Positions 1 through 64,000 of a stretch of DNA of 64,000 bases are shown here, in pieces (positions within the stretch are counted from its first letter, which is position 1; each line of letters starts with the position of its first letter). Position numbers and translations under genes: made by a program. Where the stretch lies: contig JALKAW010000004.1 of assembly GCA_023015825.1 (NCBI GenBank), forward strand, positions 124,001 through 188,000. The letters are read 5' to 3'. The notes under the pieces are model-generated. The model made no database searches and had not been told where the DNA came from. It was given only the letters and a program-made list of their open reading frames with translations. This DNA is from Flavobacteriaceae bacterium S0862. GTDB lineage: Bacteria; Bacteroidota; Bacteroidia; Flavobacteriales; Flavobacteriaceae.

Positions 1-903
1 ATTAGTATTACTTCTATGCATGAGGCTTTTGATGAAACTTGTAAAGCAGCCGATGAACGAGGTTTACGTGTCACAGGTTCAGAGTTAATAGGGTTGATTC
101 CTTTAAAAGCTATGTTAGATGCAGGCGATTATTTTTTAAGAAAGCAAAATCGTTCACTAGGTGTCTCTGAAGCTGAAAAAATTAAAATTGCAGTAAAATC
201 TTTAGGACTTGATGATTTAAAACCTTTTAATCCTAATGAGAAGGTTATTGAATATGTTTTAAAAGAAAAAGGAGTAAAACAACTCATTGATTTAACTCTA
301 ACGGATTTTGCCGATGAAACCGCAGGAGAATCAATGGCACCAGGAGGAGGATCTATTTCAGCATATGTTGGTACTCTCGGAGTTTCGTTAGGAACCATGG
401 TAGCCAATTTATCGGCTCACAAACCTGGTTGGGATAATCGTTGGGAAGAGTTTTCAGCTTGGGCCGAAAAAGGACAGGCTTATAAAAACAAATTATTGGC
501 TTTAGTAGATGAAGACACCAATGCGTTTAATAAAATTATTGAAGGCTTCAGAATGCCAAAAGGGACAGATGAAGAAAAGAAAGCAAGAGCAGAAGCGATT
601 GAAGCTGCAACTATTTATGCAACAGAAGTACCTTTATTGGTTATGGAAACTGCTTGTGACTCAATGGAAGTGATGATAGCAATGGCTAAAGGTGGTTTGC
701 AAAACTCATTATCTGACGCAGGCGTAGGAGCTTTATGTGCTAGAACTGCCGTTTATGGTGCTTATTTTAATGTTCGTATAAATGCCAAAGACATCAAAAA
801 CAGAGATACTGCGCAAAAGTTATTGAACAAAGCAAAATCAATATTTGATAAAACTATAACTAATGAAAAAGAAATGATTACTTTAATTGATGAAAAGATA
901 TGA
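1..903 (+). CDS. ftcD: Formimidoyltransferase-cyclodeaminase, 5'-truncated by window edge
   Basis: The reading frame is open from base 1 (ISITS before the first Met at 16), so the gene begins outside the window. The first ~80 residues match the C-terminal part of glutamate formimidoyltransferase (GLRVTGSELIGLIPLKAM, then YFLRKQ). From about residue 100 a cyclodeaminase domain follows, with the hallmark MAPGGGSISAYVG and a helical remainder. The family transfers the formimino group from formiminoglutamate to tetrahydrofolate and then deaminates it to methenyl-THF, in the cytoplasmic histidine degradation and one-carbon pathway. Its TGA overlaps the next gene's ATG (ATGA), so the two are probably translationally coupled. 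Confidence 0.9.
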   Translation: MSITSMHEAFDETCKAADERGLRVTGSELIGLIPLKAMLDAGDYFLRKQNRSLGVSEAEKIKIAVKSLGLDDLKPFNPNEKVIEYVLKEKGVKQLIDLTLTDFADETAGESMAPGGGSISAYVGTLGVSLGTMVANLSAHKPGWDNRWEEFSAWAEKGQAYKNKLLALVDEDTNAFNKIIEGFRMPKGTDEEKKARAEAIEAATIYATEVPLLVMETACDSMEVMIAMAKGGLQNSLSDAGVGALCARTAVYGAYFNVRINAKDIKNRDTAQKLLNKAKSIFDKTITNEKEMITLIDEKI

Positions 904-1289
904 TGAGATTTCATACTCGAAAATGGGTTAAACCAGAAGATTTGAATCCTAATGGAACTTTGTTCGGTGGACGTTTGTTGGAGTGGATAGACGAAGAAGC
1001 TGCGTTATACACCATTATTCAATTAGAAAACAAGCGTATTGTTACAAAATATGTGTCTGAAATTAATTTTATGAGTTCTGCTAAACAAGGAGATATTATC
1101 GAGTTAGGTATGCAAGTGACTAAGTTTGGAAAATCGTCTATAACTCTTAAATGTGAAGCCAGAAATAAGATGACTCGTGAAACTATTTTAACCGTTGATA
1201 ATATTATCATGGTTAATCTAGGGGGAGATGGAAAACCAAAACCTCATGGTAAGACAGAAGTAGAGTTTGTAAAGGATAGATTAAAATAA
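900..1289 (+). CDS. Acyl-CoA thioesterase, hotdog fold
   Basis: 129-residue single hotdog-domain protein of the YciA/BACH-like thioesterase family, which hydrolyses acyl-CoA to free acid and CoA in the cytoplasm. The diagnostic stretch is NPNGTLFGGRLLEWIDEEAA (residues 17-36), which carries the catalytic Asp and the hotdog helix; VSEINFMSSAKQGD follows. Length is normal for a single-domain member. The start overlaps the cyclodeaminase stop by 4 bases; a second ATG at 903 is an alternative start. Acyl-chain specificity cannot be read from sequence. Confidence 0.85.
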   Translation: MMRFHTRKWVKPEDLNPNGTLFGGRLLEWIDEEAALYTIIQLENKRIVTKYVSEINFMSSAKQGDIIELGMQVTKFGKSSITLKCEARNKMTRETILTVDNIIMVNLGGDGKPKPHGKTEVEFVKDRLK

Positions 1290-1296
1290 GAAAGTA

Positions 1297-2541
1297 CTAT
1301 TGAGATGCATTAATTACCGTATCCAACTCATAAATTTCCAAATCAAAATAAGGTACAGCAGCTATTACGTGATCAAAAACATCAGCCATGATATATTCAT
1401 AATTTTGCCAACGTTTATCACTACTAAAAGCATAAATCTCAATAGGAATACCTTGTGAAGTTGGAGCTAATTGACGTACCATGATGGTCATATCTTTGTT
1501 TATTGCAGAATGCGTCTCAATATACGTTTCAAGATACTTTCTAAAAACACCAAGATTTGTCAAATTTCTACCATTAAGTAATAACGATTTATCAGCATTA
1601 ATATTAGTGTTATACTTTTCGATATCCTTTTGCCGCGATGATAAATAATTAGAAATAATTTGAATCTCTTTCAGTTTATTAACCTCATTTACAGATAAAT
1701 AATTTACACTACTTAATTTAATACTTAATGATCTTTTAATACGTCTTCCTCCAGAATTCATCATACCTCTCCAGTTCTTGAAAGAATCGGAAATAAGAGC
1801 GTAGGTTGGAATAGTGGTAATAGTTTTATCAAAATTCTGGACTTTTACAGTTGATAAGTTAATTTCAACGACATCGCCATCTGCACCATATTTTTCAAAG
1901 GTAATCCAATCACCAATGCGTACCATATCATTAATGGATACTTGAATACTCGCAACAAAACCCAAAATAGTATCTCTAAACACTAGAATTATAATAGCAG
2001 AAGCAGCGCCAAGTCCTGTTATAAATTTTAAGAATGGGATACCAGTTATAATAGCAAATGCTGAGAATATGCCAACTACCCAAGCAAATATCATAAATAC
2101 CTGAATATAGCTATCAATGGGTTTGTCTTTAAGTCTCGGTAAGGTTTTAAAATAATCTTTCAGCGTGTTCAAGAAGCTGCGAACCACCCATAAGGTTAAT
2201 ATAATTCCGAATACCAGTAAGGTTTTTTCTATAATATTTTCCCAATATGGAAAGTCTGAGAATACCATTGGAACATATTCTACAGCAACAAGCAACGGTA
2301 TAATATGTGCAACATTTCTAAAAACTTTATTTTCAACCATAATATCATCAAAGTTAGACTTTGACTTTTCGGCAAGTTTAGAGAACATGGTAAGTAATAT
2401 GCGACGTACAATAAAGTCGATGATAAAAATAACAATAAATAGTCCAATGAGTAAAGCCAGCATGTTTAAGTAACTAGCAGTAGAACTTGACATTCCTAGC
2501 GATATAAAATAGTCGTACAACAAGTGCTTAAAATACTCCAT
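1297..2541 (-). CDS. MscS-family mechanosensitive channel, YbdG-like
   Basis: 414 residues, close to the length of E. coli YbdG. About five N-terminal membrane segments (first ~20-42) are followed by the pore-lining/beta region: GLGAASAIIILVFRDT, then VASIQVSINDMVRIGDWI, then GDVVEINLSTVKVQNFD and TTIPTYALISDSFKNWRGM. The last motifs are characteristic of the YbdG branch rather than MscS itself. The family forms inner-membrane channels that open on hypo-osmotic shock. The start codon shares one base with the upstream gene's stop (TAATG), indicating an operon with the DUF3817 protein. Confidence 0.88.
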   Translation of the reverse strand: MEYFKHLLYDYFISLGMSSSTASYLNMLALLIGLFIVIFIIDFIVRRILLTMFSKLAEKSKSNFDDIMVENKVFRNVAHIIPLLVAVEYVPMVFSDFPYWENIIEKTLLVFGIILTLWVVRSFLNTLKDYFKTLPRLKDKPIDSYIQVFMIFAWVVGIFSAFAIITGIPFLKFITGLGAASAIIILVFRDTILGFVASIQVSINDMVRIGDWITFEKYGADGDVVEINLSTVKVQNFDKTITTIPTYALISDSFKNWRGMMNSGGRRIKRSLSIKLSSVNYLSVNEVNKLKEIQIISNYLSSRQKDIEKYNTNINADKSLLLNGRNLTNLGVFRKYLETYIETHSAINKDMTIMVRQLAPTSQGIPIEIYAFSSDKRWQNYEYIMADVFDHVIAAVPYFDLEIYELDTVINASQ

Positions 2542-2831
2542 TAATTTGTGGCTTTATTGTATTTACGTTCTAAGACAAAGGTACCAAATGGAATAATAGA
2601 AGCGAGCAGCACTATTTTAAAATTACTTTTAAACCATTCATTTTCCTGCTTAAGCATAAAAGCAAGTATCACATAAAGCATAAATAAAACACCATGAGGC
2701 ATTCCTAGCATTTTTACATATTGCGGGTCATCACCAAAGTACTTAATTGGTGTGGCTATAAAAAGTAGTAGAATGTAAGATACGCCTTCTAAAAAGGCAG
2801 TAATTCTAAATATATTAATAAGTGAAAACAT
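2541..2831 (-). CDS. DUF3817 small membrane protein
   Basis: 96 residues with three predicted membrane helices. The N-terminal pattern FRITAFLEGVSYILLLF, then GMPHGVLFMLYV, is typical of DUF3817 (YdzA-like) integral membrane proteins, whose function is unknown. It is first in a two-gene minus-strand operon, overlapping the MscS-type channel start by one base. A good Bacteroidota promoter lies directly upstream (2849-2879). Confidence 0.75.
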   Translation of the reverse strand: MFSLINIFRITAFLEGVSYILLLFIATPIKYFGDDPQYVKMLGMPHGVLFMLYVILAFMLKQENEWFKSNFKIVLLASIIPFGTFVLERKYNKATN

Positions 2832-2848
2832 ATGTAATTTAATTCATG

Positions 2849-2879
2849 CAAAGATATTACAACCTATGTGCGTACCCAA
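2849..2879 (-). promoter_or_regulatory. Candidate promoter for DUF3817-MscS operon
   Basis: On the minus strand, TATCTTTG (2856-2849) matches the Bacteroidota -7 consensus TAnnTTTG and lies 17 bases before the start codon. TTG (2879-2877) lies 20 bases upstream, as expected for the -33 element. Confidence 0.5.
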
Positions 2880-2892
2880 GTATTTAACAAAC

Positions 2893-2924
2893 AAAAAGCG
2901 CATCTTTTAAAAGATGCGCTTTTT
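2893..2924 (-). terminator. Perfect-palindrome terminator after OmpA lipoprotein gene
   Basis: A 32-bp perfect palindrome: 14-base arm AAAAAGCGCATCTT, centre TTAA, then the reverse-complement arm ending in TTTTT. It lies 22 bases past the OmpA-family stop. The A- and T-rich arm ends would allow termination from either strand. Confidence 0.8.
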
Positions 2925-2946
2925 GATGAAATTTGAGGCAATAGAA

Positions 2947-3810
2947 TTATTCTCCGACTGTCGAATTTGACATTAGTGCGAAAAATTTATTAATGTTTGG
3001 TAATATCACTATACGAGTTCTTCTGTTTTTTGCTCTGTTCTCTTTAGTATCGTTATCAACTAATGGTTGGTAACTGCTACGTCCAGATGCAATTAGCTTT
3101 TCAGGAGCAACATTATATTGATCTTGAAGTTTTCTAATAACCGATGTTGCACGTAATACGCTTAAGTCCCAGTTATCGCTAACTTTTGCATTATTAATAC
3201 TTCTGGCATCTGTATGCCCTTCAACCATCACATCGATGCTTGGTTCAGAGTTTATAACATCTGCTAATTTTTGTAAAATGGCATTAGCTTTATTACTCAC
3301 TCTATAACTTGCTGTATTAAATAATAATTTATCCGAAATTGAAATCATTACTACAGTTTCGTCAATACTAATGGCAATATCCTCATCTTCATTAAGATTA
3401 GAAGTGTCTAATGTTTTAGTCAAATTGTGAGAAACAGCAAGATTCATAGAATCTTTTAATGTATTTGCCTGACTTAAGAGAGCAGGGTCAACATTTTTTA
3501 AAGTTTCACGCATTTTTCTTTTAGTTTCGTTAGAAATTACTGCAACATTTTCAATAGTTTCCAATTTTGCATCATTCTCAATACTTAATTCTGTATTTAA
3601 TTCTGATAAAGAATTAACCTTTTTATTGTATTGATCTACACGAACTTGAATAGCATTAAACTTAGTTTCTAAATCTTCTTTAGCTACTCTAGTTTTAGTA
3701 AGTTCACTTCTAATTTGTCCGTTTTCAGTCTCTAATGCAACATACTTTTTCTTAGATACGCAAGAGGTAAGAATCAATCCGCTTAATAATAGAATTGAGA
3801 TTTTTTTCAT
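2947..3810 (-). CDS. OmpA-family lipoprotein
   Basis: 287 residues. A lipoprotein signal (MKKISILLLSGLILTSC, lipid-modified Cys 17) is followed by a polar coiled-coil region (about 25-100), and a C-terminal OmpA-like peptidoglycan-binding domain (about 155-275). The domain carries LLFNTASYRVSN, VEGHTDARS and NRAKNRRTRIVI. It is expected to tether the outer membrane to peptidoglycan. Monocistronic: a strong terminator follows and the EF-G-like gene diverges upstream. Confidence 0.88.
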   Translation of the reverse strand: MKKISILLLSGLILTSCVSKKKYVALETENGQIRSELTKTRVAKEDLETKFNAIQVRVDQYNKKVNSLSELNTELSIENDAKLETIENVAVISNETKRKMRETLKNVDPALLSQANTLKDSMNLAVSHNLTKTLDTSNLNEDEDIAISIDETVVMISISDKLLFNTASYRVSNKANAILQKLADVINSEPSIDVMVEGHTDARSINNAKVSDNWDLSVLRATSVIRKLQDQYNVAPEKLIASGRSSYQPLVDNDTKENRAKNRRTRIVILPNINKFFALMSNSTVGE

Positions 3811-4056
3811 AATGTTAGTTTTATGGATTAAATTGTTTACGAGTATTTACGGTTACAATTCATAATTGGATTTTTTAAATGCGCTTTTTTATTAAAAAAA
3901 AAATAAATGAGTTGAAAACAAGGCAAGTTTTTTGTATATTAAATGTCCATTTTGTCTCAAAACCCACCATGTGCAATTTGTAGTTATTAACTAACAAAAA
4001 TCATATTTTTCAATAATAAACTTGATTAATTTTATTGGATAATTAAATTAAAGCAT

Positions 4057-6165
4057 ATGAAAGTATTTGATGATAAGCACATCAAAAACGTAGTTTTTGT
4101 TGGTGCACACAATGGTGGTAAAACAACCCTTTCTGAGACCATGCTTTTTGAGGCTGGTCTTATTAAAAGAAGAGGTACCGTTGAGGACAAGAACACCATA
4201 TCAGATTACCATGAGATAGAGCACCAACGAGGTGCTTCAGTTTTTGCAACACCTTTACATACTGAATGGCGGAATTACAAAATAAACATTATTGATACTC
4301 CAGGATTGGATGATTTTATTGGTGAAATCATTTCGTCTATTCGTGTTGCAGATACTGTTGTTACTGTTATTAATGGCAGACAAGGGGTTGAAGTTGGTAC
4401 AGAAATTATTTGGAATTATATAGACAAATACCATAGACCAACCTTATTTGTGGTGAATCAAATAGATCATCCTGACACAAATTTTGAAGACAGCTATAAA
4501 AGCATTAAAAGTTTAGTAGGTAATAATGCTGTTATGATGCAATATCCTATAAAAATTGATGGTGTACAATGCATTATTGACGTGTTAAAAATGCGTTGCT
4601 ATAAGTTTAAACCAGAAGGAGGTAAGCCAGAAAAATTGGATATTCCAGAAGATCAATTGGACAAAGCCAATACGCTACATAATGAGTTAGTTGAAAAAGC
4701 AGCTGAAAATGATGAAAACTTACTAGAACTTTATTTTGACAAAGGTACACTTAATGAAGATGAAATGCGTCAAGGGATTAAAGCAGGAATGCTTAACCAT
4801 GAAGTGTTTCCTGTATTCTGTGTTTCTGCACTTAACGATATGGGAACGGGAAGACTAATGGGCTTTATTGACAATGTGGCTCCAGCTGCTGGCGATTTAA
4901 AACCAGTGCAAAGTAGAGAAGGAATAACTGTAGAAGCAAAAACAAGTGCTGACACAGTTTTATTTGTTTTTAAGACATTATATCAGCCAAATTTAGGACA
5001 GATAAGCTTCTTTAAAGTGAAATCTGGCGAGGTAAATATCAATGATAAATTTACAAACTCACATACTGACGAGACTGAAACCATTAACCAACTCTTTATT
5101 ATGGATGGTAAGAATAGGGAATCGGTTTCCAAGCTTTCAGTTGGTGATATCGGTGCAACACTAAAGCTAAAGCATACTGGAACTAATGACACGCTATATA
5201 GTGGCAATACACCTATAAGCATGAAGTTTATACAGTATCCAGAACCTCGTATTACTAAAGTAGTGGAAGCTGTTAACAAAAAAGATGATGAAAAATTAAA
5301 TGAGGCGCTAAAACGTATACATAGCCAAGACCCAACAGTAGTAATTTCATATTCAAAAGAGTCCAAAGAACAATTATTAGGTTGTCAAGGAGAACTCCAT
5401 TTAGCAACAATTAAATGGGCATTAGAAAATATCTATGGCGTTGAGGCAACATTTAAAAAGCCAAAAATTCAATATAGAGAAACCATACAGCGTTCGTCAA
5501 CAGCTAATTATAGACACAAAAAACAATCTGGGGGATCAGGGCAATTTGCACAAGTACACTTGAAAATTGAACCTTGGCACGCCAATATACCAGAGCCAGA
5601 AGGATTTAATATAAGAGGTAAGGAAGAAGTTAATTTACCTTGGGGAGGGAAATTGATATTCTATAATTGTATTGTTGGAGGTGTTATTGACCAACGTTAT
5701 TTACCATCGGTGATGAAAGGTGTATTAGAAGTTATGGAGTCTGGACCACTAACAGGATCATTTATACGTGATTTACGCGTAATGGTATATGATGGAAAAA
5801 TGCACTCAGTAGATTCTAATGATATCTCTTTTAAAATAGCAGGAGCACATGCTTTTAAGGAAGCATTTTTAAATGCCAATCCGAAGCTCTTAGAACCAAC
5901 GAACGAACTTACTGTAAAAGTTCCAGAAGAAATGACTGGAAGCGTTATGACAGATTTACAATCAAGACGATCTGTGATTCAAGGGTTTGAAAATTTAGAT
6001 AATTATCAAATACTAAAATGCCAAATTCCAGCAGCCGAATTGTTTGGCTATTCAACCGATTTGCGTTCACTAACACAAGGTAGAGCAACGTTTAGCTCGA
6101 AATTCGTATCATACCAGCCAGTACCAACAAATGTTCAAAAAGAATTAGTAAAAGAAGAAGTTTAA
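4057..6165 (+). CDS. Elongation factor G-like GTPase (paralogue)
   Basis: 702 residues with full EF-G layout. The GTPase domain has P-loop GAHNGGKT (16-23), DTPG near 82 and NQID (134-137). Domain II and III follow, then domain IV with YRHKKQSGGSGQFAQVH (about 487-503) and a C-terminal domain V. The P-loop lacks the canonical GHVDAGKT form, the G4 box is NQID rather than NKxD, and the switch I region reads HQRGASV instead of ERGITI. These mark it as an EF-G paralogue rather than housekeeping fusA. Related paralogues have been linked to stress or ribosome rescue, but no role can be assigned here. A small helical protein follows 20 bases later. Confidence 0.82.
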   Translation: MKVFDDKHIKNVVFVGAHNGGKTTLSETMLFEAGLIKRRGTVEDKNTISDYHEIEHQRGASVFATPLHTEWRNYKINIIDTPGLDDFIGEIISSIRVADTVVTVINGRQGVEVGTEIIWNYIDKYHRPTLFVVNQIDHPDTNFEDSYKSIKSLVGNNAVMMQYPIKIDGVQCIIDVLKMRCYKFKPEGGKPEKLDIPEDQLDKANTLHNELVEKAAENDENLLELYFDKGTLNEDEMRQGIKAGMLNHEVFPVFCVSALNDMGTGRLMGFIDNVAPAAGDLKPVQSREGITVEAKTSADTVLFVFKTLYQPNLGQISFFKVKSGEVNINDKFTNSHTDETETINQLFIMDGKNRESVSKLSVGDIGATLKLKHTGTNDTLYSGNTPISMKFIQYPEPRITKVVEAVNKKDDEKLNEALKRIHSQDPTVVISYSKESKEQLLGCQGELHLATIKWALENIYGVEATFKKPKIQYRETIQRSSTANYRHKKQSGGSGQFAQVHLKIEPWHANIPEPEGFNIRGKEEVNLPWGGKLIFYNCIVGGVIDQRYLPSVMKGVLEVMESGPLTGSFIRDLRVMVYDGKMHSVDSNDISFKIAGAHAFKEAFLNANPKLLEPTNELTVKVPEEMTGSVMTDLQSRRSVIQGFENLDNYQILKCQIPAAELFGYSTDLRSLTQGRATFSSKFVSYQPVPTNVQKELVKEEV

Positions 6166-6185
6166 CACATAATAAAATAAAACAT

Positions 6186-6566
6186 ATGCAAGCGAAAGTA
6201 TCATATTTAAGTGACCTCAAGTTTAATTTAGAAACTTGGAAAAGAGAATTACGTTTTCATTTTAATGAAATGGATACGTTTGAAGAAAAGCTAGAAGAAA
6301 TTGCAAGTAGAGAGTTTGGAAAGCAAGCAACTATTCCTCTAGAGAATTTTCAAAACAAAATAATGATTGAGAAAAATGCCATTTCAAAATTAATGCACAG
6401 AATTAGAAATAAAATGGCTAATATTAACAATGCAGATTTTAATGAAAATATAGATGGTCGTTTACAAAACGAACAACATACCTTAAAAGAAGACATGCGC
6501 ACATATATTAGAATGCATTACGATTTAAAAGAAGACATGATGGATTATTTCCGTGAATGGCTTTAA
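6186..6566 (+). CDS. Small charged helical protein, unknown function
   Basis: 126 residues, no signal peptide, almost entirely charged and predicted alpha-helical or coiled-coil (LETWKRELRFHFNEMDTFEE; later LKEDMRTYIRMHYDLKEDMM). I do not recognise a family. It starts 20 bases after the EF-G-like stop, with its own purine-poor Bacteroidota-type leader, and is followed by a terminator, so it is probably cotranscribed with that GTPase. A role as partner or regulator of it is speculation. Confidence 0.65.
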   Translation: MQAKVSYLSDLKFNLETWKRELRFHFNEMDTFEEKLEEIASREFGKQATIPLENFQNKIMIEKNAISKLMHRIRNKMANINNADFNENIDGRLQNEQHTLKEDMRTYIRMHYDLKEDMMDYFREWL

Positions 6567-6585
6567 TAGTTTAATTAACCAACCT

Positions 6586-6620
6586 GAAAAGGTCATGTTT
6601 TTTAGAACGTGGCCTTTTTC
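6586..6620 (+). terminator. Terminator after the EF-G-like operon
   Basis: GAAAAGGTCATG and CGTGGCCTTTTTC pair across a 10-base loop with two G-U pairs, ending in a T-run. It begins 20 bases after the stop. Confidence 0.65.
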
Positions 6621-6734
6621 ATTATTAGCAAAACCTTAATTTGTCTTAAGTTAATTTGTGTATCGAGTGGAACGTTGTTAATTTCTTGATAGGTCTTATA
6701 GCAACTTAGAGTTTCAAATTGGATTAATTAAAGT

Positions 6735-6742
6735 TATCTTTG
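6735..6742 (+). promoter_or_regulatory. Candidate -7 box for S9 peptidase gene
   Basis: TATCTTTG matches TAnnTTTG and lies 26 bases upstream of the ATG at 6769. The nearest TTG (6719-6721) is only 13 bases upstream, shorter than usual, so the -33 element is uncertain. Confidence 0.4.
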
Positions 6743-6768
6743 AAAAGATATCAACTAACCAATTACTC

Positions 6769-9507
6769 ATGAAAATTTTCTTAAACCTCCGACTTTTTAC
6801 ATTAATTTTTGGCTTACTAATATTTAGTCAATTAAGCTTTAGTCAAGATCAAAAACCACTAACATTAGACGATTATGCACAATGGAATAGAATAACAAAT
6901 ACAGCTATTTCGCCCAATGGAGACTGGATGACTTATGCGTATTCTCCAAATGAAGGTGATGCAAAACTTCATATTCGTAAAATAGATGGTGATACCCTAC
7001 GTACAGCGATTAATGGAAAACAAGTGTCCTTTTCTGCTAACAACAAATGGTTAGCTTACCTAACAGATCCAACTGAAGAAGAACAAGAGAAACTTAAGAA
7101 AGATAAAAAGCCTGTTTTAAGTGATTTACAAATTGTGAATCTTGAATCGAATTTAGCTTTGGATATTTTAAAAGTTAAAGATTATAGTTTTTCAAAAACG
7201 TCCAAGTTCATAGCAATTCATAAACAACCTAGCGACAAAAAAGCAGACCATAAAGGAAGTGATTTACTGCTTAAGGATTTAGATAGTGATATAACGCTCA
7301 ATATTGGTAATATTTCTAGTTACAGCTTTAATAAAGAAGGCACACTCTTTTCATATTTAGTCGATGCAGATGGAGACAATGGAAATGGAATTTACGTGAT
7401 TGATCTTAATAATTTACGCACATGGCCTTTACACACTGGTGCCTTTACATATGATCAAATGACATGGAACAAAGAAGGCAATAAAATTGCAGTATTATAT
7501 GGTTCAAAAAAGGAAGGTAATGTTGAACGGGAAAATACAATTTTCTGGGTTTCTAATCTGGTAACAGGAATGATAACACCTGGAATTCAAGCCACATATT
7601 CGCCTAAAAAAGATGGTAATTTCCCCAAAGATATGGTCATTAGTGAATATAGTAAGCTCACATGGAATGAAGCTAATACACAACTATTCCATGGAGTGAA
7701 AGAACAACTAACCGAATTAAAAGAAGAAGATGAACTTAAAGCGAATGTAGATGTTTGGCATTGGAAAGATGAGCGCGTACAATCCGTTCAGATGGTACAA
7801 GCTGAAAGAGATCTCAAATCGACATATACTGCTGTTTTAAATTTAGAAAATAAGACGTTTTTTCAGTTAGAAAATGCACATATGCCTTCTGTAAATATTA
7901 GCACAAAGAATATTTGGGCAGTTAGTCGTGTAGATACACTCTACCGAAAAGACATGAATTTACCAAGAGGTTATGCTGATTTATATAGTATTAATACCCG
8001 CACTGGCGACAAAACATTAATAGCAAAAAAAGTTTACCGTAATTTGGGAATGTCTCCAAATGGAGAATGGGCGCTTTTCTCTCGAGACGCAGTAGTTATG
8101 GGTTACAATTTTAAAAAGGGGAGCCTCACTAACCTAACTGAGCGGACAGGTATTAGTTTTAAAGATTTGGATAACGATAAACCTGTAGAAAAGCCAACCT
8201 ATGGTGTCGCTGGATGGTCTAAAGATGGAGAAACCATAATCTTAAATCACAAATATGATTTATGGACTATTGGACTCAATTCAAATACATCAGCAAATCT
8301 AACGCATAACATTGGAAATGAAGGAAATATCCGTTTTAGATTGGTGCAATTAGATCCTGAAGCTAAAACTTTTGATCTAACAAAACCATTATTACTTTCT
8401 GCCTATGGCGATAAAACTAAAAAATCTGGTTATTATGAAGTAAAGGTTGGTAAAAAACCAAAGGTATTACGTTATGAAGATAAAATGATTGGTAGGGTAA
8501 CTAAAGCAAAAGACACTGATAAGGTCATTTATACTGAACAAACTTTTATAGACTTTCCAGATTATTGGGCATCAGATTTATCATTTAAAAAACCTAAAAA
8601 AGTAACAAATGCTAATCCACAACAAGCCAATTATAAATGGGGTCAAAGAGTATTAGTAAACTATACAGATAAACGAGGGCATGAGTTGCAAGCTACCTTA
8701 GCATTACCTGCAGATTATGATCCTTCAAAGAAATATCCGATGATTGTGTACTTCTATGAGAGAATGTCTCAGCGCCATCATCAATATTCCATGCCTACAT
8801 ATGATGACAGACCACATATGTCTACCTATGCAAGCAATGGGTATTTGGTGTTGATGCCTGATATTATTTTTGATGTAGGTTTACCAGGATCATCAGCTTT
8901 AGATGATGTTACAAGTGCCGTAAAAGAAGTGATTAAACTTGGTTATGCCGACCCAAATAGTGTTGGGTTACAAGGACACAGTTGGGGAGGTTACGAATCT
9001 TCTTTTATTGTGACTCAAACAGATATGTTTGCTACTGTGGTTACTGGTGCACCATTGACGAACTTGATTAGTATGTACAATGTTGCTTACAAACGTACAG
9101 GTAATTTAAATGGTCCAATTCTAGAATGGTCTCAAGGAAGGATGGGAGTGAGTCCATGGGAAAATATGGAGCTATATCGTAGTCAATCTCCTTTGCATCA
9201 TGCACAAAAAATAAATACGCCTTTCCTTATTCTGCATGGAACCGATGATGGTGCTGTAGATTGGAATCAAGGATTAGAGTTTTATTCTGCAGCAAGAAGG
9301 TTGGGAAAAGAAGTTATACTATTGTCTTATCCTGGAGAGCCACATCATTTAAGAAAAGAGGAAAACCAAAAAGACTTCCAGATTCGTATGAAGCAATATT
9401 TTGATTACTATCTTAAGGATGCACCAGCACCACTTTGGATGAAAAAAGGTATTGATCATTTAGATAAAAAGCGTCTCGGACCAGAATTATTAATGAAGGA
9501 TAACTAA
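6769..9507 (+). CDS. S9 family prolyl oligopeptidase-type peptidase
   Basis: 912 residues. A signal peptide (MKIFLNLRLFTLIFGLLIF, cleaved near FSQ) is followed by a beta-propeller-like region (about 40-600) and a C-terminal alpha/beta hydrolase. The nucleophile motif is GHSWGGY (Ser about 738), the acid is in LILHGTDDGAVDW, and the His is in GEPHHLR (about 858). It is an exported serine peptidase expected to cut oligopeptides in the periplasm or outside the cell. An M13 metallopeptidase follows on the same strand about 90 bases on, suggesting a peptide-scavenging pair. Confidence 0.88.
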   Translation: MKIFLNLRLFTLIFGLLIFSQLSFSQDQKPLTLDDYAQWNRITNTAISPNGDWMTYAYSPNEGDAKLHIRKIDGDTLRTAINGKQVSFSANNKWLAYLTDPTEEEQEKLKKDKKPVLSDLQIVNLESNLALDILKVKDYSFSKTSKFIAIHKQPSDKKADHKGSDLLLKDLDSDITLNIGNISSYSFNKEGTLFSYLVDADGDNGNGIYVIDLNNLRTWPLHTGAFTYDQMTWNKEGNKIAVLYGSKKEGNVERENTIFWVSNLVTGMITPGIQATYSPKKDGNFPKDMVISEYSKLTWNEANTQLFHGVKEQLTELKEEDELKANVDVWHWKDERVQSVQMVQAERDLKSTYTAVLNLENKTFFQLENAHMPSVNISTKNIWAVSRVDTLYRKDMNLPRGYADLYSINTRTGDKTLIAKKVYRNLGMSPNGEWALFSRDAVVMGYNFKKGSLTNLTERTGISFKDLDNDKPVEKPTYGVAGWSKDGETIILNHKYDLWTIGLNSNTSANLTHNIGNEGNIRFRLVQLDPEAKTFDLTKPLLLSAYGDKTKKSGYYEVKVGKKPKVLRYEDKMIGRVTKAKDTDKVIYTEQTFIDFPDYWASDLSFKKPKKVTNANPQQANYKWGQRVLVNYTDKRGHELQATLALPADYDPSKKYPMIVYFYERMSQRHHQYSMPTYDDRPHMSTYASNGYLVLMPDIIFDVGLPGSSALDDVTSAVKEVIKLGYADPNSVGLQGHSWGGYESSFIVTQTDMFATVVTGAPLTNLISMYNVAYKRTGNLNGPILEWSQGRMGVSPWENMELYRSQSPLHHAQKINTPFLILHGTDDGAVDWNQGLEFYSAARRLGKEVILLSYPGEPHHLRKEENQKDFQIRMKQYFDYYLKDAPAPLWMKKGIDHLDKKRLGPELLMKDN

Positions 9508-9600
9508 AAAGGAAATCTTGAAAAGATTTAACTAATGCCAACAAGTAAATATTACTTTATCTTGTACAAAATTATATTTGATTTAAACCACACTAAACTC

Positions 9601-11610
9601 ATGAAAAAAGCACTTTATTTCTCACTACTATTTTTATTATTAATTTCTTGTAAAACTGAAGATAATGTAGCAATTAATAAAATCGATTTTGATGGAATAT
9701 CAGAAACCATAAAACCAGGAGATAACTTTTTTGAATACGTTAATAAAACTTGGCTTGATGATGCTGTTATTGCTGACGACCAAGTAGGTGTTGGTTCATA
9801 TAGTTTTTTAAACATTCCTCAAAAAGAGTTGCTAGAAAACATTTTAACTGAAGTGTCTTCTAAAAATCATGAACCAGGGAGTATTGAACAAATGGTTGGA
9901 GATTTCTATGCATCTGGAATGGATATAGAAAGCATCAATAAACGTGGGTTTCAACCGCTGCAACCCACTTTTGATAAAATTGACGCAATCAATGATGTGG
10001 CTTCTTTGATGACCTTTGTTACTAATGAACTTAGTTCAGGTAATGGTTCTATGATAAGTATGTATGTATCTCCAGATAATGAAAATAGTAACGTCAATAT
10101 GCTTCATTTTGGTCAAGCAGGATTAGGCTTGCCAGATCGAGATTACTATTTTAAATCAGATGCTGCAACTGTTGCAATTCAAGAGGCTTATAAAACATAC
10201 TTAACGACATTATTTACCTTATCTGAACAACAAGATGCTGAAAAAAGTGCGTCTATTGTATATAATATTGAAAAAAAATTAGCCGAATCGCATAAAACAA
10301 GAATTGAACGCAGGAATGTAAAGGCAAATTATAATAAAATGTCTATTGCTGATATTGATAGTAGTCATCCTAATGTTGGCTGGGCAAAAATGTTATCGCA
10401 ATTAAAGTTAGAAGCTGATTCTGTAGATATTAAACAACCTGATTATTATTCTACTTTGAATAAGATGTTGGTGTCAACTCCAATTTCAGATTGGAAAATG
10501 TATTTAAAAGCTGGAACATTATCTAATTATGCAGATATATTGAGTAAGCCTTTTGAAACGGCTAACTTTGAATATGCAAAGGTGTTGTATGGACAATCCA
10601 TTCAGAAAACACGTGCGCAATTAATGGTGCAGAAAGTAGACAGACAACTAGGTTTTGCACTTGGACAGTTATATGTGAAAAGATATTTTAATGAGGATGC
10701 TAAACAGCGAGTATTAGATTTAGTGAATAATTTACAAAAGGCTTTCGAAAACAGAATCAATCAATTAGATTGGATGAGTGATGTCACTAAAGAACAAGCA
10801 AAAGAGAAATTATATACGATTACAAAAAAAATTGGGTACCCAGATGTTTGGAAAACATACGATGCTAACATTAAAAGAGATGACTTTTTTGAAAATGTCA
10901 TTGCCTTGAATCAAAATGCATATAGATATAATATTGCAAAATTAAATAAAGCACCAAATCGAGATGAATGGGGAACAACACCATCTACAGTCACAGCTTA
11001 TTATAATCCACCACTAAATGAAATCGTTTTTCCTGCTGGAATACTACAGTTTCCTTATTTTGACATCACTGCAGATGATGCTGTTAATTATGGAGGAATA
11101 GGCATGGTAATTGGTCATGAATTAACACATGCCTTTGATGATCAAGGAGCACAGTATGATAAAGATGGAAATGTAAAAAACTGGTGGACAGATGAAGATT
11201 ACACAAAATTTAAAGCCAAAACACAGCAAATGATTGACAGGTATAGTTCGTTTACTGTTTTAGACAGTCTTCATCTTAAAGGTGCTTTAACAGTAGGGGA
11301 GAATACTGCTGATAATGGAGGTATTTCAATTGCTTATGATGCCTTTAAACTAACAGAGCAAGGTAAGGGTAATACTAAAATTCAAGGCTTTACGCCAGAT
11401 CAGCGTTTCTTTTTATCAATTGCCAGAATATGGCGCGTTAAAACTAGAGATGCTTACTTGAGTAATTACATTAAAACCAATTCACACTCGCCACCAATTT
11501 GGCGTGTAAATGGACCATTAATGAACTTCACACCTTTTTACGAAGCATTTAATGTACAACCAGGAGATAAAAATTATAAGCCAGAATCTGAAAGGATTAA
11601 GATTTGGTAA
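9601..11610 (+). CDS. M13 family metallopeptidase, lipoprotein
   Basis: Start placed at 9601 rather than the in-frame ATG at 9535, because 9601 opens a clean lipoprotein signal (MKKALYFSLLFLLLISC). About 669 residues, normal for M13 (neprilysin/PepO). Zinc site VIGHELTHAFDDQG (His-Glu-x-x-His near 506) and the third ligand in GENTADNGG (about 566); the C-terminal region has the conserved RVNGPLMN. An envelope-anchored endopeptidase for peptides, cotranscribed or paired with the S9 peptidase upstream. Confidence 0.9.
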   Translation: MKKALYFSLLFLLLISCKTEDNVAINKIDFDGISETIKPGDNFFEYVNKTWLDDAVIADDQVGVGSYSFLNIPQKELLENILTEVSSKNHEPGSIEQMVGDFYASGMDIESINKRGFQPLQPTFDKIDAINDVASLMTFVTNELSSGNGSMISMYVSPDNENSNVNMLHFGQAGLGLPDRDYYFKSDAATVAIQEAYKTYLTTLFTLSEQQDAEKSASIVYNIEKKLAESHKTRIERRNVKANYNKMSIADIDSSHPNVGWAKMLSQLKLEADSVDIKQPDYYSTLNKMLVSTPISDWKMYLKAGTLSNYADILSKPFETANFEYAKVLYGQSIQKTRAQLMVQKVDRQLGFALGQLYVKRYFNEDAKQRVLDLVNNLQKAFENRINQLDWMSDVTKEQAKEKLYTITKKIGYPDVWKTYDANIKRDDFFENVIALNQNAYRYNIAKLNKAPNRDEWGTTPSTVTAYYNPPLNEIVFPAGILQFPYFDITADDAVNYGGIGMVIGHELTHAFDDQGAQYDKDGNVKNWWTDEDYTKFKAKTQQMIDRYSSFTVLDSLHLKGALTVGENTADNGGISIAYDAFKLTEQGKGNTKIQGFTPDQRFFLSIARIWRVKTRDAYLSNYIKTNSHSPPIWRVNGPLMNFTPFYEAFNVQPGDKNYKPESERIKIW

Positions 11611-11633
11611 TGCAATTCTTTTATTCAATAAAA

Positions 11634-11659
11634 TAGCTTTGAAATTTGTTATAAAGCTA
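11634..11659. terminator. Weak stem-loop between convergent genes
   Basis: TAGCTTT and AAAGCTA pair around a 12-base loop between the M13 gene and the convergent esterase gene. There is no long T-run, so a terminator role is uncertain. Confidence 0.3.
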
Positions 11660-11694
11660 CATGTGTAAAGCAATAAATAAGGTCTTGCAAATAA

Positions 11695-12441
11695 CTATGG
11701 GTTGATTACAGTTTCTAATGTTTCCCAAACAGTATTTGCTACAATTTTATGACCTTCAATTGTGGGATGAATGCCATCACTTTGATTTAATTCAGCAATG
11801 CCTCCAACATCTTTTAAAATAAAAGGAATAAGTTTTAAATTATTTTTCTTTGCTAAATCAACGAAAATACTTCTGAATTCAGAGGTGTAATCTTGTCCCA
11901 TATTAGGAGGTAATTCCATACCAGCTAAAATTATAGTTGTATTCGGGTTTTTTTCACGTACTACATCAATAATGGCCTGAAGATTAGCCCGTGTTTCAGC
12001 TAAAGGAACACCACGCAATCCATCGTTAGCGCCAAGTTCTAAAATAAAAATATCAATCATTTGGTTAAGAACCCATTGTATCCTGCTTCTGCCACCTGCC
12101 GTAGTTTCTCCACTTAAGCCCGAATTTACTACCACATAATCTAAGCCCAAAGAATCAATCTTAGTTTGAAGCACACTAGGGAAAGCATCATTGCTGTCAT
12201 CTAGACCGTAGCCAGCGGTAATGCTATCTCCAAAACATAAAATAGTTTTTTTTGTGCTTGTTGCTTCAAGTGTACTATTGGACTCTACAGCTGAGACTTC
12301 TTCAAACTTATTTTTAGTATTACTTGAATCGCCACAAGAAAGAACAACTAAAGCCATCATAAAATAACAAAACTTTAAGAATTTCCATTCAATAAGAGTA
12401 GGTGCATTTAAAAACGTTTGTATATTTTTAGCCTTATACAT
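11695..12441 (-). CDS. tesA: TesA-type GDSL arylesterase/lysophospholipase, lipoprotein
   Basis: SGNH-hydrolase. Block I is FGDSITAGYG, block II NSGLSGETTAGG, block III LELGANDGLRG, and block V DGIHPTIEGH with the catalytic Asp-His. A hydrophobic stretch ending LSCGDS gives a lipoprotein signal. Start placed at 12441 (MYKAKN), because the upstream ATG at 12474 would overlap the divergent ABC gene; the true start may be further inside. It is divergent from an ABC ATPase and FtsX-like permease in the same layout as E. coli tesA-ybbA-ybbP, so it probably works with that transporter on membrane-extracted lipids or esters. Confidence 0.85.
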   Translation of the reverse strand: MYKAKNIQTFLNAPTLIEWKFLKFCYFMMALVVLSCGDSSNTKNKFEEVSAVESNSTLEATSTKKTILCFGDSITAGYGLDDSNDAFPSVLQTKIDSLGLDYVVVNSGLSGETTAGGRSRIQWVLNQMIDIFILELGANDGLRGVPLAETRANLQAIIDVVREKNPNTTIILAGMELPPNMGQDYTSEFRSIFVDLAKKNNLKLIPFILKDVGGIAELNQSDGIHPTIEGHKIVANTVWETLETVINP

Positions 12442-12467
12442 GAGTTGTAGAATAAATTTAAATTTAT

Positions 12468-13157
12468 ATGCCAAAGATATTAAAGATTAATGGGCTAGAA
12501 AAAAGATATACTAGCGGTTCTAAACAATTAACAGTTTTAAGAAATGTGTCATTTGATGTTGAAAAAGGTCAAACTTTTTCTATTGTTGGGCCTTCTGGTA
12601 GCGGAAAGACAACCCTATTAGGTTTATGTGCTGGTCTAGATAAACCAGATGCTGGTACCGTAGAATTATGCGGTTATGATTTAAATACATTAAATGAAGA
12701 TGAGCGTGCACAATTACGAAATAAGGAAGTGGGTTTTATTTTTCAAAATTTTCAATTGCTCCCAACCCTTACTGCTCTTGAAAATGTAAGCGTGCCTTTA
12801 GAATTACAAGGCTCAAATAATGCTGTTTCAGTAGCTAAAACGTTATTAGAAAAAGTGGGCTTAATAGATCGTTTACATCATTATCCATCACAATTATCGG
12901 GAGGAGAACAACAACGCGTTGCTTTGGCTAGAGCGTTTTCAAATACACCTTCTATTTTATTTGCGGATGAACCTACAGGTAATTTAGACGAGGAAACGGG
13001 AGAAAAAGTTATTCAACTACTGTTTGAGCTCAATAAGGATGCAGGGACTACTTTGGTTATTATTTCACACGATTTAGACTTGGCAAACAGAACACAACAA
13101 ATATTGAGGCTTAAAGGCGGTCAAGTTATTACTAACGAACCTACAGCAATATCTTGA
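12468..13157 (+). CDS. ABC transporter ATP-binding protein, YbbA/LolD-type
   Basis: 229 residues. Walker [14 protein letters not shown]-loop [12 protein letters not shown], signature [14 protein letters not shown], Walker [15 protein letters not shown], and the H-loop ISHD. This MacB/LolD-type ATPase normally works with FtsX-domain permeases. Its stop overlaps the permease start (TTGA) and it is divergent from the TesA-type esterase, 26 bases apart, matching the E. coli ybbAP-tesA arrangement. Confidence 0.88.
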
Positions 13158-15697
13158 ATAAACAAATATTAACATCAAAAGGGAGTACATCATGGCTCTT
13201 TAAAATGGCATGGCGTGATGCTAAAGCAAGTAAAGTGCGTTTAGTACTATTTATGGCGTCCATCGTTTTGGGTATTGCAGCTGTAGTATCTATCCAATTG
13301 TTTAGCCAGAATCTAAAGGACAATATACAGCTACAATCTAAAGCCTTAATGGGTGCCGATTTCATTATAGATAGCAGACAAGCACCTAAAGAGCGTGCTC
13401 AGGCCATTATCGATTCTTTAAAACCTGATGCCTCAGAAGTAAACTTTGTCTCTATGATTGCCTTTCCAAAGAATGGTGGTACTAAACTAGTGCGCGTTCG
13501 TGGTTTAAAAGGTGCTTTCCCATTTTATGGTACGATTGATACACAGCCAATTTCTGCCGCATCAAACTACCAAGAAACAGGCAGTGCGTTGGTAGATGCT
13601 ACGCTCATGCTGCAGTTCAATGTTAAACCTGGCGATTCTATTAAAATAGGGGAGTTAACCTTGCCAATTTCTGGTGCTTTAAAGGCAATCCCTGGAAGTA
13701 CAGCTATTTCTAGTTCTGTAGCACCTCCAATTGTTATTCCTTATCAATATTTAGATCAAACACAGCTTTTGCAATTTGGTAGTCGCAAAGAATATCAATT
13801 TTTTTATAAAGCACCAACATTAGATTTAGACCAATTAGAAAATCGACTAGAACCTATGTTGGATGCCGAAAACGCCGATTTAGACACACACACAAGCACT
13901 AGTCGTCGATTAGGTCGTCGTTATGACAATGTAGGTAAGTTTTTAAATCTAGCAGCGTTTATTGCTTTGTTATTAGGATGTGTTGGTATTGCAAGTTCTG
14001 TAAATATTTATATCAAAGAAAAACTAAAAGCTGTTGCTGTTTTAAAATGCATGGGAACTTCAAGAAGACAAAGCTTTTTAATCTTTCTTATACAAATCTC
14101 TGGAATAGGCATTATTGGTGGTTTTATAGGTACAGCCATTGGTGTAGTACTTCAGGAACTCTTTCCTTACATATTAAAAGAATTTTTACCATTTGATGTC
14201 GATATAAGTATTACAATACAACCATTAATTATGGGTGTTTTACTAGGTTTATTAATGTCTGTATTATTTGCATTATTGCCATTAATGCGCACTTGGTATG
14301 TGTCTCCTTTAGAAGTGTTACGCATTGGTGGCGCTTCACTAGAAAAACCAAAGAAGGCAAGATTTGTGGTCTTTCTTGTAATAATCTTATTTTTGTTTTT
14401 GTTTTCTTTTTGGTTACTCAATGACGCGCTATATGCATTTGCTTTTGTAATTGGTATTTTGGTGACCTTTGCAATTTTGGCTAGTATTTCCGTATTATCA
14501 ATGAAAGCGGTAAAAGCCTATTTTCCAAAACGTGCAGATTTTACGGTTCGCCAAAGCTTATTAAACTTATTTCGTCCTAACAATCAAACCTTAGTATTAA
14601 TAGTCGCTATAGGTTTAGGTACTTTTTTAATAAGCACCTTATATTTCACCAAAGACATTTTATTATCCAAAACAGATGTTGGTCAAATGTCTGAAAATGC
14701 CAATCTCATTACATTAGATGTACAGAGTAACCAGCTTGATGCTGTGGTAAAAACATTTCAAACTAATAACTTGAAAGTTATAGATAACATTCCTTTAGTA
14801 ACTATGCGTATGCACAGTATTAAGGGAAAACCTGTTAATGCACTACGTCAAGATAGCACAAGGCAAGTAAGAGGTTGGATATTGAATCATGAATTTAGAA
14901 CAACGTATCGAGAAGCACTAATTGTATCCGAAGAACTAATATTAGGGGAGTGGATTCCGACCCATAAACCTGAGGATCCTATTAAAATTTCAATTTCAGA
15001 CAATCTTGCAGCTGACGCCAAATTAACAATAGGCGATCCTATTGTTTTCAATGTGCAAGGTGTCCTTATGGAAACTACAGTTGGTAGTATTAGAAAAGTG
15101 GATTGGGGTAACTTACAGCTTAATTTTTTAATAGTGTTTCCTAAAGGTGTGTTAGAAAATGCACCGCAGTTTAATGTATTAACCACCTATGCACCTAATG
15201 AAGAAAGATCAGCAGTTGTGCAACGTGATTTGGTCTCAAATTTCCCTAATGTTTCTATTATAGATCTTAGGCAAGTTTATAATATCGTAGAAGATATATT
15301 AGACAAGGTCTCTTGGATTATCAATTTTATGGCCTTTTTCAGTATTCTTACTGGTATTATTGTTTTAATTGGTTCTGTACGAAATAGTAAATATCAACGC
15401 ATCAAGGAAAGTGTGTTACTTAGAACTTTGGGAGCTAAAAACAAGCAAATATTAAAAATTTCAGCACTTGAATATCTGTTTTTAGGCATTTTAGGCAGTT
15501 TAGTTGGCATCCTACTGGCACTTGCAAGTAGTTTTCTATTAGCTATTTTGGTTTTTAAAGAGCCATTTATACCATCTCTTATACCGTTTATAGTGTTTTT
15601 ACCTGGAATCTCACTATTGGTATTAGGAATTGGATTGAGTAATATTCAGAGTGTTTTAAGAAGTTCTCCGCTGGAAGTATTGCGAAGAGAAGTATAA
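13154..15697 (+). CDS. ABC transporter permease, YbbP-type, two FtsX domains
   Basis: 847 residues. An N-terminal membrane helix (about 30-50) and a periplasmic region precede three helices (about 265-395), then a second set of FtsX-type helices (about 410-440 and 725-835); the protein ends in SPLEVLRREV, a motif typical of these permeases. The start is TTG at 13154, overlapping the ATPase stop; an ATG at 13205 (MAWRDAKASK) is a plausible alternative. Expected to use ATP hydrolysis to move or extract lipids or hydrophobic compounds in the inner membrane, with the esterase as partner. Confidence 0.82.
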   Translation: MNKQILTSKGSTSWLFKMAWRDAKASKVRLVLFMASIVLGIAAVVSIQLFSQNLKDNIQLQSKALMGADFIIDSRQAPKERAQAIIDSLKPDASEVNFVSMIAFPKNGGTKLVRVRGLKGAFPFYGTIDTQPISAASNYQETGSALVDATLMLQFNVKPGDSIKIGELTLPISGALKAIPGSTAISSSVAPPIVIPYQYLDQTQLLQFGSRKEYQFFYKAPTLDLDQLENRLEPMLDAENADLDTHTSTSRRLGRRYDNVGKFLNLAAFIALLLGCVGIASSVNIYIKEKLKAVAVLKCMGTSRRQSFLIFLIQISGIGIIGGFIGTAIGVVLQELFPYILKEFLPFDVDISITIQPLIMGVLLGLLMSVLFALLPLMRTWYVSPLEVLRIGGASLEKPKKARFVVFLVIILFLFLFSFWLLNDALYAFAFVIGILVTFAILASISVLSMKAVKAYFPKRADFTVRQSLLNLFRPNNQTLVLIVAIGLGTFLISTLYFTKDILLSKTDVGQMSENANLITLDVQSNQLDAVVKTFQTNNLKVIDNIPLVTMRMHSIKGKPVNALRQDSTRQVRGWILNHEFRTTYREALIVSEELILGEWIPTHKPEDPIKISISDNLAADAKLTIGDPIVFNVQGVLMETTVGSIRKVDWGNLQLNFLIVFPKGVLENAPQFNVLTTYAPNEERSAVVQRDLVSNFPNVSIIDLRQVYNIVEDILDKVSWIINFMAFFSILTGIIVLIGSVRNSKYQRIKESVLLRTLGAKNKQILKISALEYLFLGILGSLVGILLALASSFLLAILVFKEPFIPSLIPFIVFLPGISLLVLGIGLSNIQSVLRSSPLEVLRREV

Positions 15698-15767
15698 ACC
15701 AATTAAATTCATAAAAAAATCATGTATCTTTAAGGTATATTTTTTAAGCTAAAATCACATCCAATCT

Positions 15768-16718
15768 ATGAAGTATTTCCCACTTATGTCTTGCCTGTTT
15801 GTTTTATTATTCTTTGGTTGCAATGAGGTTAATCCAAAGGGCGAAAAAGAGGTGCGTGAGTTTGTAAAACAATGGAACGATGCGCATACACAAATAAAGT
15901 CACCTTACCTAGAACGCTACTATATGGATGTAGTAAATTATTACGAAAAAGAACGCACCAAAAACCAAGTGCAGCAAGATAAGAATTTGTTGTTTCAACA
16001 ATTTCCTGACTATACACAGCGTATTTTAGATGACCAACTTATTATCACGAAAGAGGCAGGAAGCTATTTGGTGACGTTTACCAAACGAGTCAACTACAAT
16101 GGGATTGAAGCAGATTATACCTCGTATCTTTCTGTAATTGCTAAAAATGGCACTTTTAAAATACTGCGAGAAGGTGTTGCTAAAAATGCTAAAAATCTTG
16201 ATGCTCCCATTTTTCCAAGTAATCGCGAAAATAATATGTTTAGCTCTAATAACAGGCAGCTGTTTGGAGACTTTAATGGTGACGGTCTATCAGACTATGC
16301 CTCTGTTATCTCTCCAGAAATAAGTTCTACTACAAAAACGGATGTTAAAAACAATGATGCTGTACAATGTAAAGGAGAATGTAATAGTGTGATTGTTTTT
16401 AGTAATAAGGACTTAGAGGCTATCACAATCAAAGGTGCATACAAATCACAATTAGAAAATCTTAAGGATCTTAATAGCGATGGCGCAGATGAGATTGGTT
16501 TTTGGGATATTAAACCCACCACCAAGAGCCTCTATGTTTTTAATGCATTAAATAGTACTTTACTTAGTGAGCCTATTATAATTAATACCACCGTCCATAA
16601 AAACCTTAACCTTATTGACGTTTTTAAAAAAACGGGACCAAATAAAATTACAGTAACATATAGTGCACAAGTCAATGGAAAATGGATATTAAAAAGCGAG
16701 GTGATTACACTGGACTAG
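15768..16718 (+). CDS. Hypothetical lipoprotein with FG-GAP-like calcium loops
   Basis: 316 residues. Lipoprotein signal with Cys at 19 (VLLFFGC). The N-terminal half is an unrecognised alpha/beta region rich in charged residues. The C-terminal half has two DxNxDG loops, DFNGDGLSD (about 167) and DLNSDGADE (about 236), as in FG-GAP/VCBS or EF-hand-like repeats that bind calcium. No family name can be given with confidence. It sits alone 70 bases after the ABC permease. Confidence 0.6.
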   Translation: MKYFPLMSCLFVLLFFGCNEVNPKGEKEVREFVKQWNDAHTQIKSPYLERYYMDVVNYYEKERTKNQVQQDKNLLFQQFPDYTQRILDDQLIITKEAGSYLVTFTKRVNYNGIEADYTSYLSVIAKNGTFKILREGVAKNAKNLDAPIFPSNRENNMFSSNNRQLFGDFNGDGLSDYASVISPEISSTTKTDVKNNDAVQCKGECNSVIVFSNKDLEAITIKGAYKSQLENLKDLNSDGADEIGFWDIKPTTKSLYVFNALNSTLLSEPIIINTTVHKNLNLIDVFKKTGPNKITVTYSAQVNGKWILKSEVITLD

Positions 16719-16834
16719 CAAAAAGTTTCTTTTACTAGAATAGATGAAATGGTTTGTGAGTAATACTATTATCCAACAAATGTTTAATTTAGTTTTTATA
16801 TATTAACAACAGCAATTAATTAATCCAATATTTT

Positions 16835-17890
16835 ATGAGTCATACAGTCGTTAAGGCATACGGAACAGAATCCGCAGAAGCTGAGTTAAAGCAACTACAA
16901 ATTAATAGAAGAGCAGTTACCGAAAAGGATATTGAAATTGATATACTATATTGTGGTGTATGTCATTCCGATTTGCATTTTGCACGCAATGATTGGGGAA
17001 TGACGCAATATCCAGTAGTACCAGGCCACGAAATTGTAGGTAAGGTTACTCAAATTGGTTCTGGTGTTTCTAAACATAAAATAGGAGATATCGTAGCAGT
17101 TGGCTGTTTGGTAGATTCATGCAGAACTTGTAAAAACTGTAAAGACGATTTAGAACAATACTGCCCAGAATGGGTAGGCACTTATGGTGGTTATGATAAA
17201 CATTTAGATACAAATACACATGGAGGGTATTCCGAAACTATTGTAGTTGGCGAAGCCTTTGTATTAAGCGTACCTAAAAACCTTGATTTAGCAGGTATTG
17301 CTCCTGTATTATGTGCAGGCATTACAACGTGGTCTCCATTACGTCATTGGAATGTAGGGGAAGATAGTAAAGTCGCAGTAATTGGTTTAGGAGGTTTAGG
17401 ACACATGGCAATTAAGCTAGCTGTTGCTTTAGGAGCAGATGTAACCTTATTTTCACGATCAACCAATAAAATAGAGGATGCTAAAGCCTTAGGTACTCAT
17501 CAAGTCATTATTTCAACAGATGAAAGTGAGATGGAAAAAGTCTTGGGTAAATTTGATATGATTATAGATACAGTTCCTTATGAACATGATTTAAACCCAT
17601 ATATCGGAACATTAAATACCAATGGTACATTGGTTGTTGTGGGCTATTTAGGACCTTTAGACCCTATGGTAATGACTGTACCTTTAATTATGGGACGTAA
17701 AAGTGTTGCAGGATCCCTAATTGGTGGTATTGCCGAAACACAAGAGTTATTGGATTTTTGTGGGAAGCATAACATTACCTCAGATGTAGAAGTTATTAAT
17801 ATGCAAGAGATTAATACAGCTTACGAACGCATGCTAAAAAGTGATGTTAAGTATCGTTTTGTAATAGATATGAAATCACTTAAAAGTTAG
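16835..17890 (+). CDS. Zinc-dependent NAD(P) alcohol dehydrogenase, YahK/CAD type
   Basis: 351 residues. Catalytic zinc site CGVCHSDLHFA and GHEIVG; structural zinc Cys cluster SCRTCKNCKDDLEQYC; Rossmann motif GLGGLGHMAIKLA. The pattern is that of the cinnamyl alcohol dehydrogenase/YahK group, which reduces a broad range of aldehydes with NADPH in the cytosol. Length is normal. It lies directly before the first C repeat. Confidence 0.88.
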   Translation: MSHTVVKAYGTESAEAELKQLQINRRAVTEKDIEIDILYCGVCHSDLHFARNDWGMTQYPVVPGHEIVGKVTQIGSGVSKHKIGDIVAVGCLVDSCRTCKNCKDDLEQYCPEWVGTYGGYDKHLDTNTHGGYSETIVVGEAFVLSVPKNLDLAGIAPVLCAGITTWSPLRHWNVGEDSKVAVIGLGGLGHMAIKLAVALGADVTLFSRSTNKIEDAKALGTHQVIISTDESEMEKVLGKFDMIIDTVPYEHDLNPYIGTLNTNGTLVVVGYLGPLDPMVMTVPLIMGRKSVAGSLIGGIAETQELLDFCGKHNITSDVEVINMQEINTAYERMLKSDVKYRFVIDMKSLKS

Positions 17891-17927
17891 TTTTATCTAT
17901 AGCTATATACAAAGCGTGACATAAATA

Positions 17928-18204
17928 AAATGTACTATAATGTTCTGCGTTATGTAACTTGAGCTTTGCATAAAAGCAGGGCAGAACGTTAAGAAAAGGT
18001 CTGGTAGACCTTTATAGTGAATGAGCCAGCTGGCGCTTTGGCATACAACAGTTTCTTGAAAAAATCTATTCTCAAAAGTTTCTTCTACAATATTAATGAC
18101 ATCGAGTTTGCGAGATGCATGAACTCCTCTAAAACAATATTAACCTTGTGAATAAACACTTTTTATGCGACGACGTAGGAGGGAAGCGTAATGTGTGTGA
18201 AATG
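17928..18204 (-). repeat. C repeat, copy 1 (3' side of LytTR regulator 1)
   Basis: 277-bp copy of a non-coding repeat also found at 32082-32299 and 36507-36726. It ends 4 bases from the stop of the LytTR gene, in the same orientation relative to that gene as the other copies. It holds a hairpin AAAGGTCT-GGT-AGACCTTT (17995-18013), the palindrome GCCAGCTGGC (18025-18034), the block GACATCGAGTTTGCGAG, and near the gene GGAGGGAAGCG. The left edge TGTACTATAATGTTCTGCG then TTATGTAA is the inverted counterpart of the B-repeat tail. It fills the intergenic region between two convergent genes. Confidence 0.85.
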
Positions 18205-18208
18205 GTAA

Positions 18209-18913
18209 TTAACTGCTATATAGCTTATTAATTCTACTTTTATAAGTCTGCCCAATAGGTATTTTATGTTCATTAATTAGAATGCGATTACCCTCAATAA
18301 ATTTTATTTTATCAATCGCTACAATAAAAGATTTATGGACACGTAAAAATTTATTTGAAGGCAATAATTCATCAAAATCAGATATTTTTTCATGACTCAC
18401 AATCATTTCATCTTTAAGAAATAGTTTAGTATAGTTTCCATATGCTTCTATATATAGCAAGTGGTTCAAGTCAATTTGATGGTGTTTTTTATCTCCTTTT
18501 ACAAAAAAACGAGTTGAGCTATCTGTTGCACTAGAAACTTCTTTAATAATCGTTTTTGTTGTTTGTTTTTCTGAAACCTTATTTACAGCTTTAACCAAGC
18601 GATCAAAACTAAATGGCTTTAAAATATAATCGACAACATTTAGCTCAAAGCCTTCTAAGGCATGTTCTTTATAAGCAGTTGTAATAATAGTTTTTGGTGG
18701 ATTTGTCAATGTTTTCAAGAAATCTAAACCTTTAAGTTTTGGCATATTAATATCTAAAAACATAAAATCTACCGTGCTTTCATTTAAAAACTGCATCGCT
18801 TCCATGGCATTGTAACAATTCTTTTCTAACTGCACATGAGGTAACATACTGCAGAATTCTTCAATAATTTCATGTGCTAAAGGCTCATCATCAATGATTA
18901 TAAATTTAAGCAT
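18209..18913 (-). CDS. LytTR response regulator 1
   Basis: 234 residues. Receiver domain with acidic pocket DDE (8-10), phospho-acceptor Asp 54 (FLDINMPKLKG) and Lys in ILKPFSF. A LytTR DNA-binding domain (about 135-232) follows, with the typical YIEAYGNYTKLF and FLRVHKSFIVA. Overlaps the upstream kinase gene by 8 bases. LytTR proteins bind pairs of ~9-bp direct repeats spaced about two helical turns; such repeats occur at 20098-20124 and 23288-23314. It is a close paralogue of regulator 3 (36753-37454). Confidence 0.92.
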   Translation of the reverse strand: MLKFIIIDDEPLAHEIIEEFCSMLPHVQLEKNCYNAMEAMQFLNESTVDFMFLDINMPKLKGLDFLKTLTNPPKTIITTAYKEHALEGFELNVVDYILKPFSFDRLVKAVNKVSEKQTTKTIIKEVSSATDSSTRFFVKGDKKHHQIDLNHLLYIEAYGNYTKLFLKDEMIVSHEKISDFDELLPSNKFLRVHKSFIVAIDKIKFIEGNRILINEHKIPIGQTYKSRINKLYSS

Positions 18914-20033
18914 GTTTAGATATTTTTAAAGTCGTTTTATAGGTGTTTTTGGTTTTCTTTACAGTTAGTTCGTTTTTTTTGGGATAAATTAATGCTAATC
19001 TACGTTTTAGATTTGTGAGTCCAATACCTTTCACTTCGCTTATTTCTTTAGGATCAAAGTTATTCTCTATTTTAAAATAGATGAAATCTGTATCTTCATA
19101 CAAATTGATGTGGATAAATGCATTCTCTGTAAGAGTTTCAATACCGTGTTTAAAAGCATTTTCTAATAGAATGATGAACAATAAAGGAGCTATTGATAAA
19201 CTAGTGTCTATGTGGTGTTTAAAACTAATGTCTACGGTTTTTTTATAACGAATTTTATGAAGTTCTATATAGTTGTTTAAATACTCTATTTCATCGCCTA
19301 GCTTAACGATTTCTTTTTCACCTTCGTAAATGGTGTAGCGCATCATATCAGATAACTTTAAAATAACATCTGGAGCTTGATTAGAATTTTTAATCGTTAA
19401 TGCATATAGGTTATTTAGCGTATTAAAGAAAAAATGAGGGTTTATCTGTGCTCTTAATAATGATAGTTCTGTTCTAGATTTTTCGGCTTTTAGGTTTTGC
19501 ACCCATTTCCATTGTTCAAAAACCCAAACTAAAAACAAAAAGGGAATTGGCAAAAAGAATATAACAAACGGAAAATCTTCTTTAATTTTCAAATAGGCTT
19601 CTAAATCCCCCGAAAATAATCTCAAATAAAGAAAATATAAGAGTAGTGGACCATATATAATTAAAATTAATTTCCAATATTTTTTAATGAAAGAAGGCAC
19701 CAAAACAAAGACAAAACCAATCCAAAACCCAGCGATGAGAAATAAGGTTATTGGGTTATCGGGTAAATCCATTATAGAATCAATGCCGATAGTAATAAAA
19801 AGCAAGAGAAGTAAGCTAAGTACTTTAATTATTGTTTTTTTTACCTTTTTTGAATAATTGAAAAAATGAAATGGCAAAGCAATTACCAAACCCCAAAATA
19901 TCAAATAAGGAATAATACTTAATTTTCTATCCTCTGGAAGAATAATAACACCTGTAGCTTTTAATAAATAAAATATTGGAATTACAATAAGTCCAATAAA
20001 AAAAGCTTTGTATTTCTTTAAGAAGTCAATCAT
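18906..20033 (-). CDS. LytS/YehU-type sensor histidine kinase 1
   Basis: 375 residues. About five N-terminal membrane helices without a clear periplasmic sensor domain, then the His_kinase (PF06580-type) phosphorylation motif AQINPHFFFNTLNNLYAL. The N-box LLENAFKHGIETL and a GIGLTNLKRRLAL G-box form the ATPase domain. It should autophosphorylate and pass phosphate to regulator 1. A divergent region of ~200 bp, shared with peptide gene 1, carries both its -7 box (20066-20073) and the candidate LytTR site. Confidence 0.92.
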   Translation of the reverse strand: MIDFLKKYKAFFIGLIVIPIFYLLKATGVIILPEDRKLSIIPYLIFWGLVIALPFHFFNYSKKVKKTIIKVLSLLLLLFITIGIDSIMDLPDNPITLFLIAGFWIGFVFVLVPSFIKKYWKLILIIYGPLLLYFLYLRLFSGDLEAYLKIKEDFPFVIFFLPIPFLFLVWVFEQWKWVQNLKAEKSRTELSLLRAQINPHFFFNTLNNLYALTIKNSNQAPDVILKLSDMMRYTIYEGEKEIVKLGDEIEYLNNYIELHKIRYKKTVDISFKHHIDTSLSIAPLLFIILLENAFKHGIETLTENAFIHINLYEDTDFIYFKIENNFDPKEISEVKGIGLTNLKRRLALIYPKKNELTVKKTKNTYKTTLKISKHA

Positions 20034-20065
20034 ACCCCAAATTTACTGATGATAAGTTATTCTGA

Positions 20066-20073
20066 CAAAGTTA
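20066..20073 (-). promoter_or_regulatory. Candidate -7 box of the kinase 1/regulator 1 operon
   Basis: On the minus strand TAACTTTG matches TAnnTTTG, 32 bases upstream of the kinase start codon. TTTG at 20092-20089 is a possible but closely spaced -33 element. Confidence 0.4.
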
Positions 20074-20097
20074 TTGATATACACTATTCAAATTAGT

Positions 20098-20124
20098 ACA
20101 AACACTATAATTTTTCTGATGAAC
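20098..20124 (+). promoter_or_regulatory. Candidate LytTR operator, site 1
   Basis: Two similar half-sites, ACAAAC (20098-20103) and ATGAAC (20119-20124), with a period of exactly 21 bp. This is the geometry of LytTR binding sites. The flanks TTAGTAC and GATGAACGCG are shared with site 2 at 23288-23314. It lies between kinase 1 and peptide gene 1, and 84 bp before the latter's -7 box. Confidence 0.55.
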
Positions 20125-20207
20125 GCGTTTGAGCTTGTTTTTTTGTATGAATAGCGCCATAAGACTCGCGTATATCAAATTTATTAGCACTCCCTAACGC
20201 TTCACTT

Positions 20208-20215
20208 TATGTTTG
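20208..20215 (+). promoter_or_regulatory. -7 box of peptide gene 1
   Basis: TATGTTTG matches TAnnTTTG. The context CTTTATGTTTGTGTCAAATT is nearly the same upstream of peptide gene 2 (23398-23405). No -33 element is visible in either copy, which fits an activator-dependent promoter. Confidence 0.6.
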
Positions 20216-20237
20216 TGTCAAATTAAAACTAAAAGTC

Positions 20238-20324
20238 ATGAGCACTTTAAACAACACAAACATCAGAATTCAAATAAAAACATCTCACAGTAGTGTTTGG
20301 AATACTAAAAGACGATTTAGATAA
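20238..20324 (+). CDS. 28-residue basic peptide, copy 1 (leader or signal peptide)
   Basis: A 28-codon frame starting MSTLNNT, containing IRIQI, a conserved Ser-x-Ser and Trp-Asn, and ending KRRFR followed by TAA. It shares 19 of 28 residues with the peptide at 23433-23519, with silent differences at Ile 9, Arg 26 and Phe 27. It lies 22 bases after a -7 box and 35 bases before the serine hydrolase gene. Strongly basic, no signal sequence, no known family. Both copies head operons beside LytTR pair 1. It could be a secreted signal, a regulatory leader peptide, or a small effector. Confidence 0.65.
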   Translation: MSTLNNTNIRIQIKTSHSSVWNTKRRFR

Positions 20325-20359
20325 ACTATTAAACTAATAACACTATAAAATTAACTATT

Positions 20360-21895
20360 ATGAAACATTTAAAAATCCTCGGTTTAGCTTTATTATGCTT
20401 CACAAATGTACTCGCCCAATCAAATAATGAAGCTCTTAATACTAAAATTAAATCTCTTGAAAAAGCCTTTGAAACAGTTTTGACCACGTCTAAAGCAGCA
20501 GGTTTTGCTATTGCTATTGTAAAAGGTAACGACGTAGTGTATGCGAAAGGCTTTGGGTATAGTGATATTGAAAATAAAACGCCTACAACTAGCAACACAG
20601 TTTTTGCTATTGGTTCAACAACTAAGGCTTTTACCGCGTCGTTAATGGGGCGCTTACGAGACCAGGGAGAAATCGATTTTGAAACCTCTCCAAGAGCGTA
20701 TATTCCTGAATTGAAATTCTTTAATTCTGAAATGAACAATCAAATAACGATTAAAGATTTAATGACGCATCGCACAGGATTACCACGCCATAGTCAGGCT
20801 TGGAAAACATTTGAAACTACATCAAAGGATGAATTTTTAGCTCGAATAGCTTATATGGAACCTGTTTCTTCTGTAAGATCAAAATTTGCTTACAATAACT
20901 TCATGTATTTTGTTCAGGGTGAAATTGCCGATCGACTTACTGACAATAGTTGGGAGCAGAATATAGAACAACACTTTTTTGAGCCATTGCAAATGACTAG
21001 TTCAACTGCCAATATTGAAGGATTGAAAAATAGCAAAAATGCGGCTGTAGGATATTATTTTGAAAATGGCAAAACAACAGAAATTGATTATAAAGACATT
21101 GGAGCTATGGGTCCTGCTGGAGGAATTAATAGCACAGTGAATGACATGTCAAAATGGATGATTGCTTGGTTAAATGAAGGACAATACAATGGCAAACAGA
21201 TATTGCCATCTAAATATGTTAAAGAGGCGATGAGCTCACAAATGATTATTTCTGGTAGATTTCCTAGAAAAATTGAGTCAAATACGTTTATGAATAACTA
21301 TGGCTACGGTTGGTTTATTTCCTCTTACAAAGGTCATTATCGTGCAGATCATGGTGGTAATATTGATGGCTTTTCGGCTAACTTAGCTTTCTATCCAGCA
21401 GATGATCTTGGCATTGTGATATTAAGCAATCAAAACAGATCGGGTGTACCACAAATCATTACAAATATTGTTGCTGATAAACTTTTTGATACACCAAAAA
21501 CCAATTGGATTGGAAAATTAGAAAAACTCATTGAGCAACAAACCCAAACAAAAGAAATCGAACCTATCCTTTCTTCGGCACCTGTATATGCCTTAAAAAA
21601 ATATACCGGAACCTATACACATAAAGGGTATGGTACCTTTGAGGTTATTAAAGAAAATGATTCTTTGTTTGCTAAATTTCCTTCAAAAACGCAATGGTTA
21701 AATCCAGTGCATCCTAATGTATTTGAAACGTTCTATGTCATAGATGATAAAGTTCAGGCTCAATATAAAGATACGAGTATCAATTTTTTAACCAATGTAA
21801 AAGGAAATATAACTGGTTTAGAAATGAAGTTGGAACGCACATTAGATCCAATAGTTTTTAATAGAGTACCTTTTAAAACAGAACCAATAAATTAA
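20360..21895 (+). CDS. Serine beta-lactamase-like hydrolase (class C/AmpH type)
   Basis: 511 residues. Signal peptide (LKILGLALLCFTNVLAQS). Class C beta-lactamase/penicillin-binding fold with SxxK in GSTTKAF (about 88-91), YxN in FAYNNFMYF, and HGG in ADHGGNIDG. A C-terminal extra domain (about 395-505) resembles DUF3471. Such proteins are periplasmic D-amino-acid peptidases or esterases; the substrate is unknown. First large gene after peptide 1; followed after 50 bases by a CAAX-type protease and a cupin. Confidence 0.85.
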   Translation: MKHLKILGLALLCFTNVLAQSNNEALNTKIKSLEKAFETVLTTSKAAGFAIAIVKGNDVVYAKGFGYSDIENKTPTTSNTVFAIGSTTKAFTASLMGRLRDQGEIDFETSPRAYIPELKFFNSEMNNQITIKDLMTHRTGLPRHSQAWKTFETTSKDEFLARIAYMEPVSSVRSKFAYNNFMYFVQGEIADRLTDNSWEQNIEQHFFEPLQMTSSTANIEGLKNSKNAAVGYYFENGKTTEIDYKDIGAMGPAGGINSTVNDMSKWMIAWLNEGQYNGKQILPSKYVKEAMSSQMIISGRFPRKIESNTFMNNYGYGWFISSYKGHYRADHGGNIDGFSANLAFYPADDLGIVILSNQNRSGVPQIITNIVADKLFDTPKTNWIGKLEKLIEQQTQTKEIEPILSSAPVYALKKYTGTYTHKGYGTFEVIKENDSLFAKFPSKTQWLNPVHPNVFETFYVIDDKVQAQYKDTSINFLTNVKGNITGLEMKLERTLDPIVFNRVPFKTEPIN

Positions 21896-21945
21896 TTAAA
21901 GTATCTCGTACTTATAAATATTTAAACACCTCAATCAAAAAGTGA

Positions 21946-22770
21946 ATGGATAAATCTACTTTAATCATGAAAAATATCAAAAATATATCACCTGTCATCT
22001 TTTCAATTATTACGCTAGTGGCCTTTGGAATTATAGGTCTATTGCCAATTGATACTATTCTTATAAAGATGTCACTGTCAGATTTTCAATCAGAATATAT
22101 TGGTTTAACACTGAAAATGACATTAATCTTAATCATAAGCTATCGTATCATAAAAGTATTAAAAATTGAACATATTATTGGGCTGTCTTCCAAATATGGT
22201 TGGAAATTTAAATATTTAAATATAATCCCTGTTTATCTCATTATACTTGGGGTTTTAAGTATTATTTCTAAAGATTTGACCCAAATTCATATAGAAAACC
22301 TATTACTACTACTTTTTGCTTGTTTAACGGTTGGGTTTGCCGAAGAATTTTTATTTAGAGGAGTATTGCAATCAGTATTTTTAAAAAAATATCTCGATCA
22401 TAAAAACGGAGTTCTTATAAGTATATTAAGTCCTGCCATAGTTTTTGGATTATTTCACCTTATTAATTTGACTAATAATGATGATGTATTTGCTGTCTTA
22501 ATTCAAGTTATATTCGCTACGTTTATTGGATTCTTTTTCGGTGTTTTAGTTTTAAAAACAAATAAAATAATACCTGTTGCAATAACTCACGGCTTAATAA
22601 ATTTTTTCTTTTCTATTGCATTTCTACCTAGTATAAAAGTTACAGAAGAAACAGGAGCCTCTATAACCTCTATACTTATATTCTTACCGCTCTTTATTAT
22701 TGGTCTTGTTGTTTTGAAAAAGATTAAAAAGGAAGATGTAATGAAAAAGTTAAATGAAAGTTTTAATTAG
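21946..22770 (+). CDS. CPBP (CAAX-type) intramembrane metalloprotease 1
   Basis: 274 residues with about eight membrane helices. All three CPBP/Abi motifs are present: EEFLFR (EExxxR), FGLFH (FxxxH) and HGLIN (HxxxN). An ATG at 21967 (MKNIKNIS) is an alternative start. Bacterial members act in bacteriocin self-immunity, peptide maturation or membrane-protein cleavage. Its place behind the 28-residue peptide gene and beside a LytTR pair recalls peptide-signal clusters, but a direct link is inference. Confidence 0.85.
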   Translation: MDKSTLIMKNIKNISPVIFSIITLVAFGIIGLLPIDTILIKMSLSDFQSEYIGLTLKMTLILIISYRIIKVLKIEHIIGLSSKYGWKFKYLNIIPVYLIILGVLSIISKDLTQIHIENLLLLLFACLTVGFAEEFLFRGVLQSVFLKKYLDHKNGVLISILSPAIVFGLFHLINLTNNDDVFAVLIQVIFATFIGFFFGVLVLKTNKIIPVAITHGLINFFFSIAFLPSIKVTEETGASITSILIFLPLFIIGLVVLKKIKKEDVMKKLNESFN

Positions 22771-22787
22771 CATAATACTGTCTGTCA

Positions 22788-23147
22788 ATGAATTTAAAAG
22801 AAAAACTATCAGAAATTACAGACTATTTTTCACCTAAAATACTAGGAGAAGTAAATGACGTTTTTATTAAATTAGTGAAAATAAAAGGCGATAAAGTACC
22901 ATGGCATAATCATAAAAATGATGATGAATTATTCCATGTTCTAAGTGGAAGTCTTCTTTTTGAAATAGAAAACCAGGAGGCTTTTACAATGAATAGCGGC
23001 GATATATTTATAGTTAAACGCGGACTAAATCATCGAGTCAGTTCCAAAGAGGAATGTCACATAATGCTCGTTGAAAACAAAACGACGCTGCACACTGGGG
23101 AAATCGTCAATGAAATAACAAAGTCTATTAAAGAACAAAGAATTTAA
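22788..23147 (+). CDS. Small cupin-domain protein
   Basis: 119 residues forming a single cupin. Metal-ligand motif 1 is WHNHKNDDELFHVLSG; motif 2 is GDIFIVKRGLNHRV. No signal peptide. Starts 17 bases after the CPBP gene, so it is in the same operon, and a terminator follows. Single cupins of this kind are sensors, isomerases or binding proteins; the substrate cannot be told. Confidence 0.82.
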   Translation: MNLKEKLSEITDYFSPKILGEVNDVFIKLVKIKGDKVPWHNHKNDDELFHVLSGSLLFEIENQEAFTMNSGDIFIVKRGLNHRVSSKEECHIMLVENKTTLHTGEIVNEITKSIKEQRI

Positions 23148-23170
23148 CAATTCAAAAGATACAGTGAAAA

Positions 23171-23209
23171 AGACTATGCACTACAAGGTGTATAGTCTCT
23201 TGCTTTTTT
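23171..23209 (+). terminator. Terminator closing the hydrolase-CPBP-cupin operon
   Basis: AGACTATGCAC pairs with GTGTATAGTCT (one mismatch) around a 6-base loop, followed by TTTTTT. It lies 24 bases after the cupin stop. Confidence 0.7.
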
Positions 23210-23287
23210 AAATACTGAATCATACTTCAAAATAATTCTTGCTAGGTCATACAATCAACAATATTTATATAAGCTATTCAAATTAGT

Positions 23288-23314
23288 ACGAACACCACTC
23301 TTTTCTTGATGAAC
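23288..23314 (+). promoter_or_regulatory. Candidate LytTR operator, site 2
   Basis: ACGAAC (23288-23293) and ATGAAC (23309-23314) repeat with an exact 21-bp period. The surrounding ATTCAAATTAGTAC and TGATGAACGCG match site 1 at 20098-20124. The distance to the following -7 box is again 84 bp. Confidence 0.6.
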
Positions 23315-23397
23315 GCGATTCACGCCATTTTTTTATATGAATGGCTTTATAAAAACACCATATGTCATATTAATTATAATACGCAATCCTTTCCCTT

Positions 23398-23405
23398 TAT
23401 GTTTG
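23398..23405 (+). promoter_or_regulatory. -7 box of peptide gene 2
   Basis: TATGTTTG in the context CTTTATGTTTGTATCAAATT, matching the promoter of peptide gene 1. The start codon follows 27 bases later. Confidence 0.6.
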
Positions 23406-23432
23406 TATCAAATTAATATTAATACTAAAACA

Positions 23433-23519
23433 ATGAGCACTTTAAAAAACACACACATAAGAATTAGAATAAATGTATCTAACAGTACTGCATGGAATGC
23501 TAAAAGACGTTTCAGATAA
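23433..23519 (+). CDS. 28-residue basic peptide, copy 2 (leader or signal peptide)
   Basis: Sister of the peptide at 20238-20324: the same length, start MSTLKNT, IRIRI core, Trp-Asn and KRRFR end; 19 of 28 residues are identical. An in-frame upstream ATG at 23337 would overlap the conserved promoter and has no counterpart in copy 1, so 23433 is preferred. It lies 26 bases before the ABC ATPase gene. That a peptide, promoter and operator were kept together in two copies argues for function. Confidence 0.65.
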   Translation: MSTLKNTHIRIRINVSNSTAWNAKRRFR

Positions 23520-23545
23520 TTAAATCAATTTAAAAACCAACAGTT

Positions 23546-24433
23546 ATGAATACATTGCAAATTAATAATCTAACTAAAACTTATCCAAATGGTGTAAAAG
23601 CCTTAAATGGAATTAATTTAAAAATCACCAATGGTATGTTTGGTTTATTAGGTGCTAATGGAGCTGGTAAATCATCTTTAATGCGAACTATTGCCTCTTT
23701 ACAGGCGCCTAGTTCTGGAAGTATAAAATTTAATGATATTGATGTTGTAATCGAACCGCAAGAAGTTAGAAAAGTATTGGGTTATTTACCACAAGAGTTT
23801 GGTGTGTATCCTAAAATTTCTGCTGAAAAATTACTGAATCATCTAGCAATTTTAAAAGGGATTATTAATAACAAAGAACGCAAACAACAAGTTAAAGCAT
23901 TATTACAACAAGTAAATTTATATCAGCACAGAAAAAAATCAGTGTACACGTTTTCTGGGGGAATGCGTCAGCGTTTTGGCATCGCACAAGCTTTATTAGC
24001 TAATCCACAATTAATAATTGTTGATGAACCAACAGCAGGTTTAGATCCAGAAGAGAGTAACCGTTTCTTAAACTTATTGAGCGAGATTGGGGAAAATGTA
24101 ATCGTGATTCTATCGACTCATATTGTTGAAGATGTTAGGAATTTATGTCCTAAAATGGCCATACTTGCTAATGGTGAAATCATTTCAAAAGGCAATCCAA
24201 AAGAACTGGTTGCTTCGATCGAAGGCAAAATTTGGACAAAAATCATCCCTAAAAACGATATTAATATTTATAAAAAAGCTTTTGATGTCATCTCTACAAA
24301 GCTCGTTTCTGGAGAAACTCAAATTCGTGTATTATCAGAACAAAAACCTGAAGCTGGTTTTGAAATGATAACACCAAATTTAGAAGATTTTTATTTCGCA
24401 ACAGTGTTTAACCAAGCAATTAAAATCGCCTAA
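23546..24433 (+). CDS. ABC transporter ATP-binding protein (ABC-2 type)
   Basis: 295 residues. Walker A GANGAGKSSLMR, signature FSGGMRQRFGIAQALL, Walker B LIIVDEPTAGLDPEE, H-loop STHIVEDV. A ~90-residue C-terminal extension follows the ATPase. Three bases separate it from the fused permease/peptidase gene, so the two form a transporter. It follows peptide gene 2 and the second LytTR-like operator. Confidence 0.9.
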   Translation: MNTLQINNLTKTYPNGVKALNGINLKITNGMFGLLGANGAGKSSLMRTIASLQAPSSGSIKFNDIDVVIEPQEVRKVLGYLPQEFGVYPKISAEKLLNHLAILKGIINNKERKQQVKALLQQVNLYQHRKKSVYTFSGGMRQRFGIAQALLANPQLIIVDEPTAGLDPEESNRFLNLLSEIGENVIVILSTHIVEDVRNLCPKMAILANGEIISKGNPKELVASIEGKIWTKIIPKNDINIYKKAFDVISTKLVSGETQIRVLSEQKPEAGFEMITPNLEDFYFATVFNQAIKIA

Positions 24434-24436
24434 GTT

Positions 24437-27400
24437 ATGTTTAAAAAGCTCATACAATTCGAAGTTCATTATCAATTAAAACAACGTGCATTTCCCATAT
24501 TTGCTATCTTGTTTTTGGTCTTGGGCGTATTTGTTGGAAGACAAGGTTTTGCTCCTACAGGGGTTAATTTTAACGCTGCATATCAGGTGTATTTTCAAAC
24601 AAGTATTCTTACATTAGGGAGTGTATTTATAACAATGTTTTTTGCAATAAGCGCTATGCTTAGAGACAAACAACACAATACGGAGCCTTTAATTTATAGT
24701 TCTTCAATAAAAAAGAGCCACTACTTTTGGAGTCGTTTTCTGGGAACATTCATTTTTAGTGTTCTTGCTTTTTCGCCTTTTCTTATTGGATATTTTTTGG
24801 GAATTAACACGTCTAATTTAGATCCAGAAAGAGTCGCGAATTTTCAGTTAATGACGTACTTACAACCATGGTTGTATATCGTAATTCCGAACATTTTTAT
24901 CTGCTCAACAATAATATTCTCTGTGAGCACATTAACTAAAAATAGCACGGCAACCTATGTCAGTGCCGTATTTATTTACATGCTATATTTTGTAAGTTCC
25001 ATCTTTTTAAATTCGCCATTAATGGCACAAGCAGTTCCGGCTTCTCCAGAAAGCATGGCTCTTGCAGCCCTTGCAGATCCATTCGGAATCGCCGCCTTTT
25101 TTGAGCAAACACAATATTGGACGCCTTTTCAAAAGAATACGCAACTACTTTCTTTTTCTGGATTATTTCTATGGAATCGTCTCATTTGGATCCTGGTTTC
25201 CTTTGGATTTCTTTTATTAACCTTTAGGCTGTTTTCGTTCCGAAAAATCACAAAAAAAGTAAAGAAAGCACCGAATTATGAAATAAACAAACTACAGGTA
25301 ATGGCCTATAGACCAATAAAGGCATTTTACAATCTTAAAGCGCAAAGTCTTGCATTCTTAGCCTTGTTAAAGGTGGAGTTGAAAAGCGTTTTCAGAAGCT
25401 TACCTTTTATAGCAGTTCTGCTAATGTGGTTGTTTATTTTGTTTTCAGAATTATATTCTACCGTTATAAGTGGTGTTGAATATGGCGTCAGCGTATATCC
25501 TTTTACAAATCAATTGATAGAATTAATTGTGAAACCATTAACCATTTTTAGTCTGATTTTAATTGTATTCTATAGTTCAGAAATAGTTTGGAAAGAGCGC
25601 AGCTTAAATTTCAACTTTATTATTGATGCGACTCCAGTTAAAAATTGGGTGTTCTTTTTATCAAAGTTTAGTGCTTTGCTAGTGTTACCAATTATTTTAA
25701 TGACTTCGGGAATTTTAATGTGTATGGTATTTCAGATTGGTTTGGGTTATACAAACTTTGAATTTAGTTTATATGCGTCTTTATTTTACCATAATGGATT
25801 ACAGTTAGTTGTGTTTTGCATGATCGCCCTATTTGTAAATAGTCTGGTAAAGAACAAATATATGGGCATGGGGATTTTTGGACTGATTGTAATTTTGAGT
25901 TTAAAAGCTGATATGCTAGGCTTTCAACATCCATTAACCAGTCTTGGCTTTATGCCCGAGGTTTCATACTCTAACATGAACGGATTTAGTGGTGCAACTA
26001 ACTTATTTAATCACCTGGCCATATATTGGTCAGCTTTCGGATTACTCCTGGTGTTAATATCTTTTAAAATTTGGAATAGAGGAGCAGTTGGGACTATTTC
26101 GGTTCAATTACAACAATTAAAACAGGGCTGGACAACCATTCAGAAAACAGGTTTTGCAATTCTAATGTTGCTATTTGTTGGAGCAGGGAATTTGGTTTTT
26201 TACAACATAAATGTAGTTTCTGATTATGATACGGTTAGTGATCAATTAGATTTCAGAGAAAACTACGAACGAAAATTTAAACAATATGAAAGCTTAGAAA
26301 GGCCTTATGTTACTTCAAGGAAAACTGAAGTTGCATTATATCCTAAACAAGGAATGTATACTGTAAAAGGGGATTATGTACTAAAAAACAAAAGCGATCA
26401 CCCCTTATCTCAAGTATTTATTATAGAAGGAATTCCTTTAGAGAACATCTCAATTGAGAATGCTAATTTAATTGAACATAATCCGCTTTACGGTACCTAT
26501 TTATTTCAATTTAATAAAGCGCTTCAACCAAACGAATCTGTTGCTTATAAATTTGAACTGAAAAAAGAATCAAAAGGGTATGACTCTGATAAAACGATTG
26601 TTAATAACGGAACTTATATCACACATGGAAATTTTGAGCAAGCATTAGGCTATGTTTCTGGTTTTGAAATAACAAATAGAATAGAACGTCAAAATAGAAA
26701 TTTACCTAAAAAGATTAAAGAAAAGAAGTCGGCATCACACATTGCTATAGAAGATGTGAAAATTGAAAAAACAAGTTTTGAAACCATTGTTTCTACAGAA
26801 AATGAACAAACTGCATTAAGTTCAGGAAATTTATTAAGAGAATGGACAGAGAATAATAGAAAATTTTACCATTATAAGTCCAGTGATAAAATACTGCCTG
26901 GGATCGGTTATTTTTCAGCAAATTATCAATCGAAAAAAATCAATCACAAAGGGATTTCTATAGAACAATATTACGATGAGAATCATCATTTTAATATAGA
27001 CGACGTTGAAAATAGTGTAAAACAAACTTTAGATTATTGTCAAGAAAACTTTGGAGATTATCCTTTTGATTATATCAGAATTGCCGAAGTGCCTTCACAT
27101 TGGTCAATGGGTGGGTTTGCGCATCCTGGAATGATTAGTATGACAGAAGATAGATTGTATTTATCTGATGTGAGCAATTCAACTACTTTTAATTTAGTCG
27201 CAAAAAGAACCATACATGAAGTTGCACATCAATGGTGGGGCCATACGTTATCGGCGAAACCAGTCGCTGGTGGCTCATTATTTGTTGAAGGTTTTGCAAA
27301 ATACACCGAAGCAGTCGTTATGGAAAAAATGTATGGAAAAAGCGCTTTATACGCGCTAAGTGAAAATGCAAGAATTCGCTATTTTTCTGGAAGATCTTTT

Positions 27401-27994
27401 GCCGGAGATATTGAACCACCTGTTTATATGGTGTTAGGTCAAGGCTATATTTCTTATGGTAAAGCATACACGGTATTAATGGCATTAAGAGATTTGATAG
27501 GAGAGAAGCAAGTAAATCATGTGTTAAAAACTATTATAGACAAGCATCGTAACATTAATAAGCTAGAGGCTAACTCCGTTGAATTTATTGATGAACTTTA
27601 TAAAGTTACACCTCCAGAACAACATGTTTTAATTGATGATTGGTTTAAAAAAGTAATTACCTATGATTTAAGTGTTGAAGATAGTTCTTATAAAGAATTA
27701 GCTAACGGAACTTATGAGGTTATTGTTAAAGTAAAAGCCAAACGTTATGAAACGATGGACAGTGGAGAAATTAAGCAGATTTCGATTAATGAGCCTATTA
27801 AAATAGGAGTTTTTAATACGCATCCATCCAATGTAAAGGACGATAGTTCTATTTTATACTATCAATCAAATACAGTTGACAAAGAAGCAACAGAAATTAA
27901 GATTATAGTAAAAGAATCGCCTAAATATATTGCTATAGATCCTTATGGAACGCGATCTGATGAAAACTTTACAGATAACAGCTTAAGATTCTAA
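24437..27994 (+). CDS. ABC-2 permease fused to M1 family aminopeptidase
   Basis: 1185 residues. The N-terminal half (about 1-590) has around twelve membrane helices in two ABC-2 permease blocks. The C-terminal half (about 610-1180) is an M1 peptidase with GGFAHPGM (exopeptidase-like), zinc motif HEVAHQWWGH and the third ligand Glu in FVEGFAKYTEA. Such fusions are known in Bacteroidota with unknown substrate. The topology puts the peptidase outside the cytoplasmic membrane, next to the exporter, so export coupled with peptide trimming is plausible. The module ends here; the B repeat follows after 6 bases. Confidence 0.88.
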   Translation: MFKKLIQFEVHYQLKQRAFPIFAILFLVLGVFVGRQGFAPTGVNFNAAYQVYFQTSILTLGSVFITMFFAISAMLRDKQHNTEPLIYSSSIKKSHYFWSRFLGTFIFSVLAFSPFLIGYFLGINTSNLDPERVANFQLMTYLQPWLYIVIPNIFICSTIIFSVSTLTKNSTATYVSAVFIYMLYFVSSIFLNSPLMAQAVPASPESMALAALADPFGIAAFFEQTQYWTPFQKNTQLLSFSGLFLWNRLIWILVSFGFLLLTFRLFSFRKITKKVKKAPNYEINKLQVMAYRPIKAFYNLKAQSLAFLALLKVELKSVFRSLPFIAVLLMWLFILFSELYSTVISGVEYGVSVYPFTNQLIELIVKPLTIFSLILIVFYSSEIVWKERSLNFNFIIDATPVKNWVFFLSKFSALLVLPIILMTSGILMCMVFQIGLGYTNFEFSLYASLFYHNGLQLVVFCMIALFVNSLVKNKYMGMGIFGLIVILSLKADMLGFQHPLTSLGFMPEVSYSNMNGFSGATNLFNHLAIYWSAFGLLLVLISFKIWNRGAVGTISVQLQQLKQGWTTIQKTGFAILMLLFVGAGNLVFYNINVVSDYDTVSDQLDFRENYERKFKQYESLERPYVTSRKTEVALYPKQGMYTVKGDYVLKNKSDHPLSQVFIIEGIPLENISIENANLIEHNPLYGTYLFQFNKALQPNESVAYKFELKKESKGYDSDKTIVNNGTYITHGNFEQALGYVSGFEITNRIERQNRNLPKKIKEKKSASHIAIEDVKIEKTSFETIVSTENEQTALSSGNLLREWTENNRKFYHYKSSDKILPGIGYFSANYQSKKINHKGISIEQYYDENHHFNIDDVENSVKQTLDYCQENFGDYPFDYIRIAEVPSHWSMGGFAHPGMISMTEDRLYLSDVSNSTTFNLVAKRTIHEVAHQWWGHTLSAKPVAGGSLFVEGFAKYTEAVVMEKMYGKSALYALSENARIRYFSGRSFAGDIEPPVYMVLGQGYISYGKAYTVLMALRDLIGEKQVNHVLKTIIDKHRNINKLEANSVEFIDELYKVTPPEQHVLIDDWFKKVITYDLSVEDSSYKELANGTYEVIVKVKAKRYETMDSGEIKQISINEPIKIGVFNTHPSNVKDDSSILYYQSNTVDKEATEIKIIVKESPKYIAIDPYGTRSDENFTDNSLRF

Positions 27995-28000
27995 TAAAAT

Positions 28001-28085
28001 ACATAACAGCTAATTTTAGACACAAATGTTTTTAAACGCTGCGAAGCAAACCGATTCTTGTTTAATGACACAAGTTCATATTATT
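28001..28085 (+). repeat. B repeat, copy 1, right edge of LytTR module 1
   Basis: About 85 bp, roughly 85% like 36238-36324. It begins ACATAACAGCTAATTTTAG then ACACAAATG, followed by the block AAACGCTGCGAAGCAAACCG and GTTTAATGACACAAGTTC. The first 27 bases are the inverted counterpart of the left edge of the C repeats. It starts 6 bases after the ABC/M1 stop. The remaining 150 bases to the dodecin gene hold nothing I recognise. Confidence 0.8.
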
Positions 28086-28240
28086 AAATCCTTCTATTAG
28101 AATCTAAAATACAAGTTATAGATGCCGTTAATAAAAAAAACAGATTACCGTAATTAAAAACTGTAGATGACCTAAGTCATTTTACACCTGATATATGATT
28201 ATTAAATTTATAACATTATTAATCAATAAAAATCAATGTT

Positions 28241-28444
28241 ATGTCAGTATTAAAGGTGATAGAAATTTTAGGAAACTCAACGGTTAATTTTGAAGATGCC
28301 ATTCAAAATGTAATAAAGGAAGCATCAAAATCAGTTGAAAATATCAAATCTGTATATGTTGAAGATATGCAGGTAACCGTAAGTAACAACAAAATTGCAC
28401 AATATCGTGTAAATACCAAAGTAACCTTTGGCATTCATGATTAA
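28241..28444 (+). CDS. Dodecin family flavin-binding protein
   Basis: 67 residues matching dodecin: VLKVIEILGNSTVNFEDAIQ at the N-terminus, then VKSVYVEDMQVTV-like strands (here IKSVYVEDMQVTV) and a YRVNTKVTF end. Dodecins form hollow dodecamers that store or buffer riboflavin/FMN. Length is normal. A stand-alone gene just right of the first repeat-bounded module. Confidence 0.88.
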   Translation: MSVLKVIEILGNSTVNFEDAIQNVIKEASKSVENIKSVYVEDMQVTVSNNKIAQYRVNTKVTFGIHD

Positions 28445-28553
28445 AATTGTTCAATGTAATAAGGTTTTTGAAGATTGTATTTATTTATAAATACTGTTTT
28501 TCAAAAGCCTTTTCTCCTTATACTCCAGAAGCAATCATTAAATATTAGAAGAC

Positions 28554-29192
28554 ATGTTACAAACAGAAATATTCAACAAAAATGTAGAAGCTTATGACGC
28601 TTGGTATGATAATTATCCGGAAGTTTTTCAATCGGAAGTCGCAGCCATCAGAGAACAACTTTTAAAACTCCCTGAAGATATTTACGGCATTGAGGTTGGT
28701 TTGGGTACAGGACGGTTTTCTGAAGCTTTGGGCATTAAAGAAGGCCTAGAACCTTCTGAAGAAATGGCTAAAAAAGCCATGAATCGAGGTATTGAAATTA
28801 TGATAGGTGTTGCAGAGAAACTACCTTATAGTGATTATCATTTTGACTTTTTACTTTTCGTTACCATTTGCCATCTTAATAATTTAAAAGCCGCATTGCA
28901 TGAAGCGCATAGAGTATTAAAGCCAGGAGGATCAATAATTATAGCTTTTTTGGATAAAGAGCAATCTATTGCGCGGCAATATGAAGAGAAAAGACATCGA
29001 AGTACCTTTTTTAAAAATGCAACCTATTATTCAGTTGATAAAGTTAAAGATTTACTTAAAAATGCAAAATTTAAAGATTTAGAATTCAATCAAACCCTAT
29101 TTGGAGAATTAAACGAAATAAAAGAAATTCAACCAACAAAAGAGGGCTATGGTGACGGGTCTTTTGTTATTGTTAAGGCTGTAAAAAAATGA
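28554..29192 (+). CDS. Class I SAM-dependent methyltransferase
   Basis: 212 residues. SAM-binding motif IEVGLGTGRFSEALG (about 44-58), LEPSEEMAKKA acidic loop, VTICHLNN and HRVLKPGGSIIIAF. Methyltransf_11-type, cytoplasmic; the substrate is unknown. Its stop overlaps the archease start (ATGA), so it is in the RNA-ligase operon. Confidence 0.85.
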   Translation: MLQTEIFNKNVEAYDAWYDNYPEVFQSEVAAIREQLLKLPEDIYGIEVGLGTGRFSEALGIKEGLEPSEEMAKKAMNRGIEIMIGVAEKLPYSDYHFDFLLFVTICHLNNLKAALHEAHRVLKPGGSIIIAFLDKEQSIARQYEEKRHRSTFFKNATYYSVDKVKDLLKNAKFKDLEFNQTLFGELNEIKEIQPTKEGYGDGSFVIVKAVKK

Positions 29193-29602
29193 AAATAAAA
29201 TACCTACCCCATACAGCCGATATAAGAATGTCTATTGAAGGAGAAACACTTCAAAATTTATTTAAAGCAGGAGTAAAAGGAATGGCAAACCTACTCAAAG
29301 AAAATACTTGTGAATTGACTCATAAATTTAACAGTAAAACAAGAATAAAAACCTGTTCATTAGATTATACAAATTTGCTCATTGATTTTTTATCAGACGT
29401 GCTAACATATACATATACCAATAAAACGATTTACTGTAAAATCAATATTTTAAGTTTAGAAAAATACAAAATTGTAGCCGATGTATTTGGTATAGAAACC
29501 AATGATTTTGATGAAGAAATTAAAGCGGTAACCTACCATGAAGCTGAAGTAATTAAAAATAAAAATAACCTTTGGGAAACGTGTATAATTTTTGATATAT
29601 AA
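29189..29602 (+). CDS. Archease, RtcB cofactor
   Basis: 137 residues. The N-terminal YLPHTADIRMSIEGETLQNLF is the archease hallmark, with conserved Asp residues near the N-terminus and in the C-terminal half (FDEEIKAVTYHEAEV). Archease speeds guanylylation and turnover of the RNA ligase RtcB, the gene 83 bases downstream. Overlaps the methyltransferase by 4 bases. Confidence 0.9.
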   Translation: MKIKYLPHTADIRMSIEGETLQNLFKAGVKGMANLLKENTCELTHKFNSKTRIKTCSLDYTNLLIDFLSDVLTYTYTNKTIYCKINILSLEKYKIVADVFGIETNDFDEEIKAVTYHEAEVIKNKNNLWETCIIFDI

Positions 29603-29685
29603 AATAAGCATTTTATTAACATTATACCTGGATATGAGGAATAGCGAATTGCGTGTGACCTTTAAAAAACTATAATTATAAACAC

Positions 29686-31137
29686 ATGAAAAAGGTAAAA
29701 AAATCCGATATCAACAAATTGAAAGATTACTTTTGGGAAATCCCTATGTCTTTTAGAGAAGATATGAAAGTTCCCGCAAGAGTCCTTGCTGTTAAATCAC
29801 TTTTAGATGATATCATTGAAGATAGATCGCTAAATCAATTGGTTAATGTAGCTACGTTACCAGGAATTCAAAAAGCATCATTAGTGATGCCCGATGTACA
29901 TGAAGGCTACGGATTTCCTATAGGTGGTGTTGCTGCAACCAGATATCCTGATGGGGTTATTTCTCCCGGTGGTATTGGTTATGATATTAATTGTGGCGTA
30001 CGTTTACTGACTTCAATTTTAAAAATAGACGATGTAAGAGATAAAATAGAAGAACTATCAAAAGAAATGTATGCTCAAATACCCTCAGGAATGGGCAAAG
30101 GAGGTGACATTATCCTTACTGAAGAACAAATGAATCAAGTGTTAACAAAAGGCGCAGAATGGGCCATTGACAATGGTTATGGTATTCAAGAAGACTTGGC
30201 CTATATAGAAAATAAAGGAAGACTAATTGAGGCAGATCCATCTATGGTTTCAGAAATGGCAAAAAAAAGAGGGACAGATCAGTTAGGTACCATTGGTTCG
30301 GGGAATCATTTTGTGGAAGTAGATTACGTAGATGAAATTTACAATGAAGACATTGCAAAAGCCTACGGTTTAGAAAAAGGGCAGTTGGTTGTATTAATTC
30401 ATACAGGTTCAAGAGGTTTAGGACATCAGGTAGCCACCGATAATATTCGTGTGATGATGAACGCTATGGCTAAGTATGATATCAAACTTAAAGATAGAGA
30501 ATTAGCATGTGTTCCTTTTAATTCAAAAGAAGGTCAAAATTACTTTAAGGCGATGTGTGCAGCCGCCAATTATGCTTGGTGTAACCGCGAAGTGATTTCC
30601 TGGGAAGTACGAAAAGCATGGAAAACTATTTTTGGTGAATCGGGAGGTCACCTCAAACTATTATATGATATCGCACATAACATCGCTAAAATTGAAACCT
30701 ACAATATTAACGGAAAAGAACAGAAAGTCATTGTGCACCGCAAAGGTGCTACGCGTGCTTTCGGACCCGGTTTTGAAGCACTTCCTGAGGCGTACAGGCA
30801 AGTTGGTCAACCCGTTATTATACCTGGGAGTATGGGTACCTGTTCCTATGTACTGGCAGGAACAGAAAAAAGTAAAGATATCACTTTTGGATCCTGTTGC
30901 CATGGCGCTGGAAGACGCTTGTCTAGAACGGCTGCAAAAAAACAAGTAAATGCTCCTGTTTTAAAAGAAACCTTAAAAGAACAAGGGATTTATGTAGAAG
31001 CTGGTTCTTTTAAAGGCATTGCTGAAGAAGCACCTATTGCTTACAAAGATGTGAATTTAGTTGTAGAAACGGTGCATGCTTCCAGCGTAGCTCAAAAAGT
31101 AGCCAAATTAAAACCTGTTGCTGTAATAAAAGGATAA
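29686..31137 (+). CDS. rtcB: RtcB RNA-splicing/repair ligase
   Basis: 483 residues, normal for RtcB. Conserved metal and active-site motifs: MPDVHEGYGFPIGGVAA, GGIGYDINCGVRLL (Cys/Asp metal site), GTIGSGNHFVEV, HTGSRGLGHQV, and RKGATRAFGPG. The nucleotidyl-His lies in FGSCCHGAGR. It joins 2',3'-cyclic phosphate or 3'-phosphate ends to 5'-OH ends using GTP and Mn2+. With archease next to it, an RNA repair role is likely; a methyltransferase in the same operon is unusual. Confidence 0.95.
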   Translation: MKKVKKSDINKLKDYFWEIPMSFREDMKVPARVLAVKSLLDDIIEDRSLNQLVNVATLPGIQKASLVMPDVHEGYGFPIGGVAATRYPDGVISPGGIGYDINCGVRLLTSILKIDDVRDKIEELSKEMYAQIPSGMGKGGDIILTEEQMNQVLTKGAEWAIDNGYGIQEDLAYIENKGRLIEADPSMVSEMAKKRGTDQLGTIGSGNHFVEVDYVDEIYNEDIAKAYGLEKGQLVVLIHTGSRGLGHQVATDNIRVMMNAMAKYDIKLKDRELACVPFNSKEGQNYFKAMCAAANYAWCNREVISWEVRKAWKTIFGESGGHLKLLYDIAHNIAKIETYNINGKEQKVIVHRKGATRAFGPGFEALPEAYRQVGQPVIIPGSMGTCSYVLAGTEKSKDITFGSCCHGAGRRLSRTAAKKQVNAPVLKETLKEQGIYVEAGSFKGIAEEAPIAYKDVNLVVETVHASSVAQKVAKLKPVAVIKG

Positions 31138-31181
31138 ACAGAAATACACCATATGTAGAGAAAATAAGGCGCCCAATTTTT

Positions 31182-31204
31182 ATATGCATGCGTGCATATT
31201 TTTA
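31182..31204 (+). terminator. Stem-loop after rtcB
   Basis: ATATGCA-TGCG-TGCATAT followed by TTTTT, between the convergent rtcB and DUF998-like genes. The stem is short (7 bp). Confidence 0.5.
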
Positions 31205-31246
31205 ATCGTGTATGAATATCAATGAAAATAGTTGTAAATGCCGTTC

Positions 31247-31885
31247 TTAATATTTCCTATGCAGTTTTTTATACAAGGCCCTATTGAGGAGCATGAACCA
31301 TAAAATACAAAATGTAAAAGTGACTTTTTGTATTAATGGGAGTGTGTCCAGAAACAATTCGGTTTCATAAATATAGTAATTGCTCAAAAACAAAATCAGA
31401 CATAGCATACCGAACACAAAAAGCATGATATAGCGGTCTATATAAAGTTCAATAATTGCAATAATGAGTGCTATGGTACCAAAAACCCCTGCAATACGTA
31501 AAATGACATCATGAACTTCGGAAGCTAAAAACAAGGTAATAATCATAGACATCATGCCCGCCGCACTCATAACTTTTTGTGCCCTGGTTTTTAGAGTAAA
31601 TAATTGAGGTAAATAAAGCCACAGTACGCTTAAACTAAAACAAAGCACAGCCAATGCCAGACGTGCATAGGTTCTAGACGTATTTTGTATACCGGTTAAG
31701 GTCTCTGAATTTAATAAATCACATAAGTAATCATGCTTTAACTGAAATCCGGTTTGATTCTTAGCAGCATAAGAACTTCCGGGATACTGAATGGCAGCAA
31801 GGGTATAAAAAACAACAAAAACAAGCATACCAACGAAAGGTAACCAAACAATATAATGAACCGTTTTAGTGTTAAAAGTGGGCAT
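31247..31885 (-). CDS. DUF998-like multi-pass membrane protein
   Basis: About 212 residues from the Met at 31885 (MPTFNTKTVHYIVW). An upstream in-frame Met at 31945 adds a polar Cys/His-rich leader that looks non-coding. Six or seven membrane helices, with a conserved loop YPGSSYAAKNQTGF followed by HDYLCDLL before the second helix, as in DUF998-type proteins. Function unknown. Convergent with rtcB. Confidence 0.65.
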   Translation of the reverse strand: MPTFNTKTVHYIVWLPFVGMLVFVVFYTLAAIQYPGSSYAAKNQTGFQLKHDYLCDLLNSETLTGIQNTSRTYARLALAVLCFSLSVLWLYLPQLFTLKTRAQKVMSAAGMMSMIITLFLASEVHDVILRIAGVFGTIALIIAIIELYIDRYIMLFVFGMLCLILFLSNYYIYETELFLDTLPLIQKVTFTFCILWFMLLNRALYKKLHRKY

Positions 31886-32012
31886 TAGATAAAAATTCCG
31901 GCTATGACATGAGCCATGCCTAAATATATAAAAACAGACTACCAAGAACTATGATTTATATCATGTTGGGAGCATGCAGAATATTAAAACAGTAGAAACA
32001 GAAAAACACTTA

Positions 32013-32045
32013 ATAGTTTAATGAGCCCAGTTCAAAAGTTTGTAA
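32013..32045 (+). repeat. Fragment of B repeat
   Basis: TAGTTTAATGAGCCCAGTTC matches the end of the B repeats (GTTTAATGACCCAAGTTC at about 36299). It lies left of the second C repeat, in the otherwise empty stretch 31886-32081. Confidence 0.5.
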
Positions 32046-32081
32046 TGAATGTACATTTGAGATAAACAGCTATACAGACAC

Positions 32082-32299
32082 ATTTGTACTATAATGTTCT
32101 GCGTTATGTAACTTGAGCTTTGGCTAAAAGCGAAAGTTCTTCTTAAGTTTCTTAAAAAAAATATTCTCAAAAGTTTCTTTTCAATGTTAATGACATCGAG
32201 TTTGCGAGATGCATGAACTCCTCTAAAACAATATTAACCTTGTGAATAAACACTTTTTACGAAGCGACGATAGGAGGGAAGCGTAATATGTGTGAAATG
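32082..32299 (-). repeat. C repeat, copy 2 (3' side of LytTR regulator 2)
   Basis: 218-bp copy. The left edge is CATTTGTACTATAATGTTC then TGCGTTATGTAA. The GACATCGAGTTTGCGAGATG block is identical to copy 1, and the run GTGAATAAACACTTTTT and GGAGGGAAGCGTAAT are kept near the gene. It lacks the hairpin and GCCAGCTGGC segment of copies 1 and 3. Ends 21 bases before the stop of regulator 2. Confidence 0.85.
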
Positions 32300-32320
32300 G
32301 GTGCTTATAATTACAACAGT

Positions 32321-33010
32321 CTATTTCAATCTATTCAAAACAAATGATTTAAACTGAGAACCGATTGGGATTTTGTTTTCTCCAATTACAACGTGATCAG
32401 AGCTTACTGAATCTATTTTTGTGAAATTTATGATATAAGATTTTTGAATTTGAAAGAAGTTATTATTTAACAAAGATAATGCTTCAGCTATGCTTTGTCT
32501 TCCCATGATTTTTTTTCCATTCACAAAATAATTGATATAGTTTCCATCCTTTTGTAGATATTCTATTGCATCTAAACTTACTTGATGTATTTCTAATCCG
32601 CTCTTTATAAATATGGTTTTAGAAGCTCCAGAAAGTGTATTATCAGATGATCCAGAATTATCTTTTTGGTTTGTTAATTTTGTAATTGTCTTAGAAAAGC
32701 GATCTAAACTTATTGGCTTTAGCAGGTAATCAATAGCATTAACTTCATAACTTTCAAGTGCATGTTCAGAGTAAGCCGTTGTAAAGACAATACTTGTTTT
32801 AGATGAAATCATTTTAGATAGAGAAAGACCACTTAGGTGTGGCATATTAATATCAAGAAAAATGATATCAACAGTGTTAGTGTTTAAAAACTCTAAGGCT
32901 TTTAACCCATTTCTAAAGGTAGATACTATTTCAAATTTAGAAAAATGAGCTAAATAAGAAACGATAAGTTCTATTGCCTTAGGTTCATCATCAACTATTA
33001 TTACTTTCAT
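32321..33010 (-). CDS. LytTR response regulator 2
   Basis: 229 residues. Receiver with DDE (7-9), phospho-Asp 53 (FLDINMPHLSG) and LLKPISL; LytTR domain from about 130 with YLQKDGNYINYF and FFQIQKSYIINF. More diverged from regulators 1 and 3 than these are from each other. Overlaps kinase 2 by 20 bases. The likely target is the divergent serine hydrolase, whose upstream region carries a 21-bp-period repeat of a different half-site (34088-34120). Confidence 0.92.
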   Translation of the reverse strand: MKVIIVDDEPKAIELIVSYLAHFSKFEIVSTFRNGLKALEFLNTNTVDIIFLDINMPHLSGLSLSKMISSKTSIVFTTAYSEHALESYEVNAIDYLLKPISLDRFSKTITKLTNQKDNSGSSDNTLSGASKTIFIKSGLEIHQVSLDAIEYLQKDGNYINYFVNGKKIMGRQSIAEALSLLNNNFFQIQKSYIINFTKIDSVSSDHVVIGENKIPIGSQFKSFVLNRLK

Positions 33011-34049
33011 CTGTACTTATTATTAGTTCTACATTAAAATTATCCTGGCCTTCTTCAATTTCAAGCGAATGTCCATTAGGATAAGCTAATTTTAATCGCT
33101 CTTTTGTTGCTTTTAACCCATAACCACCTAAACGATCTAAATCAATTTTAGGAGGGATAGAGTTTATAATTCTAAATATAAATTTTGTTGTATTAGTAAT
33201 GTCGATATCAATATGTATAAATGAGTTAAATTCTGCTTGTACACCATGTTTAAAAGCATTTTCTATAAAACTTAGCAGAATTCCCTTTTCAATTAATTGA
33301 AAGTCATTAGAGCCATTAATGTTTAATTTATAATCTATTTCATCTTCTTCATAACGCAACAAATGTAATTCAGAAAAATCTTGGATAAATTCAATTTCTT
33401 TCGAAATAGGGACAAAATCACTTTTATTTTCATAAACAACATACCGCAATAACCCAGAAAGAGTATTGATACTCTTAGCCAATTTTGGGTTTTTAACTTG
33501 ATCGACCATGGATAATAAGTTATTCATAGTATTGAATAAAAAATGAGGATGCAACTGTGAACGTAGTAAATTGAGTTCAGCTTGATTATTAATCAATTCC
33601 ATACTTTTCTTATCAGCATCCATGATACTCCAAGCTTTAATAAGACCGTAAGCAATAGCAACAATTGTATAAAAAATTAAAATTCCGTACCACAATGACG
33701 GAAACCAAACAATATGAATAAAACTAAAGAAGAAAATTTTGACAATTAAAATATAAGTGAACAAAAATATGACCAAAGTACTCAACAACTTAGCGAGAAT
33801 GCTTTTAAGTTTTGATATATTGGTAAGCTGTTGCGTGAAATAAAATTGAATGTAAAAATACAGTGCAAATATAGGTTGGCCAATAGCAAAGAAGAGTATT
33901 AGTTCATTGCTGTGTTCAGTATTTCCTGTTACAACACCATTATTAACTTCTATTAAATGTTCAGTTATGGAAAAAGAATAAATAATGAGCCATGAACTAA
34001 ATACCCAAAACAAAACATTAATTACTATTTCTAACCACTTTTTATTCAT
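32991..34049 (-). CDS. LytS/YehU-type sensor histidine kinase 2
   Basis: 352 residues. Four membrane helices in the first ~140 residues, the His motif RSQLHPHFLFNTMNNLLSM, N-box SFIENAFKHGVQ, and GGYGLKATKERL. The cognate kinase of regulator 2, with which it overlaps by 20 bases. No separate sensor domain is visible, so the signal is likely sensed in or near the membrane. Divergent from the hydrolase gene at 34245. Confidence 0.92.
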   Translation of the reverse strand: MNKKWLEIVINVLFWVFSSWLIIYSFSITEHLIEVNNGVVTGNTEHSNELILFFAIGQPIFALYFYIQFYFTQQLTNISKLKSILAKLLSTLVIFLFTYILIVKIFFFSFIHIVWFPSLWYGILIFYTIVAIAYGLIKAWSIMDADKKSMELINNQAELNLLRSQLHPHFLFNTMNNLLSMVDQVKNPKLAKSINTLSGLLRYVVYENKSDFVPISKEIEFIQDFSELHLLRYEEDEIDYKLNINGSNDFQLIEKGILLSFIENAFKHGVQAEFNSFIHIDIDITNTTKFIFRIINSIPPKIDLDRLGGYGLKATKERLKLAYPNGHSLEIEEGQDNFNVELIISTDESNNS

Positions 34050-34087
34050 TTGGTAAAGATATGTTTTTTATACACTGTATTATTTAT

Positions 34088-34120
34088 TTGGTACCAAAGC
34101 TCTTTTTTTTGGTACAAAAC
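34088..34120 (+). promoter_or_regulatory. Candidate LytTR operator, site 3
   Basis: TTGGTACCAAAG (34088-34099) and TTGGTACAAAAC (34109-34120) form a direct repeat with exact 21-bp period, between kinase 2 and the divergent hydrolase gene. The geometry equals sites 1 and 2 but the half-site differs, as expected for a diverged LytTR regulator. Confidence 0.6.
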
Positions 34121-34244
34121 CATAGAATAAAATTACATAACTTTTTTTTAGACTTTTATAACATATATGCTACTTGCTATAACTTATTCTATTTAGAAAG
34201 AGGAATCGTTTATTTATTTGCTGAATAATTTAAATCCTTAAAAA

Positions 34245-35660
34245 ATGAAACAGTTTATAAATATTCTTACAGTTGCACTTTTACTACTAACTAGTTGTAA
34301 TGCGCAAAACGAATCAAATATTAAAAACATTGAAAACCTTGAAACCAATGTTGATGCATTAGTAAAACAATATCAAGACTTAGATATCTTTTCTGGAATA
34401 GTTTTGGTTGCTGAACACGGAATCCCAAAATATCATAAAGCCTTTGGTATGGCAAATCGTGAAAACAAAATCGCTAATACTATTAATACCAAGTTTGATA
34501 TTGGTTCCATGAATAAATCCTTTACTAAAACTGTAATACTGCAATTAATAGAAGAAGGAAAACTAAAAGTGACAGATAACTTAGGCAAATTTATTCCAGG
34601 GTTTCCTGAAATAGCAGCCACTAAAATTACAATTACTGATTTATTAGACCATTCTTCTGGTTATACTGATTATTGGGGAGAAGGTTTTAACGACCTTCCC
34701 ATAGAACAAAAACGTTTAGCAGGACTCGTAGAACGAATTAAAAAATTGAGACTAGAGTTCGAACCTGGAACTGAAACAGCTTATAGTAATTCAGGTTATG
34801 TTTTATTAGGGGCCATTATTGAAAAAATTACAGGATTAACATACCATCAAAATGTGATAGACCGTATAATTAATCCTTTAAACATGACTGAAACATATGT
34901 AATTGATAAAAACAAAGTTCCAAATAGAGCAATTGGGTATTTTAAAGACATGAAAGGAAACATTTCTAATAATTTAGGGTTTGCTGAAGTACCAAATCCA
35001 GATGGAGGTTTTCATTCTACTCCAAGTGATATTGTAAAGTTTTATTCTGAATATTTTTATGGAACCAAATTGTTAAGCAAGGAAACCAAATCAAACGAAG
35101 CCTTTTTTGGATCAATTAATAAAAGGAAAACTTCAGGAAAAGCTTCATTAATGGCTGGAGGATTTCCGGGGGCTAACACTGCTTACTTAGAAATAATGCG
35201 AGATGAAATTAGCATTATTGTATTTGCTAATATGGATGAACCCGTTGGCGAACAGTTAGCATCTGGAATTTTAGCTTTAGTTAGAGGGCAAGAACCTATT
35301 TCACCATCGCTTCCTGCAAATCAAAATGTATATAAACATTATAAAAAGCATGGCATTAAGTATATAGAAGAAAATTTTTCAGTCTTAACAAAAAACTTTC
35401 ATTCAGAAGATCCAAAAGGAATGATACTTAATGGAATAGGGTATGATTTTTTAAGGGACGATAATATAGAAGAAGCATTAAAATTCTTTCAACTAAACGT
35501 CAAGTTATTTCCAGAAGATGCGAATCTCTGGGACAGTCTAGGTGAAGTTCATTTTAAACTGGGTAATAATGAAAAAGCTTTAGAATATTATGAAAAGGCA
35601 TTAGCTATAGACCCTTATATGGAATCAGCAACGAATATGATAAAAAAAATCAAAAAATAG
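34245..35660 (+). CDS. Beta-lactamase-like serine hydrolase with TPR tail, lipoprotein
   Basis: 471 residues. Lipoprotein signal MKQFINILTVALLLLTSC. Class C beta-lactamase fold with SxxK in GSMNKSF (about 90-93) and YxN in AYSNSGYV (about 181-183). A C-terminal TPR-like pair (about 400-465) has NLWDSLGEVHFKLG and ALEYYEKALAIDP. The TPR tail suggests docking to other envelope proteins. The only gene on the right arm of LytTR module 2; the A repeat begins 47 bases after its stop. Confidence 0.85.
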   Translation: MKQFINILTVALLLLTSCNAQNESNIKNIENLETNVDALVKQYQDLDIFSGIVLVAEHGIPKYHKAFGMANRENKIANTINTKFDIGSMNKSFTKTVILQLIEEGKLKVTDNLGKFIPGFPEIAATKITITDLLDHSSGYTDYWGEGFNDLPIEQKRLAGLVERIKKLRLEFEPGTETAYSNSGYVLLGAIIEKITGLTYHQNVIDRIINPLNMTETYVIDKNKVPNRAIGYFKDMKGNISNNLGFAEVPNPDGGFHSTPSDIVKFYSEYFYGTKLLSKETKSNEAFFGSINKRKTSGKASLMAGGFPGANTAYLEIMRDEISIIVFANMDEPVGEQLASGILALVRGQEPISPSLPANQNVYKHYKKHGIKYIEENFSVLTKNFHSEDPKGMILNGIGYDFLRDDNIEEALKFFQLNVKLFPEDANLWDSLGEVHFKLGNNEKALEYYEKALAIDPYMESATNMIKKIKK

Positions 35661-35707
35661 TTAAGGTTTGATTAAACGAAGTAATAAAGAATTTAGATAT
35701 TAACGTT

Positions 35708-36240
35708 GGCCTAATAAAATTTTGGTAAAACAATAAGGTAAAGTGAGCGTCCATATTTTAGGGGTTTAGTAATAAAGTTTATTAAGAGTTACAATTATAC
35801 AAGGGAATTCAAAGCAATGTTAATGAGTTACAATGTTTCCTAAAATATAGCGAATGAGCCGTAAATTGTTTCCAAAATTATATACTATTTGAGATATTGA
35901 TTGAGTATCAATATTGAGAATACTTAACTTGAATTTTTGTTTCTTTTGTTTCAAGACAAAAGATAATGAAACATTAAAAAAGGGCTTAATTGAAGTTCTA
36001 CATATAACAAGTGCATAGAAATTATCTCGCAGAGTAATTTTATGTTCTTGTGGCAATCCACGAGAATCGTCTAAAATTTTTTATTACGTGCATTTTATCG
36101 AATACGCGATTTTTAATAAGAGCAAAAAGGCTAGCTTTTATTTTGGCGTTGGCAAGCGTTGGATAATTGTGTGTAAAATAAATTGCCAGAGCAATTTGAT
36201 TTTATAAAACAATCGAGCGCTTGGTAGCGGATATTTTACA
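35708..36240 (+). repeat. A repeat, copy 1
   Basis: 533-bp non-coding repeat, closely matched at 40516-41010. Shared blocks include AGTGAGCGTCCATATTTTAG, a hairpin CTTTTGT-TTCAAG-ACAAAAG (35943-35962), TCGAATACGCGATTTTTAAT and AATCGAGCG. This copy carries ~40 extra bases (about 35881-35925) that hold a small hairpin ATATTGA/TCAATAT. Both copies follow the last plus-strand gene of a LytTR module. Short reading frames on both strands here differ between copies and I take them as non-coding. Confidence 0.85.
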
Positions 36241-36324
36241 TAACGGCTAATTATAGATACAAATGTTTTTAAACGCTGCGAAGCAAACCGCTTATTTAGT
36301 TTAATGACCCAAGTTCCAATTATT
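36238..36324 (+). repeat. B repeat, copy 2, right edge of LytTR module 2
   Basis: ACATAACGGCTAATTATAG then ATACAAATG opens it, followed by AAACGCTGCGAAGCAAACCG as in copy 1 (28001-28085). It directly continues the A repeat. Bases 36325-36506 hold another degraded tail (GGGATATTTTACACAATAC near 36348) and no gene. Confidence 0.8.
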
Positions 36325-36506
36325 CTTATGAAAACGAATACTTCTGGGATATTTTACACAATACTACATTATAAGCTACACAATAATAAATACAAATAGG
36401 AAGCCACAATTAGCTTGACATAATTACTATCGATATAAGTCTAAAGACGTTATATCTGCAATTATGTCAAATATCGCCCAAAAGCGCTATTACGCTAATT
36501 GTTATA

Positions 36507-36726
36507 AAATGTACTATAATGTACTGCATTATGTTACTTTGCTTTGGCAAAAGCAGGGCAGAGCGTTAAGAAAAGGTCTGGTAGACCTTTTTAGCGAATG
36601 AGCCGGCTGGCGCTTTGGCAAACTACAGTTTCTTTAAAAAATTTATTCTCAAAAGTTTCTTCTACAATGATAATGGAACACTTTTTATGCGACGACGTAG
36701 GAGGGAAGCATAATGTGTGTGGAATG
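36507..36726 (-). repeat. C repeat, copy 3 (3' side of LytTR regulator 3)
   Basis: 220-bp copy. It keeps the hairpin AAAGGTCT-GGT-AGACCTTT (36572-36590) and GCCGGCTGGC (one change from copy 1), but lacks the GACATCGAG block kept in copies 1 and 2. Its gene-proximal end ACGACGTAGGAGGGAAGC matches copy 1. Ends 26 bases before the stop of regulator 3. Confidence 0.85.
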
Positions 36727-36752
36727 AAATAGTTATAATTAATTCAAGTTTA

Positions 36753-37454
36753 TTAAAAAAGTTGATTGATATTTACCTTGTAAAGTTTTCCTATTGGCAC
36801 AATATGATCTAAAATATGAATTCTATTTCCTTCTACGCTACTGATATGTTTTTTTGCAACTGCAAACGATTTATGAACTTGAATAAAATCAGTATTTGAA
36901 AGCAATAGTATGGTATCGGATATTTTTTCTCGAATAGTTATAGTGTCGTTTGTAGTAACCACTTTGGTGTAATTTCCTGAAGCTTCAATAAATAAAATAC
37001 TATCTAAATCAACCTGAATATGACAATTATTTTGTTTTAAAAAAATGGATTGATCTTCAGGTTCTACGTTTGCTTTACGCTCTTTTTTTGTAGTATTGGT
37101 TTTAGAAGTCGTAACCTTGTTTATAGCACTTAAAAAACGTTCAAAACTAAATGGTTTTAATAAATAATCAATAATATTTAATTCGTAGCCTTGAATTGCA
37201 AATTCACTATATGCAGTAGTTACAATAACTTTTGGAGGAGAGTTCAATGTTTTTAAAAATTCAAAGCCTTTTAATTTAGGCATGTTTAAATCTAAAAAAA
37301 TAAGATCTACTTCCTCTTTTTGCAAATAGTCTAAGGCTTCTATAGCATCATAACAATCGGCTTTAAATTCTAAATTTGGTAGCATATCACAATAGCCTTT
37401 TATAATATCATGTGCAATATGCTCGTCATCTATAATTAAATACTTAATCTTCAT
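36753..37454 (-). CDS. LytTR response regulator 3
   Basis: 233 residues. Receiver with DDE (9-11), phospho-Asp 55 (FLDLNMPKLKG) and LLKPFSF; LytTR domain with FIEASGNYTKVV and FIQVHKSFAVA. About half of its residues match regulator 1, including the PKLKGxxFLKTL and TTAY regions. Overlaps kinase 3 by 4 bases. The likely target is the divergent phosphatase-protease operon at 38501-40369. Confidence 0.92.
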   Translation of the reverse strand: MKIKYLIIDDEHIAHDIIKGYCDMLPNLEFKADCYDAIEALDYLQKEEVDLIFLDLNMPKLKGFEFLKTLNSPPKVIVTTAYSEFAIQGYELNIIDYLLKPFSFERFLSAINKVTTSKTNTTKKERKANVEPEDQSIFLKQNNCHIQVDLDSILFIEASGNYTKVVTTNDTITIREKISDTILLLSNTDFIQVHKSFAVAKKHISSVEGNRIHILDHIVPIGKLYKVNINQLF

Positions 37455-38278
37455 AGTGTAATATTCAATTTAGCGTTGTAGATGTTGTTGGTTTTTGAGA
37501 TTGTTAAATTATGATTTTTTGGATACACCAACTCTAATCTACGTTTTAGATTTTTTAAACCTATTCCTGCTTCCTGATTTTCTTCATTAACTTCAAAGTT
37601 ATTTTCTATTTCAAAATTAACGATATTATTATGGGCTTCTAAATGTATTCGAATAAAAGCATGCTCTCTTAAATTTTCTACTCCATGTTTAAATGCATTT
37701 TCTAAAAGAATAATAAAAAGAAGTGGACTGATTTCATAATCATTATCCTTAATATCCATATTAAATTGAACATCAATAGCTTTATGATAACGCATTTTAT
37801 GAAGTGCTATATAGTTTTTTAAATAAGTTAGTTCTTCAGAAAGTAGAACCGTGTCTTTTTCGCCATCATAAATACTATAACGCATCATATCAGAAAGTTT
37901 TAAAATGAGTTCTTGTGCTTTTTTAGCGTCTTTTCCTACCAATCCATAGAGGTTGTTAAGCATATTAAAAAAGAAATGTGGATTCACCTGACTTTTCAAA
38001 TGCAACAATTCTGTTTTTGCTTTTTCGTTCTTTAATCGAATAATAGATTTGATGTTCCTTATAATCCAATGGATTACACATCCTATTATCAACCCACTCA
38101 GTAAAGTGTAATATGCAATCAAGGTATATCCCAAAACCGGGTTAAAATCTAATGAAATTGCTACAGAACTTTCTTCTGCTGTAAAGACTTTATAGCTTAT
38201 ATATAATAGTGGGATTAGTATAGACACCACACCAATTATAACAAGGGCTTTTTTATTTTTTTCTATCCAATATATCAT
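37451..38278 (-). CDS. LytS/YehU-type sensor histidine kinase 3
   Basis: 275 residues, shorter than kinase 1 because the membrane part has only two helices (about 11-29 and 52-74). His motif SQVNPHFFFNMLNNLYGL, N-box LLENAFKHGVENL and GIGLKNLKRRLEL closely match kinase 1, so pairs 1 and 3 are recent paralogues with different input segments. Confidence 0.92.
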   Translation of the reverse strand: MIYWIEKNKKALVIIGVVSILIPLLYISYKVFTAEESSVAISLDFNPVLGYTLIAYYTLLSGLIIGCVIHWIIRNIKSIIRLKNEKAKTELLHLKSQVNPHFFFNMLNNLYGLVGKDAKKAQELILKLSDMMRYSIYDGEKDTVLLSEELTYLKNYIALHKMRYHKAIDVQFNMDIKDNDYEISPLLFIILLENAFKHGVENLREHAFIRIHLEAHNNIVNFEIENNFEVNEENQEAGIGLKNLKRRLELVYPKNHNLTISKTNNIYNAKLNITL

Positions 38279-38321
38279 ACTGCAAAGTTAGGAGAATCTA
38301 TCGGATAAGTAAGTAATAGTG

Positions 38322-38352
38322 ACAAACGTCATTTAATTTAATACATAAAGTC
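38322..38352 (+). promoter_or_regulatory. Candidate LytTR operator, site 4
   Basis: ACAAACGTC (38322) and ACATAAAGTC (38343) start 21 bp apart between kinase 3 and the divergent phosphatase gene. Match between halves is weaker than at sites 1-3. Confidence 0.35.
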
Positions 38353-38384
38353 CTTCAGGTGTGATAAAGGTCTTTTATACACCA

Positions 38385-38401
38385 TGACATGTTTCATGTC
38401 A
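38385..38401. promoter_or_regulatory. 17-bp inverted repeat, possible operator
   Basis: TGACATG-TTT-CATGTCA, a perfect 7-bp-arm inverted repeat 30 bases upstream of the promoter at 38431-38460. It may bind a dimeric regulator other than the LytTR protein. Confidence 0.4.
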
Positions 38402-38430
38402 CTCATACGCTAGTGTCTATCCCAATTGTT

Positions 38431-38460
38431 TTTGTGATAGTGGGTTTGTAAATACTTTTG
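38431..38460 (+). promoter_or_regulatory. Promoter of phosphatase-CPBP operon
   Basis: TTTG (38431-38434), 18 bases, then TACTTTTG (38453-38460), matching the Bacteroidota TTTG / TAnnTTTG layout. The start codon lies 40 bases downstream. Confidence 0.55.
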
Positions 38461-38500
38461 CTCCAATCAAAAAACGAACATCATCATAAAATTAATCAAA

Positions 38501-39673
38501 ATGAAAAAAAGAATCTTACGTTATTTAAAACATATTTTCGGGACTATAATCGTTCTATTAATTATTGGGGTTATAACTTTAGTTTCATTAAATGGCACAT
38601 TTGATTTTGGCGATAATCCGTTAAAACTAAATTTAGAAAACGAAGGGCCATATGTTTTTTATGAAACAGACAGTACTTTAAATATCAACTATATTAAAGG
38701 GAATAAAACAGATGGGTTTTATCTCGATCAAAAGGAATATGCTATAAATGAAGAAATAGCTGCCAGTTGTTATTTTTCCTTAGACGGTTCAACCTTCAAT
38801 TTTACCTTACATTCTAATTTTGAAATTCCTAACAGTACTTATTCGGATAATGAACCTATTCTTGCGGTTTCAGATATTGAAAGTGGCTATAAAGCCTTTA
38901 GAGACTTTCTTATTTACAGCAAAGTAATTGATACCAATCTAAATTGGACATTTGGTAAAGGGCATCTTGTATTGGTTGGTGACTTTATGGACAGAGGGTT
39001 TTCAACTACTCAAGTGCTTTGGTTTATTTATAAACTAGAGCAAGACGCTAAAAAACAGGGAGGACATGTCCATTTTATTATAGGAAATCATGAACTCTAC
39101 AATTTACAAGGAAAATTTAAATCTGCTTCTTATAAATATAATGGAGTAGCATCAATTCTTGGCAAACAGCAACATAACTTATACAATGAAAATGCATTTT
39201 TAGGAAGATGGATGACGTCTAAAAACACTTTAGAACTAATTAATGGGAATCTTTTTGCTCATGGAGGCATACATCCAGATTTTGCAAATTATGATATTAG
39301 TATAGACGAGGTCAATCACATTAATAGAGACAACTATCGCAAAGCCTTTTTTCCTAAACCTAAAGAAACTGTTGAGCAACTAATTACCTCTAGTAGAAAA
39401 GGAATCAGTTGGTATAGAGGTTATTTTAATGAGGATTTATCGCAAGAAGATGTTGAAAAAGGAATTGACAAGTTTAATGCTAAAGCAGTTGTGGTTGGCC
39501 ATACATTGCAATGGAACGTAACCAAATTATTCAACGGAAAAGTATATGCCATTGATGTTAAACACCCAAAAGATTACAGTAAACATTGGCCATTTAAAAA
39601 ATCGGAAGGCCTACTAATAACAAAAGGGGAGTACTTTCAAGTTTTAGCAAATGGAGAAAAAAAACAATTATAA
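38501..39673 (+). CDS. Metallophosphoesterase, PPP/Shewanella-like phosphatase type
   Basis: 390 residues. An N-terminal membrane anchor (about 12-32) then a calcineurin-like domain outside the membrane. Metal motifs are VSDIESG (about 125; Asp-x-Glu where most have Asp-x-His), VGDFMDRG, IIGNHELYN, FAHGGIHPDF and VVGHT. The Ser/Thr-phosphatase-like order suggests a protein or small-molecule phosphatase in the periplasm. I recall the D-x-E variant from other Bacteroidota members, so it is probably normal for the subfamily. It forms an operon with a CPBP protease 12 bases on. Confidence 0.82.
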   Translation: MKKRILRYLKHIFGTIIVLLIIGVITLVSLNGTFDFGDNPLKLNLENEGPYVFYETDSTLNINYIKGNKTDGFYLDQKEYAINEEIAASCYFSLDGSTFNFTLHSNFEIPNSTYSDNEPILAVSDIESGYKAFRDFLIYSKVIDTNLNWTFGKGHLVLVGDFMDRGFSTTQVLWFIYKLEQDAKKQGGHVHFIIGNHELYNLQGKFKSASYKYNGVASILGKQQHNLYNENAFLGRWMTSKNTLELINGNLFAHGGIHPDFANYDISIDEVNHINRDNYRKAFFPKPKETVEQLITSSRKGISWYRGYFNEDLSQEDVEKGIDKFNAKAVVVGHTLQWNVTKLFNGKVYAIDVKHPKDYSKHWPFKKSEGLLITKGEYFQVLANGEKKQL

Positions 39674-39685
39674 AAACACATAAAA

Positions 39686-40369
39686 ATGAAAACTAAATTA
39701 TTTAATTATTTAACAAAGCCTTATTCGGTAGTCGTCGTAATTCTAATGGCAACACTGTTATCTTTAGTAGATAGAAACTTGGGTTACTTTTTTGGATTAG
39801 GTATTACACTTTTTATTATTTGGCAAAAGAAATGGGATTGGTCATTTGCTGGAATTGGGCAAAAATTAAATCTTAAGACCATAATCAATAGTGTTTGGAT
39901 ATCAGTTATATTCTTTTTTGGCACTGGTTTAATTGATACTATTATTCAATATTATTTAGGAGCCCATAATTTAAGCTCATTAGATGATATACGAGGTGAC
40001 TTTGGTAGTTATTTAGGAATGATGGCTATGATGTGGGTTTTTGCAGCGTTTGGTGAAGAATTACTTTTTCATGGGTATTATTTGCGACGATTTGCTAAAC
40101 TATTTGGAAACACTAACAAAGCATGGTTACTATCTGGAGTATTAATTGCTATCTATTTTGGGATTTCACATGGATACCAAGGATTATCAGGAATAATAGG
40201 AGTGAGTATTGGTAGCTTATTTTTTGCTGTATTATATTATAAAAACAAGACTAACTTATTACTATTAGTTTTAATTCATGGCATATATGATTCTATTTGG
40301 ATTACTTTAATTTATTTGAATAAAGATTATTTGGTAAATGAATGGTTTCAACAATTGCTATTTTTATAA
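39686..40369 (+). CDS. CPBP (CAAX-type) intramembrane metalloprotease 2
   Basis: 227 residues with about seven membrane helices. CPBP motifs: EELLFH (the usual Arg of EExxxR is His), FGISH (FxxxH) and HGIYD (HxxxD in place of HxxxN). The Glu and His ligands are kept, so it may still be active. In the same operon as the phosphatase, divergent from LytTR pair 3; a second CPBP protease in module 1 makes this family a shared part of the modules. Confidence 0.8.
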   Translation: MKTKLFNYLTKPYSVVVVILMATLLSLVDRNLGYFFGLGITLFIIWQKKWDWSFAGIGQKLNLKTIINSVWISVIFFFGTGLIDTIIQYYLGAHNLSSLDDIRGDFGSYLGMMAMMWVFAAFGEELLFHGYYLRRFAKLFGNTNKAWLLSGVLIAIYFGISHGYQGLSGIIGVSIGSLFFAVLYYKNKTNLLLLVLIHGIYDSIWITLIYLNKDYLVNEWFQQLLFL

Positions 40370-40515
40370 ATACAATTGATATACATTCATCAATTAAAGG
40401 AATTTCTGGAAATGCGGTACAATCTTTTAATGCTATAGAATTGCCAGAAGTTGATGATGATAATTTTGAATAGACCTTTAAACATTATGTAAAATAGAAT
40501 CACGATGTCTTTCTT

Positions 40516-41010
40516 GGCCTCATAAAATTTTGGCTAAAACAATAGGTGAAGTGAGCGTCCATATTTTAGGGGTTTAGTATTACTTATTCTTAAGAATTTC
40601 ACTTATAAAAGGGATTTCAAAGCAATGTAAGCTAGTTACAATGTTTCCTAAAATATAGCGAATGAACCGTTAATTGTTTCCAAAATTATATGCAGCCTTG
40701 AATTTTTGTTTCTTTTGTTTCAAGACAAAAGATAATGAAAAACGAAAAAAAGATTAATTTAAGTTCTACATATAACAAGTGCATAGAAATTATCTCGCAG
40801 AGTAATTTTATGCTCTTGTGGCAAGTTTACGAGAATCGTCTAAAATTTTTTATGACGTACATTTTATCGAATACGCGATTTTTAATAAGAGCAAAAAGGT
40901 TAGCTTTTATTTTGGCGTTGGCAAGCGATGGATAATTGTGTGTAGAAAAAAATGCCTGAGCATTTTATTTATACAAAACAATCGAGCGTTTGGTAGCGGC
41001 AATTTTACAT
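40516..41010 (+). repeat. A repeat, copy 2, right side of LytTR module 3
   Basis: 495-bp copy of 35708-36240 without the ~40-base insert. The same AGTGAGCGTCCATATTTTAG, CTTTTGT/ACAAAAG hairpin (40712-40731) and TCGAATACGCGATTTTTAAT blocks are present. It runs into a B-type tail ACATAATGACAAATTATAG (41008 on). Reading frames 40735-40935 and 40818-41012 are not kept in copy 1. Confidence 0.85.
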
Positions 41011-41071
41011 AATGACAAATTATAGTTACAAATGATTTCCTTAAAAAAATAAAATACAGCTACTGGGATAT

Positions 41072-41161
41072 TTTACATAATAGAGAATTATAGCTATCAA
41101 ATGGATAAACCACAATAAATACAAAACAATACATTTGTACTATAATTTATATTATGTCAAA
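41072..41161. repeat. 90-bp inverted-repeat element, MITE-like
   Basis: Left arm TTTACATAATAGAGAATTAT then AGCTATCAAATG (41072-41103). The right arm CATTTGTACTATAATTTAT then ATTATGTCAAA (41132-41161) is nearly its reverse complement. Both arms are versions of the repeat tail seen at the module edges. It lies between the A repeat and the convergent methyltransferase pseudogene. Confidence 0.65.
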
Positions 41162-41201
41162 TAGATTATTTAGAACCTTCACTCCATTATAAAATATATA
41201 C

Positions 41202-41848
41202 CTATTCCTTCTTCTCTGCAACGAGCAACCACATTACCTTACTACTATCATTTTGCCAATTCCCAAGATCATCTAATTGCTTTGTTACCTTAAAGTTCGC
41301 ATTCATCATTTCTTCTTTAACATATTTAGGACTAACGTATGTGCATTGGTTTGTTCTCTTCTCGTGCTATTCTTAACACGGTCCTTTAACTTTTCTAAAA
41401 TAATAAGTTTTCCCCCAGGTTTTAAAGATTTATGAACGTGTTCTAGTATAACTTCATAATCTGTCATTTCATGGTATGTATCCATTATAATAACAACATC
41501 TAAAGTATCTTTTGGTAATTTGGGGTTATCATAATCACCAAGAATAACCGATACATTATTCAAATCTCTAGATTTAAGGTGCTGTTTAAGACGGTCTAGT
41601 CTATCATCTCTAACATCCACAGCATAAACTTGGCCTTCAGCACCAACTGTATTTGCTAAGTGTATACTCAAATACCCTTCATGGCATCCAATATCGGCTA
41701 CTTTGGTACCTTCCCCAATTTCCGCTAGTTCAAACAATGTTTCAAGTGGCATCCAGGTATCTCTTTCTTTCCAATCGTTCTGTGAATATTGGGAATGCCC
41801 GATTATTGGTAATAGAAATACTACTAAAAAGTTTTTAAGTGTCTTCAT
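41202..41848 (-). pseudogene. Secreted SAM-dependent methyltransferase, frameshifted
   Basis: Signal peptide MKTLKNFLVVFLLPIIGHSQ, then a class I methyltransferase fold with VADIGCHEGYLSIHLA, VYAVDVRDDRL, VIIMDTYHEMT and SLKPGGKLIILE. The original frame ends at 41306 in a short run LVLNMLKKK. In the next frame the expected C-terminus continues as SPKYVKEEMMNANFKV and ends SKVMWLLVAEKKE with TAG at 41202. A single missing base near 41333 (ACGTTAGTCCT for ACGTTAAGTCCT) restores one frame of 216 codons. Either a real recent mutation or a sequencing error. An exported methyltransferase is itself unusual. Confidence 0.75.
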
Positions 41849-41908
41849 AGCAACAAGTCATAAAAAGTGATTTATAGTTGCCTTAAAATTGTCTTAAATA
41901 ATCTCTAA

Positions 41909-44389
41909 TTAAAATTTTAGTAGATAGCTTTCTCCCTTTTTCGTTGCAAACTCAACAAAACCATCACCATTAGTGATTTTTAATTCCTTATCTGGGCCAT
42001 TTGGAATTACTTTAATCGTCTTATTTGTAGCTATTTTAAAGGTATTCCCAGCTTTTGAGTACACAAGTACTTCTGTTGGTTTTCCTTGCTTCCACTGTAT
42101 GTCTAGCTCAAACGCTCCACGTGTTATAACTCCTTTAAAATCACCAGTTTGCCAAGATTTTGGCAATGCTGGCAACAAATCAATAATGCCTTCATGCGAT
42201 TGTACAAGCATTTCAGATATGGCAGCAGTCATACCTAAAGACCCATCAACTTGTAATGGTGTGCCACACTTTGCAAATAATGACATATAGCATTGTTCCT
42301 CTAAATAGCTTTTGTAAATACTATTTGCTCTGTCACCATCATATAACCTTGCCCATAGCGCCATTTTCCATGCACGAGAAAACCCTTTACCTCCATCTCC
42401 ACGCTGCTCTAATACCGCTTTAATTGGCTCAACATATTCAGGAGTTCTTTTTGCTGATAACACATTTCCTGGATATAGACCATATAAATGTGAAAAATGT
42501 CTGTGCTTATCTTCCAGTTGTTCTAAATCGTCTGCCCACTCCTGTAAGGTTCCATCTTTTCCAACTTGTGTTGGAACTAATTTGGTTCTAGCGGTAGCAA
42601 CTTCTTGAGCATAAGACATGTCTTTTTGTAATATGGCACTTGCTTTACCGTAATAATCAAACAGGTCTTTTAAAATTTGCATATCCATAGTAGCTCCAGC
42701 CGTTATGGTTGTGAAATAATAGAAGCCTGTAACTTCATCAAAAAAGTATTCATAACCTGGTCCTTTAGGTGGGTTTTCTGGAGAATTTGATGGGTTGGTA
42801 ACTAACCATTCGCCATTTGGATGCTCAACTAAAAAGTCCATAAAGAAATCTACAGAGCCCTTTAAAATTGGATAAACTTTATTAAGAAATTCCTTGTCTT
42901 GTGTATATAAATAATGCTCCCACAAATGTGTTGTTAACCAAGCGCCTCCAACGGTAAATGTTCCCCAAGTAGGTCCATCCATTGGTGCGGCCACTCTCCA
43001 AATATCTGTATTTTGATGAAAAACCCAACCATTAGCACCATAATGTTCTCTGGCAACATCACTACCTTGATCAGTAAGTTCTTCTATCATTGTAAATAAG
43101 GGCTCCGTTAATTCAGAAAGATTTGCTGCTTCTGCTGGCCAATAATTCATTTCAGTATTAATATTTGTAGTGTATTTTGAATCCCAAGATGGATTCATAT
43201 CTTTATTCCAAATCCCTTGTAAATTAGTAGGTTGCGTGCCTACTCTACTAGAACCAATTAATAGAAAACGTCCAAATTGGTAGGTCAGTGCAGCCATTTG
43301 AGGGTCAGGACTTGTTTGAATTGCTTTCATTCGTTCATCAGTCGGTAAAAACGAATTGGCTGTTTCTGGCAATTTTAATTGTACACGATTAAACAATTGT
43401 TGGTAATCTTCAATAGCTAATTTTTTAATGGCTTCAAACTTTTTATTTTTTACTCCATTTAGGTAATCTTGAACACGTTCTTCTTCGTTGGCACTGACAT
43501 CTTTATAATTAACAAAATTTGTGGCTGCAACAAAATATATGGTTACTTCGTTGGCATTTTCCACCGAAATTTTAGCATCTTTTCTAACTAGCTTCCCTCC
43601 TTCAGCATTAACTTTTACTCTAGCTTCGTAGCGCAATTTACCTTCAATACCCAAATAATCTGCAGATTTTCCTGTAATCACCAATTCATTATCACCATCA
43701 CCATCCATTTTAAAATAATCGGTTGCATAGTTTGAATGTGCTTGATTTCTAACACCTCTCAACTCCGCTTCAAATGATAGCATTCCAGGTTCGCTTGCTG
43801 TTAACTTAACTGCTATTGTTTGGTCTACTGCTGATGAAATATACTCTCTATTATAAGTCACGCCATTTATAGTGAATTCAACACCACTTGTGCCATTTGA
43901 CAGATCTAACCATCGTTTGTAATACTGTGCATTTTGTCCTTCTTCAAAAAACAAATGCAAATTCGCTAAAGATTGATACTTCTGTTGTTCTATAGGATAA
44001 CCCATTAAATGTCTGCCAAATAACTTATGTGCTTCTAAAGGCTTACCATCAAATATTAGTTGCTGAATTTTTGGTAATTGTTCGTAACCACCTTTTACGG
44101 TAGTATTATAAGGACCTCCAGACCAATATGTTTCTTCGTTTAATTGAATTTGCTCTTCTTCCACGCCTCCAAATATCATACCTCCTATCCTCCCATTTCC
44201 TACTGGCAAACCTTCTTCCCATTTTTCAGCAGACTTTTTATACCATAGCAAAGTGCTTGTGTCAAAAGATGTATCTTCAATACTCTTTACAATGGAACTA
44301 ATAAATGGAATATTATTGTAAGCCTCCTTAGTTTGATTTTTATCACATGAAACAAATATCAATAAAGCAATAACTAATAACTTTTTCAT
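41909..44389 (-). CDS. GH95 family glycoside hydrolase (alpha-L-fucosidase type), lipoprotein
   Basis: 826 residues. Lipoprotein signal MKKLLVIALLIFVSC. The N-terminal GH95 beta-domain has LPVGNGRIGGMIFGG and NEETYWSGGPY. The catalytic (alpha/alpha)6 barrel has TNINTEMNYWPAEAANLSEL and HQNTDIWRVAAP, WGTFTVGGAWL and GFSRAWKMALWARL; a C-terminal beta-domain has LLPALP. The family removes alpha-1,2-linked fucose (or galactose) by inversion. It is surface or periplasm anchored. No SusC/SusD pair or other CAZyme lies nearby, so it is an orphan enzyme here. Confidence 0.9.
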   Translation of the reverse strand: MKKLLVIALLIFVSCDKNQTKEAYNNIPFISSIVKSIEDTSFDTSTLLWYKKSAEKWEEGLPVGNGRIGGMIFGGVEEEQIQLNEETYWSGGPYNTTVKGGYEQLPKIQQLIFDGKPLEAHKLFGRHLMGYPIEQQKYQSLANLHLFFEEGQNAQYYKRWLDLSNGTSGVEFTINGVTYNREYISSAVDQTIAVKLTASEPGMLSFEAELRGVRNQAHSNYATDYFKMDGDGDNELVITGKSADYLGIEGKLRYEARVKVNAEGGKLVRKDAKISVENANEVTIYFVAATNFVNYKDVSANEEERVQDYLNGVKNKKFEAIKKLAIEDYQQLFNRVQLKLPETANSFLPTDERMKAIQTSPDPQMAALTYQFGRFLLIGSSRVGTQPTNLQGIWNKDMNPSWDSKYTTNINTEMNYWPAEAANLSELTEPLFTMIEELTDQGSDVAREHYGANGWVFHQNTDIWRVAAPMDGPTWGTFTVGGAWLTTHLWEHYLYTQDKEFLNKVYPILKGSVDFFMDFLVEHPNGEWLVTNPSNSPENPPKGPGYEYFFDEVTGFYYFTTITAGATMDMQILKDLFDYYGKASAILQKDMSYAQEVATARTKLVPTQVGKDGTLQEWADDLEQLEDKHRHFSHLYGLYPGNVLSAKRTPEYVEPIKAVLEQRGDGGKGFSRAWKMALWARLYDGDRANSIYKSYLEEQCYMSLFAKCGTPLQVDGSLGMTAAISEMLVQSHEGIIDLLPALPKSWQTGDFKGVITRGAFELDIQWKQGKPTEVLVYSKAGNTFKIATNKTIKVIPNGPDKELKITNGDGFVEFATKKGESYLLKF

Positions 44390-44889
44390 AATGCAATTAT
44401 TTGGTTGTCAAGTATTTTAATGCACTTATTAAGCGCAATTGTATATGTTATAAAACACATAAAGCGTTTTTAAGGTCGCTTATTAAATCGTTAGAAAGCT
44501 CTAATAAAATGGGGATTCTAACATCTCCTAATGAAATCCTCATGTTTTAAGCTGTCCTACACTCGTCTTTATATCTGTTTTAAAGCTATTTAACATTAGA
44601 GTTGTAAAAAGATTTATTTTTAAAAAGAAGCTTTGACTAAAAATAAATAATAATACAATTAGATTAACAGTTTTTTCTAAGGTTTTTTCATATTTATGCT
44701 ATATATCGCTAAATGTAGCTGTTTAAATATATAGATAGCAACAATACATTTAAAAACTAATTACTAAAATCAAATCAATCACTTCATCCGATAAATTTAA
44801 AGCCAAAATCTTTTTATCGACCTTACAATGTTGCTAAACAAATAAAGTTTGATTAGACACTTAAACCTATTTAAAAAAAGTATTTGATT
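44390..44889. other. Intergenic, no feature recognised
   Basis: About 500 AT-rich bases between the GH95 gene and a small plus-strand frame. I see no gene, no copy of the A, B or C repeats, and no clear terminator. Confidence 0.5.
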
Positions 44890-45161
44890 ATGGACGCAAA
44901 CTTATCATTATTCAACCAAATTAATAGTTTATCGCATTGGTTTTTAGAAAGAGCAACTACAAAAGCTCATTAGCTCTAGATGCAGAGAAAGACACTTTTT
45001 TTATTAAAATTAAGAAAGGTAAACACTACTTATACACGTGCCACATTGCTCACTTTAGTAAGAAAAACAAGCGTTTTTTACATTTAGAGCTAGCCGCTGT
45101 AGTAAACAGTTTACTTCACATTAAAGAAACAGCAATGCGCAAACGGTTTGAAAGTGCTTAA
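44890..45161 (+). pseudogene. Small gene, possibly frameshifted
   Basis: An ATG at 44890 opens MDANLSLFNQINSLSHWFLE and stops after 27 codons. An overlapping frame (TTG at 44937) runs 74 codons with a protein-like composition, including KKGKHYLYTCHIAHFSKK and LELAAVVNSLLHIKET, to a TAA at 45159. The two could be one gene of about 90 codons split by a frameshift near 44970, or only the second may be real. No family recognised; two cold-shock-domain genes follow on the other strand. Confidence 0.35.
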
Positions 45162-45169
45162 TTAAGTAT

Positions 45170-45631
45170 TTATTTAATAAGTGTTACTTTAACTGCATTC
45201 ATCCCTTTCATACCTTTTTCAAGCTCGAAAGAGACTTTATCGTTTTCAGCTATTTCATCAACTAAACCACTTACATGGCAGAAGTATTTTTCTTGGTTTT
45301 CAGAGTCGATAATAAATCCAAAGCCTTTTGAAGTATCGAAAAAAGATACCTTTCCATTTCTAACTGGGTCTATTTCTTCTCTATCGCTTTCTAAGGTTTT
45401 TGGAATACTTATTTCAATATTCTTAGCTTTTACCTTAATTTTTTTGGAAGGATCTGGTGGTGTATCGGTTAAATTACCGTTGTGATCCACATAAGCAAAC
45501 TCTATACCTTTTTTACCGCTCTCTTCTTTTTCAAGCTTACGAGCTTCCATTTTCTTTCTTTTTTCTTCACGTTTTTTTAAACGCTTTTTCTCTTTTTCAC
45601 TTTTGTTAAATGTTTGCTGCGATTTTGCCAT
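45170..45631 (-). CDS. Cold-shock-domain protein with lysine-rich N-terminus
   Basis: 153 residues. A highly charged N-terminal tail (1-45, Lys/Glu/Arg-rich), a linker, then a cold-shock domain (about 90-153) with GKVSFFDTSKGFGFIIDSEN, YFCHVSGL and KGMNAVKVTLI. RNP1-like KGFGFI and RNP2-like FCHVS are present, so it should bind single-stranded RNA or DNA. Related by its C-terminus to the 63-residue protein at 45819. Confidence 0.85.
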   Translation of the reverse strand: MAKSQQTFNKSEKEKKRLKKREEKRKKMEARKLEKEESGKKGIEFAYVDHNGNLTDTPPDPSKKIKVKAKNIEISIPKTLESDREEIDPVRNGKVSFFDTSKGFGFIIDSENQEKYFCHVSGLVDEIAENDKVSFELEKGMKGMNAVKVTLIK

Positions 45632-45767
45632 TTATTTGTTTAAAATGTGTTAACCAATAGTAGTCCTAATTCTTCAAAGATACCGTATGCATTGATATTA
45701 TGCAAACATCTCTATAATTAAAGCCTACTTTATGAATTATAATTGTTGAAAAAATAATTAAAAATAA

Positions 45768-45796
45768 AAAGCCCATCTAAAATTTAGATGGGCTTT
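45768..45796 (-). terminator. Terminator after the small cold-shock gene
   Basis: AAAGCCCATCTAAA-A-TTTAGATGGGCTTT, 14-bp perfect arms with a one-base centre, 22 bases past the stop; T-rich on the minus strand after the stem. Confidence 0.8.
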
Positions 45797-45818
45797 GTAA
45801 CATAGTTAAGCGTATATG

Positions 45819-46010
45819 TTATAAAACTTTTACGTTTACTGCATTCAATCCTTTTTTTCCTTCTGTTAGATCAAATTCAACTTCATCGCCTTCACGAATT
45901 TCATCAATTAATCCAGAAATGTGTACAAAATGTTCTTTGTTTGAACCTTCTTCAGTTATGAATCCAAAACCTTTGGTGTCATTGAAGAATTTTACTGTTC
46001 CTTTACTCAT
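45819..46010 (-). CDS. Cold shock protein
   Basis: 63 residues, a single CSD: MSKGTVKFFNDTKGFGFITE, EHFVHISGLIDEI, and KKGLNAVNVKVL. Nucleic-acid chaperone of the CspA family, slightly shorter than the E. coli protein. It has its own promoter (46042-46049) and a strong terminator. Confidence 0.92.
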   Translation of the reverse strand: MSKGTVKFFNDTKGFGFITEEGSNKEHFVHISGLIDEIREGDEVEFDLTEGKKGLNAVNVKVL

Positions 46011-46041
46011 TATAAAATATTTAATATTACTATTTAGTTGT

Positions 46042-46049
46042 CAAAGATA
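46042..46049 (-). promoter_or_regulatory. -7 box of the cold shock gene
   Basis: On the minus strand TATCTTTG matches TAnnTTTG, 31 bases upstream of the ATG. A TTTT about 20 bases further upstream could serve as -33. Confidence 0.45.
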
Positions 46050-46099
46050 ATGCCAGAAAGCTTATAAAACTATTTTTTATGGAAAAAGATTAAAAATAG

Positions 46100-46642
46100 T
46101 TAGTTTATGAGCACAATGCTTTCTATTTCCAATTGAAACTTTTCGTTAGTTTTGTTTCCAATTAAAAAAGCAATTTCTTCCATCATCTTCCCATCATAAT
46201 TTGGAACATTTACTTTATAACCTCTAAATTGAGGTACAAAATTATTGAAAGGAATTGTAATTGTTTCCCAGTCCCCGCTTGTATTAAAGGTTGAAACATA
46301 AGAATAACGCTGACGCCTATCACTCTTAATTCTAAATTGGTAAGAAGTACCATCACCTTTTAATTTTATAGATACTTTGCTATAATTTGAAACATTCTTC
46401 GAATTAAATTGATAACGCAAAGAGGAAAAACCACCATTATTCTCGGTTGTTACATCACCATAATAAATAGCATTTCCAGATTTGCCTAGCTTTATATTTC
46501 CTCTTGATAAGCCTCCCATTACTGTATCATCAACAATGTACCAATCATTAAGATTACCTGAAGCCTTAAAATTGTAAACTATTTGAGAGTTTATCTCTTC
46601 TCCAAAAAAAGTAATTAGTAGTAACAATATAAATGTTTTCAT
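46100..46642 (-). CDS. CIA30 family secreted protein
   Basis: 180 residues. Signal peptide (MKTFILLLLITFFGEEINSQ), then one CIA30 (complex I intermediate-associated protein 30) beta-sandwich domain. Its hallmarks are WYIVDDTVMGGLSRG and NNGGFSSLRYQF, and ending IGNKTNEKFQLEIESIVL. Bacterial members resemble carbohydrate-binding jelly rolls; no enzyme function is established. A TATTTTTG box lies on the minus strand at 46682-46675. Confidence 0.82.
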   Translation of the reverse strand: MKTFILLLLITFFGEEINSQIVYNFKASGNLNDWYIVDDTVMGGLSRGNIKLGKSGNAIYYGDVTTENNGGFSSLRYQFNSKNVSNYSKVSIKLKGDGTSYQFRIKSDRRQRYSYVSTFNTSGDWETITIPFNNFVPQFRGYKVNVPNYDGKMMEEIAFLIGNKTNEKFQLEIESIVLIN

Positions 46643-46745
46643 TTTTCGTTTAATATTATTAGTAAAGCATTAAACAAAAATACTATTTATACCATCTTTA
46701 AAAAAAAGTTTAACTATATTTTGGGTTTTAAAAGTTATAAGTTTT

Positions 46746-46894
46746 TTACTTTTTAAACTTTCTAAAATAGGAATCTAAGTTCCATGTTGGCCTTTCTTCT
46801 GTGACATTTATTAAATAACTATTCATAAATTGAAGCCTTACATAGGTTTTTGCAGCATCAAAATTAAACATATCAACATTTAACTCATCAATTA
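46746..46894 (-). pseudogene. Remnant of M28 peptidase 3' end
   Basis: About 49 codons, in frame to a TAA at 46748-46746. It encodes DELNVDMFNFDAAKTYVRLQ, then FMNSYLINVTEERPTWN and a RKFKK end. This matches the last codons of the intact peptidase at 48684-50342 (DELNDDMFNFDAAKTYVRLQ and TEEKPTWN), including near-identical DNA such as CATTTATTAAATAACTATTC. Homology stops abruptly near 46894, between it and the TIR gene. The rest of 46643-46942 holds nothing else. Confidence 0.85.
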
Positions 46895-46942
46895 TAGTCT
46901 GATGAATAAAGGTAATGTTAGTAATTAAAAAAGAATCCAGTA

Positions 46943-48673
46943 CTACAAGGATTCATTACTAGAATTAATTAAAAAACGCTTTTTATCCTCTTCATTTAAT
47001 TTTTCAATTGTACCAAACTTAGAATAATTATTAATTTTTGATATAATCAGCTCTGGATTTAAAGTAAAAATCCAACGTCTATCTAATTCAGGTATAGGAG
47101 GTGCAAACGGTCTAAAATTGATAAAAATAAAATTTGAATCATCTGAAAATTGATATTCATAATTAGATGATAAATCATCCCAAGGCATTACTAAATCAAT
47201 AATTTGTTCATCTTCATTATTAAATACACCAATATTTGTAATATATAATGTACTATCATTATTATACTTTTTTACAGGGCTTGAGCGCGAATAGGACTTT
47301 AGCTTTGGAGGCCATTCAATATTTAAAGTATCTAAACTTTGACTATGAAAAATTTCTTCACGTAATTGATGTTCATTTAAGGAAATGCCTAAATCTTCAA
47401 CAAATGCAGTGGCTTCGGTATCATATAAATGATAAAAATATTTTTCATGGCCATCACCCATTGGGCTATGTTCTTCAGCATTCCATGGCACATACATACT
47501 TTCGGTTAAAATTTGCTTTGATCTATCAATAAATGTAACTTTATTAATAGGATAGCGACTATTAAAATAATGCTTACGCTCTCTAAAAGAAGGAAAAAAG
47601 TAATTGCAATATTTATACAAATTTGGTTCTATTAATGTTGCAGTTGAAAATGATTGCCGAACTATTGCATATTTTCGATTTGTGGAATATAATACATCAT
47701 TTGAATCAGCCACAACTCTCCTACCTTCATAACAGTCAAATTCTGTAGGTCTTTTATCATAGATTCTTCTATCTTTTCTAAGATTGTCATCAGTAATATT
47801 ATGCTCTAGGTAAAAATCATTACCACTATAGAACACTTTTATTAATTGCTTTTTAGCTTTATCCAATGGCAAATCATTTTTTAATGCAAAAGTATATGCA
47901 TATTCGGCTAATCTAAGTGCTTTGGTTGGATCCTCATTAATTTCCGTTTGTATTGAAGCGATATAATTACCTAATAAAGCTCTTTTTGTTTCTCTTTGAG
48001 CGAGTATTTTTTGTTCATCAGCTTCAGCTTTTTTATTGAAAGCAAAAAAGGTTAAAAAAATAGATATGGTAAGAAATATTACCAGCACACTAATAACAGA
48101 ATTTCTAATTCTAATAAGTTTTTTATGCTGTTTGGTTGCTTCCCCAACCATATCTCCAATAGATTTTTTATGCATTGTAGCTGCTAACAATACAACATTG
48201 GATTTAAATTTTGGATTATCTAAATTTAATTGATCGTTTGTAAAACCTTCTCTAAAATCAACATAAAGAGGCTCATTATTAAATGCTCCTGATAGGTTTG
48301 TAGGTAAGGCTGTAGTTTTTGTCCAATCAAAATCATTTTTTGATTCATCCCAAACCAAATCACCATCTGTTAAAACAACAAGAAATTTATCTATTGATTT
48401 GTTTAACTTCCAATGTTCAACTTCTTTACGACACCATCTTGATTGTGCCGCTTTCCTCGATCCCAAAAAAATGAAATATTCTGAGTTATTAAGCCCATCT
48501 TCAATTTTCCCCCATAAATCCGGGGATGCAGATAAATCATTAGCATCTCTAAAAATTTCAAGAGCCCTCCTTTTAAACAATGGTTTAGCAAATTTTTCTA
48601 ACCCTCTTTCTAAAGAAGGTGCAAGGTCAGAGTCTTTTGCATGACTATAGGATAAGAAAGCATTATACTTCAT
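46943..48673 (-). CDS. TIR-domain membrane protein
   Basis: 576 residues. An N-terminal TIR domain (1-165) has NAFLSYSHAKDS, FRDANDLSAS, and FIFLGSRKAAQSRWCRKEVE; Glu 84 is at the NADase catalytic position. One membrane helix (191-212) follows, then about 360 residues with no domain I can name. The first part, ALLGNYIASIQTEINEDPTK then ALRLAEYAY, resembles linkers in TIR-WD40-like proteins. It could cleave NAD on sensing stress or infection; no known antiphage partner is next to it. It lies between the M28 gene and a remnant of that gene. Confidence 0.8.
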   Translation of the reverse strand: MKYNAFLSYSHAKDSDLAPSLERGLEKFAKPLFKRRALEIFRDANDLSASPDLWGKIEDGLNNSEYFIFLGSRKAAQSRWCRKEVEHWKLNKSIDKFLVVLTDGDLVWDESKNDFDWTKTTALPTNLSGAFNNEPLYVDFREGFTNDQLNLDNPKFKSNVVLLAATMHKKSIGDMVGEATKQHKKLIRIRNSVISVLVIFLTISIFLTFFAFNKKAEADEQKILAQRETKRALLGNYIASIQTEINEDPTKALRLAEYAYTFALKNDLPLDKAKKQLIKVFYSGNDFYLEHNITDDNLRKDRRIYDKRPTEFDCYEGRRVVADSNDVLYSTNRKYAIVRQSFSTATLIEPNLYKYCNYFFPSFRERKHYFNSRYPINKVTFIDRSKQILTESMYVPWNAEEHSPMGDGHEKYFYHLYDTEATAFVEDLGISLNEHQLREEIFHSQSLDTLNIEWPPKLKSYSRSSPVKKYNNDSTLYITNIGVFNNEDEQIIDLVMPWDDLSSNYEYQFSDDSNFIFINFRPFAPPIPELDRRWIFTLNPELIISKINNYSKFGTIEKLNEEDKKRFLINSSNESL

Positions 48674-48683
48674 TTATTGGCCC

Positions 48684-50342
48684 CTACTTTTTAAACTTTT
48701 TAAACTTTTTAAAGAATGAATTTTCATTCCATGTTGGTTTTTCTTCTGTAGCATTTATTAAATAACTATTCATAAATTGAAGCCTTACATAGGTTTTTGC
48801 AGCATCAAAATTAAACATATCATCATTTAACTCATCAGATGGTTTATGATAATGGTTTTTTGTAAAATCATTAATAATGGAGTCCAAACCTGTTTCAGAA
48901 GTTTCCGTTTTTAAGCCATATTTCATACGCAACGCAGGAATGCCTTCTAGTACAAAATTTAAATTATCACTTCGCACAAACCTTACCTGCTCTGGCATAT
49001 GGTCAGGATCAATACGTAAGTTTAATTGTTTTGCAGATCTTTCAACTAAATTCATAATACTACTCTGCTCTGCTCCTAATGGCTCGATCGATAGCATTGG
49101 AGCTATTAAAGTTGGCATATCCGTATTAACATTTGCAATGATTTTGCTTTGATCAACAGGCGGATTTACAGCTAGATATTTAGAACCTAGTAATCCCATT
49201 TCTTCGGCTGTAACCGCAGCAAAAATCACTGATCGCTTTGGCTTAGTTGGTAATTTACTATACAATCTAGCAATTTCAATCATAGCACTTATCCCTGAGG
49301 CATTATCGTGAGCACCATTATAAATTGAATCACCATTAATTGGTCTACCAATGCCAACATGATCTAAATGTGCTGTATGGACTATATATTCATCTTTTAG
49401 CTCCCCGCCTTCTAACAATCCAAGGACATTGGCACTTTCAAATTGCTTGAGTGTTGTTACTACCTTTCCGTTTAATTGAACAGATTGTAATGACTGCTTT
49501 AGAGCGTCACCATTTTCACTATAGCTTTTCCAATCTTCTTCTGTAAACCCTGTAAGTTTAGCTAATGATGACCAATTAAAATAGCCGCCAAATTTCATAT
49601 TACCAAAATTAGATCTACCAAGGGCTGTTCCATATGGCAATAACACACTATTGATACCTCGTTGTGACATTCTATCAAAACTTCCTTTAAAATTACCTCG
49701 CCCACCTGGAGCTGTTACAAATAATATGCCTTGTGCACCTAAATTGTCTAGTGTCGTAATTTTTGTATTAGTATTACTAAAGTAAGCTCTTTCACTTGCT
49801 GGCAAAGAACTAGGGGCTCCACTAAATATGGCAACAATTTTTCCTTTAACATCTAAGTTTTCAAAATCATTAAAACCATATTCGGGTGCTTCGACACCAT
49901 AACCAGCAATCACTAAATCTCCTGAAAAATCCGTTAAAATTTCGTTGGCATTTCCTGTAAAAAAATAATCTTCACCCACTTGGAGCGTGTCCTTATCGTT
50001 TAAGACCATATACGATTGTTCATTCTTAACCACAGAGTTTCGCAACTCCAATGTTTGATAATATGTACTTCGCTCCTTATCTCCTATTGGTGTAATACCA
50101 AACTCTTTATATCTATCAGCTACATAAGCCATAGCTTGCTTATATTCTGATGTCCCAGGAAGCCTACCCTTTAAGCTATCGTCAGCAAGCACAGCAATAT
50201 GATGCCTAATATCTTCTGGATTTACAGATTCCGTAAATTCAGCTAATGCTTTATCGCTTAATAAGGATTCTTCCCTACAACTGGTAGTGAAAATGATGCT
50301 CACACCTAAAAAAAGGTAGATTATTTTTTTATAAAAATTCAT
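48684..50342 (-). CDS. M28 family aminopeptidase with PA domain, lipoprotein
   Basis: 552 residues. Lipoprotein signal with Cys 22 (IIFTTSC). A PA insert domain (about 140-280), then the zinc peptidase core: HTAHLDHVGIG, NGAHDNASGISAMIE, VTAEEMGLLGSKYL, NVNTDMP, and HYHKPSDELN. All metal ligands are present. It should remove N-terminal residues in the envelope. Starts 26 bases after the upstream membrane-protein gene and so may share its transcript. Confidence 0.88.
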   Translation of the reverse strand: MNFYKKIIYLFLGVSIIFTTSCREESLLSDKALAEFTESVNPEDIRHHIAVLADDSLKGRLPGTSEYKQAMAYVADRYKEFGITPIGDKERSTYYQTLELRNSVVKNEQSYMVLNDKDTLQVGEDYFFTGNANEILTDFSGDLVIAGYGVEAPEYGFNDFENLDVKGKIVAIFSGAPSSLPASERAYFSNTNTKITTLDNLGAQGILFVTAPGGRGNFKGSFDRMSQRGINSVLLPYGTALGRSNFGNMKFGGYFNWSSLAKLTGFTEEDWKSYSENGDALKQSLQSVQLNGKVVTTLKQFESANVLGLLEGGELKDEYIVHTAHLDHVGIGRPINGDSIYNGAHDNASGISAMIEIARLYSKLPTKPKRSVIFAAVTAEEMGLLGSKYLAVNPPVDQSKIIANVNTDMPTLIAPMLSIEPLGAEQSSIMNLVERSAKQLNLRIDPDHMPEQVRFVRSDNLNFVLEGIPALRMKYGLKTETSETGLDSIINDFTKNHYHKPSDELNDDMFNFDAAKTYVRLQFMNSYLINATEEKPTWNENSFFKKFKKFKK

Positions 50343-50368
50343 GGTTGGATGTTTAAATATTAATGTTT

Positions 50369-51853
50369 TTAATTCTGTTTAGCTTTATCGATTAACAAAT
50401 CCATTATTTGTTGAGTTTCTTTATTATTCTCTTTTTTGACTTCATAAATCATGGCATTTGGATTCAGTATTTCCAAATTTGGAGAGCTTTTATCTAGCGT
50501 TTTAAACTTTTCCTGAATTACCTTTTTAATAAGAGGTATCGCATTAGTATAACCTAAAAATAAGATATTTTCAAGTTTTACAGAATTGAGTAATAAATTC
50601 ACCTCGTATTCACAGCCTTTATTTTTCTCAGAAAAACCACGAAGATCCATTAACACCACATTTGCTGTTGTAACTAATTTTTCTACAGTTATTTTCCATG
50701 TGTTATCATGACAAGACATTGGTTTTTCCTTAAATGTATTGTCAAGTTTAACGGGTTGTTTAATAAGCTTTTCAAGTTCTTTGTTTAGTTCTTCCTTATT
50801 ACTTACAAAATCCAATTTCATACGACGTCTGCTATATATTATAAATACAATTGCAGCAATGATCATTAAAAAAACAAATGGTGCAAATGGAGAGCCTGTA
50901 CCAGAATCCGCTGATGAATTTTCAAGTTGAGTGTATATTAAAAATATAAAAACAATGATGACCGGAAACTTATGGTTAAACTTTCTTTTCCAATACACTC
51001 GATAAAATGAAGGGTCTGCAACTGTAAAATACGAACCAAAATGTTTCCAAAATTTTGCTAAACTAGAAAAAGTAAACATTGAAGTTTTACTTATTAAGAA
51101 TACACGAAGAATTAAAAGCTTTAAATTAGGTCTTTTCCTAGCCTTGCTTCTTATTCTATTAATTAGGAATAAGTGAAAAATTGCTGGGATAAGAAAAATT
51201 ATGCCATCATCATAGTCCCCAAAAAGAAATCCTGAGAGAGCTTTTAGCAATGTACTTAATATCACTACTAAAGCCAATAATATATACCATCTTGTTTGAA
51301 AAATAGCAAATACCAATTTCCATATAGGTGAAACAAATCTAAATAACCCTTCTTGATAGGCTTTAAATTGATGCCTAAATCCAATAAATCGCATTATTGT
51401 CCAAATCAAGAATAAAGTCAGATATAAAAAATAAGGCAAGGCCTCTAAAGGATACTCGGCGTAAATAACTAAGGCTACAATAAAATACACAAGAACAATT
51501 AAAAGGTCTAGTTTAAATTGCTGATTCATGACTTTCTTTGCATTATCAACCATTTGGTGCCGATTAAGTGAGGTGTCACTAAAATCTGATTCAGAATTTA
51601 GAATAGTAAACTTAATTGTATTACTGTTTTGAATTTCAGCTATTTGTAATTCTATATCTGAACCCTTTATTTTTTTGGATTTAGACATCATACCACGATT
51701 CATAACTTTCATTAAAATAAATCGTGAAAAAATTGCTATTAATATGGCTATGATGATAATTACAAAGCGATTGGCTAAACCTATCTCAGGGTTTTGAGTA
51801 AAAAAAATCAATGACAAATTTGGAGCCAACAAAAAAATAAATAAATTAATCAT
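50369..51853 (-). CDS. Multi-pass membrane protein with C-terminal MDLRGF domain
   Basis: 494 residues. About seven membrane helices (two near the N-terminus, three or four in 115-240, one or two in 300-340), then a soluble C-terminal region (about 375-494). This contains VVLMDLRGFSEKNKGCEYEV followed by LENILFLGYTNAIPLI and an ending ILNPNAMIYEV. I recall a similar MDLRGF...GC.xE block in membrane proteins of other bacteria, but not a named family. The alternating beta/alpha pattern recalls TIR- or SLOG-like folds. It is first in a presumed operon with the M28 peptidase and lies just before the TIR gene. Confidence 0.65.
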   Translation of the reverse strand: MINLFIFLLAPNLSLIFFTQNPEIGLANRFVIIIIAILIAIFSRFILMKVMNRGMMSKSKKIKGSDIELQIAEIQNSNTIKFTILNSESDFSDTSLNRHQMVDNAKKVMNQQFKLDLLIVLVYFIVALVIYAEYPLEALPYFLYLTLFLIWTIMRFIGFRHQFKAYQEGLFRFVSPIWKLVFAIFQTRWYILLALVVILSTLLKALSGFLFGDYDDGIIFLIPAIFHLFLINRIRSKARKRPNLKLLILRVFLISKTSMFTFSSLAKFWKHFGSYFTVADPSFYRVYWKRKFNHKFPVIIVFIFLIYTQLENSSADSGTGSPFAPFVFLMIIAAIVFIIYSRRRMKLDFVSNKEELNKELEKLIKQPVKLDNTFKEKPMSCHDNTWKITVEKLVTTANVVLMDLRGFSEKNKGCEYEVNLLLNSVKLENILFLGYTNAIPLIKKVIQEKFKTLDKSSPNLEILNPNAMIYEVKKENNKETQQIMDLLIDKAKQN

Positions 51854-52002
51854 GGTTGGTTGGTAAGTGTTAAGGTATTGAAGATACGTTTTTTTTTAAA
51901 TCAAATTACAAACGGACTAACTTCTGAGCATTTTGATATATTCAATAATAGAGTTATTTTTCTATATATTTATAATTATTAAACAACTTTTTTTAAAAGG
52001 AT

Positions 52003-53877
52003 ATGAAATATTCTCTTTCGTTTTTTTTATTTTTTTGTTGGCTCCAAAGTTATTCTCAAGATTTGGTTAATTCTGAAATAAAAAGTAATTACCAACAAGG
52101 TATAGCCTTTCTTGAAGAAAAGAAATTTGATAAGGCAATAATTAGTTTTAATAAAGGCATAAAAGTTTCTAAATCTTTGGATAATGCAGCATTAATCGCT
52201 CTTGGCCAATTTAATCTAAGTGAATGTTATTTAGCTCTAAATAAACACCTTGAATCTATTAATACTGCTAATGAAGCTTTAATTCTATATAAGCGTTTGA
52301 AAAGAAATATCGAAATATCCAACTGTTATGCAAGACTTGGAGACATATATTTTAAAATTTCAAACTTTGACACGTCGCATAACTATTATTTTGAAGCCTT
52401 AAAAATTAAAGAGCAGCTAAACGACGAACTTGGTATTGCTGAAAACCTTGTTAGCATTGGTAAAATATATAAAATCACACCTGACCCAGATTTAGATCTT
52501 CCAAAAGCAAGGGTGAATTTTAACAAAGCATTAAAAATTTATGAAAAGCTTGGTCATCAAGAAGGAATCATTTATAGTTTGACAGATATTGGAGCAATTA
52601 ATTTAAAAGAAGGGATTAATCACTCCGATCAAGAAAAAATAGTAAAAGCTATTGATATTTTTAAGCAAGCTTTAGTAAAAGCTGAAAATTTAAAATTAGT
52701 AAAAAGTCAAGCTATATTGTTAGGTAATATTGGACCTTCTTTACGAATGCTCGATAGAAATGAGGAATCTCTTGATTATTTATTTAGAGCATTAGAAATT
52801 AAATTAATTCTTAAAGATTCCACAAGTGCAGCACATTCTTGTAACGATATATCGGAAACATATATTGCTATGAATGATTTATATAACGCGAAGAAATATG
52901 CATTAAAAGCTGTTGATTTGGCAAAGGGAGTAAGCCTCAATCAAGAGAGGTTTGCTTTTTATTTACTATCTGAAATAAACAATAGCTTAGGTGATTATAA
53001 AAGTGCAAACAATGATTTAAAGCAATTCTATAAGTTAGCGGATAGTATATTTTCAGCACAAAAAATGATGAAAATTAATGAGAACCAAATTAAATATGAA
53101 ACTGAAAAGAAAAGTCTCACCATAAAAGCGCAGGAAAGTGATATTGCATTGCTCAATGAGAAAAACAAGGTAAAAAATCAGTATATGGTTTTGGGCACAT
53201 TTGTGTTAATTTCTGTATTTGGCTTTATTATTATTGTAAGGTCCAGAAACAGAGAGAAGCACAAGCAATTACTGCAAGCACAATTTTCTAGAGATTTATT
53301 GCAATCACAAGAAGAAGAAAGGATCCGTATTGCAAAAGATTTGCATGATAGTGTTGGACAACAACTAACCTTAATAAAAAAGAAATCTCAAAAGGTAAAT
53401 CAGGAAGAAATTAGCCAGCTTACCAATAATGCACTGGAAGATGTAAGAAGTATTTCAAGAGGGTTGTATCCAGCTATGCTCCATCAATTTGGATTAACAG
53501 ATAGTATTGAACAATTAATATTAGATTTTGACGAACAGACAGATTTATTCTTTTCATCAGACATTGCAAACATAGATGCGTATTTAAATGAAGAAGAGAG
53601 TTTAAATTTTTATAGATTTATGCAAGAGAGCCTAAGTAATGTTGTGAAGCATTCTAAGGCCAAGGCTGTTTCAGTTTTTATTGAGAAACTACAAGATAAA
53701 ATTTCAGTCTCCATACAAGATAATGGGATTGGTTTCATTATTAATGAAGCCAAAAAACAAAATAGCCTAGGATTAAAAACACTTGCTGAACGAATTGAAA
53801 TATTAAAAGGGAAATTTAAAATTGATAGTCAACTCAAAAAAGGCACAACACTTTCTGCTATAATACCGACAGCATGA
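52003..53877 (+). CDS. TPR-domain sensor histidine kinase (NarX/LiaS type)
   Basis: 624 residues. Signal peptide (MKYSLSFFLFFCWLQSYSQ), about seven TPR units (about 30-340) in the periplasm, a coiled coil and one membrane helix (about 390-410). The HisKA_3 motif RIRIAKDLHDSVGQQLT and the HATPase N-box MQESLSNVVKHSKA with DNGIGF follow. The family senses through the TPR part and phosphorylates a LuxR-type regulator, here the next gene, which overlaps by 4 bases. Confidence 0.92.
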   Translation: MKYSLSFFLFFCWLQSYSQDLVNSEIKSNYQQGIAFLEEKKFDKAIISFNKGIKVSKSLDNAALIALGQFNLSECYLALNKHLESINTANEALILYKRLKRNIEISNCYARLGDIYFKISNFDTSHNYYFEALKIKEQLNDELGIAENLVSIGKIYKITPDPDLDLPKARVNFNKALKIYEKLGHQEGIIYSLTDIGAINLKEGINHSDQEKIVKAIDIFKQALVKAENLKLVKSQAILLGNIGPSLRMLDRNEESLDYLFRALEIKLILKDSTSAAHSCNDISETYIAMNDLYNAKKYALKAVDLAKGVSLNQERFAFYLLSEINNSLGDYKSANNDLKQFYKLADSIFSAQKMMKINENQIKYETEKKSLTIKAQESDIALLNEKNKVKNQYMVLGTFVLISVFGFIIIVRSRNREKHKQLLQAQFSRDLLQSQEEERIRIAKDLHDSVGQQLTLIKKKSQKVNQEEISQLTNNALEDVRSISRGLYPAMLHQFGLTDSIEQLILDFDEQTDLFFSSDIANIDAYLNEEESLNFYRFMQESLSNVVKHSKAKAVSVFIEKLQDKISVSIQDNGIGFIINEAKKQNSLGLKTLAERIEILKGKFKIDSQLKKGTTLSAIIPTA

Positions 53878-54521
53878 TGAATCATAAAATTAAAATATTA
53901 GTAGCAGATGATCATCCAATGCTACTTAAGGGCTTGATAAACGAATTAATGGATCAAGGGTTCAATGTGCTAGAAGGAGCCTCTAATGGAGCTCAAGCGT
54001 TACATACTATAGGCTCTGAAGTGCCAGATATTGCAATTATAGACATTAATATGCCGTTGCTTAATGGTTTTGAAGTTGTCAATAAATGTAAAGAAAAAGG
54101 AATAAGCACGCGTTTTATTATTCTTACTTCTTATAAAGAGAAGAGTTACATATTAAAAGCTAAAAAATTAAATATTTCAGGATATTTGTTAAAAGACGAA
54201 CCATTTATTGAAATTAAAAGATGTATTCAGTCTGTATTAAAAGGTGAATTTTATGCCAGCAAAGTTTTTAACCAAATAGTTAATACTGAAATTTCACCTC
54301 AATTAGAAAAAATTAAACATCTCTCTCCCTCAGAGCGTACCATAGTTAGGTTAATTGCTCAAAATAAATCATCAAAAGAAATTGCAGACCTTCTTACTAT
54401 TTCACACCGCACAGTACAAAAGCATAGATCCAATATCATATCGAAATTGGATTTACCATCAGATTCTGATGCGCTATCACATTGGGTGTTGATAAACAAA
54501 GAACTTTTAATTTCAGTCTAA
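53874..54521 (+). CDS. NarL/LuxR-type response regulator
   Basis: 215 residues. Receiver with DDH (12-14), phospho-Asp 57 (IIDINMPLLNG) and LLKDEP near 108; GerE/LuxR helix-turn-helix (about 150-205) with LSPSERTIVRLIAQNKSSKE and LTISHRTVQKHRSNI. Starts within the kinase stop (ATGA). The likely target is directly downstream, where four TACGTA-like boxes lie before the next gene (54554-54590). Confidence 0.93.
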   Translation: MMNHKIKILVADDHPMLLKGLINELMDQGFNVLEGASNGAQALHTIGSEVPDIAIIDINMPLLNGFEVVNKCKEKGISTRFIILTSYKEKSYILKAKKLNISGYLLKDEPFIEIKRCIQSVLKGEFYASKVFNQIVNTEISPQLEKIKHLSPSERTIVRLIAQNKSSKEIADLLTISHRTVQKHRSNIISKLDLPSDSDALSHWVLINKELLISV

Positions 54522-54553
54522 CTAATTGTTTTACTGTTATTTAGTAAATGCTG

Positions 54554-54590
54554 TACGTACCTATACGTATTTTATGTACTACCCTACGTA
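54554..54590 (+). promoter_or_regulatory. Array of TACGTA boxes, candidate LuxR-type regulator sites
   Basis: TACGTA at 54554-54559, 54564-54569 and 54585-54590, with a variant TATGTA at 54573-54578. The start points are about 10, 9 and 12 bp apart, so on nearly one face of the helix. It lies between the regulator stop and the secreted-protein gene at 54653, where an activator site would be expected. Confidence 0.55.
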
Positions 54591-54652
54591 TTTCTTTTTC
54601 ATATGATGAAATCTACATTTACATCATATTAATCATTTAAAACTTCTGCATC

Positions 54653-55159
54653 ATGAAAACAATTGTATTAGGTCTGTTAATTATTGGATTTACCACCCAA
54701 ATACACTCCCAAACAAACAATCTGTCAATTTTTAAAAATATTAAGTATTTAGAAAAGGTCAAAAATGAAGGTAGCCCAGTAATTATTAAAAAAATGGAAA
54801 ATATAGCTGCAGAATATGACATTCAAAAGGCTGATGTATTTAATCCAAAAAGGAAAGGTACTTACGATGTGACTTTTGAAGAGACTAGTGGGAAAATTGT
54901 AGCTACGTACAACAAAAAAGGCAAGCTAATTAAAACCATTGAGGTTTATAATAATTTAAAGCTACCGCTACAAGTAAGTAAAAGTATTTCTAAAGAATAC
55001 CCAGGTTGGATTTTTACCGGAAACACTCATGAAGTCTTATACAACAAAGGAAAAGTAAAGAAGCTTTATCGCATTCAAATAAAAAATAATAACTCGAAAA
55101 AAGAATTGAAATTTGAATTAAAAAGTGGCGCAGAAGCCAATTATGCGGCTGTAAACTAA
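54653..55159 (+). CDS. Secreted PepSY-like protein
   Basis: 168 residues. Signal peptide MKTIVLGLLIIGFTTQIHSQ. The C-terminal ~90 residues show a PepSY-like pattern (YDVTFEETSGKIVATYNKKG, LQVSKSISKEYPGWIF, and KVKKLYRIQI). Such domains are small periplasmic proteins that may inhibit peptidases or bind envelope proteins. It is the likely main target of the TPR kinase/LuxR regulator pair next to it, and has its own terminator. Confidence 0.7.
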   Translation: MKTIVLGLLIIGFTTQIHSQTNNLSIFKNIKYLEKVKNEGSPVIIKKMENIAAEYDIQKADVFNPKRKGTYDVTFEETSGKIVATYNKKGKLIKTIEVYNNLKLPLQVSKSISKEYPGWIFTGNTHEVLYNKGKVKKLYRIQIKNNNSKKELKFELKSGAEANYAAVN

Positions 55160-55232
55160 TATAGATCATTGTTAGTAGTAATTTTTTTGGGTATTAAATT
55201 TAATACTTCAATTATCTAGTTAACAGTCAAAT

Positions 55233-55260
55233 AAATCCCTTTCTTTCGAAAGGGATTTTT
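55233..55260 (+). terminator. Terminator after the PepSY-like gene
   Basis: AAATCCCTTTC-TTTC-GAAAGGGATTT followed by TT, a strong 11-bp stem 73 bases after the stop. Confidence 0.75.
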
Positions 55261-55381
55261 GGTTTTAAGTATTTGATATTCATTATTATTTACGAAAGAT
55301 TCTTTTTTTTTGCTAAATTCGCAGACCCTAACAATCCAAATTCTACACATCGTTCTGCTTACTGATTATTTTTGCTATTAA

Positions 55382-56290
55382 ATGAAATTAATAATCTGTA
55401 TAGTTTTTATTTTTTGTTCTTCCATTGAAGGATTTACCCAGTCTATTACTAAGTTTCCCGATTCTAAACCATTTCCGTATTCCTTAATTGAAGATGACTC
55501 TTTAATAGTGTCTAGAGAAGGAAAATCAAATAATTCAACAGACATAAAAAGTAGCCATTGGGATACAACTAAGTTTAATCCTTATAAAGAAGAACTTGTT
55601 AAATTTCCTATTCAAATAAAATTTAAAGATAGCCTATATCGTACACCAATTCTTGATAGCATGGTAATTACTTCAAGATTTGGATGGAGAAACCGAAGAG
55701 CACATAAAGGGATTGATATAGACTTAATTACTGGAGATGATGTCGTGTCTATTTTGGATGGTGTTGTTCGTTTTGCACGATATCATTCTGGACATGGTAA
55801 AGTAGTTATAGTACGTCATTATAATGGTTTAGAAACGGTCTATGCACACTTGTCTTCGTTTGCAGTAAAAGTAAATGATTCTGTAAAGCGAGGTCAAGTA
55901 TTAGGAAAAGGTGGTGCAACTGGTAATGCACGTGGTAGCCATTTACATCTCGTTGTTAATTATAAAGGTGTAGCCATAAACCCAGAATATTTATTTGATT
56001 TTAGTGGTACCAATAAAATTAGATCCGATGAATTATGGGTTACCCAACGTTGGACAGCTCCATATTATCATAGTTCAAAAAGAAAAACTAAGCTAGAATT
56101 GCTTCAGACTGAACAAGAAGCTATTGCAAGTCTAACAAAAGAAAAGCAAATCTATATTGTTAAACGTGGCGATACATTATCGCGTATTTCCAGACGCAAC
56201 AATGTATCCATTAGGGCTATTTGTGTAGCTAATAATATAAAAAGTACGAGTGTTTTAAAAGTAGGACAAAAACTTATACTTGAGATGTAA
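55382..56290 (+). CDS. M23 family peptidase with C-terminal LysM
   Basis: 302 residues. Signal peptide (MKLIICIVFIFCSSIEGFTQ). M23/LytM domain (about 98-205) with SRFGWRNRRAHKGIDIDL, VYAHLSSF and SHLHLVV, giving the HxxxD and HxH zinc ligands. One LysM (about 256-302: YIVKRGDTLSRISRRNN, VLKVGQKLIL) binds peptidoglycan. It should be a secreted cell-wall endopeptidase or an EnvC-like activator; the intact zinc ligands favour an active enzyme. Confidence 0.9.
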   Translation: MKLIICIVFIFCSSIEGFTQSITKFPDSKPFPYSLIEDDSLIVSREGKSNNSTDIKSSHWDTTKFNPYKEELVKFPIQIKFKDSLYRTPILDSMVITSRFGWRNRRAHKGIDIDLITGDDVVSILDGVVRFARYHSGHGKVVIVRHYNGLETVYAHLSSFAVKVNDSVKRGQVLGKGGATGNARGSHLHLVVNYKGVAINPEYLFDFSGTNKIRSDELWVTQRWTAPYYHSSKRKTKLELLQTEQEAIASLTKEKQIYIVKRGDTLSRISRRNNVSIRAICVANNIKSTSVLKVGQKLILEM

Positions 56291-56297
56291 TTGTAAA

Positions 56298-57212
56298 CTA
56301 TCGTCCAGTTATTCGTGGCCTAATAATTCTTTTAGTATTTATAAAATAGACTCCTGTTAATAGCACTATAGCCGCAATTATTGATTGACCTGTTATTTGT
56401 TCATCTAGAATATACCATCCCAGTAGCAATGCGATTATTGGATTAACATAAGCCGAAGTAGCTACTTTTTCGGCTGATACTTTTTTAAGCAAATAATTAA
56501 ATGCAGTAAATGCTACTATCCCTCCAAATATTATTAATAAAAACATTGATATTTGTGTAGAACTATTCCATTGTAAAGGAGACAACCATTTTTCTCCCAA
56601 TAACGCACTAAAAATCAATAATAATAGCCCACCTGAAACCATTTGATAACCTGTAGATATCAAATATTTACTGGGTAATTGTGCTTTAGCTACAAAAATA
56701 CTTCCGTAACTCCAGCTCACCACACAAGTAAATATCATAATAATACTAAATATGCTTTCCTTATCAGCTGTAATACCCTTTTGGCTAACTAAAAGATATA
56801 TACCTACAACTCCTAGCACAACACCGATAACAGACATTAATTTAATTTTTTTACCGTCTATCAAGCGCATTAGTACAAGTATAATAAGTGGCTGTGTAGA
56901 AGCCTCTAATGCAGCAAAACCACTATCTACATATTTTAATGCCCAAACAAATACGCCGTTGCCGTAAGTAAGAAATAAGAAACCAGCAATAATTGAATTT
57001 ATAAGCTGACGTTTATTGATTGCTAAACTATGACCTAATAGTTTGGCTGTTAAAAAGATGAGTAGTCCAGCTACTGTAAATCTTATAGAAGCCAAATAAA
57101 GTGGCGAAATTTCCGATACTGCAATTTTATTAAGTAAATAAGTTGAACCCCAAATTACATAAATAGCAAAAAAAGCTAATACTATTAGTACCGTATCACG
57201 TGATTTTTGCAT
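56298..57212 (-). CDS. EamA/DMT family transporter
   Basis: 304 residues with ten membrane helices in two EamA repeats: FFAIYVIWGSTYLLNKIA at the start, GNGVFVWALKYVDSGFAA, then TCVVSWSYGSIFVAK and a VNPIIALLLGW. The family exports amino acids or metabolites from the cytoplasm; the substrate is unknown. It begins the very next base after the stop of the BNR-repeat gene, so they share a transcript. Confidence 0.88.
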   Translation of the reverse strand: MQKSRDTVLIVLAFFAIYVIWGSTYLLNKIAVSEISPLYLASIRFTVAGLLIFLTAKLLGHSLAINKRQLINSIIAGFLFLTYGNGVFVWALKYVDSGFAALEASTQPLIILVLMRLIDGKKIKLMSVIGVVLGVVGIYLLVSQKGITADKESIFSIIMIFTCVVSWSYGSIFVAKAQLPSKYLISTGYQMVSGGLLLLIFSALLGEKWLSPLQWNSSTQISMFLLIIFGGIVAFTAFNYLLKKVSAEKVATSAYVNPIIALLLGWYILDEQITGQSIIAAIVLLTGVYFINTKRIIRPRITGR

Positions 57213-60200
57213 CTATTCGGTGGCTTCTTGCTTAAGCTTGTTAAATTGAACAACCAGTGTTTCATATCTACTTTTTGCTTCTTCACCTGGCAATTGGTCT
57301 GCTCTACTTATCATGTTCAATAAATAGGATATCTGCGATAACATCATTTGTTGAGGGTAAGCGCCTTTCTTTTCATTTTGTAATTGTTTTAAGGCTACAT
57401 TAATTTGTTCCAAGCGTGCAACTTTAGCTTTAGCTTTTTTCTTTTTTAAAGATTTGGATTCCTTTTCAAGGCTTGCTTCTAGTTTTCTTGCATCAGAAAG
57501 AAGGTTTATCACCTTTATTTGCATAGCAATTTGTTCTTCGATTTTTGCAGTTGTAAACCCTTCAGCCTTGACTCTTGGATCCATAATAATTTCAAAACTT
57601 TGTTCAAACGACTGCTCTCCTATAGTTAATCTAGCCGTATATACACCTGGAGCAACCATCGGCCCTCCTTTGTAACGTCGATTTTTATCTTTATTCCAAG
57701 CACCTTTTTGACTTAGATCCCAATCAAAACGATTTAGTCCTGGTTTATCAACTAGTTTTTTATCAACGTATCGTAGTATTTGACTTAAATTCATGTCTTC
57801 AACTTCTTTTACTGTTGACTTTAATTTTGTACTATCACTTAGTATTGTACTAACAACTTCTCTATTAGCGTTTAAAATCTCTAATTGAATTCCACCCTTT
57901 GTGTCTTTTGGTATATAATAATCGATTATAACACTTGTTCTTGGATAACTAGGAAACGAACTGCGAGCATTAGGGTATCTATAACGTATCGTATTATCTG
58001 GCTTGAACAAATGAGGTGTTTCAGTCAATGTGTTTATTTGAGCTTGTCTTAACGATGTGATATTGTCTAAAATCCAAAATCCTCTTCCCATAGTACTAAG
58101 GACAAGGTCCCCTCTAAAAATTTTAAGGTCTGTTATAGGAGTTACAGGCAAATTTTGCTGAAACTTTTCCCATGATTTTCCATCGTTAAATGATACGAAC
58201 ATACCAAACTCAGTTCCTGCAAACAATAATCCTTCACGCACTGGGTCTTCTCGCATCACTCGAGTTGTGAAATTAGTAGGAATACCACTTTTATCGGTAG
58301 TTAATAGCTCCCACTTTTCACCATAATTATTTGTTACATAAATATACGGCTTCTCATCACCTAAGAAGTGTCTATCAACAGCTATATAGGCTTTCGCTGG
58401 ATTAAATTGTGATGGTTCAACAGACTCTACTCTGCCTCCTTTTGGTAATTTTTTAGGTGTTACGTTTTTCCAAGTTCTACCTCCATCTTTAGTTACGGAC
58501 ACCACACCATCATTAGAACCTGTCCAGATAAGTCCTTCTACTAATTTTGATTCTCTAATAGAATATAAAGTACTGTAATACTCTTCACCTGTAATATCTC
58601 TAGTAATTGGGCTTCCAGAAATTACTTGCTTATCGTCCTCAAATGCAGTCAAATCTGGTGAAATAGTTTCCCAAATAAGTCCATCGGTTACCGTTTTATG
58701 CAAATATTGCGATCCATGATATACAACATTTGGATTATGTGGTGATACATGAATTGGTGCTACACGCTGAAATCTATATTTTAAATCTTTAGGATTATGT
58801 CCATAAATATTTGAAGCACCCACATAATAACCTCTTTCAACACCTGTAAGTTTATTAAACACACCAAAACGTCCTTTACAATTGGCATAAACAGTATTAT
58901 GGTTTCCAGGTTTTGGAACAGCTGGACCAGTTTCACAACCTCCAGTATTAATAACCCAACCTATCCCAGCTTTTTGAATAGCACTAGGCGGAAAACTAGG
59001 CACTGCTATAGTTGACGAATTATCCTGCTGTCCAGCATATAGCCAATAAGGATATTGGTCATCAACTTCAACTTGATAGAGTTCAGCTGTTGGTTGATTA
59101 AATTGTGTGGACCATGTTTTTCCACCATTATGAGACACATTCGCGCCTCCATCATTTGCTTGAATAAGTAAATCTGGATTATTTGGGTTAAGCCAAATAT
59201 CGTGATTATCACCATGGGGAACACTCATACGCTTCCAGGTTTTTCCTCCATCGATTGATTTTAGAAGAGGGTTGGCATTAGAATATATAATGTCTGGATT
59301 TGTTGGGTCTAATTCTATGTTGGTATAATAGAAAGGTCTATTCACTAAGCCTTTATTACTTGATACTTGCTTAAATGACTTTCCTTGATTTACCGATTTA
59401 TATAAACCACCCTCCTTCCCAGGAGCTTCAATTACTGCATATAAAATACTTGAGTTTACTGGTGATACAGCCAAATCTATTTTACCTACTAATCCTTTAG
59501 GGAGTCCCTTCTCTAACTTCACCCAATCTTTTCCTCCATTTATTGATTTATAAATTCCTCCTTCATCATTATTCCCACCAGAAATAATTGTCCATGGCTT
59601 ACGCTCTGCTTTCCAAGCAGCAGCATACACTATATTCGGATTCCCTGGCAGTAACTCTAAATCGGCAAAACCAACGGTATCTGATATATATAATACCTTT
59701 TCCCAATTTTGCCCACCATCTGTCGTTTTATAAATACCACGTTCTTCATTGGCTTTAAAAGCATTACCAATAGCTGCAACCCAAACTACTTGGTTATTGG
59801 TTGGGTCAATTTCAACAGCACCAATTTGTCCAGTTTCTCTTAGTCCAATATGATCCCAGGTCTTACCTGCATCAATCGATTTATAAACTCCTTTTCCACT
59901 AATGACATTACTTCTCAATCCATCAGAACCTGTTCCAACATAAACAATATTAGGGTCATTTATAGCTACTTCAATAGCACCAATTGAAGGTGTAGCAAAA
60001 AAACCATCAGATACGTTTTTCCATGATGTACCGTAGTCATCAGATTTCCATACACCACCACCAGAAGCTCCTAAATAAAAAGTCCCAGGAAACATTGGTG
60101 TTCCGGTAACAGTAGTAACTCTTCCTCCTCTTTCTGGACCAACAGTTCTATATTTTAAGGCTTTAAAATCTTGAGCAATTAAAGTACTTGTAATAAATAA

Positions 60201-60239
60201 TAATAATAAGAATTGTAGAGAAAATAATTGAGTTTTCAT
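57213..60239 (-). CDS. Secreted BNR/VPS10-like repeat protein
   Basis: 1008 residues. Signal peptide (MKTQLFSLQFLLLLFITSTLIAQ). Many BNR/Asp-box units such as SDDYGTSWKNVS, SIDAGKTWDHIG, TTDGGQNWEK and SINGGKDWVK make two seven-to-ten-bladed propellers (about 30-720). The last 270 residues form a beta domain and a helical tail rich in Lys. The pattern is that of sortilin-VPS10-like or exo-alpha-sialidase-like glycosidase proteins, common in Bacteroidota; no catalytic residues can be assigned. It ends right before the EamA gene. A TAACTTTG box lies on the minus strand at 60273-60266. Confidence 0.85.
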   Translation of the reverse strand: MKTQLFSLQFLLLLFITSTLIAQDFKALKYRTVGPERGGRVTTVTGTPMFPGTFYLGASGGGVWKSDDYGTSWKNVSDGFFATPSIGAIEVAINDPNIVYVGTGSDGLRSNVISGKGVYKSIDAGKTWDHIGLRETGQIGAVEIDPTNNQVVWVAAIGNAFKANEERGIYKTTDGGQNWEKVLYISDTVGFADLELLPGNPNIVYAAAWKAERKPWTIISGGNNDEGGIYKSINGGKDWVKLEKGLPKGLVGKIDLAVSPVNSSILYAVIEAPGKEGGLYKSVNQGKSFKQVSSNKGLVNRPFYYTNIELDPTNPDIIYSNANPLLKSIDGGKTWKRMSVPHGDNHDIWLNPNNPDLLIQANDGGANVSHNGGKTWSTQFNQPTAELYQVEVDDQYPYWLYAGQQDNSSTIAVPSFPPSAIQKAGIGWVINTGGCETGPAVPKPGNHNTVYANCKGRFGVFNKLTGVERGYYVGASNIYGHNPKDLKYRFQRVAPIHVSPHNPNVVYHGSQYLHKTVTDGLIWETISPDLTAFEDDKQVISGSPITRDITGEEYYSTLYSIRESKLVEGLIWTGSNDGVVSVTKDGGRTWKNVTPKKLPKGGRVESVEPSQFNPAKAYIAVDRHFLGDEKPYIYVTNNYGEKWELLTTDKSGIPTNFTTRVMREDPVREGLLFAGTEFGMFVSFNDGKSWEKFQQNLPVTPITDLKIFRGDLVLSTMGRGFWILDNITSLRQAQINTLTETPHLFKPDNTIRYRYPNARSSFPSYPRTSVIIDYYIPKDTKGGIQLEILNANREVVSTILSDSTKLKSTVKEVEDMNLSQILRYVDKKLVDKPGLNRFDWDLSQKGAWNKDKNRRYKGGPMVAPGVYTARLTIGEQSFEQSFEIIMDPRVKAEGFTTAKIEEQIAMQIKVINLLSDARKLEASLEKESKSLKKKKAKAKVARLEQINVALKQLQNEKKGAYPQQMMLSQISYLLNMISRADQLPGEEAKSRYETLVVQFNKLKQEATE

Positions 60240-60331
60240 AAAAGAAAAATTGGTTGGTTAGAACCCAAAGTTAAGTAAAAATTACGCTATATTTAGTGTT
60301 AATTTTTAACAAATATTATCTGCATTTACAA

Positions 60332-61753
60332 ATGAAATCTAGAAGCGAAGTTGATTTATTAGGCGAATTAGAAATAAATCAAGACAGTTATTACGGGATA
60401 CACACCCAACGAGCCATTAATAATTTTAATATTTCAAATTCAAAAACTGGTGATTATCCATTGTTTATAAAAGGGTTAGTAATAACAAAAAAGGCATGTG
60501 CATTGGCCAATAAACAGATTGGAGCTATTCCTGACGATAAGGCAGATATGATTATTGATGCTTGTGATGAGATCTTAAAAAATGTTCATAAATACTCAGC
60601 TTATTTCCCAACTGATGTCTTTCAAGGAGGAGCTGGAACTTCAGTAAATATGAATACTAATGAAGTGATTGCCAATGTAGCATTAGAACTACATGGTCAC
60701 GAAAAAGGAGCTTATTCTATTTTAAACCCCAATGACCATGTAAATAAATCTCAATCTACAAATGATGCCTATCCAACAGGTTTTAGAGTTGCCATATATT
60801 TTTACATTAACACTTTACTTAAGCACCTAGAACAGCTTATTAATCAGTTAGATAAGAAATCTATTGAGTTTTCTAAAGTCTTAAAAATGGGTCGTACACA
60901 ATTACAAGATGCAGTACCAATGTCTCTTGGTGATGAATTTTTGGCCTGGGGAGCTAATTTGCGTGAAGAAATTAAGAGTCTCAAGATGTGTCGCGATTTA
61001 GTGTTGGAAGTAAATCTAGGTGCCACTGCTATTGGAACTGGGTTAAATGCACCTAAAGGATATTCAGAAAAATCGATAGACCATCTAAAGGAACTAACCA
61101 AAGTAAATTTTGTTAAAGCCGAAAATTTAATTGAAGCAACATCCGATTGCGGTGCTTATGTCATGATTTCTGGAGCTTTAAAACGGACAGCAGTAAAATT
61201 ATCGAAAATTTGCAATGATTTAAGGTTATTATCTTCTGGTCCAAGATGTGGACTAAACGAGATAAACCTACCTGAAATGCAAGCTGGTTCTTCTATTATG
61301 CCTGCAAAAGTAAACCCTGTGATACCAGAAGTTGTAAATCAGGTTTGTTTTAAAGTCATTGGTAACGACGTAACTATTTCATTTGCTGCAGAAGCTGGAC
61401 AATTACAACTTAATGTGATGGAACCAGTAATTGCGCAATCGCTATTTGAGTCTATTGACTTATTATCTAATGCTTGTAGTACTTTAACTAACAAATGTAT
61501 TATTGGAATTACAGCCAACGCTGAGCATACAAAAAGCATGGTATTAAATTCTATTGGACTTATTACCTTCTTGAACCCATATATTGGTCATCACATGGGA
61601 GACGTGTTAGGTAAAGAAGCTGTGACTAGTGGAAAATCCATCAAAGAATTAGTTCTCGAAAAGGAGTTACTATCCGAAGAGGAATTAGATGAAATACTAA
61701 GTTTTGAAAATTTAATGCGTCCAAAATATAGAGCACAATTATTTAAGAAGTAG
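60332..61753 (+). CDS. aspA: Aspartate ammonia-lyase
   Basis: Start placed at 60332 ([15 protein letters not shown]) because the aspartase family begins there; an in-frame ATG at 60296 adds a poor leader. About 473 residues. Fumarase/aspartase signature [12 protein letters not shown] (about 319), with [17 protein letters not shown] and [13 protein letters not shown]. It reversibly converts aspartate to fumarate and ammonia in the cytosol. The stand-alone gene diverges from the BNR-repeat gene. Confidence 0.93.
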
Positions 61754-61854
61754 TTATTAATTTTAACAAATCATTAACCAAATTCACTGCTAAATGAATT
61801 TATCAATATTATTAATTCAGTTACCTTTACTAAAATTTAATAAATCCAACCAAA

Positions 61855-63984
61855 ATGTTTAAGAATCGTTTTAAAGCCATAACACTTATGGCATTTGTAG
61901 TAGCACTTATTATTCCAATTAACTCAAGTTTTTCTCAAGATAAGTTAAAAAAAATGCCAGGTTATGAGCAATATCAAAAAATGGCACCACAAATTCGTAG
62001 TTCAGTTAAATTCGGGTCTGTGTCAGTTACTTGGAGTGAAGATGGCAACGCTTTTACTTATAATGAAAATGGAAAGCAATACAAATATGATGTTAAAAGA
62101 AAAAAAGCTACCGAAGTAGGCGATGCTAAGCCAAGACCTAGAAGAAGTTTTGGCAACAGACCAGCAAGAGGTAGACAATATGCATCGGCTGAATCACCAG
62201 ACAAGAAGCTAAAAGCCTTTACAAAAGATAGAAACATGTACCTAAGCAATCCTGATGGTAGCAATGTTATTCCAATCACTACAAAAGGCAATGATGAAAA
62301 CCAAATTAAGTTTGGCATTGCTACTTGGGTTTATGGAGAAGAATTAGGCCAAAACACTGCCATGTGGTGGTCTCCAGATAGTAAAAAAATCGCTTTTTAT
62401 AGGTTTGATGAAAAAGAAGCAAAAAAATATTATGTCATCTATAACCAAACAAAAATTCAAGATTCTGTTGAAATTGAAGCATATCCTAAAGTAGGTGCTA
62501 AAAATTTACCTGTAGATTTAATGGTGTATGATTTGGACACTAAAAAAATAACATCACTTGACCTAAGAGATGGTAAACCTTATGAAGATGGTCCTATAGG
62601 AACTTATATTTATAACATTGGATGGTCTCCAGATGGCACCGAATTACTTTACCATAGCACCAATAGAAAACAAGATATTATGGAGTATAAAGCTGCCAAT
62701 CCAACTACTGGGAAATCTAGAGTAGTAGTACGTGAGGAATGGCTAGCAAGTTTTACACGAAACTCTCCTGAAATGCGATTTTTGAAAGATGGTAAACGTT
62801 TTATTTGGGCATCTGAAAGAAGTGGTTTTAATAACTACTATTTATATAACATTGATGGTACTTTAATAAACCCTATTACTACTCATGATTATGAAGTGTC
62901 TAGAATTATAGATGTTGATGAAAAAAATGGATATGTATATTATTATGCCAGAAGTGGTGATAATCACATGAAAATGCAATTGCATCGCGTAAAATTAGAT
63001 GGTAGTCAAAACACTCGCTTAACCGATCCTGCGTTTAATCATAGTGTTTCTATTTCTCCTAACGGAAAATATTTTGTAGATATTTCTCAAACACATGACA
63101 TCCCTCCTTTTACCAATTTGGTAAACTCAAAAGGTAAAGTCATAGATGAGCTTGCAAAAAGTGACATGACCAAATTTAATGAGCTTGGTCTAAAAAAGGT
63201 TGAAGCATTTACGTTTACTTCGGCTGATGGAGTCACTGAACTACATGGTATGCTCCATTATCCATCAAATTTTGACCCAAATAAAAAATATCCGTCAATT
63301 TTAGCAATTTACGGAGGACCTTCAACTAATGGGTTTAGGGAAAATTTCACCCTACCTAATGCCATGACTGAATATGGATTTTTAGTTGTGAATCTTGATG
63401 GCAGGAATGTTGGAGGAAGAGGTAAAAAAATGTTAGATAAATTATATGGTAATTTAGGAATTGTTGAAATGGACGATTTTGCCGAAGGGATAAAATCATT
63501 ACATAATAGACCATATTTTAATAAAGATAAAGTAGGTGTTGTTGGTACGTCTTATGGAGGAACAACTGCAGCTACTAGCCTATTGCGTTTCCCTGATGTT
63601 TATCATGCGGCAGTTGCTAACTCTGCAGTAACTGACTGGAGAAACTATGATAATGTTTATACTGAACGTTATATGAACCTAATTGAAAACAACAAAGAAG
63701 GTTATGATGCTTCTAGCATTATGAGTTATGCAGATAACCTTAAAGGGGAGTTAATGATTTTCTACGGAACAAATGACAATAATGTGCATCCTGCAAACTC
63801 TTTACAATTAATTCAGGCGTTACAAAAAGCAGGAAAAAGCTTTGAAGTTCAAGTAGGTCCAGATAAAGGACATACACGAATGAATACTGAACGTATGATG
63901 GAATTCTTTATTGAACATTTAGTTCTTAGAAATCCATGGGAAAGTGATGTTAATCAAAGTGAGGCAGATAAATTTAAGAACTAA
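61855..63984 (+). CDS. S9 family dipeptidyl-peptidase IV-type peptidase
   Basis: 709 residues. Signal peptide (about 1-28, LIIPINSSFSQ). DPPIV_N beta-propeller (about 60-480) with the double-Glu motif WVYGEELG that anchors substrate N-termini, then SPDSKKIAFYRFDE. The hydrolase domain has GTSYGG (Ser about 565), IFYGTNDNNVHPAN and KGHTRM for the Asp and His. It should release N-terminal dipeptides, usually after Pro or Ala, in the periplasm. Ends 16 bases before the window edge. Confidence 0.92.
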   Translation: MFKNRFKAITLMAFVVALIIPINSSFSQDKLKKMPGYEQYQKMAPQIRSSVKFGSVSVTWSEDGNAFTYNENGKQYKYDVKRKKATEVGDAKPRPRRSFGNRPARGRQYASAESPDKKLKAFTKDRNMYLSNPDGSNVIPITTKGNDENQIKFGIATWVYGEELGQNTAMWWSPDSKKIAFYRFDEKEAKKYYVIYNQTKIQDSVEIEAYPKVGAKNLPVDLMVYDLDTKKITSLDLRDGKPYEDGPIGTYIYNIGWSPDGTELLYHSTNRKQDIMEYKAANPTTGKSRVVVREEWLASFTRNSPEMRFLKDGKRFIWASERSGFNNYYLYNIDGTLINPITTHDYEVSRIIDVDEKNGYVYYYARSGDNHMKMQLHRVKLDGSQNTRLTDPAFNHSVSISPNGKYFVDISQTHDIPPFTNLVNSKGKVIDELAKSDMTKFNELGLKKVEAFTFTSADGVTELHGMLHYPSNFDPNKKYPSILAIYGGPSTNGFRENFTLPNAMTEYGFLVVNLDGRNVGGRGKKMLDKLYGNLGIVEMDDFAEGIKSLHNRPYFNKDKVGVVGTSYGGTTAATSLLRFPDVYHAAVANSAVTDWRNYDNVYTERYMNLIENNKEGYDASSIMSYADNLKGELMIFYGTNDNNVHPANSLQLIQALQKAGKSFEVQVGPDKGHTRMNTERMMEFFIEHLVLRNPWESDVNQSEADKFKN

Positions 63985-64000
63985 TACTTAATATTATAAA

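Follow-up and report, generated by a model that had tools for sequence, protein, structure and literature searches.

In E. coli, DNA that is homologous at one end to the 3' end of lacZ mostly yields partial lacZ duplications of 109-950 bp, which were explained by shortened molecules that had recircularised and then integrated by a single crossover (PMC3240628). Homology-facilitated illegitimate recombination (HFIR) has been described for Acinetobacter, Pseudomonas stutzeri and Streptococcus pneumoniae (PMC3240628), and the formation of merodiploids by transformation was shown in pneumococcus (PMC3784515). For the T6SS arrays of Vibrio, a homology-facilitated capture was proposed, during which downstream genes are kept and the effector 3' end is shifted back (PMC5361080). 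Stand-alone defence genes often lie outside recognisable mobile elements and the route by which they arrived is rarely visible. Here, we describe a TIR gene, putatively involved in immunity, of the marine Flavobacteriaceae bacterium S0862; it is still surrounded by a readable scar, which points to a capture mediated by a short homologous segment at just one end.

A repeated peptidase 3' end around a TIR gene

The window that we analysed is a stretch of 64,000 nucleotides of the S0862 genome. Its minus strand carries, in this order, an intact M28 peptidase gene (48684-50342; 552 aa; PF04389, E=1e-37), 10 nt, a TIR gene (46943-48673; 576 aa), a 52-nt TIR 3' flank (46891-46942) and a remnant of the M28 3' end corresponding to its last ~48 codons and stop (46742-46890). 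A gene encoding a CIA30-domain protein comes next on the same strand (46100-46642; 180 aa; PF08547, E=2e-39), and the other neighbours are a CSD gene and a gene encoding a 494-aa protein without Pfam match.

An earlier note on this DNA had described the remnant as an in-frame copy, ~80% identical to the end of the intact gene, whose homology stops sharply where the TIR 3' flank begins. Our comparison confirmed that the remnant and the last 149 nt of the intact gene (48689-48837) form an ungapped direct repeat with 90% identity (E about 1e-52), of which only two copies, both on the minus strand, exist in the whole 3.35-Mb assembly, enclosing the TIR gene as the sole gene between them. The reading frame of the remnant is preserved up to its own TAA (translation IDELNVDMFNFDAAKTYVRLQFMNSYLINVTEERPTWNLDSYFRKFKK, then the stop) and its amino-acid identity with the M28 tail (~85%, own count) is slightly better than what had been noted. 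As for its edge at 46890/46891, it is sharp or nearly so, since the similarity over the next 45 nt is only marginally above that of shuffled sequences (p=0.07); by this boundary test, the 52-nt flank starting there is a candidate illegitimate joint. The upstream copy displays a private 9-nt TTTAAAAAG doubling right before the M28 stop, beside the TIR junction, which is found in the intact copy only.

The explanation that we consider rather probable for this arrangement is a single-crossover or homology-facilitated one-ended capture of the TIR gene. DNA carrying a homologous M28 3'-end piece followed by the TIR gene would have entered the lineage and then integrated via this short homology alone. 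It could have done so after circularisation, by one crossover, or in linear form, by HFIR with its other end joined at 46890/46891. The outcome would be an M28 gene with a rebuilt tail, the TIR gene, the left-over native M28 tail and then the CIA30 gene, with the M28 protein remaining complete. We prefer such a one-ended capture because one event explains the repeat, the intact M28 gene, the kept remnant and the additive gain; incoming DNA with homology at one end and the direction of the event are what we infer. Since the TIR start codon is located only 10 nt past the M28 stop, the TIR gene is probably co-transcribed with M28, and a one-end capture would then leave the neighbour gene whole while putting the new gene in its transcript.

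Orthologous loci and the age of the duplication

Four orthologues of the M28 gene were found: in Gaetbulibacter sp. S0825 (G002; 94%), which is the closest relative, in Pontimicrobium aquaticum (G001; about 86%), in an uncultured MAG (G005, locus L008; 81%) and in Formosa maritima (74%), so that identities are 81-94% within the genus and lower in Formosa. Neither the TIR gene nor the remnant is present beside M28 at any of these loci (4/4), and in the two closest genus members, no TIR homologue was detected at E<=1e-20. The suggestion in the earlier note that the TIR gene is a newcomer is supported by these comparisons: relatives carrying M28 without the TIR gene, for which it had proposed to look, do exist, and a TIR gene with its remnant in all relatives, which would have spoken against it, was not seen.

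In the MAG, the order is M28-CIA30-CSD, with M28 leading straight into CIA30 and nothing between them, and the window segment made of the remnant, CIA30 and CSD aligns unbroken to positions 5135-6227 of L008 (81%). This contiguity and this unbroken alignment place the remnant at the native M28/CIA30 junction and make the block composed of an M28 tail and the TIR gene the apparent addition upstream of it. The target-sequence direct repeat around the insert that a capture should leave is thus found in S0862 and missing at the empty sites, the MAG providing the clean comparison. The remnant also shares its stop position with the P. aquaticum, MAG and Formosa genes, in contrast to the intact copy, which is privately extended.

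S0825 does not offer a clean empty site: its cold-shock gene directly follows M28 and CIA30 is missing, with a break at the CIA30 stop codon, so this locus is compatible with a TIR gene that was never present as well as with one that was deleted together with CIA30. A single deletion in S0825 could have taken an older TIR-remnant-CIA30 block. The CIA30 gene shifts from one genome to another: it is behind M28 in the MAG and in the window, before M28 in P. aquaticum, absent in S0825 and beside LysM and CSD genes in genome G003, where M28 of this type is absent. Because the arrangement differs in these last three genomes, we consider the M28-CIA30 interval as unusually fluid. Another strain-specific gain beside the M28-TIR locus is a 3.4-kb stretch (51887-55304) with a TPR histidine kinase and a response regulator (52003-54521, plus strand), which is absent in S0825, where 43 bp are found instead.

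The intact tail differs from the remnant at 15/149 positions, exactly as it does from the S0825 tail. The duplication would date to about the split from S0825 or later, allowing for a faster decay of the remnant. Over the 149 nt, 3 changes are private to the intact tail, 8 to the remnant and 5 to the S0825 tail, and a tree shows a near-trifurcation of the three sequences, with a support of only 41-65% for grouping the intact tail with the remnant, so that age and direction are not fixed by it; dating by the remnant was rejected for this lack of resolution. The private-change counts also did not support the ancestral-looking stop of the remnant as a proof of foreign origin, and this argument was dropped.

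The higher count in the remnant, together with its open frame, is what one would expect of a decaying gene, and the remnant might then be all that is left of another full-length M28 gene in tandem, with the TIR gene initially located between two paralogues. Considering that the other ~500 codons left no trace, that none of the relatives has tandem copies of this M28 gene and that the boundary is at least nearly sharp, we regard such a history as improbable.

Mismatches between the intact tail and the remnant are clustered, with 1/86 in the first part and 14/63 in the last part of the repeat (p=2e-5), as a crossover or a conversion inside the repeat would leave, which is suggestive only. Since this last part is also the faster-diverging one in comparisons between species (4/86 versus 11/63), a foreign origin of the intact M28 tail is only suggested by this pattern. 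The earlier note had also proposed to look at the composition and codon use of the TIR gene, and this turned out to be weak evidence: its GC3 (0.179) is the lowest of the 42 window genes (mean 0.231, sd 0.031), but its overall GC content is ordinary and its codon choice, although extreme, goes in the genome's own AT-rich direction, for which reason composition was set aside as a proof of foreignness.

Flanking repeats at other TIR genes

TIR homologues (E<=1e-20) were detected in 12/397 genomes of the family, in unrelated neighbourhoods, the nearest ones being about 64% identical, and none of the genomes searched has the M28-TIR adjacency expected of a donor. At one locus from another genus (L025), a TIR homologue that is 60-64% identical in its N-terminal half is bracketed by a 116-nt repeat (82%) made of the last ~23 codons of the upstream gene and 47 nt of its 3' flank. 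This upstream gene is unrelated to M28, the downstream copy is interrupted by a premature stop and no core shared by the M28 and L025 repeats was noted. A second, 50-nt piece (r2) directly follows in the upstream copy and is found downstream only past an intervening 192-codon gene, as expected if the donor lacked this gene, the recipient had it and the integration was one-ended; r2 suggests that the donor shared this flank.

The earlier note had offered two histories, an insertion into a tandem duplicate or a capture by recombination through a partial duplication, and it is the capture that fits better, since one event suffices and since a similar footprint is found at L025. Had slippage during replication or an unequal exchange first duplicated the M28 3' end partially in tandem, with the TIR gene arriving between the copies later, the final order would be identical, and such a duplication may be old, as the copies are as divergent as the intact and S0825 tails. 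However, two events are then needed at one spot, the same coincidence is required again at L025 behind an unrelated gene, and none of the relatives has the duplication without the TIR gene; we therefore find this order of events rather unlikely.

The S0862 genome has a second TIR gene (G000:C36:42408-44486; L033 6409-8487), which is 42% identical to the window TIR. It is flanked by weaker intergenic direct repeats of 162 nt (72%) and 93 nt (73%), in swapped order, and its surroundings have almost no match in five genus members. Empty sites were not found for L025, L031, L033 and L029, where relatives show no synteny.

Among the loci compared, 3/14 TIR genes have some flanking repeat, compared to 2/239 non-TIR genes (p=0.001). 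A repeat of the 3' end of the upstream gene was found at 2/14 TIR loci and at none of about 780 control genes (Fisher p=3e-4). The sample behind this comparison is small, the control matches were classified visually, and the case that prompted the question is one of the two. In 788 kb of the S0862 genome, only 14/582 genes are spanned by a direct repeat at E<1e-6, so that the repeat around the window TIR gene lies far beyond chance expectation; by inspection, these are mostly 5' ends or leaders of tandem paralogues and were rejected as instances of the same scar.

Several other repeats were seen on the way. Tandem families of small proteins starting with MIKFFRKIRY (G000:C33:20636-23422 and C32:16430-18267; L067 and L101) have only their N-terminal ~50 codons in common, with one pair of copies having a 98% identical 54-nt repeat, and a 64-nt direct repeat (92%; G000:C36:134744-135727; L087) surrounds a deoC-like gene (134926-135591) just past a clpB-like gene. 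In the window, a 173-nt direct repeat (69%; 20014-20186 and 23204-23376), with copies ~3 kb apart, surrounds the genes at 20360-22770 upstream of an ABC transporter, and a 30-nt inverted repeat (93%; 51816-51845 and 52022-52051) gives two unrelated genes, which are divergently oriented, a shared stretch of signal-peptide-like coding DNA at their 5' ends; this may be due to chance in T-rich DNA.

The similar footprint at two unrelated sites, the repeats at the second TIR gene of S0862 and the presence of TIR homologues at many sites, 10/14 of them co-directional with the upstream gene (own count), would also be compatible with a TIR gene that moves as a single-gene element, autonomous or trans-mobilised, inserting itself after stop codons and either duplicating or restoring the 3' end of its target. 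Against this, neither an integrase, a transposase, a shared end sequence nor the conserved att core of a site-specific integrative element was found, and the repeats enclose no gene other than the TIR gene; the sites differ in the length and sequence of their repeats, and 11/14 homologues have no flanking repeat. Phage carriage of the TIR gene was also examined and rejected, since phage records gave no match and viral contigs no confirmed relative, and so was plasmid carriage, for which matches were distant TIR domains covering <=34% of the query. We hold such an element to be very unlikely. A broader idea, that TIR-TM-propeller immune genes of marine flavobacteria recurrently spread as one-gene units without their own integrase, settling behind unrelated genes and leaving the 3' end of the target gene duplicated over 116-149 nt, is at this stage speculative and has, in our opinion, little chance of holding in this general form. 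The recurrence at a related TIR gene from another genus nevertheless lets a general entry route for single immune genes be asked about.

The TIR protein and its locus compared with described systems

The TIR protein matches TIR_2 (PF13676; E=3.5e-9), ThsB_TIR (PF08937; E=3e-5) and the PADLOC ThsB model (E=4e-7) through its N-terminal domain, and the glutamate of its WC..E motif is aligned across the TIR homologues compared. It thus combines a TIR domain and a catalytic glutamate, as TIR-domain NADase defence proteins do. Hydropathy indicates one TM helix at about aa 193-211, followed by a C-terminal region without assignment. The C-terminal half is common to six homologues at 23-37% identity, with other homologues having different sequences instead, including WD40-like repeats (L036); a single-sequence structure prediction (mean pLDDT 42.6) was uninformative for this half. 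These features suggest that the protein is likely a membrane-anchored TIR effector with an exchangeable C-terminal sensor, and its family membership makes it probably an NAD-consuming or signal-making anti-phage effector. Like Thoeris ThsB and SpbK (PMC12847820), it has a TIR domain with a conserved WC..E glutamate; unlike them, it has one membrane helix together with a C-terminal half that varies, and the adjacent genes include neither ThsA nor another partner.

Regarding the locus, the capture of the TIR gene that we propose is an instance of an already known type of recombination. As in the lacZ conjugation system (PMC3240628), the cargo is flanked by a partial duplication of the 3' part of the target gene, and the duplication sizes reported there (109-950 bp) bracket the 116 and 149 nt found here, although that system relied on a laboratory plasmid whereas the event in the window is natural. 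HFIR similarly captures foreign DNA through one homologous anchor and one illegitimate joint, but it usually deletes recipient DNA in experiments, while the net result here is additive. The T6SS immunity-gene arrays and Rhs orphan 3' ends of Vibrio cholerae (PMC5361080) also resemble this locus, with a new gene inserted upstream and the old downstream gene and gene 3' end retained further back. In those arrays, it is the effector that is displaced, whereas here the anchor gene M28 stays complete and is functionally unrelated to the cargo.

What the first reader, a model, noticed from the sequence alone, without database searches (positions are those of the whole stretch)
54554..54590. Helically phased TACGTA box array next to a LuxR-type regulator
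Three exact TACGTA and one TATGTA box lie within 37 bp at about 10-bp steps, right after the regulator gene and before a secreted PepSY-like gene. Such phasing is typical of cooperative activator sites, and the palindrome fits a dimeric GerE-type DNA-binding domain.
Basis: partly seen in the sequence, partly recalled or inferred. Interest (0 to 1): 0.5.

Follow-up and report, generated by a model that had tools for sequence, protein, structure and literature searches.

The report
Conserved TACGTA switch of flavobacterial regulator
The small DNA boxes are real: the main three look like a conserved docking site in front of a gene next to a signal-responsive regulator, and in related bacteria the same kind of site precedes likely small RNAs that may switch the regulator back down.

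Summary
In detail: TACGTA at 54554, 54564, 54585 and TATGTA at 54573; no such cluster in 300 shuffles. Six of seven close orthologues keep the three exact boxes (steps 10 and 20-21 bp) behind the regulator while flanks diverge; TATGTA is not conserved. A -7-like promoter element starts 23 nt after the last box; independent regulator loci show the same register.

The boxes belong to a wider system. In 149 family genomes, TACGTA pairs number 240 at 10-bp spacing, 28 at 11 bp, 19 at 9 bp, and are commoner where this NarL-type regulator clade is encoded. Behind the regulator's paralogue (also in the window's genome) box pairs precede 1-4 terminator-ended candidate sRNAs without Rfam match at gathering score. 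In 48 of 54 held-out sRNAs both boxes sit at exactly -51/-41. Regulator mRNA leaders carry complements of conserved sRNA elements (30 of 37; 15 of 520 controls), suggesting feedback. Elsewhere the promoter precedes a ~40-aa membrane-type protein; in the window, a secreted PepSY-like protein.

Best reading: activator operator of the adjacent response regulator. Binding, activation, sRNA expression and pairing are inferred, not shown.

The parts
52003..53877 (+). Sensor histidine kinase with TPR repeats, HisKA_3 and HATPase_c (signal peptide and TM segment by eye)
   Evidence: Pfam TPR_12, HisKA_3, HATPase_c; ORF
53874..54521 (+). NarL/FixJ-type response regulator (REC + GerE HTH, recognition helix TVQKHRSNI), presumed user of the boxes
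   Evidence: Pfam Response_reg 7e-22, GerE 2e-14; nearest solved relative by sequence NarL 1a04, 7e-27; helix
54554..54559 (.). TACGTA box 1 (conserved)
   Evidence: exact in the window and 6 orthologues
54564..54569 (.). TACGTA box 2 (conserved, 10 bp after box 1)
54573..54578 (.). TATGTA box: not conserved; of the seven aligned loci only here and in L068
54585..54590 (.). TACGTA box 3, promoter-proximal (conserved, 20-21 bp after box 2)
54614..54621 (+). -7-like promoter element TACATTTA, exactly 23 nt after box 3
   Evidence: read; spacing spike at 23 nt over regulator loci
54622..54634 (+). Start region CATCATATTAATC, resembling the candidate sRNAs' CA.TGCTATTAAT (resemblance only)
   Evidence: the window gives no sRNA-model hit at E<=0.05
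54653..55159 (+). Secreted 168-aa protein, PepSY/BLIP-like by weak fold match, presumed product of the array promoter
   Evidence: ORF; AF2 pLDDT 71, order helix-3 strands-helix-3 strands; Foldseek best hit DUF2874 4ipb, prob 0.97 but E 0.03; no Pfam or NCBIfam hit
55233..55258 (+). Terminator-like hairpin after the PepSY-like gene

Best explanation
The array is a conserved operator of the response regulator encoded just upstream. The TPR kinase would phosphorylate the regulator; dimers would bind the palindromic TACGTA boxes on one face of the helix (10 and about 20 bp apart). The last box ends 23 nt before a TAnnTTT-type -7 element, so bound regulator would touch RNA polymerase in the -33 region and switch on the secreted PepSY-like gene. 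Across the family the same regulator clade places such a promoter behind its own gene, but the product differs: a PepSY-like protein (window, L062, L068), a ~40-aa membrane-type protein, or 1-4 sRNAs whose conserved 5' end and hairpin are complementary to the regulator's own mRNA leader. The common logic proposed is a feedback output next to the regulator. Shown here: box conservation, helical spacing, promoter register, synteny, terminator covariation, leader complementarity. Inferred: binding, activation, transcription, pairing, feedback.
For: Boxes identical in the window and 6 orthologues, while pairwise identity of neighbouring stretches is 0.36-0.54. Pairs at 10/11/9 bp: 240/28/19 places in 149 genomes (80; 81). 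Pair number follows the regulator clade: mean 2.65 in 79 genomes with it, 0.44 in 70 without; reversed-pattern control 0.39 and 0.29. -7 pattern at exactly 23 nt: 10 cases, at most 3 at any other spacing from 8 to 44, four loci with sRNA-model hits excluded. With an RNA-only model, 48 of 54 held-out hits carry both boxes at -51/-41. 64 of 75 sRNA hits at E<=2.5e-5 lie within 700 nt downstream of the regulator gene, in 45 genomes. Terminator stem: 10 of 13 pairs have compensatory changes. Complements in 30 of 37 regulator leaders, 15 of 520 other leaders.
Against: No binding, transcription or expression data. 21 of 79 genomes with the regulator clade have no exact pair, and 5 genomes without it have 3 or more. 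L064, L095 and L097 have no TACGTA behind the regulator, L096 only two; 7 of 20 regulator loci from genomes without a strong sRNA hit have none within 500 nt. The window has no TTG after box 3 (it reads TTTC). Even among window-type loci the output differs: short terminator-ended RNA in L063 and L066, a large secreted protein in L065. Helix residue and box variant agree in 32 of 36 loci, but nearly as one clade; the tree-aware test is uninformative. Duplex energies favour regulator leaders only moderately: mean z -1.3, 12 of 38 within the best 5% of shuffles. Four PepSY-like relatives elsewhere have no TACGTA within 300 nt upstream.
Confidence: 0.74

Rival explanations
1. The array is a true operator, but its main user is another protein, for example the paralogous regulator at C22 of the same genome (beside the sRNA) or an unrelated factor; the neighbouring regulator is there by synteny only.
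For: The genome encodes the paralogue next to its own TACGTA pair and sRNA (L002); the helices share the pattern TV.KH.S.I. TACGTA-pair promoters also precede unrelated genes.
Against: Three-box arrays stay attached to the window-type regulator in 6 of 7 close orthologues, directly behind its gene.
Confidence: 0.18
2. The boxes are a repressor operator: the regulator (or unphosphorylated dimers) shuts the PepSY-like gene by occupying the -33 region.
For: The last box touches the -33 region, where bound protein could block polymerase (read).
Against: Boxes keep a fixed 23-nt distance upstream of -7 elements that often depart from consensus (GAnnTTTA, CAnnTTTA), as expected for activation.
Confidence: 0.12
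3. In the window, too, the array chiefly makes a short RNA, and the PepSY-like gene is read through or has its own promoter.
For: In L063 and L066 the same array is followed by GCTATTAAT and a terminator-ended short RNA; the window start region resembles the sRNA 5' end.
Against: No sRNA-model hit in the window at E<=0.05 and no terminator-like site between the array and the ORF.
Confidence: 0.08
4. Chance cluster in AT-rich intergenic DNA.
For: Single TACGTA is as frequent as expected in the window.
Against: 0 of 300 shuffles; exact conservation in 6 of 7 close orthologues; 10-bp spacing excess in 149 genomes.
Confidence: 0.01

Closest known systems
NarL/FixJ (LuxR/GerE) response regulators, e.g. 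NarL, VraR, DesR
   Same: REC + GerE architecture; closest solved chain by sequence NarL 1a04; palindromic sites phased with the helix
   Different: Site is tandem TACGTA at 10 bp; NarL's TACYNMT heptamers are recalled, from no call. None of the 25 NCBIfam models shown (of 86) reaches its cut-off
CiaRH-csRNAs of streptococci (PMC3091779, PMC8186281; listing and start of abstract seen)
   Same: One two-component regulator controlling several related small RNAs
   Different: Different phylum; the sRNAs here have no Rfam match at gathering score (20 loci); complements lie in the regulator's own leader; most copies sit directly behind the regulator
OmpR-OmrA/OmrB (PMC12692685; listing and start of abstract seen) and Qrr-LuxO (recalled)
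   Same: Regulator-activated sRNAs; feedback onto the regulator's own mRNA is recalled, from no call
   Different: No sequence relation tested; here a NarL-type regulator, TACGTA boxes and a Bacteroidetes-type promoter; feedback only predicted
Flavobacterium psychrophilum promoter and sRNA map, Rfp1-89 (PMC9723704; abstract, passages and section 20 seen)
   Same: TAnnTTTG -7 element; its SM5 motif TAnnTTGY fits the -7 of L063, L066, L067
   Different: Main text has 0 occurrences of TACGTA and of LuxR; supplements not seen, so overlap with an Rfp RNA cannot be excluded
PepSY-like / DUF2874 / BLIP-like secreted proteins of Bacteroidetes
   Same: Order of fold elements and best Foldseek hits
   Different: No Pfam or NCBIfam match; model confidence moderate

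Membership tests
NarL/FixJ-type response regulator | N-terminal receiver domain | tested here: met
   PF00072 7e-22
NarL/FixJ-type response regulator | C-terminal GerE (LuxR) HTH | tested here: met
   PF00196 2e-14
NarL/FixJ-type response regulator | Phosphorylation-dependent binding to the boxes | not testable with these tools
   needs DNase I footprint or EMSA
Bacteroidetes housekeeping promoter | -7 element TAnnTTTG | tested here: inconclusive
   window has TACATTTA: last base A, as in most sRNA promoters (A 0.95 at -5); register exact
Bacteroidetes housekeeping promoter | TTG near -33 (recalled consensus) | tested here: not met
   TTTC follows box 3 in the window; in the sRNA promoters third base G 0.40, T 0.52
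Regulator-controlled multicopy sRNA family (in relatives and own genome C22, not in the window) | Conserved structure with intrinsic terminator | tested here: met
   13-bp terminator stem, 10 pairs with compensatory change, 19 sequences; expression not testable
Regulator-controlled multicopy sRNA family (in relatives and own genome C22, not in the window) | Copies share the presumed regulator site at fixed position | tested here: met
   48 of 54 held-out copies
Regulator-controlled multicopy sRNA family (in relatives and own genome C22, not in the window) | Base-pairs with a target mRNA | tested here: inconclusive
   complements in regulator leaders, moderate duplex energies; no experiment
Any Rfam 15 family (candidate sRNAs) | Match at gathering score | tested here: not met
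   20 loci scanned at E<=1: 4 matches; only the L19 leader in L006 passes its score; one sub-threshold match (Thr_leader, 26.8 of 55 bits, E 0.76) overlaps a candidate RNA in L023
PepSY-like (DUF2874) | Pfam/NCBIfam profile match | tested here: not met
   0 families at E<=0.001
PepSY-like (DUF2874) | Repeated helix plus antiparallel strands fold | tested here: inconclusive
   matching order of elements; Foldseek E 0.03

The most novel reading that the evidence does not exclude
A regulatory module of one bacterial family: a NarL-type regulator carries a TACGTA-paired, class II-like promoter immediately behind its own gene, which makes a feedback product whose nature has been swapped in evolution: sRNAs that pair with the regulator's mRNA, a ~40-aa membrane-type protein, or a secreted PepSY-like protein. 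The sRNAs would be a new multicopy feedback family in a phylum whose mRNAs lack Shine-Dalgarno sequences (PMC6847099, start of abstract seen), with an AGGGAG hairpin aimed at a C-rich element just before the start codon.
Probability: 0.55. Interest if true: 0.8.

Novelty: new variant of a known kind. Interest (0 to 1): 0.68.

Why it matters
Genomes of this family carry many NarL-type regulators (21 matches in the window's own genome at E<=0.001) and I know of no binding site for them (recalled, not a finding). This gives one clade a candidate site, a promoter register exact to the base and a family-wide set of targets that includes a candidate sRNA family. The window locus becomes directly testable, and the predicted sRNA-regulator feedback offers a simple entry to sRNA pairing in a phylum whose mRNAs lack Shine-Dalgarno sequences.

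Tried and rejected
Chance cluster: rejected. TATGTA as a fourth working box: rejected, not conserved. Known RNA family: no match at gathering score for the candidate RNAs in 20 loci. Literature for TACGTA in Flavobacterium: two papers listed, neither relevant by listing and start of abstract. Recognition-helix covariation as proof of the binder: striking table but nearly one clade, tree-aware test uninformative. sRNA as an ORF: by eye, ATG after AGGGAG is present only in some copies. sRNA beyond the family: of 247 genomes drawn from the class only the window's own had a hit at E<=1e-4 (strict filters; 226 rows not listed, so the share of same-family genomes is unknown, and at least six other same-family genomes had none). 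Leaders in genomes without the sRNA (0 of 16 TTAATAGC, 1 of 16 TCCCT; of 4 with weak sRNA hits, 2 carry one of the two, counted by hand) are a confounded control, because by eye those leaders are the kinase's 3' end. A dedicated seed reading of GCTATTAAT is weakened: three RNAs of the own genome share it without TACGTA. Bias: L013-L042 were fetched by the TACGTA pattern. One search was given 81 of the 109 hits (the 28 weakest, many antisense, were dropped beforehand); 73 were distinct. Its held-out rows from loci that the RNA model alone brought in (L124 on) pass in 37 of 41 cases by hand count. The 19 training RNAs were chosen for having boxes.

Full report
What is there. The window holds a TPR sensor kinase (52003-53877), an overlapping NarL-type response regulator (53874-54521) and, 32 nt further on, TACGTA at 54554, 54564 and 54585 and TATGTA at 54573. 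TACGTA alone is as common as chance predicts, but three in 37 bp never appeared in 300 dinucleotide-preserving shuffles and a 10-bp pair appeared in one.

Orthologues. A scan of named genomes with the regulator gave 7 close relatives at 59-76% identity (L062-L068). Six keep all three exact boxes behind the regulator, box 1 to 2 always 10 bp and box 2 to 3 always 20 or 21 bp. Boxes are identical in all seven sequences compared (window and six), while the 10 bp upstream, the two gaps and the spacer after box 3 are 0.36, 0.54, 0.51 and 0.39 identical in pairs. L064 has a convergent gene there and no boxes. Of the more distant L095, L096 and L097, L096 keeps two boxes 21 bp apart, the others none. 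Among the seven, TATGTA occurs only in the window and L068.

Promoter register. Exactly 23 nt after box 3 the window has TACATTTA, close to the TAnnTTTG -7 element of Bacteroidetes (PMC9723704, passages). I tested the register on 31 regulator loci (window type and loci), leaving out four with sRNA-model hits; the script did not pick up L068. Over spacings 8-44 the pattern [TGC]A..TTT[AG] occurs 10 times at 23 and at most 3 times elsewhere. L063, L066 and L067 carry TATCTTGC, TATATTGT and TATATTGC at that place, which fits the SM5 motif TAnnTTGY of the same paper.

Family-wide system. Exact TACGTA-N4-TACGTA occurs at 240 places in 149 family genomes, against 51 for the reversed pattern. One base more or less between the boxes gives 28 and 19 places (hand counts). 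Genomes with the regulator clade (79 of 149 at E<=1e-30, query the L002 paralogue) average 2.65 pairs, those without 0.44. These counts ignore kinship between genomes.

Candidate sRNAs. Behind the paralogous regulator (own genome L002, C22) and its relatives, box pairs are followed by short units such as GCTATTAATTAGTTCTTAGGGAGAATTAT plus an intrinsic terminator. An alignment of 19 gave a 13-bp terminator stem with 10 compensated pairs. A covariance model of the RNA alone hits 68 of 149 family genomes at E<=0.01; 47 at E<=2.5e-5, of which 45 have the regulator. Of 75 hits at E<=2.5e-5, 64 lie within 700 nt downstream of the regulator on the same strand, in 45 genomes, 1 to 4 per genome. Of 73 distinct hits examined (from 81 of the 109 hits), 19 were training; 48 of the other 54 have both boxes within one mismatch at exactly -51 and -41 (20 exact), while no other offset from -75 to -17 has more than 1. 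The usual neighbourhood, named by eye from the translations, is tatD, retropepsin-like gene, regulator, sRNAs, odhB.

Feedback. The leader of the sRNA-type regulator often contains TTAATAGC, complement of the sRNA 5' end, and TCCCT, complement of its hairpin loop: 20 and 18 of 37 leaders, 30 with either, 8 with both. Controls are 2, 13 and 15 of 520 other leaders in the fetched loci, at least three of the 13 being regulators that my filter missed (L063, L098, L151); retropepsin leaders 1, 3 and 4 of 41; leaders of window-type and related regulators 0, 1 and 1 of 8. Duplex energies point the same way but moderately: mean z -1.3, 12 of 38 within the best 5% of shuffles, best leader of the locus in 28 of 38, three of these without another leader to compare. 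Against a simple seed reading, the own genome has three other RNAs with GCTATTAAT, two of them clearly terminator-ended by eye, and no TACGTA.

Other outputs. Of 26 genomes with the regulator clade at E<=1e-56 but without a strong sRNA hit, 20 regulator loci were fetched. Four carry weak sRNA-model hits (L167, L172, L174, L181). In most of the rest the regulator seems to follow a kinase (by eye; no domain search). Several have TACGT[GA]-N4-TACGTA behind the regulator; seven have the -7 pattern at 23 nt (L166, L168-L171, L178, L179), and eight loci show a 36-46-aa ORF with one hydrophobic stretch (L166, L168-L172, L178, L180). Seven of the 20 have no TACGTA within 500 nt (L165, L173, L175, L176, L177, L182, L183). 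Window-type loci differ too: PepSY-like protein in the window, L062 and L068, short terminator-ended RNA in L063 and L066, a large secreted protein behind the array in L065. The window's 168-aa product resembles DUF2874/BLIP-like folds weakly.

Who binds. The regulator is the natural candidate by position in these variants and by co-occurrence. Helix residue 3 (E against D/H) matches box variants in 32 of 36 loci, but on the tree this is nearly one event and the paired test is uninformative. So binding stays an inference.

Verdict. The finding is right and larger than stated: a conserved activator-type operator, part of a family-wide TACGTA system with a candidate feedback sRNA family. Regulator-controlled multicopy sRNAs are a known kind (csRNAs, OmrA/B; listings seen). 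The operator, the sRNA family and the exchange of outputs are new as far as could show.

Noticed in passing
own genome G000:C11:55550-56100 (L154 about 1310-1880): Three tandem short units with the GCTATTAAT start but without TACGTA; two share TCGAAAAACACAA upstream: perhaps a second sRNA group under another regulator.
   Followed up: partly
L003, L005 (minus), L006 in own genome; L044, L045, L046, L049 in G135: Another TACGTA-pair promoter with TAACTTCG at the -7 place, in G135 with a repeated leader TTTAACTATCGATATAGATAATTGAAACAATCCATATCG, before unrelated genes (by eye trmD, an amidohydrolase, methyltransferase-like and nuclease-like genes): perhaps a mobile cassette leader.
   Followed up: partly
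L021, L050, L052 (G135): Third group behind TACGTA pairs: about TTTATGCCTAATAATTAGGCTAATAATTCCTGTTATCCC, with a short inverted repeat by eye.
   Followed up: no
L166, L168-L172, L178, L180: 36-46-aa ORFs with one hydrophobic stretch directly behind the regulator.
   Followed up: partly
L018, L026, L035: TACGTA pair directly upstream of another LuxR-type regulator gene starting, by eye, MDIINVVLADDH or MDVINVVLADDH: possible autoregulation.
   Followed up: no
L001, L039, L048: TACGTA pair about 120-150 nt upstream of GCTATTAAT and a start MKKL.LS.AAL behind it, in three loci.
   Followed up: no
window 54904-54909: A further exact TACGTA inside the PepSY-like coding region; probably chance.
   Followed up: no
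window 55382-56290: M23 peptidase with LysM domain next downstream, after a terminator-like hairpin.
   Followed up: no
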